This document shows positions 1-64,000 of a DNA stretch of 64,000 nt, in pieces. A program made the translations under genes and the position numbers. The notes beneath the pieces are model-generated. The model was not told the origin of the DNA. It worked only from the letters and a program-made list of their open reading frames with translations, and made no database searches. The stretch is from Microcaldota archaeon. GTDB taxonomy: Archaea; Micrarchaeota; Micrarchaeia; Micrarchaeales; Micrarchaeaceae. Where the stretch lies: contig JAKATK010000001.1 of the NCBI GenBank assembly GCA_021827995.1, forward strand, positions 124,001-188,000. Direction: 5' to 3'. The first letter of the stretch is position 1; each line of letters opens with the position of its first letter.

Positions 1-618
1 AAAGAGGTCGGTCTGGAAGACGATATGATACGCGTGCTTGAGACTGCTGCGAGATGGCACGACGTAGGAAAGGCGCACAAGGCATTCCAAGACATGCTGA
101 AGGGAATCAATCCTGAACTCGGAGAAGGCGCTAACACGAAGCAGTTATGGGCTAAATCTAAAACCGAGATTTGTGTTGAATGTAAACAACGTAAGATGAA
201 ACAAGTAAAGTATGGAGATAGAACGCACTTCAGGCACGAACTTGCTTCAGCACTTGCTTACCTACAAAACGCAAAGGATGAGCAAGAAAACTATAACCTC
301 ATTGCCTATCTTATTGCAGCACATCATGGGAAGGTACGCATGTCACTGCGCTCATTGCCCGAAGAGAAAAAGCCACCCAATGGCGGGTTATACGCAAGGG
401 GTGTTTGGGATGGAGACCAGCTGCCGCCAGTCGACTCGTTGCTTCCAAGGGGAACCACACTTAGCTTGTCACCCATAAATTTAGGAGCCGGCAGTTGGCT
501 GGAACGTACACTAAGCTTGCGTGACAACCCTACGATCGGTCCTTTCAGGCTGGCCTATTATGAAATGCTTCTCAGAATCGCAGATTGGATGGCGTCGGTA
601 GAAGAAAGCAGGCAATAG
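1..618 (+). CDS. cas3: Cas3, C-terminal HD nuclease part (type I-G), cut by window edge
   Basis: The reading frame is open from the first base, so this is the 3' end of a longer gene. It carries an HD-nuclease signature: a WHDVGKAHKAFQ stretch about 20 residues in, a later HFRHE and an AAHHGK motif, which together supply the metal-binding His and Asp residues. A CVEC pair lies between them. In type I-G systems Cas3 has the helicase first and the HD domain at the C-terminus, which fits what is seen; the helicase part would lie before the window. Cas3 nicks and degrades DNA recognised by Cascade. The next gene starts 11 bases after its stop, so they are cotranscribed. Subtype follows from the neighbours. 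Confidence 0.85.
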   Translation, partial: KEVGLEDDMIRVLETAARWHDVGKAHKAFQDMLKGINPELGEGANTKQLWAKSKTEICVECKQRKMKQVKYGDRTHFRHELASALAYLQNAKDEQENYNLIAYLIAAHHGKVRMSLRSLPEEKKPPNGGLYARGVWDGDQLPPVDSLLPRGTTLSLSPINLGAGSWLERTLSLRDNPTIGPFRLAYYEMLLRIADWMASVEESRQ

Positions 619-629
619 GTGTTAAATAT

Positions 630-2861
630 ATGAAATCGAAAAATGCGGATAAAATTGTTTTATACGGCTGTTCTACGGAACCGCTGTCAGACTATCTGAA
701 GGCATTAGGTGTACTTAGATTGGTGGCAGAGCAGAAGGACAACACTGCAAAGGGTTACTGGAATGGTGGTATCTTCGTACTTCAATCGACGCTGAACAGC
801 GATCAATTAATCGATTTTTTCTTAAAAGAGTACATACCTTCACCCATAATATCTCCGTGGAACGCTGGTAGCGGTTTCTATTTCATGGAGGGAAAGCTCG
901 AAGAAAAGGATGAATCTGGGCGCCGCAAAAAAACGGGCAAGAGGGATCAATCGACAAAAGCAACCGATGCAGTGGAGAAAATATTGAACTCCAAAGATAA
1001 ACGACTAGAAATGTATCGCGAATGCTTAAAGCATGCAAAGGAGATTGTTAGCAGACTTCAGCTTGATAAAGCTCCAGAAGGCACCAAGAAATTTGAGTTA
1101 ATAAGCCAGTTAAGGAGTGAACTTCCAGATGCCGCGTTGCGATGGCTTGATGCTGCAGTTGTGTTGACTTCTTCAGAAATAGGATACCCACAGTTTCTCG
1201 GTACGGGTGGCAATGATGGGAATGCAGATTTTTCGAGTAACTTCATGATAAAAATACTCCAAGTGATGGATGACGAGAATACAGGGATTGAAAAATACAC
1301 TTCGAAAGACTGGCTGGCTGCGTCACTCTTCAATAAAGTCGTGGCGCAGCTACGTAGAGATGAGCTTTTTGGTCAATTCTCTCCCGTATCTACTGGCGGG
1401 CCAAATGCAGAAAACGATTTTAAGTCCAAATCGTTAGTGAACCCATGGGACTACTTGCTCGCGTTTGAAGGAGCGCTACTTTTTTCTGCCTCTGCTACGC
1501 GGCGCCTGGCAGCTGCCATGAATGACGCGTCAGCTTCTAAACCAAAACCGTTCTCGTATCCTTTCTCCGTAGAGGCGATAGGAAGCGGTTATGGAACTGC
1601 CGCACCAATTAAAAATAGTAGTAGAAACAAGATGTACGGCGAGGAAATCCGTTCCGAGCTTTGGACACCAATATGGTCCAATCCAGCTACGCCCGCCGAA
1701 ATCGAAGCGCTATTCTCTGAAGGGAGGGCAACTTTTGGAGACCGTAATGCAAAAACAGCAATCGAATTCGCACAGTCCGTTTCTTCTCTCGGTGTAGATA
1801 GAGGACTAAACGAATTTATTAGATACTCATTCATAAAAAGGAATGGCAAAAACTTTTTCGCAGTTAAACTTGACACCTTCGATGTCAATGTAGGGAACAA
1901 TGCATCGCTCCTTCGTGAACCAATAAAGTGGATCCGAAGAAATACTAGTAATAAAGATGATTTAGCGAAGAACAACGCCATTAAAAAAGTGAATGACAAT
2001 CTGCTTCAATTATGTCACGAAGACTTTAAAGTGCCTGCTACAATTCAAGAAACAATAATTTTGCTAGGAAAGTTTATCAGGGAGGCTTCCAGGCATAGCA
2101 GGTGGCAAATTGTGCCAAAACAGATACTCGATGAGATGTGGGTTGAAAAGGCTAACGATAACACGCCAGAATTCCGCTTGGCCGTGTCCCTTGCCTTTTT
2201 ATTGCGCAGAGAAGTGAGGGTTTACTTTGAAAATAAGACAGGACGGCTAGCAGATTTAAATAATGTTGAACGCTGTTTTAAGTTTGTCGGTACCCCAATC
2301 CGGTTATTTGATGTGTTGCTGGAAAGCTGGATTAGATTTAAAGGGGAGGAGATTAAGCGGAATATATATTACGACGATTCCAGTATAGCAACCATAAGTG
2401 ATGTGGAACTATTTTTATCTGGTAGGCTAGATGAGCAGAGAATTGTAGACTTAGTGTTTGGGTTCATGATGGTTAAAAAATGGTCACCATTCCGGAGTCT
2501 ACGCGATAGCCAGATGATCTTAACACCAAAAAGACCCGAAAAAGAGCTCGAAGAGCGAGCCTTTCCTGGAGCGGGCTATGCGCTGGCAAAGCTCTGTTAT
2601 ACAGATGTTGATTTTGGTTGTGGCAGGATAAACATTTCTCCAGCGATAAGCAGATGTTTAGCTTCAGGCAATGTTAATAAAGCTACTCGTCTTTCATTAT
2701 CAAAATTGCGTGCAAGTGGATTACGTATCCCAGATTATGGGAAGTTGGAAATACCCAGTGCCAACTATGCAAGGATTTCTGCATCATTGCTGTTTCCTCT
2801 ACCCAAAGCCGACGTTATGTGGCTTGCGCGTAGGGTAGCAATGAAAGATTATGGTAAGTGA
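630..2861 (+). CDS. csx17: Csx17 / Cas8-type large subunit of type I-G Cascade
   Basis: About 743 residues. The N-terminus (GCSTEPLSDYLKALGVLRLV, then a YIPSPIISPWNAGSGF stretch) is the hallmark of the Csx17 family, the large-subunit (Cas8-like) component found only with Csb1 and Csb2. The C-terminal part has the family's FRSLRDSQ and ARxSxSKLRASGL-like segments. The start at 630 is preferred because an AGGTG motif lies just upstream and follows the cas3 stop; the frame also opens at 585 inside cas3, which would make an unlikely extension. It should take part in target and PAM recognition within Cascade. Codon use is AT-richer than in host genes past 10 kb. Confidence 0.85.
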   Translation: MKSKNADKIVLYGCSTEPLSDYLKALGVLRLVAEQKDNTAKGYWNGGIFVLQSTLNSDQLIDFFLKEYIPSPIISPWNAGSGFYFMEGKLEEKDESGRRKKTGKRDQSTKATDAVEKILNSKDKRLEMYRECLKHAKEIVSRLQLDKAPEGTKKFELISQLRSELPDAALRWLDAAVVLTSSEIGYPQFLGTGGNDGNADFSSNFMIKILQVMDDENTGIEKYTSKDWLAASLFNKVVAQLRRDELFGQFSPVSTGGPNAENDFKSKSLVNPWDYLLAFEGALLFSASATRRLAAAMNDASASKPKPFSYPFSVEAIGSGYGTAAPIKNSSRNKMYGEEIRSELWTPIWSNPATPAEIEALFSEGRATFGDRNAKTAIEFAQSVSSLGVDRGLNEFIRYSFIKRNGKNFFAVKLDTFDVNVGNNASLLREPIKWIRRNTSNKDDLAKNNAIKKVNDNLLQLCHEDFKVPATIQETIILLGKFIREASRHSRWQIVPKQILDEMWVEKANDNTPEFRLAVSLAFLLRREVRVYFENKTGRLADLNNVERCFKFVGTPIRLFDVLLESWIRFKGEEIKRNIYYDDSSIATISDVELFLSGRLDEQRIVDLVFGFMMVKKWSPFRSLRDSQMILTPKRPEKELEERAFPGAGYALAKLCYTDVDFGCGRINISPAISRCLASGNVNKATRLSLSKLRASGLRIPDYGKLEIPSANYARISASLLFPLPKADVMWLARRVAMKDYGK

Positions 2862-3924
2862 TTGGATGACTATAGAAAATGTGTTGACGGAACTAGGTAA
2901 GCACCCGCGGCTGCTAGCCGAAGCAGAACTTGAGCCAATTCAAGGGACTAGATTTCAACCCACCGGATTTCCAGATATAGGGGCAGCCGAGTACGATGCG
3001 CCGGACGGTACGAAAATGCTACTTGTAGAGTCGACCCAAAGCATGGCAAATAGAATGGAGATGGTTTGTTGGGATAATACTACTAACGGCTTTGTTGAGC
3101 CACTGCGTGGATTACCTTTTATCGCAGTAGTGGATGAGAAAGGGAGGCCGTTAACGAACAGCATTCTTGAAGCGCACCGCATAAATAGCGCCTATATAAT
3201 TGGAGCCAAAAATAGCGAAATCGATAAAAAATTAAAAGAACAATTTGGCGGTGCTACTTTTAGAGAGAAAGAGCGGCGTGAGCTAGCAAGATTTCTATTT
3301 GAATATGATACGTGCTCACTCCTGCATGGTGTGTTCCTGCCAAAACACGGCGGTGGGCGTTGCAGAATTACCAGGACCTTAAGTGCTTTTGTTGAAGCTA
3401 GTAATGTGAACCAAGCTGTCAGCGGAGGAGTAAAACTTGATTCGATAGATACGGGCAAGGATTCTAATGACGAAGAGAAAAGAGCATCGGAGGAAGGACG
3501 TGGGTACATCGTGTATCCAAAAATAGAATACACCGGTGAGTTGAAGGCTTACTTCAATGTTGATTTGGCCGAGATCCGAGGTTTTGGATTAGGCGAGAAA
3601 GCAGAAAAATTGCTTGAGGCTCTGGCGTTATTCAAAATACAAAAACTACTCGCAGAAGGTCTACGTCTTCGTTCTGCATGTGACCTGCGGCTGGTTTCGT
3701 TAAATGTGAAAGCGCCAGCAGGGTTCGTTATGCCATCAAAAGAGGAGCTTTCAGAAGCGCTGCCCATACTTATCGATAGTTGCAAAAAGGAAGGGCTATT
3801 CAAAGGTTCACCTTCCGTAACTGAGACATATACCGGTAGCAAAAAAAAGGGTAAGAAGGAAGAAAATGAATCTGATATGGCGCAAGAAAGTGAAGATGGC
3901 GCAGGCGATGAGGAGGATGGGTAA
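2851..3924 (+). CDS. csb1: Csb1 / Cas7 backbone subunit of type I-G Cascade
   Basis: A 357-residue protein of the GSU0053/Csb1 family, the Cas7-type RAMP that coats the crRNA. Diagnostic stretches are FQPTGFPDIGAAEYDAPDG, LLVESTQSMANRMEMVCWD, SILEAHRINSAYI and LLHGVFL followed by a RCRITRTLSAFVEASNV segment. The C-terminus is a Lys/Glu/Asp-rich tail. The start overlaps the end of csx17 by 11 bases; an in-frame ATG at 2866 would remove the overlap and cost five residues. The downstream gene begins on the last base of its stop codon (TAATG), showing tight translational coupling. Confidence 0.9.
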   Translation: MVSDWMTIENVLTELGKHPRLLAEAELEPIQGTRFQPTGFPDIGAAEYDAPDGTKMLLVESTQSMANRMEMVCWDNTTNGFVEPLRGLPFIAVVDEKGRPLTNSILEAHRINSAYIIGAKNSEIDKKLKEQFGGATFREKERRELARFLFEYDTCSLLHGVFLPKHGGGRCRITRTLSAFVEASNVNQAVSGGVKLDSIDTGKDSNDEEKRASEEGRGYIVYPKIEYTGELKAYFNVDLAEIRGFGLGEKAEKLLEALALFKIQKLLAEGLRLRSACDLRLVSLNVKAPAGFVMPSKEELSEALPILIDSCKKEGLFKGSPSVTETYTGSKKKGKKEENESDMAQESEDGAGDEEDG

Positions 3925-5462
3925 TGATTGCATTAGAATTCAAGTTTATTGCAGGCACATACCACGCAACCCCATGGCACGAGAACGTTCAGGAAGGGGG
4001 GGTGGAGTGGCCACCATCTCCGTGGCGCGTACTCCGCGCCATCATAGCTTCATGGTATACGATCGGGCAAATTGGGAGCGAACAAACAGCAATAGACAGT
4101 AGTGCACAAAGGTTAAGTGTTATACTCGACAAGCTTTGTGAGCCCCCCAGGTATTTATTGCCTCAAGCAACGCTAGGACATTCGCGCCATTATATGCCAA
4201 CGAATGGGAAGCCATCATTAGTCATTGACGCATTTGTAACCGTTCCGAAGGATAAGCCCCTGATAATATATTGGGATAACGTTGAACTGACAGACAGCGA
4301 AAAAGCCATGCTTGGCGCACTCGTTTCAAATATACATTATTTGGGTCGTGCAGAATCGTGGGTTGAAGCTAGCTTAGCTGATAACACCGCTGCAAGCAGA
4401 ATCCGAGAAGATAAAACGTATTTCGAATCGTTCATAGCAGCATCAGACACTAACGTAAACTCTACGCGCCCATTAGTAAAATTGCTTGGATGTATGAATG
4501 AGCAGGAGTATTCCAAATGGATGAAGGACAACGTAAATAACTTCCAAGGATTGGCGCTACCCCAGTCCTTCTTCGATGCGTTACAAGCACAGACTAGCAG
4601 ATTGAAGAAAGAGGGGTGGAACAGACCACCAGGTAGCAAGGTATTAACATATTTACTTCCTGGAAAAGAAAAAGCCTTGAGGATTATACCCGTACGCTCT
4701 ATTAAACCAATTAAAAACAATCCAACAATTGCACGATTTGTAATCGCAAGCGCAGTGCGACCCAATATCAAATACTCTTTATCCTTGGCCGAAAGGGTGC
4801 ATACGTCATTAGTAAAACTGTCGAATAAAGAACCTGTATTCACCGGCTGTGATTCTTATGGCAATCCAATGCGGGATGGCCACAAGCAGGCCCACATTTT
4901 CTGTGAACCGATATCAGAGCGCCTGAGTCAGAGGAGAACAATCGGTTATATAACAATTTATGCAAAACATGGCTTTAATGAAAGAGCTAGGCATGCGCTC
5001 GAGAACCTTCGCAGGGTGTGGGGTTATGGCGGGCACGATATACGCCTCATGCTGCTTGGCATAGGGAACGAAGAAGATTTCCGTGATAGCGTTCCGTTGT
5101 TGTCATTTTCGGACAGTTGGATTTATGCCACACCATTTGTCCCAACGAGGCATCCAAAATTAACTCGTGCAGGAAAACCTAGGCTCGACTCTGAAAATGG
5201 TCTGCAGATAGGTTCACCGGAACACGACTTACGCCGTTTGTTAAAATGTTCTGGTTTTGTTCCTTCACAAGTAAAGTTAAGGAAACCCGACCCCAAATTC
5301 TCGGGATTCACAATTGAGCGAAAGACTGGCGGTGGTATAAGAGCCGGAAATACTGGTTACTATGCCGAATTAAAGTTTGATAAGCAAGTATGCGGCCCTA
5401 TCGCTGTAGGATATGGAAGCCACTTTGGTTTAGGGCTGTTTGTACCTAGCAAGCAAGCGTAA
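3924..5462 (+). CDS. csb2: Csb2 / Cas5-Cas6-type subunit of type I-G Cascade
   Basis: A 512-residue protein of the GSU0054/Csb2 family. The N-terminus (LEFKFIAGTYHATPWHEN, then EGGVEWPPSPWRVLRAI) is very close to the family pattern. Csb2 combines a Cas5-like N-terminal part with a Cas6-like C-terminal part, so it is expected both to process the CRISPR transcript within the repeat and to stay on the crRNA 5' handle. A GYGSHFGLGLF segment near the C-terminus resembles the Gly-rich loop of Cas6-type RAMPs. It is fourth in the operon and is followed after 22 bases by cas4-cas1. Confidence 0.87.
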   Translation: MIALEFKFIAGTYHATPWHENVQEGGVEWPPSPWRVLRAIIASWYTIGQIGSEQTAIDSSAQRLSVILDKLCEPPRYLLPQATLGHSRHYMPTNGKPSLVIDAFVTVPKDKPLIIYWDNVELTDSEKAMLGALVSNIHYLGRAESWVEASLADNTAASRIREDKTYFESFIAASDTNVNSTRPLVKLLGCMNEQEYSKWMKDNVNNFQGLALPQSFFDALQAQTSRLKKEGWNRPPGSKVLTYLLPGKEKALRIIPVRSIKPIKNNPTIARFVIASAVRPNIKYSLSLAERVHTSLVKLSNKEPVFTGCDSYGNPMRDGHKQAHIFCEPISERLSQRRTIGYITIYAKHGFNERARHALENLRRVWGYGGHDIRLMLLGIGNEEDFRDSVPLLSFSDSWIYATPFVPTRHPKLTRAGKPRLDSENGLQIGSPEHDLRRLLKCSGFVPSQVKLRKPDPKFSGFTIERKTGGGIRAGNTGYYAELKFDKQVCGPIAVGYGSHFGLGLFVPSKQA

Positions 5463-5484
5463 CTATATCCATGGAGTGCAAATT

Positions 5485-7161
5485 ATGCTACCAAAATCGC
5501 AGGATAACACAAAGTTTGGCAACAAACTATTGCCAGCGCGGATGCTTAATGAATTCGTTTATTGCCCACGGCTGTTTTACCTCGAATTCGTTGACAGTGA
5601 GTTCGAAGAATCCGCTGATACCATAGATGGCAGCTTCAAGCATGAAAAAGTGGACAATGCTACCGGAGAGATGCCCTCTTCGAACGAGGTGCAAAATGAG
5701 TTATTCCATGCCAGATCCGTAACCGTTTCTGGTGAAAAGTGCGGCTTGATAGCGAATATTGATTTGGTAGAAGGCGAGGGAAAGAAAGCGACGCCCGTGG
5801 AATACAAGCGCGGAAACAAGCCAGATATTTCAAACGGTGCATGGCTGGCGGATTGCGTGCAAGTATGTGCACAGGGCGTCATTCTGCGTGAAAATGGCTA
5901 TGAATGCAATTCAGGAATAATCTATTATGCAGGATCGAAAACGCGCGTTGACGTAAAATTTGATGATGCGTTAGTACAACGGACTTTAGATTTTGCCAAA
6001 AAAGCAAGGGATACTGCAGAGCAGAGCAAGATTCCGCCACCGTTAATTGATAGCCCTAAATGCCCAAGGTGCTCCCTTGTCGGGATATGTTTACCAGACG
6101 AGATAAACACCCTATTAGGGCATCCAGAAGAAAAGAATCGGCAAATAGTTCCGCGATTAGATAATGCTTTGCCAGTTTATGTTCAGGAGCATGGTGCCGT
6201 AGTAACTAAAAGAAACGAGGAGCTTGTCATCAAATGTGTAGATGGTAGTTTAACTAGAACGCGTTTGCTTTCGGTATCTCAGTTAAGCATTTTTGGCAAT
6301 GTGCAGATAACTACGCCAGCCATTCATGAGCTTTGCGACAGAGGCATACCAATCTGCTATTTCTCTTACGGTGGCTGGTTTTATGCGATAACACATGGCA
6401 TGAGCCATAAGAACGTAGAATTGCGTAGAAAGCAGTTTGAATTTGCAAGCAAGCCAGATGTGATTAGACTTGCGAAGAATTTTGTAAACGGGAAAATTCG
6501 CAATTGCAGGACTCTTCTTCGCAGAAATAGTGAGAGCGAGATAGACGTCGCGCTTCGCGAATTGGATAAAGCAGCCGAGCAATCCCTAAATGCAACAAGT
6601 TTAGATGAACTTCTTGGGATAGAGGGTAATGCAGCTAGGATATACTTCATGCATTTCAATGATATGCTTAAGAAGAGAAATTACGATTTCAACTTCTATT
6701 TCAGCGCTAGGAATCGTAGACCACCTCGCGATCCAGTAAATGCATTGCTTTCTTATGTATACGCGCTTATGGTAAAGGATTTCACAGTGGCCCTTCTAGC
6801 AGTCGGATTCAATCCTTATATGGGATTTTATCATGCTCCGCGTTATAGCAAACCTGCTCTTGCGCTAGATTTGATGGAAGAATTTCGTCCGCTTATTGCA
6901 GACTCGGTAGTCTTGACGATGATAAACAACGATGAGATAAGTGCAGAAGATTTTGTTCGGCGTGCGGGGGCGGTTTCTGTGATACCGCGCGCTAGGAAAA
7001 GAATACTCCGCACTTATGAACGTAGACTTGACACAGCGATAACGCACCCAATTTTTGGTTATACGATAAGTTACAGAAGGGTAATCGAGGTGCAAGCGCG
7101 CCTATTAGCGCGATATCTACGAGGGGAGATTACAGAGTATCCTGCTTTTTGCACGAGGTAA
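5485..7161 (+). CDS. cas4-cas1: Cas4-Cas1 fusion, spacer acquisition integrase
   Basis: Two domains in one 558-residue chain. Residues 1 to about 210 are Cas4: one Cys in NEFVYCPRLFYLEF (Cys27) and three near the end of the domain (Cys193, 196, 202) for the iron-sulfur cluster, with the EYKRG nuclease motif between. From about residue 220 it is Cas1, with the metal ligands Glu380 (LGIEGNAAR), His450 (GFYHAPRYS) and Asp462 (LALDLMEEFRP) all present, so it should be active. The start at 5485 has a GGAGTG ribosome site; an upstream in-frame ATG at 5440 lies inside csb2. Cas4-Cas1 fusion is typical of type I-G. Cas4 trims and selects prespacers by PAM; Cas1 integrates them with Cas2. Confidence 0.93.
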   Translation: MLPKSQDNTKFGNKLLPARMLNEFVYCPRLFYLEFVDSEFEESADTIDGSFKHEKVDNATGEMPSSNEVQNELFHARSVTVSGEKCGLIANIDLVEGEGKKATPVEYKRGNKPDISNGAWLADCVQVCAQGVILRENGYECNSGIIYYAGSKTRVDVKFDDALVQRTLDFAKKARDTAEQSKIPPPLIDSPKCPRCSLVGICLPDEINTLLGHPEEKNRQIVPRLDNALPVYVQEHGAVVTKRNEELVIKCVDGSLTRTRLLSVSQLSIFGNVQITTPAIHELCDRGIPICYFSYGGWFYAITHGMSHKNVELRRKQFEFASKPDVIRLAKNFVNGKIRNCRTLLRRNSESEIDVALRELDKAAEQSLNATSLDELLGIEGNAARIYFMHFNDMLKKRNYDFNFYFSARNRRPPRDPVNALLSYVYALMVKDFTVALLAVGFNPYMGFYHAPRYSKPALALDLMEEFRPLIADSVVLTMINNDEISAEDFVRRAGAVSVIPRARKRILRTYERRLDTAITHPIFGYTISYRRVIEVQARLLARYLRGEITEYPAFCTR

Positions 7162-7165
7162 CGCT

Positions 7166-7456
7166 ATGAAAAACATGTATATTGTGTGCTATGATATAAA
7201 GGATGACGAACGTCTACGCCAAGTTTATAACAAGATGTGTGGATTCGGGGAGCATATGCAGTATTCAGTTTTTGTATGTTACTTGACGCCTAAAGAAAAG
7301 GTAATGCTAAACGAGATGTTGTTGCATTCCATAAATCAAAAGGAGGATAGAGTTATGATTGTGAATCTTGGATCATCAAATGCTATTGCGGAGAGGAGGG
7401 TGGAAAGGCTTGGGGCGCAAGAACCACTGAAAGAACCAAGTGTTACCATTGTATGA
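7166..7456 (+). CDS. cas2: Cas2, structural partner of Cas1
   Basis: A 96-residue Cas2: MYIVCYDIKDDERLRQVYNKM carries the first beta strand and the conserved Asp, and VMIVNLGSS is the later strand. The gene starts four bases after the cas4-cas1 stop with a GAGGTAA ribosome site. An in-frame ATG three codons in (7175) is an alternative start. As last gene of the operon it sits directly before the CRISPR leader, the usual arrangement at the acquisition end. Confidence 0.92.
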   Translation: MKNMYIVCYDIKDDERLRQVYNKMCGFGEHMQYSVFVCYLTPKEKVMLNEMLLHSINQKEDRVMIVNLGSSNAIAERRVERLGAQEPLKEPSVTIV

Positions 7457-7683
7457 GACTAGTCTTGTACGTATAAAGTTTCCTAGTGAAGATTCCTGTT
7501 TGGAATCAGATGTAGTTCTTTCGGCGCGAGCACTTACGTGCTGCATGCTCTTGCTTGGCCGCTCGCAATGTAAATTTTACTCGATGCAACTGCGAAGATG
7601 CAGCATTTTATTATTTTTTATAGCCAAATGAAGTTTGTATACTGCCAGCACTCGAATCTTTCGAGGAGGTGGTATATATTGCC
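7457..7683 (+). promoter_or_regulatory. CRISPR leader
   Basis: About 227 bases between cas2 and the first repeat with no credible gene. The repeat-proximal half is AT-rich and holds a TATA-like TTTTTTATAGCC near 7613-7624, suitable for transcribing the array on the plus strand. A small AGCAC/GTGCT hairpin lies near 7529-7542. Leader identity rests on three facts: it adjoins cas2, the repeats next to it are perfect, and repeat decay is at the far end of the array. Integration signals are expected in its last tens of bases but cannot be pinpointed by eye. Confidence 0.75.
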
Positions 7684-10230
7684 GTTTCCATGACTGAAAA
7701 GTCGTGGCTCCATTGAAGCATCACATCGTTCTGCTGCGGTACCCCTATGCCTGTGCAGTTTCCATGACTGAAAAGTCGTGGCTCCATTGAAGCGTGCCTT
7801 CTATTTGCATCTCTTCTTCCAATTCTTTCTGTTTCCATGACTGAAAAGTCGTGGCTCCATTGAAGCTTTAATGCAATTGCTAATGTAATGAATGTTATTG
7901 TGTCGTTTCCATGACTGAAAAGTCGTGGCTCCATTGAAGCCTCAAAAGTAAGTATCGCTGTTTAGGGGGTTATCTCGGTTTCCATGACTGAAAAGTCGTG
8001 GCTCCATTGAAGCCAATTCGTATCTGAATGGTATGACGTTATAAACGTTGTAGTTTCCATGACTGAAAAGTCGTGGCTCCATTGAAGCAAGAGGTAATAA
8101 AACGAAAACCGAAAACGAAGAGAGAGTTTCCATGACTGAAAAGTCGTGGCTCCATTGAAGCTGCACGATGGAACGCATATAACATACGACCCCCAGCAAG
8201 TTTCCATGACTGAAAAGTCGTGGCTCCATTGAAGCTCTATTTTTTCTATCTCGTCGTTTCCGAGTATAGACCTAGTTTCCATGACTGAAAAGTCGTGGCT
8301 CCATTGAAGCATCCTGTCATAAGTATTTCATATATATCTTCTTGTGGAGGTTTCCATGACTGAAAAGTCGTGGCTCCATTGAAGCATATCCGAAGCCATT
8401 TCATTCACCATTTGTTCGCATCAGTTTCCATGACTGAAAAGTCGTGGCTCCATTGAAGCGTGATATCATTCGGCGTCGCGCTTGGTCTGGAATTGGGAGA
8501 GGTTTCCATGACTGAAAAGTCGTGGCTCCATTGAAGCACACCCTTGAGGCCGTAGCCCGTCGCGTTGTATGCGAGTTTCCATGACTGAAAAGTCGTGGCT
8601 CCATTGAAGCAAGAGGAATAGATAAAATGAAAAACGACGACGAGGAGAGGTTTCCATGACTGAAAAGTCGTGGCTCCATTGAAGCGTGGTCTATATGGAT
8701 TTTACCGAATTGCTATCCCTCATGTTTCCATGACTGAAAAGTCGTGGCTCCATTGAAGCGTTGAGGGTGCCACAAAACTTAACATAGGGTTGATATGGTT
8801 TCCATGACTGAAAAGTCGTGGCTCCATTGAAGCCAGACATCGTTTTCAGCACCACATCGCGGAACGCAATTGTTTCCATGACTGAAAAGTCGTGGCTCCA
8901 TTGAAGCCCGTATGACCTGCTCGTGGCAGCGTTCCTGCTCACGGTTTCCATGACTGAAAAGTCGTGGCTCCATTGAAGCCCGGACTTCATCAAGCTGTAC
9001 TACGAGAACGTAGTCGGCGTTTCCATGACTGAAAAGTCGTGGCTCCATTGAAGCTCAGACGGACTAAAGAAACTGAAGGGCATACGCCACAAGTTTCCAT
9101 GACTGAAAAGTCGTGGCTCCATTGAAGCTGATCGCATTGTACAACACCTTTAGGCTAACCTCTTTTGGTTTCCATGACTGAAAAGTCGTGGCTCCATTGA
9201 AGCGAGGCATATCTATACACCTTTCTACACATCACAGCGAGTTTCCATGACTGAAAAGTCGTGGCTCCATTGAAGCGGTGCGTGCCCCCTCTGCGGCCTG
9301 CATCTGTCGTACAAGTTTCCATGACTGAAAAGTCGTGGCTCCATTGAAGCACTATGTTGTTCTTAATGCGCAGGAGCCAATCGATGTTGGTTTCCATGAC
9401 TGAAAAGTCGTGGCTCCATTGAAGCGGCGCGTTCTCCTACAACCGTACCATATACGCCGTTCGTTTCCATGACTGAAAAGTCGTGGCTCCATTGAAGCCT
9501 GCTCAAGTACAGCGCCGCGCAGTTCAACTCGCACCTGGTTTCCATGACTGAAAAGTCGTGGCTCCATTGAAGCTTGTAGGTGCTGCCGGCTTCGTCGTGG
9601 AGCTCCACAGTTTCCATGACTAAAAAGTCGTGGCTCCATTGAAGCACGCCATCTATTGTAATAAGGTACATCGTATTGGCTGGTTTCCATGACTGAAAAG
9701 TCGTGGCTCCATTGAAGCAAAGAAGCCCTGCTGGGCTGCTGCTCGTGCTATCGCCTCGTTTCCATGACTGAAAAGTCGTGGCTCCATTGAAGCCAGCCCA
9801 GGGACTTCGCCGCCTGCAGCCTGTGGTTGGTTTCCATGACCGAAAAGTCGTGGCTCCATTGAAGCTGACGACACTAGGCCAGGCTGATGCGCTGCAGGCG
9901 CAGTTTCCATGACTGAAAAGTCGTGGCTCCATCGAAGCCCATATGTTGTGTGCCCATCCATCTAATGCATTGTCAGTTTCCATGACTGAAAAGTCGTGGC
10001 TCCATTGACGCCCTTGGAGGTGTGAACATGACGAAGAGACCGGACATGGTTTCCATGACCGAAAAGTCGTGGCTCCATTGAAGCGTTACCCCTGCCTTCT
10101 GCGCGTACGGCGCGACCGGCAGTTTCCATGACCGAAAAGTCGTGGCTCCATTGAAGCTGCGCTTTGCGTATCGCATTGACGAGACGCTTCTCGCGTTTCC
10201 ATGACCGAAAAGTCGTGGCTCCATTGAAAG
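7684..10230 (+). CRISPR. CRISPR array, 35 repeats of 36 bp and 34 spacers
   Basis: The 36-base repeat begins GTTTCCATGACTGAAAAG and ends GTGGCTCCATTGAAGC. It recurs 35 times (first at 7684, last at 10195) with spacers of about 36 to 42 bases. The ATTGAAGC end is the form expected for an 8-nt crRNA 5' handle, so transcription is plus-strand, away from cas2. The repeat resembles bacterial type I-C/I-G repeats of the CTTCAATG...GGAAAC group when read on the other strand. Repeats from 7684 to about 9573 are uniform; then variants appear: TAAAAAG in the repeat at 9610, GACCGAAAAG in those at 9830, 10049, 10122 and 10195, CCATCGAAGC at 9903, ATTGACGC at 9976, and ATTGAAAG in the last. This marks the array's old end. 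Confidence 0.98.
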
Positions 10231-10350
10231 TTTATGGGTTAAAGACCTGATCTTTCATTCCTGGCTAGCCACCATTTGGTGTCGACGCCTGCACAAGGAA
10301 TTAAAGTGTTCCTTGGCATACTAGATGGGATTCCCGTGCTACGCACTACG

Positions 10351-11628
10351 ATGATAGGGGAGATAACCCAGGCCATGGCAGGCAGCGAGGTCACTATAGC
10401 TGGCTGGGTGCACGAGGTGCGCGAGCTCGGCAAGCTGACCTTCATGCTGGTCAGGGACCGCACCGGCATAGTGCAGGTTGTAGCGAAGTCCGGCGCGACC
10501 GAACCTGCGGTTAAGGCCGCCATGAGCATGCCGAAGGAGAGCGTTGTCAAGGTCACTGGCACGGTCAAGCTGAGCAAGGAGGCCAGGTCCGGCTACGAGA
10601 TTGTACCAAAGGAAGTGGTCGACCTCAACCCCCTGTCTGCGATAATACCGTTCGAGGTGACCGGCAAGGTGCCTGCCGAGCTCGATGTCAGGCTGGACCA
10701 CAGGTACATAGACCTGAGGCGCCTTGAAACCACCGCAGTGTTCAACATCGAGTCGACCATATTGAGGAGCTTCAGGGAGGTGCTGACTGGCCTGGGCTTC
10801 ATGGAGATACGCACGCCATCCATAGTCAAAGAGGCCACTGAGGGCGGCACCGAGCTTTTCGGCGTGGACTACTTCGAGTCCAAGGCTTACCTGGCGCAGT
10901 CGCCGCAGCTCTACAAGCAGATGGCCGTCATAGGCGGCCTGGACCGCGTCTTCATAATAACTCCGGTGTTCAGGGCGGAGAAGTCCAACACGACGTACCA
11001 CCTAACAGAATCGACGCAAATGGATATAGAGATCGGCTTCGCAAACGCCGACGACGCGATAGACGTCCTGAAGAAGGTCGTTACTGGTATACTCAAGGGC
11101 GTCAAGGAGCGCAATGCAGCTGACTTAGAGATACTCGGTGTCAAGGGCTTCGACGTGCCGGAGATAAAGGAGGTGACCTACAATGAGCTCATTGACAGGA
11201 TCAGGGCCGACGGCACTGAAATAAAGTCCGGCGACGACATATCCAGGAAGGAGGAGGACATGGTGCGCCGCTTGTACGGCGACGCCGTTGTGGTAAGGAA
11301 GTTCCCGGCCAGCCTCAGGGCCTTCTATTCAATGCCGAGCCCGGACAACGCGGAGCTGACCGAGAGCTACGATTTCATATACAAGGGGCTCGAGATATGC
11401 AGCGGCGCGCAGAGGATACACAAGCCAGAGATGCTGGTCGAATCGCTCGAGAGGAAGGGGCTCGACCCGGAGGACTTCAAATCGTATGTCGACGCGTTCA
11501 GGTGCGGGGCTCCGCCGCACGCTGGGTGGAGCATCGGCCTGGAGAGGCTAGCCATGAGGATAGCCGGCGTCAGCAACATAAGGGAGTGCTCGCTGTTCCC
11601 TAGGGACAGGAAGCGCCTGACCCCATGA
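10351..11628 (+). CDS. aspS: Aspartyl-tRNA synthetase, archaeal type
   Basis: A 425-residue class II synthetase. Residues 1-100 are the OB-fold anticodon domain (GWVHEVRELGKLTFMLVRD); the catalytic core follows with a RYIDLRR stretch, motif 2 FRAE at residues 207-210 and motif 3 GLERL from residue 396. It charges tRNA-Asp, possibly also tRNA-Asn if the strain uses the transamidation route, which the sequence alone does not tell. The ATG at 10351 is preferred over an in-frame opening at 10276 because the family starts near this point. It is the first host-like gene after the array, and composition rises sharply in GC here. It ends tail-to-tail with the MeaB gene, five bases apart. Confidence 0.93.
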   Translation: MIGEITQAMAGSEVTIAGWVHEVRELGKLTFMLVRDRTGIVQVVAKSGATEPAVKAAMSMPKESVVKVTGTVKLSKEARSGYEIVPKEVVDLNPLSAIIPFEVTGKVPAELDVRLDHRYIDLRRLETTAVFNIESTILRSFREVLTGLGFMEIRTPSIVKEATEGGTELFGVDYFESKAYLAQSPQLYKQMAVIGGLDRVFIITPVFRAEKSNTTYHLTESTQMDIEIGFANADDAIDVLKKVVTGILKGVKERNAADLEILGVKGFDVPEIKEVTYNELIDRIRADGTEIKSGDDISRKEEDMVRRLYGDAVVVRKFPASLRAFYSMPSPDNAELTESYDFIYKGLEICSGAQRIHKPEMLVESLERKGLDPEDFKSYVDAFRCGAPPHAGWSIGLERLAMRIAGVSNIRECSLFPRDRKRLTP

Positions 11629-11633
11629 ACGGC

Positions 11634-12584
11634 CTATCTCTTTGGCCTGCGGCTGCGACCGCCTTCAATGTCGCCTTGCAGTAGTCGCGCCGCAGCAGCG
11701 TACGGGTCCATACTCTCGGCCATTTGGCCAATGGCAGCGGCATGCCCGTCGATCAGCGCGTCCACCCGTCTCGAGGAGAGCTCCTTCGCTATGCGCGATA
11801 CCTCTGACCTGAACGCCCTCTCCGCGAACTCCTTCGCATTGACCTTGGATTCATGGTCGCCTATGAGGCGCACTAGCTCGTCTATGCCGCGCCTAGAGGT
11901 GCAGCTCGTGAGCGCTATGTCCTTGTTCTGGCCGCCGCTTATCGTGGACAGGTAGGACCTGACCGCCCCGGCAGCCCTGTCAGAGCCCTCCAGTTCGGCC
12001 TTGTTTATCACGAAGATGTCCGCTATCTCCATAATGCCAGCCTTCATCGCCTGCACCTCGTCGCCCAGCCCAGGCGACAGCACCAGAAGCACCGTCGACG
12101 ATATGTTGGCTATGTCGGTGTCCGCCTGGCCTGAGCCCACTGACTCGACCACGATCATGTCGAAGCCGGCGCTCGCGAGCGTTATGATCGCGTTTATTAT
12201 CGATACCGATAGGCCGCCCTTCGCGCCGCGGGTCGCTATGCTGCGCATGAATACGTGCTTGGATGAGAGCGCCTCCTCCATGCGTATCCTGTTGCCCAGG
12301 AAGGAGCCGCCGCTGAACGGGCTCGACGCATCTACGGCAACTACGCCAACCTTGTGACCCTGCTCGACGAGCTTGGGCACTATCAGCGATATCAGCGTGC
12401 TCTTGCCGCAGCCTGGCGGACCGGTCAGGCCTATGACCCTCGGCATGCTGCCCGGCCTGTACAGGCCCTTTATTATTCTTGAGAATAGCTCTGGCTCGTC
12501 CTCAGCTATCGATATGCACCTCGCTATGCTGGCCCTGTCGCCCCTCCTGAGGCCCTCAGCTATGGCCCTGGCGGTGTCGGTCAT
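11634..12584 (-). CDS. meaB: MeaB/ArgK-type G3E GTPase, B12-mutase chaperone
   Basis: A 316-residue P-loop GTPase with Walker A GPPGCGKST (residues 55-63), a VVAVDASSPFSGG stretch, VVESVGSGQADTD and NKAEL. This is the MeaB/ArgK family that loads and protects the adenosylcobalamin cofactor of acyl-CoA mutases. The start overlaps the stop of the B12-binding mutase subunit by four bases, which ties it to that enzyme. It is the last gene of a five-gene minus-strand operon that begins near 16391. Confidence 0.92.
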   Translation of the reverse strand: MTDTARAIAEGLRRGDRASIARCISIAEDEPELFSRIIKGLYRPGSMPRVIGLTGPPGCGKSTLISLIVPKLVEQGHKVGVVAVDASSPFSGGSFLGNRIRMEEALSSKHVFMRSIATRGAKGGLSVSIINAIITLASAGFDMIVVESVGSGQADTDIANISSTVLLVLSPGLGDEVQAMKAGIMEIADIFVINKAELEGSDRAAGAVRSYLSTISGGQNKDIALTSCTSRRGIDELVRLIGDHESKVNAKEFAERAFRSEVSRIAKELSSRRVDALIDGHAAAIGQMAESMDPYAAAARLLQGDIEGGRSRRPKR

Positions 12585-13027
12585 GCAACCCTGCGCCTGC
12601 GCCTGACTTCGGCGGCGCGCTCGCGGACGTGAGTTATGATCGTCTCCAGCGGCGTGCCCGGGCCGTAGTTGCCGGTGACGCCCATGCGCTCGAGCCTGGG
12701 CCTGTCGCGCGGCGGTATTATGCCACCGCCTATCACAGCTACGTCGCCCGCGTGCCTAGCCCTGAGGAGCTCCATGACCTTCTTGAATATCGTCATGTGC
12801 GAGCCGTTGAGCAGGCTTATGGCTATCACGTCGACGTCCTCGTCGATCGCTATGTCTACGATCTGCTCCGGAGTGGGCAGCAGGCCGGGGTATATAACTT
12901 CCATGCCCGCGTCCCTGAACGCCCTGGCTAGCACATAGACGCCACGGTCGTGGCCGTCTATCGCCGGCTTCGCCAGCAGCACCCTTATGGGCCGCTCAGA
13001 TGATCCTCGGCTCTTTCCACTCGCCAT
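12581..13027 (-). CDS. Acyl-CoA mutase small subunit, B12-binding domain
   Basis: About 148 residues forming a Rossmann-like cobalamin domain. The lower-ligand motif DGHDRG (Asp-x-His-x-x-Gly), the SLLNGSH loop and the GGGIIPP loop are all present. It pairs with the separate catalytic subunit encoded upstream, as in archaeal split mutases. Candidate ATG starts are 13027, 13033 and 13057; all overlap the 3' end of the large-subunit gene, so the genes are translationally coupled. A run of five arginines occurs near the C-terminus. Confidence 0.92.
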
Positions 13028-14726
13028 AAACATCCCTGCCAACCTTGACGATCTCACCTATGGTAGCGTAAGCCTTCACCGCATCTATTACGTGCGGCAC
13101 CAGGTTCGCAGTCTCTGACCGCATGGCCTCGCGCAACCTGTCGAGGGCACGGCTCACCTCCGCTTCGTCGCGCGAGCGCTTCACATCGGCAAGGCGCCTC
13201 TTCTGCGCCAGTTCGGCCTTCCTGCTTATCTTGAGTATGTTTATCGGTGCCTCGTCCTCTTCCTGGTACTTGTTCACGCCGACCATGACCGCCTCGCCGG
13301 CCTCGATGCGCCTCTGCCTCTGGTATGACGCGTCGGCTATCTCGCGCTGCGGGTAGCCGTCCTCAACGGCCTTGAGTATCCCGCCCAGTTCGTCAAGTTT
13401 CTCGAAGTACCTGTATGCCTCGAGCTCTATCCTGTTTGTCAGGTATTCAAGGTAGTAAGAGCCGCCCATCGGGTCAGCGACGTCCTTGATTCCGGTCTCC
13501 TCAGCTATCACCTGCTGCGTTCGGAGCGCGACCTTGGCCGCGGCCTCGGTTGGCAGCGCAAGCGCCTCGTCATACGAGTTCGTGTGCAGGCTCTGCGCGC
13601 CCCCGAGCACTGCGTATAGGGCTTCGAGGGCGGTCCTGGCTATGTTGTTCAGGGGCTGCTGCCATGTGAGCGTGTAGCCCGACGTCTGCGCGTGGAAGCG
13701 TAGCTTCAGGGACCTCTCGTCCTTCGCGCCGTAGAGCTCCCTCATTACTGTAGCCCAGATCCTCCTGGCCGCCCTGAACTTCGCGATCTCCTCGAACATG
13801 TCCATCGACGAGTCGAAGAAGAACGATATGCGCGGCGCGAAGTCGTCGACCTTGAGGCCTGCCGCGATGCCCATGTCGACATAGTGGAAGCCGTCTGCCA
13901 GTGTGAACGCGAGCTCCTGCGCCGCCGTCGACCCTGCCTCGCGTATGTGGTAGCCAGACACGCTTATGAAGTTCCACTTCGGCATGTTGTTGACCGAGTA
14001 GAGCATCATGTCGCGTATCATGCGCAGGTGCGCCTTCGGCGGGTAGAACCACTCCTTCTGCGCTATGTACTCCTTTAGTATGTCAGCCTGCAGCGTGCCG
14101 GCCAGTCTAGACTGGTTTATGCCGCGCTTCTGTGCCACGGCTATGTACATCGCGAACAGTATTATCGCCGGAGCGTTTATCGTCATGGAGGTGCTGACCT
14201 TGTCTAGGGGTATGCCGTCGAATATGACCTCCATGTCCTTGAGCGTCGTGACGTTCACGCCGCACTTCCCTATCTCGCCCTCGGCCCTTTCGCTGTCGCA
14301 GTCCACGCCGTACAGCGTGGGCTCGTCGAATGCTATGCTGAGGCCGGTCTCACCATGCTTGAGCAGGTACTTCAGCCTCGAGTTCGTGTCCTCAGGTATG
14401 CCGAAGCCGGAGAACATCCGCATGGTCCAGGGCTTGCCCGCATACATGTTCGGGTATATGCCGCGCGTGAACGGATACATGCCAGGCATGTCAGCGCCGC
14501 CATCATGCGCGGAATCCGCGCTGGTATAAACGAGCCTGCCTGCAGAAGCAAGGCCCTTCTGCCACGGTATCAGGACGCGCTTCTCCCATGAGTCGTATGC
14601 CTCGTTCCTGGAATCAACGGCCTTCGAGAGCCTCGCGACCTTGCTGCGCCAATACTTGAGCCTGGAGCTTGCTGGCGCCTGGCGCTCGCCGCCTACCGCT
14701 GTGCTGCCGACCCTTGGCGCGGCCAT
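12996..14726 (-). CDS. Acyl-CoA mutase large subunit, isobutyryl-CoA-mutase-like
   Basis: A 576-residue TIM-barrel catalytic subunit ([64 protein letters not shown]). In Propionibacterium methylmalonyl-CoA mutase, Tyr89 and Arg207 bind the substrate carboxylate. Aligning the surrounding motifs by eye, the equivalent residues here are Phe105 (codon 14412-14414) and Gln223 (codon 14058-14060), spaced 118 residues as in the reference. Phe/Gln is the published isobutyryl-CoA mutase signature. The active-site Tyr-His pair is kept. So it may interconvert isobutyryl-CoA and butyryl-CoA rather than act on methylmalonyl-CoA. The ATG at 14726 is used; a GTG three bases earlier overlaps the coxG stop. 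Confidence 0.9.
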
Positions 14727-14728
14727 CA

Positions 14729-15172
14729 CTACACCTTCTCTACGGAACCCTTTATGTTATCCAGTATCAGGTCTATCTGCTCCTTGCTCTTCTTCTTCAT
14801 GACTGCTTCTGGCACGCCGCTAACGAGGCCGGTGAGCGTGAAGACCGCATTCCAATGCATCGACGAAGAATCGCCGCTGCCGCCCAGCTCGAACGACAGC
14901 GAAACGCCGACCTTGCTGCCCACACCCGAACCCTCCAGCGAGTACGACGCCCTGCCCGAGCCGGCCTCGTCAATCCTGCCCTTCATGTTGAACGTGCCCC
15001 TCACGAAGCCTATGCCTACCCTGACGTTTACGGAGAAGTTCTTGTCGTCTATTTTCGTGAAGCCCTCGGTATCTGGTATGCATCCCGCGACACGGCTCGT
15101 GTCTGTGAGGAATTCGAAAAGCGCCTTTGATGGCGCCGCGATCTCCGCGGTGCCTTCGAACTTTATCTGCAT
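14729..15172 (-). CDS. CoxG-like SRPBCC protein
   Basis: A 147-residue protein of the carbon monoxide dehydrogenase subunit G (CoxG, SRPBCC/START-like) family: an N-terminal [20 protein letters not shown], a CIPDTEGF motif and a C-terminal amphipathic helix. These domains bind hydrophobic ligands or tether complexes to membranes; no CO dehydrogenase genes are nearby, so the CODH role is not implied. The start at 15172 follows the acyl-CoA dehydrogenase stop by one base, and its stop touches the mutase start, so it is a true member of this operon. Its job in acyl-CoA metabolism is unknown. Confidence 0.8.
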
Positions 15173-15173
15173 G

Positions 15174-16391
15174 TCAATCGAACGCTCTGAAATCGTCGCC
15201 GAGAACGCCAGAAGCGATCTTGAGCTCCTGTATCTCGTCGCTGCCCTCATATATGCGCGTGACCCTGCTGTCGATGAAGAGCGGCCCTACCGGAGAGAGC
15301 AGGGAGTAGCCGAAGCCGCCGAAGATCTGGACGGCCCTGTCAGCAGACTCGAAGGCGAGCCTCGACGCTATCTTCTTCGCGAGCGATGCCCTCAGGTCCA
15401 TCTCGCGCGCAAGCTCCTTGTCCGTCGGGTTCGCGTCGTATTGCTCCTTCCTTATAGCAGCATAGTAGAGCGGCCACCTGGCCATCTCCAGGTTCTGCCT
15501 TATCTCTGCTATGTGCTTCTGTATGAGCTGGTGCTTGCCTATGAGCTTGCCGTGCTGGAACCTCTCCCTAGCCCTCTGCGTGGCCGCGCTGAGGCTCTGC
15601 TCTATGATGCCCACGCAGCCCGCTGCGATGCCCATCCTGCCGTTGAGCAGGGACGAGTACGCGACGTGCAGGCCCTTGCCGAGCTCGCCGAGCAGGTTCT
15701 CCTTCGGCACCTCCATGTCCTTGAACTCTGGCATGGCTGTGTCAGAAGTGAAGAGCCCTATCTTCTCCTCCATGCGCATGGCGCTGAAGCCCGAGGTCTT
15801 CGTGTCGACCACGAAGGCGCTTATCTTCTTGTCGCTCTTCGATCTCGCGAAAACTATCATCGCATCTGCGACCGAGCCGTTTGAGATCAGGTACTTGGTC
15901 CCGTTTATAACATACGAGCTGCCATTGTCCTCGAAGTTGGTCTCTAGCGAGGCCGGATCGCTGCCGTGCTCCGGTTCCGTGAGCCCGAATGCGAGGACCT
16001 TGTCGCCGTTCGCAGCCGGCTTGAGGTACTTCTCGCGCAGGTGGTCGCTGCCCCAGCGCTGCAGCGCCAGGCTGCACAGGAATACCTGCACGTTGTAGAA
16101 ACTGCCGAAGCCCATGCCAAGATGGCCTAGCCGCTGCTTGACGAGTGCTGCGACCAGTGGACTGGCACCTAGCCCGCCGTACTCCTTCTTTATCGGAACC
16201 TTGAACAGCCCGTGCTTCTTGGCTATGGCTGGCGCCTCAGGGTCATACTCCCTCTTTATGTAGTGCTCGAACTCCGGCACTGCCAGCTCTTCTGCCGCAG
16301 CGTCAGCCGCATCGAGTATGCGCAATTCGTCGTCGCTGAACTTGTGTATGTGCTTCAAATCTTCGATTGTGCTCTGAAACATAGCGTCCAT
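15174..16391 (-). CDS. Acyl-CoA dehydrogenase
   Basis: About 405 residues of the FAD acyl-CoA dehydrogenase family: helical N-terminal domain, LTEPEHGSD in the FAD-binding beta domain, and the C-terminal helical domain with FGGFGY and IYEGSDEIQ; the Glu in the latter matches the catalytic base of the short/medium-chain enzymes. It introduces the alpha-beta double bond into acyl-CoA and passes electrons to ETF. The start 16391 is chosen because a TATA-like stretch (TTAAAAATG/TTAAAACC) near 16455-16475 would place transcription start between it and the upstream ATG at 16466. It leads an operon with coxG, the mutase and meaB, consistent with short branched acyl-CoA use. Confidence 0.9.
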   Translation of the reverse strand: MDAMFQSTIEDLKHIHKFSDDELRILDAADAAAEELAVPEFEHYIKREYDPEAPAIAKKHGLFKVPIKKEYGGLGASPLVAALVKQRLGHLGMGFGSFYNVQVFLCSLALQRWGSDHLREKYLKPAANGDKVLAFGLTEPEHGSDPASLETNFEDNGSSYVINGTKYLISNGSVADAMIVFARSKSDKKISAFVVDTKTSGFSAMRMEEKIGLFTSDTAMPEFKDMEVPKENLLGELGKGLHVAYSSLLNGRMGIAAGCVGIIEQSLSAATQRARERFQHGKLIGKHQLIQKHIAEIRQNLEMARWPLYYAAIRKEQYDANPTDKELAREMDLRASLAKKIASRLAFESADRAVQIFGGFGYSLLSPVGPLFIDSRVTRIYEGSDEIQELKIASGVLGDDFRAFD

Positions 16392-16577
16392 AGGAGACCA
16401 CTGTTGCCAGCCATCCGGTCTAGCAAATGCCGAACGCCTGGTTTCAATTAAGAATGGTTTTAACATTTTTAATGCTTCGCGTGGATTCCTGACTCATGTG
16501 GGCCGGCGCGCAGGAACTGGGGCAGGCAGCGACACCGGATATGACAGCAGACCGGCTTTTGTTTATGATACCCATTG

Positions 16578-16587
16578 ATTTAAAAAC
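16578..16587 (+). promoter_or_regulatory. TATA box for the DUF981 gene
   Basis: ATTTAAAAAC lies about 31 to 40 bases ahead of the ATG at 16618, giving a leaderless or near-leaderless transcript. Confidence 0.55.
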
Positions 16588-16617
16588 TCTGGCAAGCAAA
16601 GCTAATCGGTGGATTAG

Positions 16618-17235
16618 ATGGTTTTCATAGACGACCTGGCCTTCTCGCTTTTCACACTTAGCTTCGCAGGCCTGTTGCTCTTCTACACGATAGCGTCGCT
16701 GTACTTCGTCTACAAGAAACAGCACAGCGAGTTCAAGGAGTACTTGGGCAGCTCTGACGCGCCGCTTATGGTGGTCGGCCTCTTGATGGTCGTGAGCGGC
16801 CTGTGGGGGCAGTTCACGTGGCCGTTGCCAGGCAGCTACAATATACTGTTCTACGACCCATACCTGGCCTTCGGCATCCTGCTCGTCGCGTTCGCGCTAT
16901 CGGTCAGGGAGGGCGTGCGGCTCGAGTACTCTGGCTTTCTCGGCCTCATGGTCGGGGCCATGACCATGGTGTATGGCGTGGTAGGCTATAACGCCGGTTT
17001 GACCCAGGAGCCTGTGGCGCTACTGCTCATGTACCTGCTCTACGGCCTCGCCGGCATATTCGCGTACCCTGTGTCGCTGATAGCCGACAGGCTGCCAGGC
17101 TTGATGCGCAGGAACCTGTGGCCGGGCTGGAACATTTGCCTGGTCGCCTTCGGCGTATTCCTGGTCATAGCTAGCCTACTGGCGGCTTTCGTGGGCGTGG
17201 CAGCGTTACCGGTGCATCTGGCTACGCCGCCGTGA
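16618..17235 (+). CDS. DUF981-like archaeal membrane protein
   Basis: A 205-residue protein with about six or seven hydrophobic segments. The pattern LMVVSGLWGQFTWPLPGSYN followed by LFYDPYLAFG resembles the archaeal DUF981 family of unknown function. It has its own TATA box and divergent orientation from the acyl-CoA dehydrogenase operon, sharing their intergenic region. The next gene downstream has its own promoter. No functional residues can be named. The family call comes from recognised sequence pattern only. Confidence 0.65.
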   Translation: MVFIDDLAFSLFTLSFAGLLLFYTIASLYFVYKKQHSEFKEYLGSSDAPLMVVGLLMVVSGLWGQFTWPLPGSYNILFYDPYLAFGILLVAFALSVREGVRLEYSGFLGLMVGAMTMVYGVVGYNAGLTQEPVALLLMYLLYGLAGIFAYPVSLIADRLPGLMRRNLWPGWNICLVAFGVFLVIASLLAAFVGVAALPVHLATPP

Positions 17236-17264
17236 ATAAGCCCAAGCATAGGCCAGAGAAAGAC

Positions 17265-17304
17265 GTATAAATATCGCATGCCAAACGCTTATTGGCATGG
17301 TGAG
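17265..17304 (+). promoter_or_regulatory. TATA box and ribosome site for the proteasome-like gene
   Basis: GTATAAATAT at 17265-17274 and a GGTGAG ribosome-binding motif at 17299-17304, six bases ahead of the ATG at 17310. The motif pairs with the CACC of the 16S tail seen at 59.65 kb. Confidence 0.7.
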
Positions 17305-17309
17305 ATTGC

Positions 17310-18230
17310 ATGACAGTAATAGCGCTGATTGGATACAGGGATGGCGTGCTTCTTGTGGCCGACAGCAGGGAGACGCACAGCATTCTGGGCATCGTCGACA
17401 CTGGCTACACCCACACGCAGAAGCTGACCAAGCTAACCGATGACATTATAACCGCGGAGGCCGGCGGCGACATCCTTATCAGCCGGGTCAAGTACGCGCT
17501 CAAGTCAGAAACAGCCGGCATAGCGCGCAACGGGCTAACGGACACGATGGCCAACAAGCTCACTGACGCGATAAAGAAGGAGATCGGTTACGATGACGAG
17601 GCCATGCCGATAATGATAAGGTCTATGGGCGGCGCGATACTGCTCGGCATGGTAAAGCTCAGGAACGGCACGGTGCAACCGTTCAGGATAGAGGTGATGC
17701 CCAGCACAGGCATAACCGTCAAGAAGCTGGACAGTGACGCATGCTCTTCTGCCGGCGTGATAGGCACAGATGAGGAGTTCGCGCATCTGATGAAGGTCTA
17801 CAGTTACAATCCGGCCACTGCCTCAGAGCTAGACGCCGAGGCTCTCGGCTACAAGCTCATAAAGCGGATGGAGAAGACGAAGGAGATGGGCGTTAACGTC
17901 GGCGACCCTGTGGAATTCTGTGCCGTGCGCCACGATGGCAGCATGAGGGCGTTCATGGTTGATACGAAGGACGCCTTCAAGAAGGACGCATCAGGTAAGG
18001 ACGACTGGGGGAACAAGGACGAGATGGCCAAGCTGAAGCTGGCTGTAGACCAGGAGCGCGAGAGGGAGATAAAGGCCGCTGCGGCAGAGCATAACCGCGT
18101 AGTGGATAGGTTGCTCGAGTTCCTGAGGCTGAAGCCCACCGGTGAGAAGAGCGGCAAGGGAACCGGGGAGAAGGAGCAGCGCGGTGGCGAAGGCGCGGAG
18201 AACAGGCGCCATAGTACCGAGGAGGAGTGA
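17310..18230 (+). CDS. Proteasome-beta-like N-terminal-nucleophile hydrolase, paralogue 1
   Basis: A 306-residue protein with a proteasome-fold start: MTVIALIGYRDGVLLVADSR. If the initiator Met is removed, Thr1 becomes the N-terminal nucleophile, and Asp17 and Thr21 fall exactly where proteasome beta subunits have them; Lys37 (QKLTKL) is near the expected Lys33 with a small loop insertion. AEAGGD resembles the Gly47 loop, and GTDEEF and a GVNVGDPVEFCAVRHDG stretch match the later strands. Unlike 20S beta it has no propeptide, as in HslV and Anbu. The last 70 residues are a charged helix and Lys/Gly/Glu tail. It forms an operon with the next gene. Protease activity is inferred, not shown. Confidence 0.75.
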   Translation: MTVIALIGYRDGVLLVADSRETHSILGIVDTGYTHTQKLTKLTDDIITAEAGGDILISRVKYALKSETAGIARNGLTDTMANKLTDAIKKEIGYDDEAMPIMIRSMGGAILLGMVKLRNGTVQPFRIEVMPSTGITVKKLDSDACSSAGVIGTDEEFAHLMKVYSYNPATASELDAEALGYKLIKRMEKTKEMGVNVGDPVEFCAVRHDGSMRAFMVDTKDAFKKDASGKDDWGNKDEMAKLKLAVDQEREREIKAAAAEHNRVVDRLLEFLRLKPTGEKSGKGTGEKEQRGGEGAENRRHSTEEE

Positions 18231-18233
18231 CCG

Positions 18234-18686
18234 ATGCCTGATTCGGCCAACATATTCTTCGGGGACCCATCGATGGGCCTGAGCGACAAGGCCTTCCACC
18301 TTGAGGGATATGCAGGACCAGAGTCCGCGATACGGTTGCTCAGGGAGTACGCAGAGGAGACGCACAGCTTCCGTGAGTTCATAGGCGCCCTATTCATGGT
18401 GTCTGGCGGCGACGACCCGGGCCTATACCTGGACAGGGTCGAGTCCGCCAAGCACGACTACATCGTGGACTACGACCAGAACCTGATAAGGATAGTATTA
18501 TACAGGGTGGCTTCGCCGGCGAAGGTCGAGGAGCTTGTCAGGAGCAGCACTGATCTGTATGGCAGGCTGGGCGAGGTGCTGTACGACAAGGGCGCCAGGG
18601 TGGTGATGCTCGTCGTCCAGTTGCTGCCTGGCAAGGGGCCGCTGCGCCCTGCTGGCACAGCACCAGCAGGTGGCAGGCAAGTGTAA
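18234..18686 (+). CDS. Uncharacterised partner of proteasome-like protein
   Basis: A 150-residue protein, three bases downstream of the proteasome-like gene. I do not recognise a family. It is acidic in the first 100 residues (DDPGLYLDRVESAKHDYIVD), has a predicted strand-helix-strand stretch (NLIRIVLYRVASPAKVEELV, then ARVVMLVVQLLPG) and ends in a Pro/Gly/Ala tail. No signal peptide or membrane helix is evident. Operon placement makes it a candidate substrate, adaptor or regulator of the hydrolase. Confidence 0.65.
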   Translation: MPDSANIFFGDPSMGLSDKAFHLEGYAGPESAIRLLREYAEETHSFREFIGALFMVSGGDDPGLYLDRVESAKHDYIVDYDQNLIRIVLYRVASPAKVEELVRSSTDLYGRLGEVLYDKGARVVMLVVQLLPGKGPLRPAGTAPAGGRQV

Positions 18687-18731
18687 TGAGCGCACGGCAC
18701 GCGCCCGCTGGGCGCGCTGATAAAGTTAAGC

Positions 18732-18761
18732 AAAAAAAGTGGCACGCCTTTGGCATGCCAC
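18732..18761 (-). terminator. Hairpin and T-tract terminator of the small acidic gene
   Basis: Read on the minus strand: GTGGCATGCC, loop AAA, GGCGTGCCAC, then seven T. The stem has nine pairs and one mismatch. It lies about 50 bases after the stop of the 24-codon frame at 18811-18885. Confidence 0.65.
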
Positions 18762-18810
18762 GTTCATATAACACCTTAGAGGACCGACAGTCAGTGGGTC
18801 AGGAGACCTC

Positions 18811-18885
18811 CTATTCCTCCTCTTCTTCCTCTTCCTCCTTCTCTGACGACTCCTCCTTTATCTCTTCCTTTTTCAGTTTAGCCAT
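18811..18885 (-). CDS. 24-residue highly acidic peptide
   Basis: A very short frame: MAKLKKEEIKEESSEK followed by eight Glu and a stop. Support comes from a full set of signals: TATA box GGCTTAAATA (minus strand, 18921-18930), a GGTGA ribosome site four bases ahead of the ATG, and a terminator hairpin at 18732-18761. The unit is about 170 bases long. No homologue is recognised; a role as an electrostatic or chaperone-like tail peptide, or as a structural part of a small RNA, are both possible. An overlapping plus-strand Ser-rich frame is a shadow. Confidence 0.55.
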   Translation of the reverse strand: MAKLKKEEIKEESSEKEEEEEEEE

Positions 18886-18920
18886 GTTCTCACCCAGTGT
18901 GCTGTTGTGAGCCCAGAGCC

Positions 18921-18930
18921 TATTTAAGCC
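18921..18930 (-). promoter_or_regulatory. TATA box of the small acidic gene
   Basis: GGCTTAAATA on the minus strand, about 36 bases upstream of the ATG ending at 18885. Confidence 0.55.
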
Positions 18931-19000
18931 TTGTCTGCAGTCGGCCCTCATGCACGGTCGCGCAATTACCGTAGCAAGATAAGGGACGGAGCACCTTATC

Positions 19001-22000
19001 TCACGGCACGGAACCTTGCGGTATGGTTGTTGTCGGTATGACGTGCGGGCGCACGGTCACGTTGAGCGGTATGGCGCTGTTCGCGGCGTTAGAGCTCACG
19101 GCGCGGCCCGGCCATGGCGGGTCCCCCTTCGCGCCCGGCATGACACCGTTCGGCGGGTAGGCGCGCGTCCTGACCCACTGGTACGTCACCGAATACGGGA
19201 TCGTGTCGTTGGCGGTGTTGAAGACCAGGTCTATGTACGAGTTTGCATTGGCTAGCGAGGAGTCTGACGAGGAGAGCGTCTGGCCGTAGTTGACGTAGGC
19301 CCTCTCGTTGCCCGTGCCAGGCCATGCGAGTGACATTATGCCTGTGGTCACGTATGGCGTGCTGCCCACGAGCAGGGTGCCCACGCCCCCGCCGTTCTGT
19401 ATCAGGGTTATCTGCGACTCGAACGGGCTGGTAAGCATCTCGCCCTGGCCGCCGAAGTAGTACGCGTTGGTGTAGCCCTCGACGGCCGGCTTGCCCGTTA
19501 TCGGCGCCGATGCATCGTATGCGATGTTCCAGCCGACGGCGTCGCTGCCGGACGACGGCGCGTAGGTCTTCGTAATCAGAGTTTCCAGGACAGAGGGCGC
19601 GTACGTAGATTTGGTGTAGAAGTGCATCGCGCTCGCGCAGCCGTTGGCGCCGCTCTCGGCCGACTCAGTGAGGCTGTCGTTTACGGTGAGCGAGCCGCTG
19701 CCAATTGGGCAGACGTACTGGCTGTTGTTTATCGCGCCGACGATTGGCTTGTTCCACCTGGTATGATTGAACGAGGTGCCCGCGAAGTTGTCGTAGAAGT
19801 TGAAGACGCTGGCGCCATCGTCGTACTCGCCGTAAGTGGGGCTGAGCTGCGGGGCCTCGCCGGTCGTCTGGCTGTTGAGCAGGTCAGTGCCCATTGGGGC
19901 GAAGGCTATCTGTATCTTCATGCTGGAGTTGGCCTTTATGCCTGGCCCGAGCCTGAGCCAGTACACAGTGTCGGTCGACTTGTTCATCGGCCTCGAATTG
20001 GCGCTCTCAAGCCATGACGGTATCACGGTGCCGTTGAGGTACAGGAACTCCACGTTGTCCAGGTTGCCGTCCTCGTACGCGGAGAAGTTGTCGGAGTGCA
20101 CGTCGAGCTTCTGCTGGAACGGCGCAGGCGTGGCGACCGACTGGCCGTTGGTTATCGTTATGTTGGCAGTCTTGGGCGGCGGTTTGACAGTAATCGTGAT
20201 GTTCGCGCTACGCACCGAGTAGTTCACTGGGTAGGTGCCGTTATCCGTCACGCCGACCCAGTACTTGGTGGTCGTGTTCGGGTACTCGGTGATCTGGCTC
20301 GCCGTCTTGTTGTTGAGCGTGACGAAGTTTACGCCGTTGCAGGCAGGCGGGTTGCATGACGCCCATGTGTATGTGAAGTTGTTGGCGCCGCTGCCGCCCG
20401 ATGCGTTGGCGAAGAGCTTCACGCCCTGGCCGTCCACTATGGTGTAGCTGCTGGCGTAGGGCAACACGGACAGCGGCGGGAAGAGCTGCACTATTGCCGT
20501 TGTCGAGTTCACTATGTCCTTCGGGTTGTTGGAGTCGGTGACCTGCAGCTCGAACTGGTACTCGCCCTGCCCGATTCCCTTGCCATGCCCTGTCGGGAAC
20601 GTGGCGTTCGGCGACTGCGCGTGGCCGCTGGTTGTACCATTGCCGAGCAGCGCATCGGCTTCCGCAGCGGTGAAACTCGTATTGCCGGGCGCCTCGGCGT
20701 ACCACTGATAGGTTAGCGGTAGCATGCCGCCGTAAATCGCGCTGCGTATCGTGGCGTTCTGGTCTTTATCGACGGCCTGCTTTACCGGTAATACTACCAC
20801 AAAGGGTTGGGCGCGTATCACTGCAAAATTAGAGCCGCTGGTAGAAAGTGACGCCGGATAAGCTACGGTCGTTGATTTTGTATTAGGGTTCAAGTATATT
20901 GTGGCATTGTAATAGTGGAAACCACTTATTGATTTGTAGGAACCATTGGCCATTGCGTAGCTATTTGAAAAATTGGCCGTTCCGAAATACGTCATCGGGC
21001 AGCACGCATATTTGGGGTTTTCATCTATCCAATCTGCCGTTAACATGGATGAGTTATAACGAACAATGTGCGTAAACGGTGCGTCATGCTCAGACGCATT
21101 CAAATCTTCTATTGTTATGTTCCAAGTTTGAAACAAGGTAACATTGGCGTTTGAGGTACAGTTAGCGATGCAGCGAATTTCCGCATGCATCAAATCTCCG
21201 GGTTGCACAGTAAAATTCGCTATGACAGCTGCGTTGCCGTATATCTTTTGAGGCAGTAATTCCCACCAAGCATAGTAGGGCTGGCCTGCAGTGGCGTTTT
21301 GGGATGCGGTGCCGGTCTGTATTAGCGACTTATCAATAAAATTAGAAAATGTATAATTTCCCGTGCCGCCTATGCCAACCCACTGACCGGAATAGGTGTT
21401 GGTACCGCTCGGTGACCTAGCTGTCTGAACAATCCAAGAACCATTAACCTGCGTTACGACTTGCTTGGGCGTGGAATTATTGTATGTAATAACGTAGCCG
21501 GACCATAGAGGGTTACTTATTTCACCGGCGTAGATTAGTTGGGTATTGGACGGTATGAGATGTTCTTTGCGCAGCACACTGGCCGGTATCACTTCTGCTC
21601 CGGATAGTAGACCATAAATCGTACCATTGCATGCATTAGGATTATAACTATACAATTTTGAAACGTTTATACTGTTACTTAGGTTATACGCCGCTATATA
21701 ACCCATACTTGCAGACCATTTAAGCGCATTTAATGCGCAGCAATCTATTCCTACACTTGCGTTTGATGCTATATCATTTGATACGCTGTCTATCAGAGAC
21801 TCTATACTCGATTTGGATTGTACTCCTACAAGGTAACACGACTCGTAGCCAGTAGAGTTTTGGCTTATGTTTTGGTTTATAGTTGTCGTATCGGTGCTCG
21901 TTGTCTGCTTTGTGATTGGACTTGGATGAGCAGGGCCGGCCAGGCCCCATATAATCGAAACCAGAGCTACCGCTGCCACTGCAAGTACGATGACCAACAT

Positions 22001-22033
22001 GGCCGATTGGTTTTTCACTATACTGCCTAGCAC
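19001..22033 (-). CDS. Large membrane-anchored surface protein with G1-peptidase-like domain
   Basis: 1010 residues, with an N-terminal membrane anchor at about 11-32. Residues about 165-345 resemble glutamic (G1, eqolisin) peptidases: GSWIVQTA, QWVGIGG, SLIQTG with Gln239 at the catalytic Gln site, YYAWWELLP, QPGD and TADWIDENP. The catalytic Glu of fungal enzymes is replaced by Asp334. The middle (about 405-630) is Ig-like, with PPLSVLP and TVKPPP spacers. The C-terminal 350 residues are a DUF2341/lectin-like module (GEAPQLSPTYGEYDDGA, FYDNF, TYQWVRTRAYPPNGVMP) also present in the protein at 33.1-35 kb. Many NxS/T sites suggest glycosylation. It is third of three surface genes in a row. Confidence 0.75.
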   Translation of the reverse strand: MLGSIVKNQSAMLVIVLAVAAVALVSIIWGLAGPAHPSPITKQTTSTDTTTINQNISQNSTGYESCYLVGVQSKSSIESLIDSVSNDIASNASVGIDCCALNALKWSASMGYIAAYNLSNSINVSKLYSYNPNACNGTIYGLLSGAEVIPASVLRKEHLIPSNTQLIYAGEISNPLWSGYVITYNNSTPKQVVTQVNGSWIVQTARSPSGTNTYSGQWVGIGGTGNYTFSNFIDKSLIQTGTASQNATAGQPYYAWWELLPQKIYGNAAVIANFTVQPGDLMHAEIRCIANCTSNANVTLFQTWNITIEDLNASEHDAPFTHIVRYNSSMLTADWIDENPKYACCPMTYFGTANFSNSYAMANGSYKSISGFHYYNATIYLNPNTKSTTVAYPASLSTSGSNFAVIRAQPFVVVLPVKQAVDKDQNATIRSAIYGGMLPLTYQWYAEAPGNTSFTAAEADALLGNGTTSGHAQSPNATFPTGHGKGIGQGEYQFELQVTDSNNPKDIVNSTTAIVQLFPPLSVLPYASSYTIVDGQGVKLFANASGGSGANNFTYTWASCNPPACNGVNFVTLNNKTASQITEYPNTTTKYWVGVTDNGTYPVNYSVRSANITITVKPPPKTANITITNGQSVATPAPFQQKLDVHSDNFSAYEDGNLDNVEFLYLNGTVIPSWLESANSRPMNKSTDTVYWLRLGPGIKANSSMKIQIAFAPMGTDLLNSQTTGEAPQLSPTYGEYDDGASVFNFYDNFAGTSFNHTRWNKPIVGAINNSQYVCPIGSGSLTVNDSLTESAESGANGCASAMHFYTKSTYAPSVLETLITKTYAPSSGSDAVGWNIAYDASAPITGKPAVEGYTNAYYFGGQGEMLTSPFESQITLIQNGGGVGTLLVGSTPYVTTGIMSLAWPGTGNERAYVNYGQTLSSSDSSLANANSYIDLVFNTANDTIPYSVTYQWVRTRAYPPNGVMPGAKGDPPWPGRAVSSNAANSAIPLNVTVRPHVIPTTTIPQGSVP

Positions 22034-22082
22034 TTATTGCTTTTACCCTACTGTTGACCTGTACGTACATCGCAGCGAACGC

Positions 22083-22640
22083 CTAAATACGCTGCGGGGG
22101 GCTCGCCGATTGTGACTGTCTTTCGTCTATCCAATCCACAGAATTTTGTTCGATTGAATTGGTATATGTTTTATTGGTTGTTATGCCTTGCCCGTTTGGG
22201 ACATCTATTGCTTTTGCACCAGATTTTACGTCTGTTATCGTCATGTTCCACTTAGTCTCGTTTGTACTAGGATTAAAACTTTGCATTTTTATGCTGGCGC
22301 AAATCTCATCCCCAGAACTTACAGTAAAAAGCCCCTGTGGTCCGTTGGGGAGTTTTTCGTACCATGCCGGGTTAGAAGACACAAAATAGTCGGAATCGGT
22401 ACCTATTTGTATCAATTCAGGACTGGAGAGTTGCCATCCGCCAATACCTATCCATTGAGAAGATTTCCTAGGTTGTGGGCTACTCAAAGCAGTTTGAACG
22501 TACCAGCAACCAGATACTGCGGTTAAGTAGCCCAGATGCGTTGCTGTATACCCTGCCCAGTTCGGAGAGTGCGTACCGAAAGAAATAACCGGGTCTGTTA
22601 AAAGGCCGAGCAGCAATAAGATAATTATTGTTTTTAGCAT
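22083..22640 (-). CDS. Secreted G1-peptidase-like protein, short
   Basis: A 185-residue protein with a signal peptide (about 20 residues, KTIIILLLLGLLTDPVIS). It follows the G1 pattern: NWAGYTAT, SQWIGIGG, ELIQIG (Gln78), PAWYEKLP, SSGDEI and SVDWIDER, with Asp169 where eqolisins have the catalytic Glu. The family normally continues about 50 residues after this point, but here the chain stops after a Ser/Gln-rich tail, so it may be truncated. It lies 49 bases ahead of the large related protein and 32 bases after another surface gene, likely one operon. Confidence 0.7.
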   Translation of the reverse strand: MLKTIIILLLLGLLTDPVISFGTHSPNWAGYTATHLGYLTAVSGCWYVQTALSSPQPRKSSQWIGIGGWQLSSPELIQIGTDSDYFVSSNPAWYEKLPNGPQGLFTVSSGDEICASIKMQSFNPSTNETKWNMTITDVKSGAKAIDVPNGQGITTNKTYTNSIEQNSVDWIDERQSQSASPPQRI

Positions 22641-22672
22641 TCAATAAAGCCTCGTTGGAAATGCGTTGCTTT

Positions 22673-23692
22673 TCAACCTGCAACGATGGTTGGAGCCTTT
22701 CCCGAATACGGTGCAGATCCTACAGTCAGGTAAGCAAATGGCCCGCCTATGCAGTATTCGCCACTCATGATAGTTTGCAGCAGATACGTGCCCGGCGTAG
22801 CATTTACTGCAGTAGATATGGTCACATTTACTATGGTAAAATTGCTTAATGACAGGACTTCATGCCCCGGTTGGAATGTTATGTTAATCCCAGTATGGGA
22901 ATAGTTTGTATAGCTTGCCCTTATCGAGTGAGGCGCAGATTCAGGCGTACGATGGCAAAATGTTCCGTTGAAAGAACAGCCGTCATATGACATAATAGTT
23001 GTTTTGCCTACGGGGAGTATAGAGAGAATATTGAAGTTAGATACATTTTTAGTAAACGCTATTTTAGTGCCATTTGGAAATGTAAGCATCGATCCATTAG
23101 CGATAAAAATAGTGCCATTTTGGCTGGGGGCGAGTCCATTGAAAACAACTGTACTGTTTTGATATTTCTTTACAATAATAATTGTACCGTTCATGAGCTG
23201 AGCAAATGTACTGTTTTGATATTTCACAACTGTACCGTTTTGATATTTTGTTATAGACATATACAATGGCCTTATAGTCTGATTGACTGTCTCATAAGAA
23301 GTGTGTGACAGCAACATGCCGTTTGTTACGTTTGCAACAGTTGTAATGTTTGACCTTGCACCTTCAATGGTGCCACTTACCACGGTCCGGTTTACTATGT
23401 ACCTTATAGTACCGGTATGCCAGGGCGCTATGACGAAATCTACAAAATCCTTTGACAAATTATATACGCTTAAATTCGAGGAACCATAAAATCTCGGAGT
23501 TGTGAGTGCCATCGGACCAATTTGTGGACAAGACACGCTAGTTAAATTTGCAGGTACGATCTCCTGCGCCTGGCCACCCCGCGCCAACTGCGGGCTACCT
23601 TGTCCAAACAATGTGTAAGATACTATAATCACTGCCGCAACCGCTACCGCTATCGCAACGGCTGCATACAGGTAAGCCCTCTTCTTCATCAT
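22673..23692 (-). CDS. Membrane-anchored Asn/Thr-rich surface protein, unknown
   Basis: 339 residues with an N-terminal membrane anchor (about residues 6-28, AAVAIAVAVAAVIIVSYTLF). The rest is rich in NxS/T sequons. Between about residues 150 and 200 a short unit of the type KYQNGTVV/KYQNSTVV recurs three or four times, visible in the DNA as repeated CAAAACGGTACAGT-like runs. No catalytic family is recognised. A TATA-like CGTTTTTATGGG (minus strand, 23716-23728) precedes it, making it the first gene of the surface-protein run to 19001. Confidence 0.65.
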   Translation of the reverse strand: MMKKRAYLYAAVAIAVAVAAVIIVSYTLFGQGSPQLARGGQAQEIVPANLTSVSCPQIGPMALTTPRFYGSSNLSVYNLSKDFVDFVIAPWHTGTIRYIVNRTVVSGTIEGARSNITTVANVTNGMLLSHTSYETVNQTIRPLYMSITKYQNGTVVKYQNSTFAQLMNGTIIIVKKYQNSTVVFNGLAPSQNGTIFIANGSMLTFPNGTKIAFTKNVSNFNILSILPVGKTTIMSYDGCSFNGTFCHRTPESAPHSIRASYTNYSHTGINITFQPGHEVLSLSNFTIVNVTISTAVNATPGTYLLQTIMSGEYCIGGPFAYLTVGSAPYSGKAPTIVAG

Positions 23693-23859
23693 ACCGCTTC
23701 CACTTCACTGCGAACCCATAAAAACGTTGCGGCGGGGGCGTGTAGTCCGGTAAATGGCGACACTAGCTGCTACAACAAATAGTATACTCCAACCAGATAT
23801 TTAGTGCCTGCACCGCGCTGCATGGTGCAGCCGTTACCATCGGAGAATGCGCCCACGTG

Positions 23860-24483
23860 CTAGCCTAGGTGCGCGTAATCATTGAGCGCCATTAGCCTCC
23901 AGGAGCCGTCGCCCCTGCGTTCCAGCTCTGTTATGCCAGTGTTATCCAGGTGTATGAATTCTGCGAGCCGATGGAACCTGTCTACGCTGAAGTCCCTGTC
24001 GAAAAGGAGCAGGTAGATCAGCATCGTGATGACATGGCCGTGAGTCACCACAACGAGCGCGGAAGCATCCTTCGATTCTAGGTAGCTGACGAACTTACGT
24101 ACCCTCCTCTCGAAGTCGTACGGGTTCTCGCCGTCAGAATAGCGCCAGTGCGGATCCCCGTAGTGCTGCCTCATGCGCTCGGATATGCGCGACGATAGCG
24201 CGCTGTCTATGCTGTGTCCCTCGATCACCGTGGGCCTCTTTATCTCGTTTAGCAGCTTAGTGCTCACGGTCCTCACGCCCGTAGCCTTTGATATTATTCT
24301 CGCAGTCTGGATGGCCCTGGTGTACCTGCTCGAGATTATCATGTCTGCATTTATGGCTGTAAGCCTGGACGCGACCGCATTCGCCTGGGCCACGCCCCTA
24401 TCGGACAACGCTGAACTGTATGTCTGGTGTATGCGCCTTGCATTGTGCTCAGTCTCACCGTGTCTGACAACATAGACCTTCAT
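23860..24483 (-). CDS. Histidine phosphatase family protein
   Basis: 207 residues of the phosphoglycerate-mutase-like histidine phosphatase superfamily. The phospho-accepting RHGETEHN motif is at residues 8-15 and the second catalytic His is in VVVTHGHVITM. Members include cofactor-dependent phosphoglycerate mutases and broad phosphatases such as CobC; the sequence does not tell which. A TATA-like TGTTAAAAAC (minus, 24520-24532) lies upstream. It stands alone between surface-protein genes and kdp. Confidence 0.85.
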   Translation of the reverse strand: MKVYVVRHGETEHNARRIHQTYSSALSDRGVAQANAVASRLTAINADMIISSRYTRAIQTARIISKATGVRTVSTKLLNEIKRPTVIEGHSIDSALSSRISERMRQHYGDPHWRYSDGENPYDFERRVRKFVSYLESKDASALVVVTHGHVITMLIYLLLFDRDFSVDRFHRLAEFIHLDNTGITELERRGDGSWRLMALNDYAHLG

Positions 24484-24591
24484 GGCGACCGCCGACGCGC
24501 TTACGCTATTTCGCTGTGCATGTTTTTAACATTGGTGGGCGCTCCGCGCGTGCGTCGTTAGGCCCATCATTGCCGCGCCAACCTATGCGGC

Positions 24592-25044
24592 TCAGCCAGA
24601 TGCATACCTGCCGTAGACCATCGGGTAGCGCCTTATGAGGTACATATTTATGCTTACGACGTTCACGTAGCTAGTGCCGAACAAGAACTCCGTTCTTGAC
24701 GTGGCGTTGTCGACTATGCCATAGAGCAGCGACCGCGATAGCCCAGACGCGTTGCTTATCCTGGGTATCTGCGAGTATGCGTCCGCCAGCGTTATCGTCG
24801 GGTCTATGCCTGACGCCGAGTAGTTGCTAGGGTTCGGATGGAAGAACACGGCCTCGGAGAAATTCTGGGCGACAAGGTAAGAGCCCACGACTGCATTGCC
24901 TGACGTGACCAGCGATCCGCTCGCTTGGAAAGGGAATGCTACGCCTGCTACAAGGGTCACGAAAAGCGGGTAGGCCAGGCCGCAAACGAGTAGCGCGATG
25001 AGCGCCATGGCCAGCGGCTTACCAACGATATCCGAGAGCGTCAC
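24592..25044 (-). CDS. kdpC: KdpC, potassium-importing ATPase subunit C
   Basis: 150 residues with one N-terminal membrane helix (about 10-34) and a soluble part with the family's GSYLVAQNF, FHPNPSNYSASGIDPTITLADA and RISNASGLS elements. It is shorter than the usual 180 to 195 residues. KdpC stabilises the KdpFABC complex. It is last in kdpABC, nine bases after kdpB. No KdpF or KdpDE sensor genes are seen nearby. Confidence 0.88.
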   Translation of the reverse strand: MTLSDIVGKPLAMALIALLVCGLAYPLFVTLVAGVAFPFQASGSLVTSGNAVVGSYLVAQNFSEAVFFHPNPSNYSASGIDPTITLADAYSQIPRISNASGLSRSLLYGIVDNATSRTEFLFGTSYVNVVSINMYLIRRYPMVYGRYASG

Positions 25045-25053
25045 GCGATAACC

Positions 25054-27177
25054 TCACAACAACCTTATGAATTGGCCTATTGCCTCTATGCCTATGAACG
25101 GCAGCACGACGCCGCCAAGGCCGTAGGTCAGAGCATTCTTCAGGAATATGGACATCGTGCCCTGCGGCTTGAACCTCGCGCCCCTCAGCGCGAGCGGTAT
25201 CAGCGCAGGTATCACAGCCGCGTTGAAGATGAGCGCGGCCAGGACCGTGGTCTGCGGCGGCAGGCCGAGTACGTTTATGGCGCCTAGCGCAGGCAGCGAT
25301 GAGAACATGACCGGGACTATGGCGAAGTACTTTGCGACATCGTTGGCTACGCTGAACGTAGTCACTGCGCCCCTAGTCATCAGCAGCTGCTTGCCCAGCA
25401 TCACTACGTCTATGATCTTGGCCGGATTGGACTCCAGGTCGACCATATTAGCAGCCTCCTTAGCGGCCATCGTGCCGGACGCCATGGCCAGACCTACGTC
25501 AGCGGCCGCGAGGGCCGGCGCATCGTTGGTCCCATCGCCTATCATGGCCACTATCTTGGCCGACGCCTGCTCCCTCTTAACGACCTCCATCTTGGTCTCC
25601 GGCTTGGCCCGCGACACATAATCGTCTATGCCTACCTCAGATGCTATGCTCTTGGCAGTGAGCGGCTGGTCGCCAGTGATCATGACCGGCGTTATGCCCA
25701 TCACCTTCACCGCGTTTATCTTGTCCCTTATCCCGGGCTTGAGCTGGTCCTTCAACCGTATGAGCCCAACGACCTCGTTGTTGACCGTGATAGCCATCGG
25801 CGTGTCCCCTGACGATGATATCTCCTGCACCATTTCGTCGAAACCCTCCGGCACTGAGCGCACCGACTGCGCTATGGCGTCGGGCGCCCCCTTCGATATG
25901 TCGAGCTCTGGCCCTTGCTCCTTGACAGCTGCGTACTTCTTGCGCACCCTGCTCCTCTGCAGGACGGTCTTGCCGCCCTTTGGGAACAGGAAGAGCCCAG
26001 GCCTGGCCAGCTTCAGTCCGCTCTTCCTGGTCGAGGCGCTGAACTCCGTGGCTTCCGCCCTGCTTATCGACCTGAACTCCCTAGGCACGCACCCGAGCTC
26101 GTATGCCAGGTTCATTATGCTCCTGCCCTCCGGCGTGTCGTCGTACCACGATGACATGAATGCAGCCTCGCCGACCTCCTTCGCCGAATGACCGCCAAGC
26201 GGTATGAAGTCCGTGGCCACCCTGTTGCCTAGCGTTATCGTGCCGGTCTTGTCGAGCAGTATGGCGTCGGTGTCGCCTGCGGTCTCTATCGCCTTGCCCG
26301 ACTTAGCTATTATCCTGTTGGCAGACATCCTGTTTATCCCGGATATGCCTATGGCCGGAAGCAGCGCTCCGATCGTGGTTGGCAAGAGGCAGACGTATAA
26401 CGCTATGAGCACAGACAGGTCAACGCCGAGCGACAGCGTCACAGAAAGCCAGAGTATCGATACCATCACTACCGTGAAAATCGCAGTCAAGCCTAGGAGC
26501 AGCACAGATATGGCAGCCTCGTTTGGAGTCTTAGGCCTCGCCGAGCTCTCAACCATGTTTATGAGCTTGCTTAGGTACGTCTCGCCGGGGTCTACGGAAA
26601 CCTGCGCCACCAGCGCGTCCGACACCAGTGTGGAGCCGCCGATTAGCATGTCGGTTGGCGCCTTCCTGACCGGCGCAGACTCGCCTGTGAGGAGCGACTC
26701 GTCCACCATGGCTATGCCCTCAAGCACCACAGAGTCTATGGGCACGCGCTCGCCCTTCTCCACGCGTATGATGTCGCCCTTTCTAAGGCTCTTCGACGAT
26801 ACGGGAGAGACGTGCCTGTCCGAATCAAGCCGCTTGGCCTGCACCTCCTGCTCTATCTGCTTGAGGCTTGAGGCGGTCGAGCGCACCTGTGCCTCGGCTA
26901 CAGAGTCTGAGAGTGTGCTGAACCACACCGTTAGCAGGAGTATGACCGCTACGTATACGTAGAACGCCTGCTGCGCCTGGCTTGACACCAAGGGTATGAG
27001 CGTCGGGTCGGCGGCCATGATTGCGACCACGATGAAGGCCATCTCCACTATGAACATGACAGGGTTGCGCGCGAGCCTCGCCGGGCTCATCCTCGTTACC
27101 GACTCCGACAATATGGCGGTCCAGTCCGGCTTGTGCCCGGTGCCTGCCGTTTGTTTGCCAGCGTCAGAGTTTCCCAC
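25054..27177 (-). CDS. kdpB: KdpB, P-type ATPase catalytic subunit
   Basis: About 707 residues: membrane helices, the LTGESAPVRK actuator motif, the phosphorylated DKTGT, and GDGTNDAPALAAADVGLAM of the P domain. It powers K+ import through KdpA. The start is set at a GTG (27177) because a strong GAGGTGATT ribosome site sits just upstream and 17 bases after the kdpA stop; the longer open frame to 27411 only reads through kdpA out of frame. An insertion rich in Lys/Arg (about residues 400-420, SRVRKKY) lies in the nucleotide-binding domain. Confidence 0.93.
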   Translation of the reverse strand: MGNSDAGKQTAGTGHKPDWTAILSESVTRMSPARLARNPVMFIVEMAFIVVAIMAADPTLIPLVSSQAQQAFYVYVAVILLLTVWFSTLSDSVAEAQVRSTASSLKQIEQEVQAKRLDSDRHVSPVSSKSLRKGDIIRVEKGERVPIDSVVLEGIAMVDESLLTGESAPVRKAPTDMLIGGSTLVSDALVAQVSVDPGETYLSKLINMVESSARPKTPNEAAISVLLLGLTAIFTVVMVSILWLSVTLSLGVDLSVLIALYVCLLPTTIGALLPAIGISGINRMSANRIIAKSGKAIETAGDTDAILLDKTGTITLGNRVATDFIPLGGHSAKEVGEAAFMSSWYDDTPEGRSIMNLAYELGCVPREFRSISRAEATEFSASTRKSGLKLARPGLFLFPKGGKTVLQRSRVRKKYAAVKEQGPELDISKGAPDAIAQSVRSVPEGFDEMVQEISSSGDTPMAITVNNEVVGLIRLKDQLKPGIRDKINAVKVMGITPVMITGDQPLTAKSIASEVGIDDYVSRAKPETKMEVVKREQASAKIVAMIGDGTNDAPALAAADVGLAMASGTMAAKEAANMVDLESNPAKIIDVVMLGKQLLMTRGAVTTFSVANDVAKYFAIVPVMFSSLPALGAINVLGLPPQTTVLAALIFNAAVIPALIPLALRGARFKPQGTMSIFLKNALTYGLGGVVLPFIGIEAIGQFIRLL

Positions 27178-27194
27178 GCAATCACCTCGGATTG

Positions 27195-28844
27195 TCAGAT
27201 TGTGCCGAGCCCCTGCAAGCTCGAGAGTATCGGCCCTAGGACGAGGACCGGAAAGAACGTCAGGACCGTCAGGATGATTATGCTTATGACTAGGACGGCC
27301 ACGAATACCAAGTTGTCCGTCCTGAGGCCAGTCTGGGCTACCCTCTGCCTGTGGAGCATGCTGTCGGCTATCACCAGCATTACCGCTATGCCGATGAACC
27401 TGCCCAGCCACATGACCACCGCTGTAGACACGTTGAAGAAAACCGTGTTGGCCGCCACGCCCATGAAATCGGAGCCGTTGTTTGCTGCCGCTGATGTGAA
27501 TTCGTACAGCACCTGCGTAAAACCGGTCGGGCCTGTGCCTACCCCGGTGGCAGACACCGCACCCACAGAGAAGGCGAGTGCCAATGGCACCATTATCAGT
27601 ATCGGGTGGGCCACGAAGCCTATCACCGCGTTCTTGATGTCCTTCGGCAGTATCTTTACGCCCAGGTATTCTGGCGTCCTGCCGACCATAAGGCCGACTA
27701 TGAATACGGTGAGCACCACGTATAGCAGCATGTAGACCATGCCGACGCCTATGCCGCCTGGCGCAGCCTGTATGAACATGCCGAACAGCGCAGCTAGAAT
27801 GACAAGAGGGTTGAACGCCGAGAGCGCGGCGTTAGCCGAGCCAGTCATGGTTGATGTCGCTGTGACGGTCCAGAACGTCGAGGAGAACGCGCCAAGCCCG
27901 GTTTCCATGCCAGCCGCGAGAGTGGTAGCGCCTGCAAAAGCTATAGCGATGTTGATGCCGTATATCACATACGCAGCGATTAGCAGGGTCCTGCCCTCCC
28001 TAGCGTTGCCGACCATCCTGCCGAAAAGGAACGGCATCGACGTGACGAGTATGAGCATGAGCGCTATCTCCAGCCAGTTCGTGAATGGCGTCGGGTTCTG
28101 GAAAGGGTTCGCGGAATTGGCGCCGTAATAGCCGCCACCGTTGGTGCCAAGCTGCATTATCGAGACAAGCGACGCCACCGGGCCGACCGCCAGTGTCTGC
28201 GCCCCGCCACCTATCGTGCTAGCTGTGACGTAGCCGCCAAGCGTCTGGGGCACCCCAGCTGACACCAGCACCAGCGCAGCTATCACGGCCATTGGCAGCA
28301 GGACCCTCGTTATGCTCCTCACGAAGTCGTAGTAGAAGTTGCCTATGCCCTTGAACCTGCCGGAGAAGCCCCTGAACACTGCGACGGCCACGCAAATTCC
28401 TACGGCAGCGGATACGAACTGCTCGAACTGTATCGCTGCCATCTGGCTCATGTACGAGAGCGTGCTCTCTCCTGCGTAGTGTTGCAGGTTAGTATTCGTT
28501 GAGAATGATATCGCCGTGTTGAGCGCCGTGTCCCACCGCATGCCCGTGAAGTGCTGCGGGTTGAACGGCAGATACCCCTGCAGGACCAGGATTGCGAAGC
28601 ACAGCGCCGTGGCGAAGACGCTGAAGAGCAGAACGGCTACGAAGTACTCCCTGCCGGTCATCTGCACGGACGGGTCTACCCCTATTAGCCTGTAAATGGT
28701 CCTCTCTACAGGTTCTAAGAAGCGGTCGAGCCTGCTCCTCTTGCCTGTGTAGACGTTGAATAGGTACTTGGCGAGCAGCCAGGCGCCGGCTATTATGATG
28801 GCCCATATCATGGCTATCCAGAGGAGCTGCGGCAGGCTGAGCAT
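27195..28844 (-). CDS. kdpA: KdpA, potassium channel-like subunit
   Basis: 549 residues, about ten membrane helices. Selectivity-filter-like loops are visible: SFSTNTNLQHYAGE, LGTNGGGYYGANSANPFQNPT and FTSAAANNGSD. It forms the K+ pathway of the high-affinity Kdp pump. A GAGGTGAGCG ribosome motif lies just upstream of the ATG at 28844. The 130 bases to the RAM-domain gene contain no clear TATA box, so cotranscription with that gene is possible. Confidence 0.93.
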   Translation of the reverse strand: MLSLPQLLWIAMIWAIIIAGAWLLAKYLFNVYTGKRSRLDRFLEPVERTIYRLIGVDPSVQMTGREYFVAVLLFSVFATALCFAILVLQGYLPFNPQHFTGMRWDTALNTAISFSTNTNLQHYAGESTLSYMSQMAAIQFEQFVSAAVGICVAVAVFRGFSGRFKGIGNFYYDFVRSITRVLLPMAVIAALVLVSAGVPQTLGGYVTASTIGGGAQTLAVGPVASLVSIMQLGTNGGGYYGANSANPFQNPTPFTNWLEIALMLILVTSMPFLFGRMVGNAREGRTLLIAAYVIYGINIAIAFAGATTLAAGMETGLGAFSSTFWTVTATSTMTGSANAALSAFNPLVILAALFGMFIQAAPGGIGVGMVYMLLYVVLTVFIVGLMVGRTPEYLGVKILPKDIKNAVIGFVAHPILIMVPLALAFSVGAVSATGVGTGPTGFTQVLYEFTSAAANNGSDFMGVAANTVFFNVSTAVVMWLGRFIGIAVMLVIADSMLHRQRVAQTGLRTDNLVFVAVLVISIIILTVLTFFPVLVLGPILSSLQGLGTI

Positions 28845-28982
28845 CAGCGCTCACCTCTATGATTGGCGTGTTGCGCCCGATGCTGCACCGCGTACAGCGC
28901 CACGGCGTCTGGGCATGAGGCGGCGTTCGGGTTTTCTAGGGCAAGCATGCAACGACCCCAACACACGTAGGGCGTCGGGGCG

Positions 28983-29255
28983 TCAGGAACCTGGACGCTT
29001 GACCTCCTTGTCGGTCTTGAAGACTATGGAGCTGACCGTAGTCTTGATGCCCTTTACCTTCATTATCTTGTTCTTGAGCATGTCCCTGAAGGATTCCATG
29101 CTGCTTGATACCGTCATTATCACGATGTCGAATTCCCCGGTGACCTCGTATACCTCGTACACCTCGTCGATGGCGCACAGCTCCTTGACCACGGCGTCCA
29201 TGAGGGCCGGGTCTACGAAAATCTCTATGAGCGCTATGACCTTGCCTTCCTGCAT
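28983..29255 (-). CDS. Stand-alone RAM (Lrp/AsnC C-terminal) domain protein
   Basis: 90 residues matching only the ligand-binding RAM domain of Lrp/AsnC regulators (VIALIEIFVDPALMDAVVKEL, VTGEFDIVIMTVSS, VKGIKTTVSSIVF); there is no helix-turn-helix. Such proteins form ring oligomers that bind small molecules, often amino acids, and may modulate full-length regulators. It sits just upstream of kdpABC on the same strand, and a TATA-like AGTATTATATTTAG lies at about 29318-29332. Control of kdp is a guess from position. Confidence 0.8.
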   Translation of the reverse strand: MQEGKVIALIEIFVDPALMDAVVKELCAIDEVYEVYEVTGEFDIVIMTVSSSMESFRDMLKNKIMKVKGIKTTVSSIVFKTDKEVKRPGS

Positions 29256-29371
29256 TCGAGCACCGACACGATCGCGCCAGGCTAGACCCGGGCGCTATCC
29301 AAAGTACTGGGTATGAAGCTAAATATAATACTTTCCATGGCCCCTCGACGCAGGGATATTGCATGAGGGCT

Positions 29372-30151
29372 TCAGCTTATGCCGGCGCGTATGGCCAGTA
29401 CGGCCGTGTCTATAGCGTCGTCCACTCCGGCATCCACCCTGAAGCCACCGGTCGTCCTGTTGGCTATGACTGCGAAGATGGCACCGGTGCGTATCTCGTA
29501 GATCCTGCCTAGGGTGAACAGCGTCGACGCCTCCATCTCGAAGCAGGCCACGTTCGTGGACTGCAGCGACCTTATGAGCGAGGCGGCACTGTCTGGATAG
29601 TAGCCGTTGAAGCCCTTCCTCCCCTGGCCGACGTAGAACGAATCCGATGACGCGGTGGCGCCCACCACGAACTTCTTCTTGAGGGACCTGGCCGCTTCTA
29701 CGAGCGCGTTGGTTATGTCGTAGCTGGCTGCTGCCGGATAGCCCTTCATGACATACTGGTCCGTGGTGCCATCTAGCCTGACCGCTGCGTCTGCTATGAC
29801 CAAGCTGCCGACGTCTGCCTTGCTTGTTATCGAACCGCACGTGCCGATCCTTATCATAGTCTTGACACCGAGGCGTGCCAGCTCCTCTATCGCGATGGCA
29901 GCCGATGGACCGCCTATGCCGGTTGACATTGCTACCACGTATCTGTTGCCGACGTAGCCGCCGTATGACTGGTACTCCCTGTGAGAGGCGAGCTGCTTCG
30001 CGTTTGAAAAGCGCTCCGCGATCCTCTGGACCCTGTCCGGGTCGCCTGGCAGAAGCGCTATGCCACCAACGTCCTTTCTGTCAAGGCTTATGTGGTACAG
30101 CTTGCCAGATTCGTACTTGGGCTCCTCAGCCACGCGTTTGCCACCGGCCAT
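29372..30151 (-). CDS. udp: Uridine/nucleoside phosphorylase
   Basis: 259 residues of the PNP/UDP family: ALLPGDPDRVQRIAERF, STGIGGPSAAIAIEEL, RIGTCGSI, and FEMEASTLFTLGRI with the base and ribose-binding Glu. It cleaves uridine (or purine nucleosides) to the base and ribose-1-phosphate. The ATG at 30151 starts two bases before the ppdK stop is cleared, so the two are one operon. A longer frame to 30310 lies inside ppdK and is not used. With cdd and apt elsewhere it forms a nucleoside salvage set. Confidence 0.88.
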   Translation of the reverse strand: MAGGKRVAEEPKYESGKLYHISLDRKDVGGIALLPGDPDRVQRIAERFSNAKQLASHREYQSYGGYVGNRYVVAMSTGIGGPSAAIAIEELARLGVKTMIRIGTCGSITSKADVGSLVIADAAVRLDGTTDQYVMKGYPAAASYDITNALVEAARSLKKKFVVGATASSDSFYVGQGRKGFNGYYPDSAASLIRSLQSTNVACFEMEASTLFTLGRIYEIRTGAIFAVIANRTTGGFRVDAGVDDAIDTAVLAIRAGIS

Positions 30152-30153
30152 GG

Positions 30154-32823
30154 TCACACCGTGCTGGACTCCTTGTGCCTCTTCCTGAGCTCTGCCTGCG
30201 CTGCGGACAGCCTGGCGACCGGTACCCGGTACGGCGAGCAGCTCACGTAGTCTATCCTGGTAGAGTTGAAGAACTCTATCGACCTTGGGTCGCCGCCATG
30301 CTCGCCGCATATGCCGACGTGTAGCTTCGGATTCGCGTCCTTGCCTTCCGATGCGGCCATCGCGACCAGACGGCCCACGCCGCTCTGATCCAGCGTCTCG
30401 AAGGGGTTGTTCTGCAGCAGCTTGTTATCCAGATAGAAGGGCATGAACTTCGACTCTACGTCGTCGCGACTGAACGCGAACGTGGCCTGGGTGAGATCGT
30501 TCGTGCCGAATGAGAAGAAGTCCGCGTACTTGGCTATCATGGGCGCGGTGAGCGCAGCCCTCGGTGTCTCTATCATGCTGCCAACCTCGTACTTCAGCTT
30601 GACGCCGGTGCTCTTGGCTACCTCTGCCGCCTGTGCCTCTACAATCGCTCTGGCCCTGCCCATCTCCTCCGCCTCTGCAACCTGCGATATCATTATCTGC
30701 GGTTCCACGTCGATGCGCTCCTCCTTCTTGAGCTCGGCTGCCGCCTCGAATATCGCGCCCGCCTGCATCATGTAGATTTCCGGGTACATGAGCGAGAGCC
30801 TGACGCCGCGCTGGCCCATCATTGGGTTGTACTCCTTCAACTCCATGACGCGCCTCAGGATGCGCTCCCTATCAGCGAGCTTCGCCTTGTCTGCGCCCCT
30901 TATGCGCATCTCCGTAACCTCAGGCAGTATCTCCTCGAGCTTGGGCAGGAACTCGTGGAGCGGCACATCGAGAAGCCTTATCGTTACTGGAAGGCCCTCC
31001 ATCTCCCTGAAGATTGTCTTGAAATCGGACTTCTGCATCGGTTTCAGCTTCGCGAGGTAGCTCTCGCGCTCCTCCCGCGTCTCTGCGAGTATCATCTTCT
31101 GTATTATGGCGAGCCGGTCCGGTGCGTTGAACATGCGCTCGGTCCTGTCCAGCCCTATGCCTGACGCGCCGTTCTCCCTAGCCTTGCGAGCCATCTCCGG
31201 CGTGTCTGCGTTAGCCCTGACGCCGAGGCGCCTGAAGCCGTCGGCCCACGAGAGCAGCTCAGTCACGTCGGCAGACATTCTCGGCTCGACCAGCGGCATC
31301 TCGCCCTCGAACACCAGGCCGCTGCCGCCGTCTATCGTTATGATGTCACCCTTCTTGATTGTCTTGTCGCCAACTACGAGCGTGCCGTGCTCAACGCTTA
31401 TCTTGGCGGACTCAGCGCCTACTATGCACGGCTTTCCCATGCCCCTCGTGACGACAGCAGCATGGCTGGTCATGCCGCCGCGGCTCGTGAGCACTCCGTT
31501 CGAGGAGGCGATGCCCACTATGTCCTCCGGCGTCGTCTCTGGCCTGACAAGTATGACCTTCTCATGGCGCTCGCTCGCAGCCTTCGCCTCCTCGTTGGTG
31601 AATACGATTCTGCCGGCAGCTGCGCCTGGAGCAGCGGCTAGGCCTTTGAGCATTGGCTCAGCCTTCGCCTTCGGGTCTATCTGCTTGTAGAGCAGGCGCT
31701 GCAGCTGCTCAGGCTCTACGCGTAGCACCGCCTCCTCTTTTGTTATCAGACCCTCAGCGACCATATCGATTGCGATCTTTACGGCCGCGTTCGCGGTCCG
31801 CTTCCCGTTCCTCGTCTGGAGCATGTAGAGCTTGCCGGCCTCGACGGTGAACTCGATGTCCTGCATGTCCCTGAAGTGCCTCTCCAGCTTCTTCGCCGTG
31901 CTAACCAGTTCTTTGTAAGCGTTAGGGAGCTCCTTGTTCAGCCTCTCGACCTGCTCCGGCGTCCGTATTCCGGCCACGACATCCTCGCCCTGCGCCCTCA
32001 TCAGGAACTCGCCGTACAACTCGCGCGCGCCACTAGATGGGTCGCGGGTGAAGGCCACGCCAGTGCCAGACTTGTCGTCCAGGTTGCCGTAGACCATGGT
32101 AACTATGTTGACTGCTGTGCCAAGCGAATCAGGAACCTTGTATATCTTCCTGTACTCTATTGCGCGCTTGTTCCACCACGAGCCGAACACCGCGCCGACG
32201 GCCATCAGTAGTTGCTCCTTGGGGTCCTGCGGCACTGGTTTGCCAGCCTCGCGCTTTATCAGCTCGTTGTACTGCTTGGCTACCTCGCGCCATCCTGCGG
32301 CATCGACATCCATGTCGCTCTTGGCCCCTTTTGCCTGCTTCTGCTTCTCCAGCACCGCGTCGAACTTCTCGCCCGGTACGCCTATGACAATCTTGCCGAA
32401 GAGCTGGATGAAGCGCCTGTATGTGTCGTAAGCGAAGCGCTCATCGCCGGTCTTGCGCGCCAGCACCGCGGTGACCCTATCATTTATGCCGAGGTTGAGC
32501 ACTGTGTCCATCATGCCTGGCATCGACACCGGGGCGCCTGAGCGCACTGACACGAGCAGCGGGTTCGTCTCGTCGCCGAAGCGCTTGCCCGTGTGCCTCT
32601 CCAGTTCGGATACCTTGGCCAGTATGGCGGCCTCGAGCTCGGGCCAGAGTTTCCCGCCACGCTTGAAGAACTCGTTGCACATGTTCGTGGTTATCACGAT
32701 GCCTGGCGGCACCGGCAGCCCCAGCTTCGTCATCTCGACCAGACCGTAGCCCTTACCTCCCAGCTCGCTCTTGGATAAGTTGAGCCCTGCTGCCTCCTCA
32801 AACATGTAAACCTCGACAGGCAT
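30154..32823 (-). CDS. ppdK: Pyruvate, phosphate dikinase
   Basis: About 889 residues, the full PPDK architecture: ATP-grasp domain (GGKGYGLVEMTKLGLPVPPG), phosphohistidine domain with GGMTSHAAVV (catalytic His454), and PEP/pyruvate TIM barrel with RGADKAKLADRERILRR, FGTNDLTQ and GICGEHGGDPRSIEF. It interconverts pyruvate and PEP using PPi/AMP or ATP/Pi. The ATG at 32823 is preferred over 32847: a TATA-like TAAATATTTTTAG (minus, about 32853-32866) puts the transcription start near 32836. Together with the dehydrogenase complex at 41 kb it places pyruvate at the centre of metabolism. Confidence 0.93.
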   Translation of the reverse strand: MPVEVYMFEEAAGLNLSKSELGGKGYGLVEMTKLGLPVPPGIVITTNMCNEFFKRGGKLWPELEAAILAKVSELERHTGKRFGDETNPLLVSVRSGAPVSMPGMMDTVLNLGINDRVTAVLARKTGDERFAYDTYRRFIQLFGKIVIGVPGEKFDAVLEKQKQAKGAKSDMDVDAAGWREVAKQYNELIKREAGKPVPQDPKEQLLMAVGAVFGSWWNKRAIEYRKIYKVPDSLGTAVNIVTMVYGNLDDKSGTGVAFTRDPSSGARELYGEFLMRAQGEDVVAGIRTPEQVERLNKELPNAYKELVSTAKKLERHFRDMQDIEFTVEAGKLYMLQTRNGKRTANAAVKIAIDMVAEGLITKEEAVLRVEPEQLQRLLYKQIDPKAKAEPMLKGLAAAPGAAAGRIVFTNEEAKAASERHEKVILVRPETTPEDIVGIASSNGVLTSRGGMTSHAAVVTRGMGKPCIVGAESAKISVEHGTLVVGDKTIKKGDIITIDGGSGLVFEGEMPLVEPRMSADVTELLSWADGFRRLGVRANADTPEMARKARENGASGIGLDRTERMFNAPDRLAIIQKMILAETREERESYLAKLKPMQKSDFKTIFREMEGLPVTIRLLDVPLHEFLPKLEEILPEVTEMRIRGADKAKLADRERILRRVMELKEYNPMMGQRGVRLSLMYPEIYMMQAGAIFEAAAELKKEERIDVEPQIMISQVAEAEEMGRARAIVEAQAAEVAKSTGVKLKYEVGSMIETPRAALTAPMIAKYADFFSFGTNDLTQATFAFSRDDVESKFMPFYLDNKLLQNNPFETLDQSGVGRLVAMAASEGKDANPKLHVGICGEHGGDPRSIEFFNSTRIDYVSCSPYRVPVARLSAAQAELRKRHKESSTV

Positions 32824-33095
32824 CGACACACCATCAACACATTGCAATCAAAGTCTAAAAATATTTACAGATGCACGGCCTCATCCAATAATCCACAAGC
32901 GAAGATAAAGCCTTATCCTTTCCGTATGGTACTTTTCGCATCGGCAAACCCAAGAGTGGGTGAACCTAAAGGTAGCTAGTGGAGCTGGTAGTGACCTCAA
33001 AACCTGAAGGTAAAGGGGGCAAATGACGCCATCGCGTCCAAAAAGGTCGACAGTACGCACACAGTTATGAAGCGTTAGTTGTAGCAGTCACGTAA

Positions 33096-34997
33096 TCATT
33101 GCGGTGTGCCAAAGCTGACTTTAGGCATGGCGCCGTTGGGCGGGTATGCGCGCACACGCACCCATTGGTAGGTGATGCTAACTGGGGCGCTCAGGCCACC
33201 GTAATCGAAATAAAACCCAAACGCGGCATAGGCATTACCCAAGGGTGAGTAGGATGAAAGTGAAGAATACGCGGTATAGTTATTCCAATAAAAGTAATTG
33301 GTAGAGCCGGTATAATACACGCCCCATATCTGTGAGGAGAAAGGCGCTGAATTTCCAGTGGAAGAGTCCGCGTACGAATATCTGTCACCCTGTATGATAG
33401 AGTAGTACGGATTGCCAGGGCTGTTCATGCCCCAAGTCACAAACGGTGAGCTGCTTGCTCCGTTGCCGTCCGGGGACAGGCCCTGCGTGTTGCTTGAGGA
33501 GAAGCCGAAGAGGCTGTCTGTCCCGGTGGCTATGGCATCGGAGCTGGAAAACAGCGTCTCCGCCACGGAGCCTTGAGGAAATTCCGACTTCGAGTAGATA
33601 AAGTAATAGCCACTCCATCCACCCTGCGCAGCCAGATTGAAGTGGTTGTCGTATGTCGCGGTATAGGAGCCTGTCGCGTAAATGGACCATTTGTTCGTGT
33701 TCAGACTTGACCCACTAAAGTTGTCGTAGAACTCGAACACATTGGCACCGTTGTCGTACTGGCCGTAGCTCGAGCTGAGTTGTGGCGCCTCGCCTGCGTG
33801 GCCGCTCGGACCAGAGTACTGGCCCTTGTTGCCCAACGGCGGCTCGAAGTCCATTGTTATCGCGTTTGCGTTCATGCCAGAAGACAGACCGTTCGTCTTG
33901 ACCCAGAAGATTGCGCTGGTAGAACCCGACGTGCAGCCACTCTCGCACCAGCTGTACAGCCCGGTGTTGCCCTGATAGAAGCGCAGGTTGCCCAGGTCCG
34001 AGACCTCGTAATTGTGGTATGAAGACGGGTTGAACTGCAGCATCTGCTGGAAGCCTGCCGATGCGGAGCCGCCTGTGCTGTCTATTGTAATATTCACGTA
34101 GCATGGTACCTGCGAGAACGGCACCTGCACTGTCTGGCCACTAATCGCGTTCCCTGAAATACTGTTCGTTGAATAGCAGGCCGAAGAGGTCACAATCGGC
34201 GCGTTTATCGTATAAGGCAGCGAAATATCTGTAGGTATGTCAGTGAACACTATGTTTGAAGGCGTGTTTGCGCTCTCCATGACGCCGTTGTACGTCACCG
34301 ACCAGAGAGTGCCTGCCGGCAGAGGATCCGCAGTAAAGATGACGTTGCCGGCCTGGGGGCCCGAAGGTGGCGGCACCGCCGACCCTGAACCTCCACCGAA
34401 GTAGCCGCCGAACGATGCGCTGCTGGTACCCGCCTCCTTTGCCGTTATCGTAGCGACCTTCGAGTATGCCGTCGGGGTCGAGCACGGGCTCAGACAGTAG
34501 CCCAGCCAGACGTAACCCGCGAACGGCGTCCCTATCGGAGCGTTCGCAGGTATCTGGCCGTACGCGAACTTGCTGGAGTTGAAGTCCGCTCCGACCGTCT
34601 GGCCCGGAAGGAGGTTGCCTATGAAGAGCGCCTTTGAAAGGTCGTTGGCCGTGAAGTTCTGCGGTACGCCCATACTGTTTAGCGGCTCGCCCTCCGCAGC
34701 AATGAACATAAAGGAATCGAAGTATTCCCTGCCCGTAGTCTGGCCGAAGGTTATTCCTATACCGTTGGCGGTGTAAACCGGGTTCCTGCAGACGAAGCCT
34801 GCTTGGGCGATGCAGGCCTGAGGGGCCAGGTTGGAGCCGTTGAAGACTCCGAGTTCGAAGAGCGCTGCGAGAACCACCGCTATTATCAGGATGGCCCAGC
34901 CGTAGGTCATGAGATACTCCATAGCCGACTGCGCTTTGTGCACGACTACCGTATTTGACCAGTAATTGTGAACCTGCGAACTTCCAATCTTAATCAT
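33096..34997 (-). CDS. Surface protein with class III (pilin-type) signal and lectin-like module
   Basis: 633 residues. The N-terminus has a class III signal: basic residues, then KAQSAMEYLMTYGWAILII, cut before Gln by a pilin-type peptidase. A Gly/Ser/Pro linker and Ig-like part follow, and the C-terminal half is a DUF2341-like module (GEAPQLSSSYGQYDNGA, FYDNFSGSSLNTNKW, TYQWVRVRAYPPNGAMP) shared with the protein at 19.0-22.0 kb. It is probably assembled into or attached to a pilus or archaellum-like surface structure; binding of sugars or other cells is inference. TATA-like CTTTTATAAACT at about 35018-35029 suits a short leader. Confidence 0.78.
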   Translation of the reverse strand: MIKIGSSQVHNYWSNTVVVHKAQSAMEYLMTYGWAILIIAVVLAALFELGVFNGSNLAPQACIAQAGFVCRNPVYTANGIGITFGQTTGREYFDSFMFIAAEGEPLNSMGVPQNFTANDLSKALFIGNLLPGQTVGADFNSSKFAYGQIPANAPIGTPFAGYVWLGYCLSPCSTPTAYSKVATITAKEAGTSSASFGGYFGGGSGSAVPPPSGPQAGNVIFTADPLPAGTLWSVTYNGVMESANTPSNIVFTDIPTDISLPYTINAPIVTSSACYSTNSISGNAISGQTVQVPFSQVPCYVNITIDSTGGSASAGFQQMLQFNPSSYHNYEVSDLGNLRFYQGNTGLYSWCESGCTSGSTSAIFWVKTNGLSSGMNANAITMDFEPPLGNKGQYSGPSGHAGEAPQLSSSYGQYDNGANVFEFYDNFSGSSLNTNKWSIYATGSYTATYDNHFNLAAQGGWSGYYFIYSKSEFPQGSVAETLFSSSDAIATGTDSLFGFSSSNTQGLSPDGNGASSSPFVTWGMNSPGNPYYSIIQGDRYSYADSSTGNSAPFSSQIWGVYYTGSTNYFYWNNYTAYSSLSSYSPLGNAYAAFGFYFDYGGLSAPVSITYQWVRVRAYPPNGAMPKVSFGTPQ

Positions 34998-34999
34998 GA

Positions 35000-35396
35000 T
35001 AAAACTTGAGATACGAGTTTATAAAAGTTATTGATATGGTACGTCATGCGCTGGCAACTGCTCCGCTGAACATGCTAGTGGGAACGTCTATGTATGGTAC
35101 CAACTGCGCTAGGATGACTATTGACAGTGAACTGGCCGCGCAATGACAAGACTTAAAGCGCCTGACCGACAAACGGCTACCAATGGGATGGCGAAAAGAA
35201 TAGCACATCAGTCGAACATGCCGCCTTCCTCCGGCTAATCATGGTAGAACGCAGTCTCGTGCTGCTACGCGATTGTTAAGACGGCACCCACAACAAGCCA
35301 GTAGCAGCACGGTTGTATCCGTGGCCATACCTATCAGTAGCGTCATCGTTGAGTGGCAATCATGCGTCCGAATTAGGGCTTAATGGGCCGAATCGA
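35000..35396. other. Intergenic region, no gene seen
   Basis: About 400 bases between two pilin-signal genes. Apart from the TATA box for the upstream-oriented gene at 35018-35029, I see no reading frame, hairpin or RNA motif that I can support. Confidence 0.4.
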
Positions 35397-35939
35397 TTAT
35401 CCGTAGCGTAGCGAGAAGTCCCCACTGAAGACCGCTTCTGGTGCTGCGGCGCAGCCCGCCGGCGTGTCGTTGAATGAAACCAGCAGGCCGCAATCGCGCA
35501 CGCTTATGTACAGCTTGCCGGCAAGCGAAGTGCCATTGCTCACAGGCACGTACAGGTTTACAGTGCACAGAGTTGTGTTGCCTGGCTTCAAGAATGCAGA
35601 GGAGCAGGACGACGGCGTCGTGTTTGTGCCGTTGACGTTAGCGAACATGTGCGGGTAAGCCACCGCGTACCTGTTAAGGTTTGATATCGATACTACGATA
35701 GAACCTAAGCTGCTAGTCGAGTTGATAACCCCATTAACATCATTACACTTCACTCCGGAAACGAAGTAGCATACAGACGGCGGCAGTATGTTCGGCGCGA
35801 TGACGTATGAGTATATCAGGAGTACAGCTATCGTGACGATGATTATTACCCAACCATATGTCATCAGATACTCGAATGCCGCCTGAGCTCGCATGTTGCG
35901 TGGTGACATGACAGAGTTGCTCGGGCCCATGCATCGCAC
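35397..35939 (-). CDS. Small class III-signal (pilin-like) protein
   Basis: 180 residues with the class III motif RAQAAFEYLMTYGWVIIIVTIAVLL near residues 17-41. The remaining 135 residues are extracellular, with paired cysteines (CYFVSGVKC, SCSSAF, CTVNLYV, DCGLL, GCAAA) and sequons. It is likely a pilus subunit. AGGTG directly precedes the ATG pair at 35939/35930; a TATA-like GATTTAAATTT (minus strand) lies at about 35979-35990. Confidence 0.78.
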   Translation of the reverse strand: MRCMGPSNSVMSPRNMRAQAAFEYLMTYGWVIIIVTIAVLLIYSYVIAPNILPPSVCYFVSGVKCNDVNGVINSTSSLGSIVVSISNLNRYAVAYPHMFANVNGTNTTPSSCSSAFLKPGNTTLCTVNLYVPVSNGTSLAGKLYISVRDCGLLVSFNDTPAGCAAAPEAVFSGDFSLRYG

Positions 35940-36063
35940 CTGGCATGCACAGTAGCACGCCTAGAGTTAATCGCATATCAAAAATTTAAATCAGTGCGCA
36001 TATCCCGTTCATGCCTAAGCACTACTCCACGATGCGGCTATGCGCAGTGCTGTACCTCGATTA

Positions 36064-36076
36064 GCTATTTATTAAT
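36064..36076 (+). promoter_or_regulatory. TATA box of tRNA-Gly
   Basis: CTATTTATTAAT lies about 29 to 41 bases ahead of the tRNA. Confidence 0.5.
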
Positions 36077-36104
36077 GTTCTTGCAATAATGTCGCTTGTC
36101 CTGT

Positions 36105-36177
36105 GCGATTGTAGTCTAGCCTGGTAGGACATTGCCTTGCCAAGGCAGCAACCCGGGTTCAAATCCCGGCAATCGCA
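36105..36177 (+). tRNA. tRNA-Gly(GCC)
   Basis: A full cloverleaf folds by eye: acceptor GCGATTG/CAATCGC, D arm with GG, anticodon loop TTGCCAA giving GCC, and T arm CCGGG/CCCGG with loop TTCAAAT. The discriminator is A. No intron. CCA is not encoded. Confidence 0.95.
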
Positions 36178-36267
36178 CCTGATGCTTCACCACCTGCAAA
36201 TACCGGCTCGAATCAACGTGCGCAAGTAAATCCGCAGTCAAAAAGCTAGTCCTGGTAACCGCTACCG

Positions 36268-37128
36268 CTACTTCACGTCGCGCTTCCATCTGCTGCCGAG
36301 CTGGGCGGAACGAAGCGTGGCCGCCTCCACAGCATCCATAAGCGTCGCCTTCAGGCCGCTCTTCTCCAGAAAGTGAAGGGCCGTTATCGCCGTGCCCCCC
36401 GGGCTCGTTACCAGCTCCCTCAGCTTCGCCGGGTGCTCGCCGGTCGCGCGCACCAGTTGCGCAGAACCCACGAGCGTCTGTATCGCAAGGGCCGTAGAAA
36501 CCTCCCGCGATAGCCCCATCTTTACGCCAGCATCAGAAAGCCCTTCCAGTATAGTGAAAACGTAGAGCGGGCCGGTGCCGCTCAGGCCTGTGATAGCATC
36601 CATCAGGTCCTCGCTAACCTCCGCGACTGTGCCCACTGATCCCATGAGCATCCTGGCGCGTTGCATGTCCGCACTCTTGGAATGCTTGCCCGGGCATATT
36701 GCGGTTGCGGATGCACCTACGGACGCGGCTATGTTCGGCATGGCACGGACAACTCCGGCCCGACCACCAAGTTGCTCCTCTATCATAGACGTCGGTATGC
36801 CGGCGGCTATGGACAGCACTGTTGACCCGCGCCGTATGCGGTCGCGTATCTCGGCTATAACCGCGGCCTGTATCTGCGGCTTGACCGCCAAGACAATCAG
36901 GCTGGCCTTGCTCGCGGCCTCGGAATTCGAGCCGGCGATTGCTACGCCTAGCCCACGCATGGATTCCTGCACCTTCGCCCTGTCCCTGCCACTCACGATT
37001 ATCTTTCGGGCCGCGCCAGGGTTCGCGTTTGTCAGTCCATTGACCAGGGCCATGCCCATGTTGCCAACGCCTATTACTGCGACTCTCTCGTTCGCCCAAA
37101 AAACTTTTGATGAAGATTCCAGTGTCAC
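36268..37128 (-). CDS. proC: Pyrroline-5-carboxylate reductase
   Basis: About 286 residues: NAD(P)-binding VIGVGNMGMALVNGL, VKPQ, GVVRAMPNIAASVG, and the C-terminal TSPGGTAITALHFLE signature of ProC. It makes proline from pyrroline-5-carboxylate. The GTG at 37128 is preferred, with GGAGTGAT six bases ahead; an ATG at 37161 adds 11 residues. Proline dehydrogenase is encoded 2.4 kb away, so both directions of the proline/P5C pair are present. Confidence 0.9.
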   Translation of the reverse strand: MTLESSSKVFWANERVAVIGVGNMGMALVNGLTNANPGAARKIIVSGRDRAKVQESMRGLGVAIAGSNSEAASKASLIVLAVKPQIQAAVIAEIRDRIRRGSTVLSIAAGIPTSMIEEQLGGRAGVVRAMPNIAASVGASATAICPGKHSKSADMQRARMLMGSVGTVAEVSEDLMDAITGLSGTGPLYVFTILEGLSDAGVKMGLSREVSTALAIQTLVGSAQLVRATGEHPAKLRELVTSPGGTAITALHFLEKSGLKATLMDAVEAATLRSAQLGSRWKRDVK

Positions 37129-37193
37129 ACTATCACTCCATAACCTCTTTGATACGCGCAATCTTGTTTATACTGTGTTGGCATCGACACGCC

Positions 37194-37655
37194 TCATTCT
37201 GTAAGATTTGATGGGCCAAAACCGAATGGCAGCAGTGCAGCTATTGTCGTTATTACAATTTTGCTCTTGTCCGAATTCGAGAATATAATCTCTAGCCTCT
37301 TGCCTGCCGATGATGAGAGCTCGTACAGCATCTGCCTGCAGGCGCCGCATGGCGCTGTCGGCTGCTTGATAGGGGCATCGCCCTTCGCTATCACTGCTAT
37401 AGCCTCGAACGATCTATAGCCCATGGCATTGGCACGGAGTATCGCTGCGCGCTCCGCGCATATGGTGCTGCCATACGCTGCGTTCTCTACGTTTGACCCG
37501 GTTATTATCTTGCCAGACTGCGTGAGTATGGCCGCGCCAACGCGGAATTTCGAGTACGGAGCGTATGCGGTGCTCGTTGCACGCTCCGCCTCTGCTAGGA
37601 GCTTGCGGCGTTCGCTAGTGAGGCTGTTGTAGCTCGTCCGCTTGTGGCCCTGCAA
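37194..37655 (-). CDS. cdd: Cytidine deaminase
   Basis: 153 residues. Zinc and catalytic motifs CAERAA (with the Glu) and PCGACRQ are present, as is the substrate stretch YSKFRVGAAILT and NVENAAYGST. It deaminates cytidine to uridine for pyrimidine salvage, feeding the uridine phosphorylase at 29.4 kb. A TATA-like CTATTTATTTG (minus) lies at about 37684-37695. Confidence 0.92.
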   Translation of the reverse strand: MQGHKRTSYNSLTSERRKLLAEAERATSTAYAPYSKFRVGAAILTQSGKIITGSNVENAAYGSTICAERAAILRANAMGYRSFEAIAVIAKGDAPIKQPTAPCGACRQMLYELSSSAGKRLEIIFSNSDKSKIVITTIAALLPFGFGPSNLTE

Positions 37656-37740
37656 TCCCTCACCTGAGAACCGATACGGGCCTCACAAATAAATAGCTGA
37701 GGTATGGGTCAGACGCCAGCGGTGGCGTCAGCAACATAAG

Positions 37741-37749
37741 GTATAAAAG
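37741..37749 (+). promoter_or_regulatory. TATA box of prenyl synthase operon
   Basis: GTATAAAAG lies 31 to 39 bases before the ATG at 37780, with an AGTGAT ribosome-like motif between. Confidence 0.6.
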
Positions 37750-37779
37750 TCTGAGATTGTATCCTACGCCAGTGATTAG

Positions 37780-38859
37780 ATGGAAGCCGGTGGCAGCTTT
37801 GAGGATTACCTCAGGGAGCGTGGCGGCTACGTTGACGAGCTTCTCAGGCGGTACCTGGTCACGCGAGCGTCGGACGATTTTCTCGCAAGGCTGCTTGGCA
37901 AGCCCAGCTACAAGTACGACACAGAGGCCATAACAAAGACCATATTCGAACCGACTTGGTACCTCCTAGGCTCCGGTGGCAAGCGCTGGCGACCCGTGCT
38001 CATGCTCCTCGTGATGGAGGCACTTGGCAAGAACCCGAACGACTTCGCCGAATTCGCGATAATACCGGAGCTTGTGCACAACGCCACGCTGATACACGAT
38101 GACATAGAGGACGGCTCGCCCAAGAGGCGCGGCATCGACGCCGTGCACGTCAAGTACGGCGAGGATGTCGCGATAAACGTCGGCGACTACCTGTACTTCT
38201 TCCCAATACTGGCCCTCCTCGACAGCGGCAAGCTGACTACGAGGACCAAGAACGCCGTGCTGTCGATATACCTAAGAGAGATGGTCAGGGTCTGCACCGG
38301 CCAGAGCATCGATATAGCGTGGCACAGGTCGCTGATAGACCCGCTCAGCATAACCGAGGACAACTACATGCAGATGGTCTACGACAAGTCCGGCGTGCTG
38401 CCGCGCATGGCGTGCAGCCTCGCCGCGGCTCTGTGCGGCGCCAACAAGCGCGCCGTGAGCGCGATGGGGCACTTCGGCGCTACGATAGGCGTGGCATTCC
38501 AGATACAGGACGACGTGCTCAACATATACGAGAGCGACCTGTCGAAGAACAAGGGCATGGTGGGCGACGACATAACCGAGGGCAAGATAACCCTGCTAGT
38601 GATACACGCGATGCAGAAGTCCGGCGAGTCAGACAGGAAGCGCCTGCTCGAGATACTCGGATCGCACACTCGCGACCCCGCGGTTATAAGGGACGCCATA
38701 GACATAATCGACAGGAGCGGCGCCAAGGAGTTCGCTGCGAAGACCGAGAACAAAATCGTAACGGATGCATGGGCCAGGGTGGACAGGCTTCTCCAGGAAT
38801 CGCCGGCAAAGGACAGGCTCAAGCAGCTAACCCAATTCTTAATAAACAGGACGGTATGA
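37780..38859 (+). CDS. Polyprenyl (geranylgeranyl-type) diphosphate synthase
   Basis: 359 residues of the trans-isoprenyl diphosphate synthase family: GGKRWRPVLMLLVMEAL, the first Asp-rich motif HDDIEDGSPKRRG, GQSIDIAW, and the second Asp motif IQDDVLNIYES. It builds C20 or C25 chains for archaeal ether lipids. Chain length depends on residues just before the first Asp motif (LVHNATLI); I do not assign it. The next gene starts six bases after its stop. Confidence 0.9.
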   Translation: MEAGGSFEDYLRERGGYVDELLRRYLVTRASDDFLARLLGKPSYKYDTEAITKTIFEPTWYLLGSGGKRWRPVLMLLVMEALGKNPNDFAEFAIIPELVHNATLIHDDIEDGSPKRRGIDAVHVKYGEDVAINVGDYLYFFPILALLDSGKLTTRTKNAVLSIYLREMVRVCTGQSIDIAWHRSLIDPLSITEDNYMQMVYDKSGVLPRMACSLAAALCGANKRAVSAMGHFGATIGVAFQIQDDVLNIYESDLSKNKGMVGDDITEGKITLLVIHAMQKSGESDRKRLLEILGSHTRDPAVIRDAIDIIDRSGAKEFAAKTENKIVTDAWARVDRLLQESPAKDRLKQLTQFLINRTV

Positions 38860-38865
38860 ACGGGT

Positions 38866-39588
38866 GTGGGGTTGCCCGAACTAAGCCTGCGGTGGGGCAT
38901 AGACGGCGTCGAGGATGCGCTCGCCAACGTGGACAACGTAGTCATAGTTGACGTGCTCAGGTTCAGCTCCGCCGTAGTAGCGGCCACCGCCAGGGGCTTC
39001 ATCATCGAACCCTCTGCAGACAAGTACCGCAAGAAAGAGAGCGGTGCGCGCTTGTCGCCAGGGTACTACGAAAACAGGGTGCCTGGGCGCGTACAGATAT
39101 ACTCATCGAATGGTGCATTCCTATCTATAGCCGCGGCTGAGGCGGAAAACGTATTCGTGGGTTCGCTCCTGAATGCGAAGGCCGTTGCCAGGCGCGTAGA
39201 CGGGCTAAGGCACAGCGCATCACTGATAGCCGCTGGAGAGATAGACAGGGAACGACTGCCGATGATGGGGGACTACGAGACGGATATGGCCGATGGCAAC
39301 CGCATATTTTGCATGGAGGACATGCTCGGCGCAGGTGCCGTAGCTCGCTTCTCTAAAATGGCGAAGTCGAGCGAATGCGTGCAGGCCGAGCGCCTCTTCA
39401 GGCTGTTCGAGACTAAGCTGGGTGCCGCTCTAGAGCAATCTGCTACGGGAAGGTTCAACGAGTCCAGGGGCAATGGCGGGGACACGCAGCTGTGCAGCGA
39501 GTTGAACCGCTACGACGTGGTGCCATCGGTCCACATTGCCGACGGCGTCGTCGAGATAAGTGCGGCACGAATCACTGGAAAGCGCTAG
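38866..39588 (+). CDS. ComB-like 2-phosphosulfolactate phosphatase
   Basis: 240 residues matching the ComB family: VVIVDVLRFSSAV, SSNGA, VGSLLNAKAVA, SLIAAGE and EDMLGAGAVARF. The named enzyme removes phosphate from 2-phosphosulfolactate in coenzyme M synthesis, but relatives occur in non-methanogens and no other CoM genes are seen, so the substrate here is open. It starts with GTG (or TTG at 38872) right after the prenyl synthase gene. It ends convergently, overlapping the 3' end of the proline dehydrogenase gene by four bases. Confidence 0.75.
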   Translation: MGLPELSLRWGIDGVEDALANVDNVVIVDVLRFSSAVVAATARGFIIEPSADKYRKKESGARLSPGYYENRVPGRVQIYSSNGAFLSIAAAEAENVFVGSLLNAKAVARRVDGLRHSASLIAAGEIDRERLPMMGDYETDMADGNRIFCMEDMLGAGAVARFSKMAKSSECVQAERLFRLFETKLGAALEQSATGRFNESRGNGGDTQLCSELNRYDVVPSVHIADGVVEISAARITGKR

Positions 39589-40526
39589 ATACTCTGACGG
39601 GACGCCATCGATCTTATCAGTAGCGTTAGGTGGCTGGCCTCTCTCAACCGCCTGTAGGAATAGTCTACCCACCGCGGTCCGAAAGGCACGTATATCTCGA
39701 CGCTCTCGTTCTCCCTTGCAAGAGCTGCGGCGTACCTGTTGCGTATGCCGCTCAGCATAGCATACCAGACGTGCTTGCCGCGCTCTCTGTTTAGCGACCT
39801 GGCCCGATTTATCATGTCCAAGTCGTGCGTCGCTATCACGAATTCACGCGCATGCGCGAAGAGATAATCCATTAGCACCTCGTAGTTTTTAGTGGTCTCA
39901 AGCCTTGACTGGAACGCGATATCCAGGCCTGCGCTATAGGCGCCCTTCACCAGCCTCACTACGGCACCGCCGGAGCAGAGGCGCTCCAGGTCAGCGGCGC
40001 TGCGCCGAAGGTATGATTGCACACAGATGCCTGTGCCGCCGGGATTGCCCTCGTACATGCTTATAGTGGCGTCGACATCCTCCGGCCTCTCCATATCGAG
40101 CCATGCGAATACGCCGGCGCCGCGCGCCCTAGCGACTATGCGTCCATACCTTGCCGATGCCTCCTCTGGATTTATGCGCAGCCCTAGCTGCGATGGCTTC
40201 ATCGATATATCTGCCCGCGCGCCGGATTCCCGTATCATGTCTATTAATGATAAGTATACCATCTCTGCGTCCGCCACTGCGCGTTCATCTATGAGTTCCT
40301 CCCCAAGGTAGTTTATCACGGCCTTTATATTAACCGCATTGAACCTCTTGGTGCGCGCCAGGGCGTCGCGTGCCTCTGGGCCAGCAATCCACCTGCCGGC
40401 CAAGAGCCGCTCCACTGCGCCACCAACGCCCATCGCATCACGCACCGCAACGATCGCGCCATGCCCATGCGCCAGTTTTGCTACCGCATGTGGCATTCTC
40501 CCAAGACCGAAGTCGTTGGCTTCCAA
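39585..40526 (-). CDS. Proline dehydrogenase (monofunctional, PutA-type barrel)
   Basis: 313 residues of the FAD-dependent PRODH barrel: INYLGEEL, ADISMKPSQLGLRI, GGAVVRLVKGAYSAG, IATHDLDM and YVPFGPRWVDYSYRRLRE. It oxidises proline to P5C and passes electrons to quinone. The TTG at 40526 lies about 25 bases from a TATA-like GGTTTAAGATG (minus, 40547-40557), suiting a leaderless transcript; ATG at 40496 is the alternative. No P5C dehydrogenase is found in the window. Confidence 0.88.
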   Translation of the reverse strand: MEANDFGLGRMPHAVAKLAHGHGAIVAVRDAMGVGGAVERLLAGRWIAGPEARDALARTKRFNAVNIKAVINYLGEELIDERAVADAEMVYLSLIDMIRESGARADISMKPSQLGLRINPEEASARYGRIVARARGAGVFAWLDMERPEDVDATISMYEGNPGGTGICVQSYLRRSAADLERLCSGGAVVRLVKGAYSAGLDIAFQSRLETTKNYEVLMDYLFAHAREFVIATHDLDMINRARSLNRERGKHVWYAMLSGIRNRYAAALARENESVEIYVPFGPRWVDYSYRRLREASHLTLLIRSMASRQSI

Positions 40527-40575
40527 TGGCGACTTTTTGATTGTTCATCTTAAACCACCAAGCACAGTTCATGAT

Positions 40576-40896
40576 TCAGCTACACCTGCCCATGTATCGA
40601 GGTCTTACAACGTCTCCAGAGGCGCTATTCCCACCCCAAGAGGCATCTGTAATCTGTCTTGCAAGATTATGATTGCAGAGTTGTTTGGATGGGCGCATCT
40701 GGCGGCCGAGTGCCGACTTCTGCGACCGAGAAAGACATGCACTGTATTCATATGTCTTTTTCAAGACGATCACGCTCTCCGCACTGTTAAGATCTATACG
40801 CGTTGCTGTTCTGCGGTTCGCTCTTATCCCACCACCGACGAGGTGGACTTTCTCGCCCACGTTTATAAAACCAAGTGAAAACGGCCACGTCATCAT
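40576..40896 (-). CDS. Doubtful 106-residue hypothetical protein
   Basis: An open frame starting MMTWPFSLGFINVGEKVHLV. The only support is that its ATG lies about 23 bases from a TATA-like AATATTTATAC at 40914-40924, which would suit a leaderless gene, but the same bases form the plus-strand TATA box of the dehydrogenase operon. No family, signal peptide or membrane helix is recognised. It may be chance. Confidence 0.22.
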   Translation of the reverse strand: MMTWPFSLGFINVGEKVHLVGGGIRANRRTATRIDLNSAESVIVLKKTYEYSACLSRSQKSALGRQMRPSKQLCNHNLARQITDASWGGNSASGDVVRPRYMGRCS

Positions 40897-40913
40897 CGCC
40901 GTGCTCCGAAAGG

Positions 40914-40923
40914 CGTATAAATA
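40914..40923 (+). promoter_or_regulatory. TATA box of the 2-oxoacid dehydrogenase operon
   Basis: GTATAAATAT, with a long leader of about 110 bases before the first start codon at 41055. Confidence 0.5.
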
Positions 40924-41054
40924 TTCACGCGCATCTTATCAAAAAGGCCAGGTCGTATTATCCAGTAGTGCATGCATACACAGTCTGTCGATGCGCAGCC
41001 GATTCGACCTCGCCTTGCGTCATTGACATTTTGGAGGCCTAAGCCTAGGGCGGT

Positions 41055-42143
41055 TTGTTGCTGAAGAAAACCTTTGAGGGCTTTGTAGATTATATACAGG
41101 TACTTGACGAGTTCGGCACCGTCGACAAGTCACTGCTGCCGGAAGACGTGACAGACTCGATGATACTGGAGATGTACAAGAGCATGTCCAAGGCGAGGGC
41201 GCTCGACGCAAAGGCTCTCAGCCTGCAGAGGCAGGGCCGGATATTCACGTACCCCCCGCTTTTGGGAGAGGAGGCTTCACAGGTCGGCAGCGCAATGGCG
41301 TTCAGGAGGGGCGATATCATCGTGCCTAATTACAGGCAGCACGCGGTCTTCATGCTCAGGGGCCTACCGCTCGACCGCTGGTTCGTCTCTCTGCGCGGCT
41401 TCGAGGACGGCGCCGCTATAAACGGCGCCAAGGACACGCCAGTTTCAGTGCCGATAGGCACTCACCTGCCCCACGCCGTAGGCCTAGCCTACGCCGAGAA
41501 ATACAAGAAGAGCGGCAACGTCGTGGTATCATACATAGGCGACGGCGGCACGTCCGAAGGCGATTTCTACGAGGCGCTCAACTTCGCCGGTGTATTCAAG
41601 GTGCCGCTCGTAATAATCATAGTCAATAATCAGTGGGCGATATCGGTGCCGAGGCGCAGGCAGAGCGCCGCTCAGACGCTCGCGCAGAAGGCCTTCGCCG
41701 CTGGGCTCAAAGGTGTCCAGGTAGATGGCAATGACGTGGTCGGCATGTACAAGGTCGTGAAGGACGCGTTAAGCGCCGCGGCAAATAATGAACCTACCGT
41801 AATAGAATGCATAACCTATCGGCTCAGCATGCACACCACGGCTGACGATCCCACTAAGTACAGGACCGATGGCGAGGTCAAGGAATGGGAAGCGAAGGAG
41901 CCGCTGATAAGGGTCCGCAGGTATCTGACCTCGAGGAACCTGTGGGATGATAGCAAGGAGAAGGACATGCAGGAAGAGTTCAAGAAAGAAATAGACGAGG
42001 CCTTGGCAAAGGCCGAGGCATTCAAGCCAGACCCGAAGTCGATATTCGAGCACATATATAGCTTCATGCCGGAGGTGCTGAAAGAGGAGCAGGACGCGGC
42101 CATCGCAGCTGGCTTCTGGCTCGACACGTCTTCGCATGAGTAA
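41055..42143 (+). CDS. pdhA: 2-oxoacid (pyruvate) dehydrogenase E1 alpha
   Basis: 362 residues. The thiamine diphosphate motif GDGGTSEGDFYEALNFAGVF ending in VNNQ is intact, as are RARALDAKALSLQRQGRI, NYRQHAVFMLRG and the phosphorylation-loop region YRLSMHTTADDPTKYR. With E1 beta it decarboxylates a 2-oxoacid. The type fits pyruvate or branched-chain substrates equally; no ferredoxin oxidoreductase is seen here. It begins with TTG (41055 or 41058). Confidence 0.9.
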   Translation: MLLKKTFEGFVDYIQVLDEFGTVDKSLLPEDVTDSMILEMYKSMSKARALDAKALSLQRQGRIFTYPPLLGEEASQVGSAMAFRRGDIIVPNYRQHAVFMLRGLPLDRWFVSLRGFEDGAAINGAKDTPVSVPIGTHLPHAVGLAYAEKYKKSGNVVVSYIGDGGTSEGDFYEALNFAGVFKVPLVIIIVNNQWAISVPRRRQSAAQTLAQKAFAAGLKGVQVDGNDVVGMYKVVKDALSAAANNEPTVIECITYRLSMHTTADDPTKYRTDGEVKEWEAKEPLIRVRRYLTSRNLWDDSKEKDMQEEFKKEIDEALAKAEAFKPDPKSIFEHIYSFMPEVLKEEQDAAIAAGFWLDTSSHE

Positions 42144-42151
42144 GTGATACT

Positions 42152-43117
42152 ATGCAGATGAACATGGTTGCCGCCATAAACAACGCGCTATCGCAGTGCA
42201 TGGAGGAGAGCGACAGGGTCGTGCTGCTCGGCGAGGACATAGGCAAGGACGGCGGGGTCTTCAGAGTCACTGATGGCCTGCAGGCCAAGTTCGGCGAGAA
42301 CAGGGTAATCGACACGCCGTTGGCCGAGTCTTCAATACTCGGCATGTCCATCGGAATGGCGCTCGGCGGCCTCAGGCCGGTGCCGGAAATACAGTTCGCC
42401 GGGTTCATGTTCCTAGGCTTCTCCCAGCTCATAAACCATGCGGCAAGGTACAGGTCGAGGACAAGGTCAACGAAGCCTGTCCCTATGGTCGTCAGGACTC
42501 CGGTGAGCGGCGGGGTCAGGACGCTGGAGCACCACTCCGACAGCCCAGAAGCGTATTACTCGCACATAGGCGGCCTGGTAGTCGTCGAGCCCTCGAATCC
42601 GTACGACGCGAAGGGCCTGCTCATAAAATCGCTTCACATGGAGGACCCGATACTTTTCTTGGAGCCGACCAAGATATACAGGCTCTTCAAGCAGGACGTG
42701 CCAGACGAGATGTACGAGGTGCCGATAGGCAAGGCCAGCAAGGTAAGCGATGGCGCGCAGCTATCGGTCATAACATACGGCACAATGGTGCCGCTGGTCA
42801 AGAGCGTGGTGCAGAAGAAGGGCGTATCAGCGGACATACTGGACCTTCGCACGATAAATCCGCTGGACGAGAGCGCGATACTCGAGACTGCTCGAAAGAC
42901 TGGCAGGGTCCTGATAGTGCACGAAGCAGAGCTCAGCTTCGGCGTCGGTGCCGAGGTGGCAGCCAGGATAGCGGAGAAGGCGATGTACGACCTGTCCGCG
43001 CCGATAATGAGGGTGGCATCACCCAGCCTGCCGTACCCGTTCCCAGGCTACGAACAGTACTACGTGCCTAACGAGCTGAAGATCTCGCAGGCGATAGACA
43101 AGCTTCTGTCTGCATAG
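42152..43117 (+). CDS. pdhB: 2-oxoacid dehydrogenase E1 beta
   Basis: 321 residues: MVAAINNALSQCM, LGEDIGKDGGVFRVTDGL, RVIDTPLAESSILG and the transketolase C-terminal domain with VSDGAQLSVITYGTMV. It forms the heterotetrameric E1 with the preceding gene, starting eight bases after its stop. Confidence 0.92.
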   Translation: MQMNMVAAINNALSQCMEESDRVVLLGEDIGKDGGVFRVTDGLQAKFGENRVIDTPLAESSILGMSIGMALGGLRPVPEIQFAGFMFLGFSQLINHAARYRSRTRSTKPVPMVVRTPVSGGVRTLEHHSDSPEAYYSHIGGLVVVEPSNPYDAKGLLIKSLHMEDPILFLEPTKIYRLFKQDVPDEMYEVPIGKASKVSDGAQLSVITYGTMVPLVKSVVQKKGVSADILDLRTINPLDESAILETARKTGRVLIVHEAELSFGVGAEVAARIAEKAMYDLSAPIMRVASPSLPYPFPGYEQYYVPNELKISQAIDKLLSA

Positions 43118-43125
43118 GTCATTAG

Positions 43126-44388
43126 ATGAAGGAGCTCAAGTTCGTTGACGTCGGCGAGGGCATAACCGAGGGCCACGTGCAGAAGTGGCTGGTCAGCGAC
43201 GGCGACCAGGTCAAGGAGGACCAGGCTGTTGTCCAGATAGAGACGGACAAGGCCGTTGTGAACATACCCGCGCCGGTTTCCGGCGCGATAAAGATTGTTT
43301 CAAAGGAGAATACCGACGTGAAGGTCGGCGACATAATGGCCTACATAGGCGAAGCGCCAGAGGTGGCCGGCGCCGGCTCGCCACAGGGAACTCCAAGAGC
43401 AGTTGCAGAGGCCAAGCCAGCTCCAGCAATGCCAGAGCCGGCGGTTGCCGTTGCCGCTCCGGTATCACGGCAAGCGAGCCAGGTCGTCGCGACCCCAGCT
43501 GTTAGGAAACTGGCCCGTGAACTTGGCGTTGACATAACACGGATTGCAGGCACGGGTCCGGGTGGCAAGGTGCTAGAGGAAGATGTGAGGTCTGCATCCT
43601 CGCGCCCAGCCGCGTCTGCGCCTGTGCAGCAGCAGCCGCCGCAACCCAGACCGCAGACCGTCGCAAAGCCAGCAGGTCTCGAGCAGCGCGTGCCGCTATC
43701 CACCACAAGGAAGGCCATAGCCAGGAACATGGAAGCATCATGGACCATACCGAGAGCAGTGCACATGGACGTTATAAATGCGGGTGCGCTTCATGAGGCG
43801 CTGGAGCGCGCCAAGCCGGTCATCGCAAAGCAGCTTGGTATAAAGCTGACGTACCTGCCGTTCATAATGAGAGCTGCTGTCATGGCCCTAAAGGAAAACC
43901 CGTACTTCAATGCGACGTTCGATAGGGACAAACAGGAGATAGTGGTCAAGGGATACTACAACATAGGCCTTGCGGCCGAGGCTCCTGACGGCCTCAAGGT
44001 GGCAGTCGTGAAGGACGCCGATGCGAAGGGCATAGCCGAACTAGCGAAAGAGCTGCACGAGCTAGGGGACAAAGTAAGGAACTTGAAGCTCAGCATTAAC
44101 GAGATGCGCGACAGCACGTTCACCATAACCAACATAGGCAGCCTTGGCGGCGGCTACCTGTCTGTGCCAATGATAAACTATCCAGAGGTTGCCATACTGG
44201 GCATCCACATGCTAAGGGATGCGCCAGTGGTCGAAAACGGCGCTGTGAGGGTCGGCAAGATACTCCCGTTTTCTATAACGTTTGATCACAGGGTTGTCGA
44301 TGGCGCTGATGCGGTCAAGTTCGGCAACGCTCTGATAAAGCGTCTGGAAGACCCGGCGTTCCTGTACTCCGGGCTTCCAGTAGAGTGA
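43126..44388 (+). CDS. pdhC: 2-oxoacid dehydrogenase E2 acyltransferase
   Basis: 420 residues: one lipoyl domain with the modified Lys in ETDKAVV, an Ala/Pro/Glu linker, a subunit-binding domain (PAVRKLARELGVDITRIAGTG), a second Pro/Gln linker, and a catalytic domain ending in the active-site DHRVVDGADAVKFGN. It carries the acyl group to CoA and forms the complex core. Eight bases separate it from E1 beta. A lipoylating enzyme is not seen in the window. Confidence 0.93.
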   Translation: MKELKFVDVGEGITEGHVQKWLVSDGDQVKEDQAVVQIETDKAVVNIPAPVSGAIKIVSKENTDVKVGDIMAYIGEAPEVAGAGSPQGTPRAVAEAKPAPAMPEPAVAVAAPVSRQASQVVATPAVRKLARELGVDITRIAGTGPGGKVLEEDVRSASSRPAASAPVQQQPPQPRPQTVAKPAGLEQRVPLSTTRKAIARNMEASWTIPRAVHMDVINAGALHEALERAKPVIAKQLGIKLTYLPFIMRAAVMALKENPYFNATFDRDKQEIVVKGYYNIGLAAEAPDGLKVAVVKDADAKGIAELAKELHELGDKVRNLKLSINEMRDSTFTITNIGSLGGGYLSVPMINYPEVAILGIHMLRDAPVVENGAVRVGKILPFSITFDHRVVDGADAVKFGNALIKRLEDPAFLYSGLPVE

Positions 44389-44416
44389 TACGGCGGCCGA
44401 ACGCACGCCGAAATCG

Positions 44417-45793
44417 GTGAATCGGATGGTCATGGGTTCTGTGCCAGAGCAGGTGGACGTCGCCGTGATAGGGGGCGGCGTCGGCGGCTATGTCGCGGCG
44501 ATACGCGCGGCGCAGCTGGGCGGCAGCGTCGCCATAGTCGAGAAGGAGAAACTGGGGGGACACTGCCTAAACTACGCATGCATACCGTCAAAGACGCTGA
44601 TAAGAATATCCGACATATTCTACGAGGCCCAGCACTCCCAGAAGTTCGGCATCGATGTCGCGTCCGCGTCAATCGACGCCAAGAAGATGTACGAGTGGCG
44701 CATGGGCGTATCTAAAAAGCTGGAGGAGGGCGTCGCGTTCCTGTGCAAGTCCTACGATATAGACGTATTCAAGGCCGCAGCCACTTTCACGAACCCTGGC
44801 ACGCTACAGTTGACGAACGGCGTCTCGCTCGAGTTCAAGAAGGCGGTGATAGCGACCGGTTCCGAGCCATCGTCCCTGCAGGGTTTCGGCTTCGGCGGCA
44901 ACGTCATAGACTACAAGGCCGCGTTGATGCTCGACAGGATACCGACCTCTATGGCGATAATAGGCGCAGGCTATGTCGCAGTCGAGATAGGCACGCTCTA
45001 CGCCAAGCTGGGCACGAGAGTGTCAATCGTTGCCAGGTCCGACGTTCTATCCCACTTCGACAGCGAAGCGGTGTCGATTGTCAAGAGGCGCATGGCGTCG
45101 CTGGGCATAGCGCTCTACACCGGCGTGACTCCAGCCTCGCACTCCGGCAACAGGCTGTCGCTGAGCGATGGCCGCACCATAGACGCCGAGCTCATGGTTG
45201 TCGCAGTAGGCCTGCACCCGTACACTGACGGTCTAGGCTTGGAGAACACTATGGTAAAGCGCGACGACAAGGGTTTCATCGCCGTCGACAGTTCGCTGCG
45301 CACAGCCGATGACAGGATACTCGCAGTCGGCGACGTTACGGGCGAGCCCATGCTGGCCCACAGGGCCATACGGCAGGGCATCATAGCCGGAGAGGTGGCC
45401 ATGGGACAGAACTCGTCGTTTGACAACGTCGTCATACCAGCGGTCATATTCTCCGATCCGGAGATAGCGATAGCCGGCACAGTAGAGGAAGCCGACGGCA
45501 TCAAGACAGCCAAGTTCCCTTTAACCGCGTTAGGGAGGGCAATCGCCCTCGATAGGAGGGAGGGCTTCGTCAAGATAGCAAGCGACTCGAACGGTCTGGT
45601 CAAGGGCGTAGAGATAGTGTCTGACGACGCCAGCGCGATGATAAGCGAGGCCGCGCTGGCCATAGAAATGGGTGCCACGCTAGAGGATATTGCAGCCACC
45701 ATACACCCGCACCCGACGTACAGCGAGGCCGTGCAAGAGGCTGCGGAGGCCGCGCTAGGCCACCCGGTACACTTCTTCTATGGCAAGAAATAG
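44417..45793 (+). CDS. lpdA: Dihydrolipoamide dehydrogenase E3
   Basis: 458 residues: FAD-binding VAVIGGGVGGYVAAIRAAQLG, redox pair CLNYAC in GGHCLNYACIPSKT, NAD-binding IIGAGYVAVEIGTLYAKLG, and the C-terminal HPHPTYSEAVQEA with catalytic His and Glu. It reoxidises lipoyl groups of E2. The start may be GTG 44417 or ATG 44426. It closes the operon. Confidence 0.93.
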   Translation: MNRMVMGSVPEQVDVAVIGGGVGGYVAAIRAAQLGGSVAIVEKEKLGGHCLNYACIPSKTLIRISDIFYEAQHSQKFGIDVASASIDAKKMYEWRMGVSKKLEEGVAFLCKSYDIDVFKAAATFTNPGTLQLTNGVSLEFKKAVIATGSEPSSLQGFGFGGNVIDYKAALMLDRIPTSMAIIGAGYVAVEIGTLYAKLGTRVSIVARSDVLSHFDSEAVSIVKRRMASLGIALYTGVTPASHSGNRLSLSDGRTIDAELMVVAVGLHPYTDGLGLENTMVKRDDKGFIAVDSSLRTADDRILAVGDVTGEPMLAHRAIRQGIIAGEVAMGQNSSFDNVVIPAVIFSDPEIAIAGTVEEADGIKTAKFPLTALGRAIALDRREGFVKIASDSNGLVKGVEIVSDDASAMISEAALAIEMGATLEDIAATIHPHPTYSEAVQEAAEAALGHPVHFFYGKK

Positions 45794-45800
45794 AGCCGGG

Positions 45801-46016
45801 TCAGCGCCGCCTCTTTCTATGCATGCGTATCTCTGCCGTCTGTGCATCCATCCACATCGTTACTGCGAAGACCTCAACCACCATGAGTAAACCAGTGATC
45901 GCTACGCCCAAGACGAAGTTCTGTGCACCCAGCTCGTACCCCGCCAGCACACCCAACGGTGTCTGTATCGAGTACAACCCTGCGGTGACGAATTTCTTGT
46001 AGTTTCTAACCTGCAT
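45801..46016 (-). CDS. Small two-helix membrane protein
   Basis: 71 residues with two hydrophobic stretches (about 12-30, and 33-55 with VAITGLLMVVEVFAVTMW) and a strongly basic end (RMHRKRRR). No family recognised. A TATA-like GAATATTTAAC (minus) lies at about 46083-46095, some 70 bases upstream. It is convergent with the E3 gene, seven bases apart. Confidence 0.5.
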   Translation of the reverse strand: MQVRNYKKFVTAGLYSIQTPLGVLAGYELGAQNFVLGVAITGLLMVVEVFAVTMWMDAQTAEIRMHRKRRR

Positions 46017-46358
46017 GAGACCACTGCTCCGCTTGTCGTGCTGTAATGCCGGTCAAGCCAACGGTAGTACACTGTGCGCGAGCAGTTAAATATTCGCCTG
46101 TCGGAACCGAGAAACCCTGCCTAACCGAAGGCGTATAGCCCGAAGCCTGGGCCGGCATCCATCCAGAGCGTGTGCCACGCACGGTTCGATGCCGAGGCAA
46201 TACCGTACGGCCTAGACAGGCCTATGCCAGCTATCGCCTCGCTCCAGAAAGGTTGTCATCGCTGGCACTGGTGCAGCAGGCTGGACGCGCGGAGTGCCTT
46301 GTGGACTACACTTGTGGCACGGTTCCGGTATGGATGTACGCCTGCGCGTTCTCGCAGA
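46017..46358. other. Intergenic region with a possible gene remnant
   Basis: About 340 bases holding the TATA box of the small membrane protein and, at 46121-46255 on the minus strand, a 44-codon open frame that looks coding but has no start; see the separate entry. Confidence 0.4.
46121..46255 (-). pseudogene. Possible decayed gene, C-terminal remnant
   Basis: An open frame reading QPFWSEAIAGIGLSRPYG, ASNRAWHTLWMDAGPG and FGLYAFG before a TAG. Codon choice (ATA, AGG, GGC, CTG) follows the host pattern, but there is no start codon at its head. Another frame 5' of it (from 46358) reads CENAQAYIHTGTVPQV and then hits a stop. Together they look like a surface-type protein broken by frameshifts. 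Support is by eye only. Confidence 0.3.
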
Positions 46359-47543
46359 CTAGAAATTGGTGAGCAGCGGTACCTCCATCTCATCGTTTGA
46401 GAGGCCGCCATGGCCTCCGAGGTTCCCGTGCGCGCCGAGCGATCCTGGATAGTTGTAATGTATCGCATAGCCGTTGCGCGGCAGTACCATGTGCGTACCG
46501 AACCTGTACCTGAGCGCATCCGGCGGCCTGCCTCCAAAGAGGCCGCTGCGTATCGCCTCATCGCTCCTGACTACGATCGCGCGCTTACCGAAGACCCTCC
46601 CAGCGTAATCCTCGAAGCGCGCCTCCTTGCCATCCTCCACGCTCATGAAGAGCGCCCGTCTCTCGCCCCATGGCGCATTGCTCAGCAGGCCCATAAGCTC
46701 ATCGTCCGGATGTATCTGCGTTGTGTTCCTGTGCTCTATGCTCACCTGGCCGTGGTCAGCCGTTATGATGAAGTCGTAGTCCGAGTCCTCCAGCACCGGC
46801 CTGAGCAGTCTGTGCATCGACGCGAATATGCTGTGCAACGCAGCCCTCGGCTCTTCCACAGCTGGGCTGTAGACGTGTTGCTCGTGGTCCACAAGGTCGT
46901 AATAAACGAAGATGTGCCTCACGCGCTTCTTGACGAGCCTCGCGGCGGCCAGGAACATGTCGTCGAACGAGACGAACGGGACCATCTCTTCCTTCACGAA
47001 CGCGGTGCTTGACAGACCAGTGCCAAGTATAGCCTCGTGCATGAGAGATGTGAAGCCGCCCCTGCGACTGAGCGCCTCTATGGTCCTTGGACGCGCGTAC
47101 AGCCCCCTCGGATCGACGTAGCGCAGTCTCATGTTCGTGTCTATACCGGCGGAAAAGGCCAGCGTGTTCACTATCATGCCGGCTTCCTTGAACGGTATCT
47201 TTGTAGCTATGACGCCATGGCTCGCTGGCGCCTCGCCGCTGTAGAAGCTCGAGAGCGCGTTTATCGTCGTGGACGGGAACACTGTCGTAATGGGGCGCAT
47301 GTTGAGCCACTTCGCGTACCCGCTGGCGCTGCCATTGCCATAGAGAACGCGGCTGGCCAGGTCGCGGCCCATGCCGTCTATTATCATGACTACCTTGTTG
47401 CGCCTCCTGCCTATCAGCTTACCAGAGTCAGCCCTGAGAAGCTCCCTCGCCACCTCCAGGTTGCTGTTGCCGAAGTCCGGCATGCGCATGCCGGCTTCAC
47501 GGAGCTCTTCTACAAGTGCAGTCATCGAATCCCTGCGCATCAA
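46359..47543 (-). CDS. Alkaline-phosphatase-superfamily phosphodiesterase/pyrophosphatase
   Basis: 394 residues. Metal and nucleophile motifs of the nucleotide pyrophosphatase/phosphodiesterase type: MIIDGMG, VFPSTTINAL (Thr nucleophile), YYDLVDHEQHVYSP, ITADHGQV and GGHGGLSNDEMEVPLL. It likely hydrolyses a phosphodiester or pyrophosphate bond. No signal peptide, so cytoplasmic. It overlaps the apt stop by four bases, so both are cotranscribed. Confidence 0.85.
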   Translation of the reverse strand: MMRRDSMTALVEELREAGMRMPDFGNSNLEVARELLRADSGKLIGRRRNKVVMIIDGMGRDLASRVLYGNGSASGYAKWLNMRPITTVFPSTTINALSSFYSGEAPASHGVIATKIPFKEAGMIVNTLAFSAGIDTNMRLRYVDPRGLYARPRTIEALSRRGGFTSLMHEAILGTGLSSTAFVKEEMVPFVSFDDMFLAAARLVKKRVRHIFVYYDLVDHEQHVYSPAVEEPRAALHSIFASMHRLLRPVLEDSDYDFIITADHGQVSIEHRNTTQIHPDDELMGLLSNAPWGERRALFMSVEDGKEARFEDYAGRVFGKRAIVVRSDEAIRSGLFGGRPPDALRYRFGTHMVLPRNGYAIHYNYPGSLGAHGNLGGHGGLSNDEMEVPLLTNF

Positions 47544-48064
47544 TACTTGACGAGCGACACCACGTTGTCAGCGCCGAGTCTACCCCTTGCGTTCAGGTCG
47601 GCTAGCTCTATCATGTAGGCCAGGCCTACTATGTTCCCGCCCATCTGCCTGACCAGGTCCATCGCTGCAAGCGTGGTACCGCCGGTCGCCAGCAGGTCGT
47701 CCACTATGAGCACTTTCGAGCCCCTCTCTATCGCGTCGCTGTGCATCTCTATCGTCTCCTGGCCGTACTCGAGGCTGTAGCTGCGCGCCACCTTGTCGTA
47801 TGGAAGTTTACCCTTCTTCCTTATTGGTATAAAGCCGGTGCCCATCTTGTAGGCGAGGGCAGACCCCACTATGAAGCCCCTCGCCTCTATGCCCACTATA
47901 TAGTCCGGCTTGAAGCCCACCGTCCTGGCCGCCAGTTCGTCTATGCAGGCCGCGAACATCCTCTTATCCTTGAGCAACGGAGTTATGTCGCGGAATATGA
48001 TTCCCTTCTTCGGGTAGTCTGGTATGTTCCTAATGCGCTCCTTGATTGCTGCCTCTAAGCCCAT
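47540..48064 (-). CDS. apt: Adenine phosphoribosyltransferase
   Basis: About 174 residues: RNIPDYPKKGIIFRDITPLL, GIEARGFIVGSALAYK, RKKGKLPY and the PRPP site VLIVDDLLATGGTTLAA. It makes AMP from adenine and PRPP. The ATG at 48064 is chosen because a TATA-like CTTTTTATCCC (minus, 48093-48103) places transcription start near 48072. Confidence 0.92.
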   Translation of the reverse strand: MGLEAAIKERIRNIPDYPKKGIIFRDITPLLKDKRMFAACIDELAARTVGFKPDYIVGIEARGFIVGSALAYKMGTGFIPIRKKGKLPYDKVARSYSLEYGQETIEMHSDAIERGSKVLIVDDLLATGGTTLAAMDLVRQMGGNIVGLAYMIELADLNARGRLGADNVVSLVKY

Positions 48065-48136
48065 GCAATCACGCAGCATATTTTCGCGCAAGGGATAAAA
48101 AGGCATGGTAGCGCGGCTGCGGCGAGTCCCGGTGCG

Positions 48137-49720
48137 TCAGCGCGCGGAACCGAAGTCAGGCAGTTCGCGGCCATTGAGCGACTCCACCAGTAGGATTCTG
48201 ACCCTGCTGCCATGCCTGAGCCTGGTCTCGTATACGCGCATGTAGACACGCGTGAGCTCGAGCACAGTCGCGTTGGGGAACAGCGTGCGCACGCGGTCCG
48301 CAGCCGCGTTCTCGTCAACATCGGTGTTGAGTAGACGTCCCAGTGCTGATACTTGCACAAGCCGTGGCGGACTACGCATCGATTCCGCTGAACTGTTTGC
48401 AAGCGTGACCCTGTTGTTCTTCTTGGTCACAAGGCCACCGGCCTCTAGCCTATCGAGCGCGTGGTCGAGCGCGATAGGGCTGACGCCGACCGATTTCTGC
48501 AGCGCCGCAATGTCCACTCTGCGCCTGGACGCGACCTCCCTAAGCACCTCCAGGTCTTTCTTCGATAACCGCGCAGAATCGATGGCCGGCGCTGCGATAA
48601 ACGAGACACGCCGGTCGATGCGCACCACACGCAAGCGGTCATCCAGCATCACATAGCGCTCCTCGTACTCGCCACTGCGTCCTGTCGGTATACCAATCTT
48701 GATGAGCGCGATCGCTATGAACGCCTCCCCAATGTTTTCGATTGCCTCGGTCTTCTTGCCAAGTACACCGAAGCGCTTCCTCTCGTTTTTCTCTGCGTAA
48801 TCCCTAGCATAGCCCTCATCAAAGTTCGGCGCGAGCATCAACGCGCCACTACGCTCCGCGGTAGTTGATTGCGTGGTCCGCGCCGCAGGGCCCGCAGCGC
48901 CGCCGCTAACTGGACCGCGCGCAGAGAGTTCGCGTATCATATCGCCGAGCTTCTCCTTGGCTGCGCCGCTCACCGCTACAACCGGTGTGCCGCCCTGCGC
49001 CGCAGTTGTCCTGGCCTTTGCGTGGAACTTGCCAGTGTGCGGTATGCCGAATGGCGTGAACTCGCCGGCGACCTGCGTGGCCAGATTGCCGAGGTCCGTC
49101 TTGCCGCCGAAGAGCGTGCTAACCGCCTTCATGTCGTTCTCTATTACTAGCTTGCCTACGAAGCCGTAGTAGCACTGTGCGAGCACGTTCTTGCTTATGT
49201 TCGACGGCCTCTGCGTCGCTACGAGCAGGCCTATGCCGCGTTTCCTGCCCCTCACGCTGAGCTCCTCCACAATGTTCATCCTCTGGTGCGTTACCTGCGG
49301 AGCGAACTTGTCCGCTTCCTCTACAACCACCAAGTAGGGCTTTCTAGCCCTGCTTTCTATTTCGTAGAGCGCGGCCAGGGCCTGCTCAACCACTGCAGCG
49401 CGCTCCGCCGATTCGGACACGTCAAGAATCACTGGCACGCCGTAGCTTATGCTTCTTGAGAAGAGTGGCCCCATGTCAGTGTCCAGGTTCAGGTCCGCGC
49501 CTTCGCCGCCTACCAGCAGAACCGCGAACGAGTTCCTGAGCGATGAGTACTCGCCCTCGGTATCGATTATGCAGAATGGCAGGCCCAGCCTGCACAGCTC
49601 TTCCGCAATGACGCCGACAAGGTAAGACTTGCCTGAGCCGCTCTGCCCTATGACGCAGCCTCTGCCCGTAATGACCTGTTGGGCGTCTATCCCGACACCT
49701 GGCGCTATGTTTACTTCCAT
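48137..49720 (-). CDS. HerA-like DUF87 ATPase with C-terminal winged helix
   Basis: 527 residues. N-terminal FtsK/HerA-type ATPase: Walker A GQSGSGKS (residues 25-32), Walker B YLVVVEEAD, and GLLVATQRPSNISKNVL. Residues about 400-460 look like a winged helix (LSKKDLEVLREVASRRRVDI). HerA proteins move along DNA, usually with NurA in end resection; no nurA is adjacent, so this may be another DUF87 branch. A TATA-like AGTAATAAAG about 20 to 30 bases ahead suggests a leaderless ATG. Confidence 0.8.
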   Translation of the reverse strand: MEVNIAPGVGIDAQQVITGRGCVIGQSGSGKSYLVGVIAEELCRLGLPFCIIDTEGEYSSLRNSFAVLLVGGEGADLNLDTDMGPLFSRSISYGVPVILDVSESAERAAVVEQALAALYEIESRARKPYLVVVEEADKFAPQVTHQRMNIVEELSVRGRKRGIGLLVATQRPSNISKNVLAQCYYGFVGKLVIENDMKAVSTLFGGKTDLGNLATQVAGEFTPFGIPHTGKFHAKARTTAAQGGTPVVAVSGAAKEKLGDMIRELSARGPVSGGAAGPAARTTQSTTAERSGALMLAPNFDEGYARDYAEKNERKRFGVLGKKTEAIENIGEAFIAIALIKIGIPTGRSGEYEERYVMLDDRLRVVRIDRRVSFIAAPAIDSARLSKKDLEVLREVASRRRVDIAALQKSVGVSPIALDHALDRLEAGGLVTKKNNRVTLANSSAESMRSPPRLVQVSALGRLLNTDVDENAAADRVRTLFPNATVLELTRVYMRVYETRLRHGSRVRILLVESLNGRELPDFGSAR

Positions 49721-49876
49721 CGCAGAGTTATCCGAAGAAAGTAATAAAGAGGTTTGACCCCTGCCTAGGGCCAGCGGCGCATTCGGTATGCCTAGACAGC
49801 AATCCTAGTCATCCGCCAAACCAATATCGGTCCATGCTCTCCTGCGACCAAGACCGATATTGTCTGTCAATCCGAA

Positions 49877-50437
49877 TCAGCGATAAAGCAGGTCCATTAC
49901 TATTCTGTAAGTCAGTCCCCAGATAGTGTACTGGCCGACAGTTATTGAAGGCATGACACCGGACCCCGAGCCCTCAATCGTGTAGTTGGACTGGCCCCCG
50001 GCGTTCATGAGCTCTTCGAGGCCGATCCACCTGTACGACGATACCTCTTCGGCGTTTGGGCTGATCTGCGCGCTGCTGTTTAGGATGAATACGCTCGGCA
50101 CAACTGTGATGCTGCCCATGTTGGTAGTCATCGGTTTCAGATAGCCTAGAAACGTTGCGTGCACGCCAAGGTCGAACCCCAGCTCCTCGAGAGTCTCCCT
50201 CCTAGCGGTCTCGTAGTAACTGTCGTCCCTTGGATCCCTCTTGCCTCCAGGAAAGGCGACATGGCCGGACCAGCGGTCGCCATCCCTATCGGCCCTCTTT
50301 ATGAAAAGCGAACACGGCTCGCCATCCTTGACATGCAAAACTACCGCAACACTAGCTGCATCCCCTTCAATCAGCGCAGGTTCATTCTTGTCGAGCATCT
50401 CCGCTAGTTTCATTAACTTTCTGTAGTCGTACGCCAC
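49877..50437 (-). CDS. Nudix hydrolase, CoA-pyrophosphatase-like
   Basis: About 186 residues with a complete Nudix box (GGKRDPRDDSYYETARRETL then EELG) preceded by GHVAFPGGK, the pattern of NudL-type CoA diphosphatases. It should cleave a nucleotide diphosphate derivative. The start is uncertain: TATA-like TTTTTATATTA (minus, about 50464-50475) points to GTG at 50452 or 50437; the frame stays open to 50545. Confidence 0.82.
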   Translation of the reverse strand: MAYDYRKLMKLAEMLDKNEPALIEGDAASVAVVLHVKDGEPCSLFIKRADRDGDRWSGHVAFPGGKRDPRDDSYYETARRETLEELGFDLGVHATFLGYLKPMTTNMGSITVVPSVFILNSSAQISPNAEEVSSYRWIGLEELMNAGGQSNYTIEGSGSGVMPSITVGQYTIWGLTYRIVMDLLYR

Positions 50438-50545
50438 CGAACCGCCGTGCACTATCGTTGTAGCATAATATAAAAACATTAGTATCGGTAGCGGGCCACG
50501 GTCAACCATAATGCCGCACAACCGGCCGGCACTTATCGCAATCAA

Positions 50546-51079
50546 TAAAATTGTATAGCGGACCCAGCCCTAGCAGTGCACTAGGCGGACTGCGCTTTCG
50601 GCACGGATTCGGAACCTGCCATGGGGTAAAAGGTTCTAAATTGGGTGAGGACAACCGTGACGATTGCACCAAAGAACCGGAGGACGCCAAAGACGCAGAA
50701 GCGGAGCCACCGCGGCATATGCGTATTGGCATATAAACATTCGTGCCAGTAGCGGTTGTCGGCACGCCGATTGCCTTGATGACCGCAAAGCGGATGGAAT
50801 GTCCTACACAGTCTCAACCGCAGCTCGCATTGCCTATCCTCTCGCTCCAGATATTTCTGCGTTCTTCTGTTCGCGCAACTATGCTACGAATGCAGGCAAG
50901 AAATCATTGCCATCCACGTTTTCATAGCCACTAGCTGGTTTGGCTGTGGCATTCTGCTAGCGATGGTTGCAGCTATACTCTGCGGCTAGTCCTATTACGG
51001 TGCGTTCTGCGGTATTGGCTGCGCATTATCCAGCTTGAAACCGCAGGACTAGACACAGATCCCCTTTGGCCATCCGCGC
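50546..51079. other. Intergenic region, weak signals only
   Basis: About 530 bases. A minus-strand frame ending at 50581 includes a hydrophobic stretch (MPRWLRFCVFGVLRFF, then IVTVVLTQF) that could be a 45-residue membrane peptide, and a TATA-like GGCATATAAAC is at about 50724-50734. Neither is enough for a gene call. Confidence 0.3.
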
Positions 51080-52825
51080 TCAGGGCAGGCCTCCGTCGTT
51101 TTCATGCGGTCTTCTAGTCTTGATTGCCGAAAATATCGCTGCCAGCAAGGCCATCGCAGCGCCGGCGTACATCACTATGCGCATGCCCTCCATGAAAGGC
51201 GCCGATATAAGGTTAGGGAAGAACGACGTGCTGAGTATGACCTCCTGGTTCCTTATCGGTATTGTGTTCATAGTGCTCTGCGGTATAAGTGCCTTTAGCG
51301 GGCTATAGCCCAGGAGCGCTGCAAACAGCGCGGCTGATGGCGGTATGTCTATTGACAGCTGTGAGGCCGTGTTCACAGACACGTTCTGCGCCACCAAGCC
51401 GTTGTACAGCGCAGCGGGCAGCGAAGACGACACGCCGAGTATGAGCAGGCTGAAGAATATGGCCAAGCTGAACATGAACGCCACGTTGAGTATCGTGGCT
51501 CTCATGCCCGATGCTATACCTCGGTACTCCGGCGGCACCGAACTCATCACAAACGCGGTGTTGGGCGGCGTGAACATCCCCTGGCCCATCCCTATGAAGA
51601 ATATCGTGACCGCAAAGAGCATGTAGTCGAAGTTTGCCGGCATCGATGCAAGCGCCACCAAGCCCACAACGTTTATCAGCATGCCAGCAGTAGTGAAGCT
51701 CCTGGATCCGTACTTGTCCGACAGATAGCCGAAGAGCGGCGCTGCGACCAGTAAGCCTAAGACCAGCGGCGCCATCGCTATCGCGGCCTGGAACGGCGTG
51801 TTCTCGAAGCTTATGCCGTGCAGTGGCAGCCAGACGCCCTGTAACCAGATTATGAGCATGAACTGCAGGCCGCCGCGCGCCATGCCGGCTAGAAGCAGCG
51901 ACATGTTTCCTGCCGCGAAGGCCTTTATCCTGAAGAGCTTGAGGTGCAGCATAGGGTTCTCCGTCCTGAGCTCTATGAAAACGAAAGCGACCATCAGCGC
52001 TATCCCGGTTGCAAAGCCGAGCTGTACGTATGGGTCTGCCCAGCCGGTCGGGCTGCCATTGTATGGAAGTATGCCATAGGTCAGGGAGAGTAGCAGCAGT
52101 GCCAACGACGCAGCGAACGTGACGTTGCCGTATACATCGAGCTTCTGCTTACGGTTAAGCGTAGCTATCTCGTGCAGCGCTAGGTAAGCCCATATGGCCC
52201 CTATCACGCCGACTGGCACGCTTATCAGGAAGATCAGGTGCCAGTCTATCCCTGCGAGAACGCCGCCGATAAGCATGCCGGCCAGGGTGCCTCCGACGAC
52301 TGCGATGGAGTTGAAGCCTAGGGCCTTGCCACGCTCGTTCTGTGGGAATGCGTCTGTGAGTATGGCCGCGCTATTGGCGAAAAGGAAGCCGCCCCCGAGG
52401 CCCTGCAGTAGCCTTAGAAGCGTGAGCGAGATGACACCTGCAGTGCCGGTTATCAAATAGGATGAGATATACAGCAGCGTCGATGCGGTTGCGAATATCG
52501 CGAAGCCCATATTGTACAGTCTTACCCTTCCGAACATGTCAGAGAGCCTGCCTATCGTGACAACTGTCACAGATGAGACTATGGTATAGCCGAGCAGCAG
52601 CCACAGCAGCAGGTCAATGTTGTTGCTCACCAGAGGGTTTATGCCCATGCCATTGAATATCGCTGGCAACGATATGAGCAGTATCGAGCCGTCTATCGTG
52701 GCCATCAGCGCGCCGATGGTCGTGTTGGAGAGGGCTATCCACTTGTAGTGTACACCGAACTTCGCTTCTCTGCGCCGCTCCTCTACATCGTAAGCAGACC
52801 CCTCATGCATTCCGGCTGAAGCCAT
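51080..52825 (-). CDS. MFS exporter, DHA2 (14-helix) type
   Basis: 581 residues with about 14 membrane segments. Motif A GRLSDMFGRVRLYNMG and the motif C-like stretch GGTLAGMLIGGVLAG place it with drug:H+ antiporters of the EmrB/QacA type. It probably exports a toxic or hydrophobic compound. It stands alone and no adjacent regulator is seen. Confidence 0.88.
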   Translation of the reverse strand: MASAGMHEGSAYDVEERRREAKFGVHYKWIALSNTTIGALMATIDGSILLISLPAIFNGMGINPLVSNNIDLLLWLLLGYTIVSSVTVVTIGRLSDMFGRVRLYNMGFAIFATASTLLYISSYLITGTAGVISLTLLRLLQGLGGGFLFANSAAILTDAFPQNERGKALGFNSIAVVGGTLAGMLIGGVLAGIDWHLIFLISVPVGVIGAIWAYLALHEIATLNRKQKLDVYGNVTFAASLALLLLSLTYGILPYNGSPTGWADPYVQLGFATGIALMVAFVFIELRTENPMLHLKLFRIKAFAAGNMSLLLAGMARGGLQFMLIIWLQGVWLPLHGISFENTPFQAAIAMAPLVLGLLVAAPLFGYLSDKYGSRSFTTAGMLINVVGLVALASMPANFDYMLFAVTIFFIGMGQGMFTPPNTAFVMSSVPPEYRGIASGMRATILNVAFMFSLAIFFSLLILGVSSSLPAALYNGLVAQNVSVNTASQLSIDIPPSAALFAALLGYSPLKALIPQSTMNTIPIRNQEVILSTSFFPNLISAPFMEGMRIVMYAGAAMALLAAIFSAIKTRRPHENDGGLP

Positions 52826-52869
52826 GGGACCAGATCGCGCGCAACGCTAACAAATAAGATTGATGCCAT

Positions 52870-53004
52870 TGGGGTTGCCGAGATTTGAACTCGGACTAGC
52901 AGGTTACTTCCACAAATTCGCATTCCAGATTCTCATCATCGCACAAGGCTCAAATAAAATAAACATCTGGAGCCTGCTGCGCTGCCAAATTACGCCACAA
53001 CCCC
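52870..53004 (-). tRNA. tRNA-Trp(CCA) with 62-nt intron
   Basis: Minus-strand cloverleaf: acceptor GGGGTTG/CAACCCC, D stem GCGT/GCGC, anticodon stem GCAGG/CCTGC, T arm CCGAG/CTCGG with TTCAAAT. The loop reads CTCCAG then A after removing an intron at about 52905-52966 between positions 37 and 38; the anticodon is at 52968-52970. The intron contains a box C-like ATGATGA and a stretch ATCTGGA complementary to the anticodon side. Splice sites are set by the canonical position; the central helix has one mismatch. TATA-like AATTTAAATC lies at about 53031-53041. Confidence 0.9.
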
Positions 53005-53218
53005 GAGCCATGTGAATTCGTTGTCAAGATTTAAATTGCTGACTGTGTCGCATGCGGCAGCGTATGTGTCGGTAATCATCCCGCGCATCGCGCAAATGCA
53101 TAACAGATAGTATGGAAAACATACTTAAGTATACAAAAGTTTTTTAATCTTTATTCCGCATTTCATGTTTTAAGCAGTGGCCATGCGCAAGTCATCCGGA
53201 TGTGAACGGAGTGATTGA

Positions 53219-54907
53219 TTGACAAAGTACGTTCTCGTACCAGATTCCAGCTTGGCCGCTAGCTACAGGAATTTTCCCCTTCTGGAGTTCATGCCGAGCG
53301 CGCCAACGAACACCATACCGGCCCCGATCTACAATTTCCTTAAGGGTCCGCTGCAGAAGCCGCTGCCTGACGGCAGTATATCAGTGGCGCCATACTCATT
53401 GAGAAAACTCGAGGCCGCGCTTCGGGCAAGGCATCCGAGCAGCGACGTGGTGGTAGCGCACGAGGCCTACCTTGACAGGTTCATAAAGAGCGACACAGAG
53501 GTCATAGCTGTAAGCACCATGGATCCGCTCGGTTACGGTCCTCTGACGATGTCGTTCTTCGTCCTGCTGGGCTCAAGCCATGACGCATGGGTCAAGAGGG
53601 AGTGGCTGAACTTAATCTCAAAGATAAACGCGCTTAGGAAGGGCAAGAAGGCGAAGCTCCTTGTGGGTGGTCCGGGCGTGTGGGAATTCACAATAGCACC
53701 GGAGGAACTCGAGAGGGAGGGCATAGACTACGCATTCCAAGGCGAGTGTGACGACCTGGCATGCGAGCTCTTCGAGCAGGTGCCATCTGGCAATTTCGAC
53801 CCGGCACTGTTCCATAGGGGCTACGTCACGATAGACGACGAGTTCCATCGAACGCGCGTAGAAAACCCGAAGTTCATATCGCGAAGCCCTAACATATCCG
53901 GCTCATCGCCCATGGACAAGATACCGCCGATACTCGGGCCAGCGCACAAGGGAATGGTAGAGATAATGCGCGGCTGCGGCATAGGCTGCGATTTCTGCGA
54001 GGTAACGCTGAGACCCCTCCGCTACTTCCCGCTGGATCACGTCAGAAATGAGATAGGCGTAAACGTTGCTGCAGGTTTCACGAACGCTTGGCTGCACACT
54101 GACGAGTTCTTTGCCTACAAGCACACCAAGGCCAACTTCGAGCCCAACGAGGAGGCCCTCGTGGATCTGGTCACGGATGTAATGTCGATGAGGGGCGTGC
54201 TAACCACAAACCCAACTCACGGTAGGATTTCTCCGGCCGCTGCGTATCCGGAACTTCTTGCGAAATTATCCCCCATAATAAAAGCCCGCAAGGGGCACTG
54301 GGTTAGCGTCCAGGTCGGCCTCGAGACCGGCAGCGACAGCCTGGCCAAGAGGCACATGCCGAACAAGACCCTGCCGCTGCACATAGGACCGGACGGCACC
54401 TGGGCCGAGATAGCATGGCGCGGCACGCAGAACATGACAAAGTACTACTGGCGCCCTGCCTTCACGGTGCAGTGCGGCCAGCGCGACGAGACCCCTGAAG
54501 ATAACTGGGATACCATCGCGCTCATCAACAACATGAGCGAGTCCGAGGTAGATGGCAGGCCGTTCGAGTTCAGCGTCACGCCGATGCAGAACGTGCCCCT
54601 AGGTCTGATAAAGAGCGCCGGCTTCTCCGCGCAGATGCTAGACCAGGCCCAGCTCGGCGTCTACTACGCCAGCTACAGGCACCTATACAAGATGGCTAGG
54701 CGCGGCGCCAGGAACGAGTCCAAGGGCAACCCTATAGTCAGACTCGGTACCACTGGCACGATAACTTTCGGCGGCTGGCTCACGATGAAGTTCATTGAGC
54801 GGCTGGCCAGGCACAAGGGCGTCGACATCGAGAAGGTGAAGCGCCATGGCACCGAGGCCAAGAAGGGCAGGGGCAGCACAGATCCCAAGCCGATCATGCA
54901 TCAGTAA
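53219..54907 (+). CDS. B12-binding-like radical SAM protein
   Basis: 562 residues. The N-terminal third resembles a cobalamin-binding Rossmann domain (AKLLVGGPGVWEF, YAFQGECDDLA), then the radical SAM centre RGCGIGCDFC with Cys253, 257 and 260. Members of this class do methylations or ring chemistry; the substrate cannot be told. It starts with TTG preceded by GGAGTGAT. A TATA-like stretch (CTTAAGTATAC) lies near 53124-53135. The mutase operon at 13 kb also needs cobalamin. Confidence 0.85.
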   Translation: MTKYVLVPDSSLAASYRNFPLLEFMPSAPTNTIPAPIYNFLKGPLQKPLPDGSISVAPYSLRKLEAALRARHPSSDVVVAHEAYLDRFIKSDTEVIAVSTMDPLGYGPLTMSFFVLLGSSHDAWVKREWLNLISKINALRKGKKAKLLVGGPGVWEFTIAPEELEREGIDYAFQGECDDLACELFEQVPSGNFDPALFHRGYVTIDDEFHRTRVENPKFISRSPNISGSSPMDKIPPILGPAHKGMVEIMRGCGIGCDFCEVTLRPLRYFPLDHVRNEIGVNVAAGFTNAWLHTDEFFAYKHTKANFEPNEEALVDLVTDVMSMRGVLTTNPTHGRISPAAAYPELLAKLSPIIKARKGHWVSVQVGLETGSDSLAKRHMPNKTLPLHIGPDGTWAEIAWRGTQNMTKYYWRPAFTVQCGQRDETPEDNWDTIALINNMSESEVDGRPFEFSVTPMQNVPLGLIKSAGFSAQMLDQAQLGVYYASYRHLYKMARRGARNESKGNPIVRLGTTGTITFGGWLTMKFIERLARHKGVDIEKVKRHGTEAKKGRGSTDPKPIMHQ

Positions 54908-54934
54908 TAAAATACTGCGCGTGATAATATTACA

Positions 54935-55318
54935 GTGATAAAGCTCAAGCGCGTCTATGGGCGCATAGACGTGACCGATGGTTTCAGGGTTCTCGTCGAC
55001 AGGCTGTGGCCCAGGGGCATAAGGAGCTCGACGCCCAACATAGACAAATGGCTTAAGGGCGTGGCACCCAGCGACGAGTTGAGGCGCTGGTTCGCCCACG
55101 ACCCGAAGAAATGGGCCACGTTCAAGAGCCGCTACAAGGCCGAGCTGAAAGACAACCATGACCTAGACAAGCTGGTAGAGATTGCGACCGAGAACGACAC
55201 CATAACCCTGCTCTTCGCAGCCAAGGACGAGAAGCACAACAACGCCGTGGTCCTGCTCGACGTCCTCAAGAGGCGCCTGGCACATGCGGAAAAGGCCGCG
55301 CGAAAGGCAGCTAGATAG
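54935..55318 (+). CDS. DUF488 family protein
   Basis: 127 residues matching DUF488: RVLVDRLWPRG, WLKGVAPSDELRRWF, WATFKSRYKAEL, and TLLFAAKDEKHNNAVVLLDVL. Function unknown. It starts with GTG; AATAAAATAC at about 54907-54916 may be its TATA box, giving a leaderless message. Confidence 0.85.
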   Translation: MIKLKRVYGRIDVTDGFRVLVDRLWPRGIRSSTPNIDKWLKGVAPSDELRRWFAHDPKKWATFKSRYKAELKDNHDLDKLVEIATENDTITLLFAAKDEKHNNAVVLLDVLKRRLAHAEKAARKAAR

Positions 55319-55368
55319 GGATACCGTCGGAAATGCTGGCACCGCGATCCAGGTAATCATGCAAAACA

Positions 55369-55378
55369 TCTAAATAAC
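55369..55378 (+). promoter_or_regulatory. TATA box of the tRNA-Ser/ribosomal operon
   Basis: TCTAAATAAC lies 24 to 33 bases before the tRNA 5' end. No other TATA box fits between the tRNA and the uS13 start, only 13 bases apart. Confidence 0.6.
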
Positions 55379-55401
55379 ATGCACAACATAACGATTGGAA
55401 T

Positions 55402-55513
55402 GCCAGGGTGGCAGAATCTGGTAACGCGTACGCCCGGAGACCTGCCGGCAAGCGTATGGCTCTCACGAGCCTTCTGGGTTCAAAAGCCTAGGCTGAATAT
55501 CCCAGCCCTGGCG
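55402..55513 (+). tRNA. tRNA-Ser(GGA) with two introns
   Basis: Acceptor GCCAGGG/CCCTGGC, discriminator G (a serine mark), long variable arm GGCTC/GAGCC. The anticodon stem TACGC/GCGTA encloses 18 bases; a CCGG/CCGG helix with a CAA bulge predicts an 11-nt intron at 55440-55450 (position 37/38), leaving loop CCGGAGA and anticodon GGA. The T stem CTGGG/CCCAG encloses 22 bases; a TTCA/TGAA helix flanked by three-base bulges predicts a 15-nt intron at 55485-55499 (position 59/60), leaving the canonical TTCAAAT. Mature length is 86. Position 33 is C, not U, and the D stem has an A-C mismatch. Confidence 0.92.
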
Positions 55514-55526
55514 TTTCGGTGTCTTG

Positions 55527-56144
55527 ATGGCTGAGCAAAAGCAAACAAGGCGTGAAGAGGGAGGCAAGGGGAAGGGCGAGAGCTCGGCATCTTCGATAAT
55601 CAGGCTAGCCGGCAGGGACGTCAACGGCTCGCTCAGCATAGAGCGCGCGCTGTTCCACGTCAGGGGCATAGGCGTCAACATGGCGCACGCGCTGTCGCAC
55701 GCGGTCGAGTTCAAGCTCGGCGTACAGCACTCCACCAGCATAGGCTCTCTTGACGAGCAGAAGATTGCAGCCATCGAGGCGATAATAAAGGACCCGGTAG
55801 CCAACGGCATACCGAGCTACATGGTCGACCACAGGAAGAACTTCGAGAACGGCAATGATGTGCACTACGTAGGCAACGACCTGCTCCTGGCAATGAGGCA
55901 GGACATAAGCAGGGACGTCACGCTCAGGACATGGCGCGGCTACAGGCACCAGTACGGCCAGCGCGTCAGGGGACAGCGCACCAGGTCTACCGGCAGGACC
56001 GGCGCGACCGTGGGCGTCATGAAGAAGGCCGCGAAGGAAATGGCGCAGGCTGCCGAGAAGGCAGAGAAGGCCGAGAAGGCGCCCAAGGGCGCCAAGCCTG
56101 CTGCGGCAGCTCCTGCAGCAGCGCCGGCGCCAGCAGCGAAGTGA
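55527..56144 (+). CDS. rps13: Ribosomal protein uS13
   Basis: 205 residues. The core is uS13 (IIRLAGRDVNGSLSIERAL, VRGIGVNMAHAL, and RTWRGYRHQYGQRVRGQRT). After it comes an unusual tail of about 45 residues: Ala/Glu/Lys helix and an Ala/Pro run. It begins 13 bases after the tRNA-Ser 3' end, with a GGTG motif in that gap. Confidence 0.95.
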   Translation: MAEQKQTRREEGGKGKGESSASSIIRLAGRDVNGSLSIERALFHVRGIGVNMAHALSHAVEFKLGVQHSTSIGSLDEQKIAAIEAIIKDPVANGIPSYMVDHRKNFENGNDVHYVGNDLLLAMRQDISRDVTLRTWRGYRHQYGQRVRGQRTRSTGRTGATVGVMKKAAKEMAQAAEKAEKAEKAPKGAKPAAAAPAAAPAPAAK

Positions 56145-56148
56145 TATT

Positions 56149-56751
56149 TTGGGAGCACCGAGGAGGAATAGAAGGAAGTACGATGAGCCGAAGGACATGT
56201 GGAACCTGCAGAGGATTTACGCCGACAGGCGGCTCGTCAACGAGTACGGGCTCAGGAGCATGAGGGAGCTCTGGGCTGCGCAGACCGAGATGAGCCAGAT
56301 CAGGGGCAACGTAAGGGAGCTCCTGTCCGGCATAAACGTCAGGCCGGAAGCAGAGCGCGAACTCCTGTCGAGGCTCTCGAAGCTCGGTGTCGTGCCGGTG
56401 GGGTCGACCCTGGACAGCCTTCTGGATCTCAAGGAGAACGCTCTCCTAGAACGCAGGCTCCAGACGATAGTGTTCAGGAAGGGCCTGGCCAGGAGCGTCT
56501 TCCAGTCGCGCCAGCTCATAACGCACGGGTTCATATCGGTCAACGGCTCAAAGGTCGACAGGCCAGGCTACACTGTGACCGCAGATCAGGAGGCGCGCAT
56601 AGGCTACTACAAGGCCATAGACATAGGCGCCAAGCAGCCGGCCCAGGAGGCGGCAGCGGCCCAGGCGGCAACCCCTGCAGCGGTCCAGGCCGAGGCAGAG
56701 GCTACGGCGCCTGCTGCCCAAACGCAGAGTATCACTGACGAAAAGGCTTGA
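56149..56751 (+). CDS. rps4: Ribosomal protein uS4
   Basis: 200 residues: [14 protein letters not shown], the S4 RNA-binding domain ([20 protein letters not shown]), and a low-complexity Ala/Gln/Glu tail of about 40 residues not usual in the family. It starts with TTG four bases after uS13. Confidence 0.95.
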
Positions 56752-56755
56752 TCCA

Positions 56756-57259
56756 ATGGCAGAGAAGAAGAGCAAGAAGAAGGCTTCGGAGCAGCAGGGG
56801 GCAGCAGCCCCGGCGCCAAAAGAGATAGTCTCATATGAAGCCAAAGCGCTCGAGGAATCGAAGACCAAGCCAAGGGAAGATCGCCTCGGCGTCGCACACG
56901 TTTACTCATCGAAGAACGACACTATAATAACGCTCACTGATATAAGCGGGGCGGAGACCATAGCGGTGGGCAGTGGCGGCATGATGGTCAACGCCGATTC
57001 GCAGGAGGGCTCGCCATACGCCGCGATGCAGGCAGCCTACAAGGTGGCCTCCGCGGCGAAGGACAAGGGCATTACCAAGATAAACATACTTATCAGGGCC
57101 CCAGGAGGGCACAGCTCGAAGACGCCAGGCCCAGGTGCCCAGGCCGTCGTCAGGGCCTTCGCTAGGAGCGGCTTAAGGGTCAACAGGATAGAGGACGTGA
57201 CCCCAGTGCCCACGGACACGACCAAGAGGCCCGGCGGCAGGCGCGGAAGGAGAGTGTAA
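56756..57259 (+). CDS. rps11: Ribosomal protein uS11
   Basis: 167 residues. A Lys/Glu/Ala N-terminal extension of about 45 residues precedes the uS11 core ([39 protein letters not shown], ending PGGRRGRRV). The archaeal operon often continues with rpoD, but here a convergent transporter follows five bases later. Confidence 0.95.
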
Positions 57260-57264
57260 CTAGC

Positions 57265-58218
57265 TCATAGCACCGCTATGGCATAGATAGCGACAAAGCC
57301 GGCAATGAAGCCGCAGATACCCGCTAGTATCCTGAGGCCAACTATCGTGAAGAATGGCCTGCGCCGGATTAGTCTCCTCCTGTAGCTCACGCCAGCACCG
57401 TAGACGCTCGCGACGAAGGCGTCCGTGTTGGAGAGCGGCACCCCGACAAGCGTTGCTATCTCGACCAGGAAGGCCGATATGAACATAGCGCCCACAGCGT
57501 TGAGATACCTCATAGGTATTATCTCGTTGCCTATGCGGTTGAGAGGACCTTGGCTGAAGAGCACGCAGCCGACAACTATCGCGGCCACGATGCCTATGAA
57601 TGTTGCATCGATGCCCATGAACGAGATCCCGGAAGCCGGCATCATCCTTGCGATCAGGCCTATCGTGTTGCCGCCAAGTGTGAACGCCACAAAAAATGAC
57701 GTTGCTATCAGGGCCAGTTTCATAACCTTCACGTTGCCCCATATGTTGTTCTTAGGTAGCCTCGTGCTCGCCCACCTCATCACCACGGCGACAAATACGA
57801 ACGATAGCAGCGGCATAGTGATCCAGAAGGCCACTATCGTGTCCACGAAGCCGAGTTTCGCGACGCCTGAAACCGCGACGTCCACGCCTACAAGTATTGC
57901 GGTCAGTGTCACAGTGAGCGACTGCGGCACCCTCGCCACTTCGGCGATTACGAAGACCCCTATGGCTATCGCAAGAGCCACGTCCAAGGCCAGAGGGTTG
58001 CCCTGCGATAGCAGTAGCGATACCGTATGGCCCAGAAAACCTCCCTGCACCACAAGGCCTACCATGTACGCGACTATGGTGAGCAGGATGCCGGACCTCC
58101 TTTTCATGACCCTGCTCCCTATGACGCTGCCCACGCATACCGACAGGTTGTTCCCTGCAACTAGCGCGACCAGTATAAGGCCAAGTATTATCGCTATCTG
58201 CGCGAGTACGGCTGGCAA
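57265..58218 (-). CDS. pit: Inorganic phosphate transporter, Pit family
   Basis: 317 residues, about ten membrane helices, with the two inverted Pit repeats marked by VAGNNLSVCVGSVIGSR near the N-terminus and FTLGGNTIGLIARM in the second half. It imports phosphate with H+ or Na+. The start is TTG, eight bases after the stop of the DUF47 gene. Confidence 0.87.
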   Translation of the reverse strand: MPAVLAQIAIILGLILVALVAGNNLSVCVGSVIGSRVMKRRSGILLTIVAYMVGLVVQGGFLGHTVSLLLSQGNPLALDVALAIAIGVFVIAEVARVPQSLTVTLTAILVGVDVAVSGVAKLGFVDTIVAFWITMPLLSFVFVAVVMRWASTRLPKNNIWGNVKVMKLALIATSFFVAFTLGGNTIGLIARMMPASGISFMGIDATFIGIVAAIVVGCVLFSQGPLNRIGNEIIPMRYLNAVGAMFISAFLVEIATLVGVPLSNTDAFVASVYGAGVSYRRRLIRRRPFFTIVGLRILAGICGFIAGFVAIYAIAVL

Positions 58219-58226
58219 CTAAACAC

Positions 58227-58862
58227 TCATGTCATTATCGAGACCATTATCGACATGAAGATGTCCGCCGAATCCTCGCAGTTGTCCAGTATGTCGTCGC
58301 ACTTGTGCGCTATCTCCTCGACGTAGTGGAACGTCTTGAAGTCCATGTCGTTGCCGTATATGTAGTCGATTAGCTCGTCCTTTATCTCGTCCTCCTTCTT
58401 CTCGAACACCTCTATGTCCTTCCTGTAAGCGTTTATCTCGCCTACGTCACCGCTGGCCTCCATCTTAGAGAGGCGGTCGAGGGCCTGGTTCACCAGGTCC
58501 GTAGTGGCCAGTATGTTCCGCTTCACCCTGGCCGCCATCTTCTTGTCTGGCAGCGTATACCTGCTGATACCCCTAGCCAGGTTGAATATTGCGTCGACTA
58601 TGTCGTCCTCTTTCTGCACAAGCGCCAGCATGTCCGATAGCACATTGGGAGACACGGCGCCTGATGATATAAGATTGGAGAGCTGGAAGACCTTGCTGTC
58701 GGATTCCTCCTCTATCTCCTTGACCTTCCTTATATCCTTGCTGGAGGATTCTACCAACTTTATCAGTTCGCTGTTGGCCCTGCTCGCGATGTTCGCCAGC
58801 TCGCGTATCTCTTGCATTATCTTGTACTCGCCTCCGTTGAACATCCTGTCTAAAACTCCCAT
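58227..58862 (-). CDS. DUF47/PhoU-like accessory protein
   Basis: 211 residues, almost all helical, of the DUF47 (PhoU-like) family commonly paired with Pit transporters: EIRELANIASRANSEL, EEESDSKVFQLSNLI, FEKKEDEIKDELIDYIY and HKCDDILDNCEDSADIF with acidic metal-binding motifs. It likely regulates the transporter. Confidence 0.87.
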   Translation of the reverse strand: MGVLDRMFNGGEYKIMQEIRELANIASRANSELIKLVESSSKDIRKVKEIEEESDSKVFQLSNLISSGAVSPNVLSDMLALVQKEDDIVDAIFNLARGISRYTLPDKKMAARVKRNILATTDLVNQALDRLSKMEASGDVGEINAYRKDIEVFEKKEDEIKDELIDYIYGNDMDFKTFHYVEEIAHKCDDILDNCEDSADIFMSIMVSIMT

Positions 58863-58986
58863 AAAGTCACGGGAATTAGTTAAACGATGAAAAGTATATT
58901 AAACTCTATCAGAGAGCTGCGGAAAATCATGGTATGGGCGGCGCGTCTGCCGGACGCGCGACCGCCGCGCCTCTGGCAGCGCCTAA

Positions 58987-59490
58987 CTAAGTCTGCTTGC
59001 GTGCCATATGCTGCAGCTTTATGCTGACGCCATCTATCAGCGCGACAAAGTCGCTCTCGTTTAGGAAATAGGACCTGTCGCGCCTCTGGAAGGTGTGCAC
59101 GTTAAGGTTCTCCAAGAGCAGAGCGTCCTTGTCATCCAGGCCGTTGATGTACAGGCCGCGCGCGTCTACTCCGCCCCTGCAGTCGAAGAGCGCGGCTAGG
59201 TAGTTGGCCGAGTAGGAGTTCCTCCACCTGAATATCTTGAGCCGCCTGCCAAGCGCCTCGGCAAATAGCTTTTTCGCTTTGGAGTTGTAGACCAACGCGC
59301 TGACGGTCTCGCCATGCTGGTTTATGCTTATCTTGTTGGGTTCCACACCTAGGCTTTCCATGACCAGCTTCACGAATCGCTCAAGCTGCTCGCCGCTATC
59401 GGTAACTATGCCGATCTCATGGTTAGGATTGCATGCGAAGAGTCCCATCAGGTAACTGATCTCCGGTGTGACCCTCAGTTTCCTTGTCAC
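58987..59490 (-). CDS. Degenerate two-motif LAGLIDADG-fold protein
   Basis: 167 residues. Two LAGLIDADG-like helices are seen: YLMGLFACN at residues 13-21 and YLAALFDCRGGVD at 97-109, about 84 residues apart as in single-chain enzymes, with a VYNSKAKKLF stretch between. The acidic metal ligands that end each motif are replaced (Asn and Arg), so DNA cleavage is unlikely. It may be a domesticated DNA- or RNA-binding protein. It lies just downstream of the 16S gene on the same strand, with its own TATA-like TTGTTAAATC (about 59540-59550), and starts with GTG. Confidence 0.6.
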   Translation of the reverse strand: MTRKLRVTPEISYLMGLFACNPNHEIGIVTDSGEQLERFVKLVMESLGVEPNKISINQHGETVSALVYNSKAKKLFAEALGRRLKIFRWRNSYSANYLAALFDCRGGVDARGLYINGLDDKDALLLENLNVHTFQRRDRSYFLNESDFVALIDGVSIKLQHMARKQT

Positions 59491-59596
59491 GATCGCGCGC
59501 CCCGCCGGCCATGGCCGGCAGCCAGAGTAATAAGGCTCGAAGATTTAACAATGCTTCCAATGAGCAGCAAGCGCTCACGCTGGTGCGCAAACAAAA

Positions 59597-59628
59597 GATG
59601 CAGTTTGAGGCTTTATGCGAGGAACCGC
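59597..59628 (-). repeat. Pre-16S processing stem, 3' (trailer) arm
   Basis: On the plus strand it runs GATGCAGTTTGAGGC, TTTA, TGC, GAGGAACCGC. It is complementary to 61166-61197. In the RNA this gives a 15-bp helix, a bulge-helix-bulge (3-nt bulge, UUUA/UAAA, 3-nt bulge) and a 10-bp helix, the substrate of the archaeal splicing endonuclease. Confidence 0.9.
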
Positions 59629-59651
59629 TGCGAAACGCACACAGAATATTC

Positions 59652-61136
59652 GAGGTGATCTATCCGCAGGTTCCCCTACGGATACCTTGTTATGCCTTAG
59701 CCCTCCTCACAGAACCCTAACTCGAAAGTGCCCGAAGGCACTGCCTCACTAGGACTCCACTTGGGTGACTTGGCAGGCGGTGTGTGCAAGGAGCAGGGAC
59801 AGATTCACCGCTCGATAGTGACAAGCGATTACTAGGGATTCCAGCTTCATGAGGGCGAGTTTCAGCCCTCAATCCGAACTTGGGTTGGTTTTAGGGGATT
59901 GGCTTCGCCTTTCGGCGTTGCATCTCATTGTGCCAACCTTTGTATGCCGCGTGTAGCCCAGGAGATTCAGAGCATACTGACGTACCGTGGCCTTCTCCTT
60001 CCTCCTCTTTAAACAGAGGCGGTCCCGACAGAGTGCCTGGCCGGTCTCCCGACCAGTTGCAACTGTCAGCGAAGGTCTCGCTCGTTACCGGACTTAACCG
60101 GACAGTTCACACCACGAGCTGACGATCGCCATGCACTACCTCTCGGCTCGTTAGGCAAGATCTTTAGTCTGGCCTTCATCCTGCCGTCGCTCCTGGTAAT
60201 GTTTCCGACGTTGAATTCAATTAAACCGCAGCATCCACCCCTTGTGGTGCTCCCCCGCCAATTGCTTTAAGTTTCAATCTTGCGACCGTACTCCCCAGGC
60301 GGCAGACTTAACACTTTCGCTACGGTACTGCAAACGTTCGAGACATTTGCAACACCAGAGTCTGCATGATTTACTGCTAGGGCTACTCGGGTATCTGATC
60401 CGATTCGTTCTCCTAGCCTTCGCCCCTCACTGTCGGATGCGTTCTGGTCAGGCGCCTTCGCCACCGTTGGTCCTCATAGGATTACAGGATTTTACCCCTT
60501 CCCAATGAGTACCCCTGACCTCACCCGCTCCCTAGCCGATGGGTATCTCACGCACGCATTGACGTTGAGCGCCAATATTTCACGTGAGACGACACCAGCC
60601 AGCTACGGGCGCTTTAAGCCCAATAATCGCGGGCACCACTTGTGCTGCCGGTATTACCGTGGCGGCTGCCACCGGTCTTGCCCAGCACTTATTCTCCGAG
60701 CTTGCTAAACTCGGCAAAAGGTTCACCGAAGTGAACCACTCAGATTCCCCCCATCACGCTTACGCGCATTGTGGAGTTTGCGCGCCTGCTGCACGCCGTA
60801 GCGCTAGGGCCCTTGTCTCAGTGCCCTTCTCGGGGCTCCTGCTCCCACAGCCCCTACGGGTTATCGGTTTGGTGGGCCGTTACCCCGCCAACAGCCTGAT
60901 CCGCCGCAGTCTCATCGTAGTGTGGCAACGCTGCAATTCGCGCGCCTTTCAGCTAGGGCTCCTTCCAGATGCCCTAGCCTATGGTGTATTAGCCACAGTT
61001 TCCCGTGGTTATCCTCCTCACTACGGTAGATTGACTACGTGTTACTGAGCCGTACGCCGCCCAACGAAGCCGTTGAGCCGACTTGCATGGCTGTCGAAAT
61101 CTGATAGCAGTGCCCTCCAGCAGCATCGACTGGAGT
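59652..61136 (-). rRNA. rrs: 16S ribosomal RNA
   Basis: About 1485 bases, no intron. Conserved blocks read on the minus strand: AACAAGGTATCCGTAGGGGA near the 3' end, GGTAATACCGGC in the 530 region, GAGTAACACGTAGTC near the 5' end. The 5' end reads ACTCCAGTCGATGCTGCTGG in place of the usual TTCCGGTTGATCCTGCCGG. The 3' end reads GATCACCTCGAA, so the anti-Shine-Dalgarno core CCTCC is CCTCG. No 23S, 5S or tRNA-Ala follows; the gene is a single unit. Confidence 0.95.
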
Positions 61137-61165
61137 CGATGTGCCGCAATGTACTTTGCAACTGT

Positions 61166-61197
61166 GCGGTTCCTCTAAACATGCCTCAAACTGCATC
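61166..61197 (-). repeat. Pre-16S processing stem, 5' (leader) arm
   Basis: Plus-strand sequence GCGGTTCCTC, TAAA, CAT, GCCTCAAACTGCATC; partner of 59597-59628. The bulges are AUG on the leader strand and GCA on the trailer strand. Confidence 0.9.
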
Positions 61198-61508
61198 CAA
61201 TCCCTAAACGGGATTTTCACCATAGCAAGTGGCAACACTCGCAAAAAGCAGTAGGTGCTTTTGCACAACAAGGTATTTATTCCTAACCTATCGGAGTGGG
61301 TACTGCGTTGCGCTGGCGAGCCCGGGCAGCATTCTAGCGCCATTTAATCCTAGCTAGCTCACGGCCGTTCTTTGGGTAGCAGTCCGAGGATCTTACAGCC
61401 CCGAGTACTACGAATCGTGTTTTGCAGTTCTCTGATGGTTATCGTCTATGCAAAATTTGTCCGTAACGATCTCACACCCTTACTGCCTGAAGGCAAACCT
61501 TAAAAACT
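61198..61508. other. Divergent promoter region of 16S and the hydrolase cluster
   Basis: About 310 bases. A TATA-like GGAATAAATACC (minus, about 61271-61283) can drive 16S; CCTTAAAAAC at about 61498-61507 can drive the rightward operon. I see no gene inside. Confidence 0.5.
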
Positions 61509-61520
61509 TTGTGCAAAAAT

Positions 61521-62033
61521 ATGTTCGGTAGTGATTGGGTGGAGACGGACAAGAAGCATGAGCTTACGCCTGCCCAGGCCATGGCCGCGCTCGAGAGCAA
61601 GGCTGATGCCACCATAGATGCGCTCTCAAAGCTGTGGGACTGGAGCCGCGACGATTCCGGCCTGCAGAACCATACGAGCGATGACATAAGCCGCTGCGGC
61701 TCGATATTGAAGGCTTTCAAGGAGCAGAAGGATGGGATCCAGAAGTCTAAAGGGTACACGTTCAAGACTCATTATGCGGTCTGGAGGGCAACGCATGCGA
61801 TTGGCAACGACATCATAACGCTGGCGTTGAGCAAGATGGATGGGCTGTCGCCGCACACGCCAGAGCAGGTGCTGAAGGTCTGCGAAGTCATAAACGGCAT
61901 GGAAGCCCTTAGCGATTACGAGAAACAGGTAGCTAGGTACACGCTCAAGATGCGCTACCTGAACCGCCTCACTACCGACTACGAGGATCTCGAGAAGCAG
62001 CTAGAGGAGTTCAGGAAGAAGCTCAGGAGATGA
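61521..62033 (+). CDS. Uncharacterised helical protein in hydrolase cluster
   Basis: About 170 residues, helical, ending in a coiled coil (DYEDLEKQLEEFRKKLRR). No family recognised, no signal or membrane segment. The start is unclear: ATG 61521 lies close to the TATA-like element near 61498-61507; GTG 61539, with a GGTAGTGAT ribosome-like motif, fits better but shortens the protein by six residues. The next gene starts four bases after the stop. Confidence 0.65.
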   Translation: MFGSDWVETDKKHELTPAQAMAALESKADATIDALSKLWDWSRDDSGLQNHTSDDISRCGSILKAFKEQKDGIQKSKGYTFKTHYAVWRATHAIGNDIITLALSKMDGLSPHTPEQVLKVCEVINGMEALSDYEKQVARYTLKMRYLNRLTTDYEDLEKQLEEFRKKLRR

Positions 62034-62037
62034 TGGC

Positions 62038-63042
62038 ATGGAGCGCAGCAAAGGCATAAGCATTTATAACGGCCCGGATTCCACCGGCGTTGGCCTGCGC
62101 GCCAACGAGGTCAATGACGGCGCCTCGCCCAAGCATCTTGAACGAAAGGACCTCAAGGCTAGGGCAGAAGCGGTGCGCAAGGGCGAGATCGACCAGCGGG
62201 CAAGGCTGGACGTCTGGGTGGCCGAGAACGTGCTGGGCGAGCTGCAGAGGTCGAAGATAAACGCCGAGCCGATAAGCGGGTCGCTCATAAAGGAGAAGTT
62301 CGCAGACGTCGGGATAGACCTGAGCGACAAGGACGCCGACAGGATACAGCTCAATATAATAAAGGCGGAGAGCTTTGAGAAGAAACTCATGATGCTGATG
62401 AGCTACGGGGCCATGGGCATGATGGGCGGCCTCTGGGTGCACGGCATGGCCGGCATACTAAGCATCCTCGGCGGCGCTGGGATACTTGCACTTGGCGCTG
62501 CCTCGATAAGCATGATGCTCTACTACAAGCATCTACAGAAGAACATCGAGAGGAGCATTGCGGAGGTTGTGGGTAGGGAGTACTCGAAAGAACCGGACAT
62601 GGCCAACTCCTCGAACCTATCGCATAAGAAGATAGCATTGGTGCAGACCCTGACGAGCCAGTTCTACGAGGATGACAAGGCGGAGCGTGCATTCATAATC
62701 GAGTCACTAAAGAAGCACGGAGTAAAACACCCGGAGGCGTACGCAGACGAGGCGCTCGAGGACATAAAGAAGCTGCAGTCAGAGATGCGCAAGAAGGGCA
62801 GGAACGAGGGCATAGTAACCGGCTTAGTTGGTGCCAGCGCTCTGGTGGCGTTCGCGACGACCAGTTGGATAGGCTGGATTGCAGGCATACTGCTCTACAC
62901 GAACGGCATGGCAGCGTACTATCTGACTAGGCAGATAGGCTACTGGGACTATAGGGACCTCGTGCGCGTCTCTGGCGAGGCCCTAGCTGATGAGAGTGTC
63001 ATCATAAGGCCGAACGCAGAATTGGCGCTTCTCCGGCAATGA
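62038..63042 (+). CDS. Four-helix membrane protein in hydrolase cluster
   Basis: 334 residues: a soluble N-terminal part (1-115, charged helices), two membrane helices at about 117-163 (YGAMGMMGGLW, then GILALGAASISMMLYY), a soluble middle (165-255, KHGVKHPEAYADEALEDI), and two more helices at about 258-297. Both soluble parts should be on the same, probably cytoplasmic, side. No family recognised. It lies between the helical protein and a proteasome-like hydrolase, with 30 bases to the latter. Confidence 0.7.
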   Translation: MERSKGISIYNGPDSTGVGLRANEVNDGASPKHLERKDLKARAEAVRKGEIDQRARLDVWVAENVLGELQRSKINAEPISGSLIKEKFADVGIDLSDKDADRIQLNIIKAESFEKKLMMLMSYGAMGMMGGLWVHGMAGILSILGGAGILALGAASISMMLYYKHLQKNIERSIAEVVGREYSKEPDMANSSNLSHKKIALVQTLTSQFYEDDKAERAFIIESLKKHGVKHPEAYADEALEDIKKLQSEMRKKGRNEGIVTGLVGASALVAFATTSWIGWIAGILLYTNGMAAYYLTRQIGYWDYRDLVRVSGEALADESVIIRPNAELALLRQ

Positions 63043-63072
63043 AGACGAGCATGATTATAACAGGCGTGTTGG

Positions 63073-63909
63073 ATGACTGTAATCGGGCAGATACCATACA
63101 AGGACGGCGTCCTCATAGTGGCCGACAGCAGGGCCACGCTTGCCAATCAGTTCTTCGTCAAGTACATAGATGACGAGCAGAAGATATACAGATCGGATGA
63201 CAAGGACATAACCGTCGCCATAGCAGGCAATGCCGTGCTGGGCATAGACGCCGCCAAGGCCCTCACCACGAGCGAGTCTATACTAAAGGAGTACGCAAAG
63301 ACCGGCGACGAGAAAGCCAAGAAGATACTAGAGTACATACTGAACGGCTCATCCAGCATGCCGGCAAATCCTATGGCTGGCTTCGCAGGCCTGCTGGTCA
63401 GCGTGCGCCTGTCTGACAACACAGTCAAGACCCTCACGATACTCGTTGGGGATCTCGGCAAGGGCAAGGAGGTCAGGTTCCTCGATGCGTCGAGGCCATT
63501 CGCCATGGGCGTAGACCGGACCGTGCCGGTGTATCTGAACGACCTGCTCAAAGCCCACTGTCCCGACGTAAACAGCAGGACCTTGGCGGACGCGCTTACC
63601 ATAGCGTTCCTTCTTGAGGACGCTTACATCGAGGAGCACTACCCGATACCATACATGGGCAAGAAGATCCTGGGCGTCGGCGGCGCCATAAGGCTGCGCG
63701 CCACAGAGAAGGACTGGACCCTAGAGGCTGTGATAAACAAGAGCGGGAGGAAGCAGCTGGAGGGCAAGTCCTACGATGAGTTGAGGGACTACTTCGCCCA
63801 GAGGATTGCCGACGCAAAGCAGCAGAATAAAGCGGACGAGCTGAAGCATCTGCTGCGTGCTGACCAGATGGCAGTGGCAAAGAAGAGTGCTGGCCGCAGC
63901 ACCCAATAG
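63073..63909 (+). CDS. Proteasome-beta-like N-terminal-nucleophile hydrolase, paralogue 2
   Basis: 278 residues, MTVIGQIPYKDGVLIVADSR at the start, clearly related to the protein at 17.3-18.2 kb. After Met removal Thr1, Asp17 and Thr21 align with proteasome beta; Lys36 (EQKIYRSDDKD) takes the Lys33 role; VAIAGNAVLG is the Gly47 loop; RPFAMGVDRT resembles the stretch before Ser129. Metabolic Ntn hydrolases differ in this region. The C-terminal end is basic and helical (AKQQNKADELKHLL). Its operon supplies a membrane protein that could anchor it. Activity is inferred. Confidence 0.75.
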   Translation: MTVIGQIPYKDGVLIVADSRATLANQFFVKYIDDEQKIYRSDDKDITVAIAGNAVLGIDAAKALTTSESILKEYAKTGDEKAKKILEYILNGSSSMPANPMAGFAGLLVSVRLSDNTVKTLTILVGDLGKGKEVRFLDASRPFAMGVDRTVPVYLNDLLKAHCPDVNSRTLADALTIAFLLEDAYIEEHYPIPYMGKKILGVGGAIRLRATEKDWTLEAVINKSGRKQLEGKSYDELRDYFAQRIADAKQQNKADELKHLLRADQMAVAKKSAGRSTQ

Positions 63910-63982
63910 CCATCGCGCATTTCCATGCGCCGCATATGGCGCTAGTTACCACAGTTCAAGCCACGCTGGCCGTGTGAATGAG

Positions 63983-63998
63983 GGTTAAATATTTAACC
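63983..63998. promoter_or_regulatory. 16-bp perfect palindrome with TATA core
   Basis: GGTTAAATATTTAACC at the window edge reads the same on both strands. It could be a promoter of a following gene or an operator over it; the window ends before any gene. Confidence 0.4.
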
Positions 63999-64000
63999 AG

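Follow-up and report, generated by a model that had tools for sequence, protein, structure and literature searches.

A proteasome-fold hydrolase gene linked to genes for a helical and a membrane protein, and its paralogues in one genus of Micrarchaeota

Organisation and conservation of the three-gene locus

We analysed three genes that lie on the forward strand near the end of the window, by which we mean the whole stretch of 64,000 nucleotides under study. The first (61521–62033) encodes a helical, highly charged soluble protein of 170–174 residues, its reading frame opened by an ATG at 61521 and also by a TTG at 61509. The second (62038–63042) encodes a membrane protein of 334 residues in which hydropathy marks two hydrophobic hairpins, and the third (63073–63909) a proteasome-fold (Ntn) hydrolase of 278 residues, recognized from its open reading frame, an AF2 model, Foldseek and a family profile. 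All three open reading frames of the trio described in an earlier note on this DNA are present on the plus strand, separated by intergenic gaps of 4 and 30 nucleotides.

Upstream of the trio, on the opposite strand, lies the 16S rRNA gene (59650–61136). This rRNA gene stands alone, and on reading the sequence we had the impression that a small adjoining open reading frame (58987–59490, minus strand) resembles a homing-endonuclease-type protein. Downstream, directly past the end of the window, is a tyrosine-recombinase (integrase) gene (L045:8074–9000, contig C20), and in the related genome G006 a homologous integrase gene (L051:4241–5014) lies about 3.5 kb from another hydrolase, so that each of the two is near a different hydrolase locus.

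Both neighbours of the hydrolase recur in one other genome. An orthologue of the membrane protein was found solely in G006 among 301 genomes of the phylum, and an orthologue of the helical protein (34% identity) solely in G006 among the five genomes of the genus; each sits beside the orthologous hydrolase, the orthology of the trio hydrolases of this genome (G000) and G006 carrying tree support of 100/99. The neighbours are thus conserved in a relative, and the co-occurrence across Micrarchaeota for which the earlier note proposed a search narrows to two genomes of a single genus. The G006 hydrolase points towards the other two genes, convergent with them and separated from them by an ankyrin gene, and the set has a different location and different surroundings: on one side it has a second hydrolase and on the other a gene that directly adjoins that hydrolase in genomes G035 and G231. 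The earlier note had taken the trio for a three-gene operon; the convergent orientation in G006 means that a single operon, and with it co-transcription, is not conserved.

A chance arrangement or residual synteny, with neighbours unconnected with the hydrolase, would be in keeping with a trio common to only two genomes of one genus. Against this, conserved adjacency between G000 and G006 is very low at the sampled loci: in stretches sampled around hydrolases, rather than whole genomes, 2 of 96 adjacent pairs are conserved (3 within three genes), and two of these links are inside the trio. Order and orientation have also been altered in G006, and elsewhere in the family pairing with a partner is perfect (a 150-residue protein, 6 of 6 copies, described below). 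Because both neighbours recur by the orthologous hydrolase while background adjacency is so low, the linkage of the trio exceeds chance, and we consider coincidence quite improbable.

Fold and active site of the trio hydrolase

The AF2 model of the trio hydrolase, built from 27 family sequences (pLDDT 93.6, pTM 0.89), has the four-layer α-β-β-α proteasome fold. Its best Foldseek matches are 20S β subunits (E ~1e-9), with Anbu (5nyg) matched at E 6.7e-8, and the family profile matches proteasome β chains among solved structures (E 5.6e-6). Four residues, T2, D18, K37 and G52, are the equivalents of Thr1, Asp17, Lys33 and Gly47 and are invariant in a three-way alignment with a paralogue and the genome's own 20S β subunit. 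The predicted nucleophile Thr (codon 63076–63078), which would be Thr1 after removal of Met, is found in all 27 aligned members as well as in the genome's 20S β, and the equivalents of Asp17 (63124–63126) and of Gly47 of the oxyanion hole (63226–63228) are likewise invariant. The Lys33 equivalent (63181–63183) does not vary in alignment A4 or in that with 20S β; in the 27-member alignment A1, inspection by eye finds it in all members, with the register slightly shifted. Some of the 27 members that keep Thr, Asp and Gly are just 17–25% identical, and retention of catalytic residues at such divergence argues for active enzymes in the family.

In 28 of 30 family members, including the trio hydrolase (Met-Thr), the start codon is immediately 5′ of the Thr codon, so that Met removal would suffice and no propeptide cleavage would be needed. 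Two paralogues of G006 begin differently: that on C21 (L051:8506–9402) starts MAVRRFG-TVIAL, like the Gly-Thr propeptide junction of 20S β, its two close orthologues starting MTVIAL, and that on C13 (L055, minus strand, near 8500) has Ile before Thr in the frame GVA-I-TVIAL, with no usual start codon there. At the other end of the trio hydrolase, the model places a 43-residue C-terminal helix (residues 234–276, 63772–63900; pLDDT >90 over most of it) that exceeds H5 of 20S β, as the helix of Anbu does.

Curated models leave the protein below their cut-offs: PF00227 (Pfam proteasome) gives 15.2 bits against 22.4, TIGR03634 gives 13.7 of 224 and TIGR03690 gives 23.5 of 191.9. The HslV model NF003964 is reached by one of 27 family members, at E 0.0082, and not by the trio hydrolase. 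The genome encodes an ordinary 20S β subunit on C6, with the Gly-Thr propeptide junction ...MKG-TTTIG, and an α subunit on C21, one canonical copy of each. Given this separate pair, the trio hydrolase is not the strain's ordinary β subunit, the identity that would have undone the earlier proposal; it is a hydrolase of the proteasome type that stands apart from that subunit.

A closer tie to the proteasome would exist if the hydrolases could replace the usual catalytic subunits in the 20S particle of the cell, as happens in the immunoproteasome. Such a role would draw on a fold and an active site that are the same as those of the genome's β subunit, and on the presence of both canonical subunits. 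It is, however, at odds with the much longer C-terminal helix and tail of the model, with the lack of a propeptide in 28 of 30 members, with dedicated partners unrelated to the proteasome and with the profile comparison, in which canonical β aligns with the family over just 63 columns (20S α gave no alignment with the family). We regard it as very improbable.

The PAN/Mpa OB domain (PF16450) was not found above cut-off in any of the 301 Micrarchaeota genomes, in which 20S subunits are present. We considered the absence of PAN as a trait of the genus and set this idea aside, because PF16450 above cut-off is missing across the whole phylum and its absence is nothing special to the genus. The trio itself has no AAA+ gene, the class to which HslU, the partner of HslV, belongs.

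Partner genes and the proposed modules

Hydropathy places the hydrophobic blocks of the membrane protein at about residues 117–166 (50 residues; 62386–62535) and 256–296 (41 residues; 62803–62925). Each block is long enough for a two-helix hairpin, and the hydrophilic parts (residues 1–116, 167–255 and 297–334) are therefore predicted to lie on one side of the membrane, the topology that the earlier note had also read from the sequence. Since the hydrolase starts Met-Thr and has no apparent signal peptide, any compartment that it shares with these soluble parts would be the cytoplasm. An AF2 model of the membrane protein, built from two sequences, was poor (pLDDT 46.5), with helices breaking where the hairpins should turn.

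The membrane protein matched no known family, and the helical protein had no convincing match in Pfam, NCBIfam, PADLOC or PHROG; PADLOC gave nothing significant for the trio, the best match being that of GajA to a 60-residue part of the membrane protein (E 0.0049). Several further ideas were rejected. Internal duplication of the membrane protein received inconsistent answers from shuffles (p ~0.17 and 0.014 for whole halves), and the soluble parts taken by themselves were mostly unsupported. A C-terminal LLR motif, considered as a targeting or cleavage signal, occurs in 14 of 29 hydrolases yet is absent from the G006 membrane protein, and for this reason we take it as family similarity only. 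By hhalign, the trio membrane protein is not homologous to a small hairpin protein beside another hydrolase, and no homology was found between the trio helical protein and the helical CPxC partner of relatives in other genera.

The hydrolase has many paralogues. A profile search of 301 Micrarchaeota genomes returned 30 members at 162 bits or more, all from a single genus, whose five genomes carry 7, 7, 8, 5 and 3 copies; the family thus has at least 30 members. Non-members in this search scored at most 33 bits and were largely short proteins of canonical-β length. The family tree divides into eight or more groups, most of them with good support, and the paralogues are a genus-wide radiation of modules. 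An exact short-pattern scan, which would miss distant relatives, found relatives among GTDB species in the Candidatus Micrarchaeota MAGs FK3.bin83, MAS5.bin21 and clean615, and none in viral contigs. A viral origin of the family was rejected on the same absence from viral contigs and on structural matches to phage proteasome-like proteins that are weaker than those to 20S β. Separately, a reading frame at G069:C12 around 135199 (L114) runs for some 12,373 codons and apparently encodes a giant protein.

The paralogue reported in the earlier note, with the common start MTVI..DGVL.VADSR, is a group A hydrolase of 306 residues in the same window (17310–18230, plus strand). The note knew these two copies and took them for one duplicated module in a soluble and a membrane-linked version; this genome has seven, and while the paralogues do have different partners, the pair dissolves into the radiation just described. 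Adjoining the group A hydrolase is its dedicated 150-residue partner (18234–18686, plus strand): six copies were found in 301 genomes, spread over four or more gene contexts, and every one directly adjoins a hydrolase of group A. A DUF981 membrane protein gene (16618–17235) lies 75 nucleotides upstream of this hydrolase on the same strand; the remaining group A loci showed no such gene.

Elsewhere the neighbours differ again. A J-domain (DnaJ) protein partners two of three members of one hydrolase group, and three consecutive TrkA_N (RCK-type) genes, two of them with membrane segments, lie immediately downstream of another in three genomes (L051:9510–11488, L058:16138–18109 and L065:5554–7543). 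G006, G035 and G231 are largely collinear at the DnaJ and TrkA_N groups, which makes that linkage weaker evidence, as it may be plain synteny. Further partners are ankyrin-repeat proteins and a DUF218 protein. In the sister pair G000_C16 and G035_C17a (support 98/96), a small hydrophobic-hairpin protein follows the hydrolase in both genomes, the two hairpin proteins being weakly alike (E 0.018).

Divergent hydrolases with changing partners could also be effectors of conflict (defence) systems, diversifying fast alongside sensor partners and mobile in the genome. The restriction of the radiation to one genus, its strong divergence and the scatter of its loci over different places would fit such systems, as would the integrase genes near two hydrolase loci (L045:8074–9000 and G006) and the match of an ankyrin partner to a PADLOC candidate family (E 2.4e-54). 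Ankyrin matches are generic, however; neither the hydrolase nor the trio has a meaningful PADLOC or PHROG match, the short-pattern scan found no relatives in viral contigs and the loci of several orthogroups are collinear, with other conserved genes alongside. We judge a defence function unlikely.

We put about even weight on the reading that the trio is one module, in which a threonine-nucleophile amide hydrolase of the proteasome fold would work on the cytoplasmic side of the membrane with an anchor and an adaptor. Methionine aminopeptidase would expose Thr1 of the hydrolase, and the equivalents of Asp17, Lys33 and Gly47 would complete a 20S-type active site. The long C-terminal helix may pair subunits or dock partners, the two-hairpin protein of 334 residues may anchor the hydrolase to the membrane or pass membrane substrates to it and the 170-residue helical protein may help assembly or serve as an adaptor. 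The paralogous modules have partners of other kinds (J-domain, ankyrin-repeat, TrkA_N/RCK and 150-residue proteins), so partner choice, rather than an AAA+ unfoldase, would decide the substrate of each paralogous enzyme. We infer catalysis, its direction, membrane tethering and complex formation from the active site and the gene linkage; the sequence of the hydrolase cannot tell proteolysis from ligation or inactivity.

Extended to the genus, this becomes a tentative proposal, which we hold with less than even confidence: at least eight parallel modules for AAA+-independent targeted proteolysis (or ligation), each steered by a partner of its own, be it a membrane hairpin protein, a J-domain co-chaperone, an ankyrin adaptor, a TrkA_N/RCK channel-type protein or the 150-residue protein. 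The partner genes of the Micrarchaeota hydrolases suggest proteolytic machines that are directed to specific cellular sites. If this is right, partner genes and not unfoldases would specify both the substrate and the cellular location, and the radiation would be unusually large for reduced genomes of about 1 Mb. The partner genes also pose a testable question: can an enzyme of the proteasome fold do without an AAA+ unfoldase and rely on a membrane anchor, a J-domain protein or an ankyrin protein?

Comparison with known systems

The trio hydrolase shares with the 20S β subunit (PF00227; MEROPS T1) its fold, the Thr1, Asp17, Lys33 and Gly47 positions and a DG..AD.R segment. It differs from that subunit in its sub-cut-off Pfam score, in beginning directly with Met-Thr rather than with a propeptide and in its 43-residue C-terminal helix, and the family differs in its many paralogues and dedicated non-proteasomal neighbours. 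Anbu, the bacterial ancestral β-subunit protein, likewise has a long C-terminal helix, which in Anbu forms a coiled coil between subunits, and matches the model structurally, and in Anbu, as in the trio hydrolase, Met directly precedes Thr. The trio hydrolase is archaeal, however, has no sequence-family match to Anbu and lies in another gene context.

The closest relatives outside the genus are proteins of 230–330 residues of the MT[ILV]VCA..GSDG type, encoded elsewhere in the archaeal family to which the genus belongs (L125–L129) and patchily distributed (10 of 85 genomes of that family). They align nearly end to end with the hydrolase family (hhalign 96–97%, E 1e-9 to 1e-10, ~205–212 columns) but are single-copy, and both members scanned exceed the Pfam proteasome cut-off, whereas the trio hydrolase falls below it. 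A conserved helical CPxC protein without a Pfam family adjoins the single-copy relative in all four loci L126–L129 (G065, G091, G214 and G219), and a glycosyltransferase-like gene lies near it in three of them; the copy in G134 (L125) is a more divergent single-copy relative and is left out of this four-of-four count.

Connectase, a proteasome homologue, is a monomeric protein ligase of archaea (PMC8665760), known from some methanogens; it resembles the hydrolase family as a proteasome-fold archaeal enzyme of narrow distribution. Its precedent for ligase activity invites the view that our hydrolases, rather than degrading proteins in bulk, ligate or process them in a sequence-specific way, each with a single dedicated substrate or a small number of them, among which the neighbouring partner itself might be. 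One dedicated partner per hydrolase clade would fit enzyme–substrate pairs, and the phylum has no canonical PAN OB domain above cut-off. Connectase, though, carries two inserted helices over the active site, between strands 3 and 4, and the model of the trio hydrolase has no helices there, with just short strands between residues 21 and 40; some paralogues do have 10–30 extra residues in this region. No conserved recognition motif was found in the partners either, the LLR tail motif not being kept in the G006 membrane protein. We think connectase-like activity unlikely; an alternative 20S subunit and coincidence are the weakest of the four alternatives weighed here.

Fuchs, Alva and Lupas (2021) distinguished 22 new subfamilies of proteasome-like homologues in prokaryotes, including WPH, ACC, PHI and PMI, of which WPH and ACC have a C-terminal coiled coil (PMC8665760). 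The survey reports no genomic contexts suggestive of function, and its main text does not mention Micrarchaeota (PMC8665760). As divergent prokaryotic proteins of the T1 fold, these homologues are of the same broad kind as the hydrolase family, which differs, WPH, ACC and the other clusters being compared by description only, in its confinement to a single genus with a radiation and partner genes. Dedicated, exclusively paired partner genes hint at function where the survey found no informative context, and we found no description of the Micrarchaeota radiation in the openly licensed literature. The hydrolase family is thus of a known, proteasome-like kind, and what is new about it is its copy number, its taxonomic confinement and its dedicated partners.
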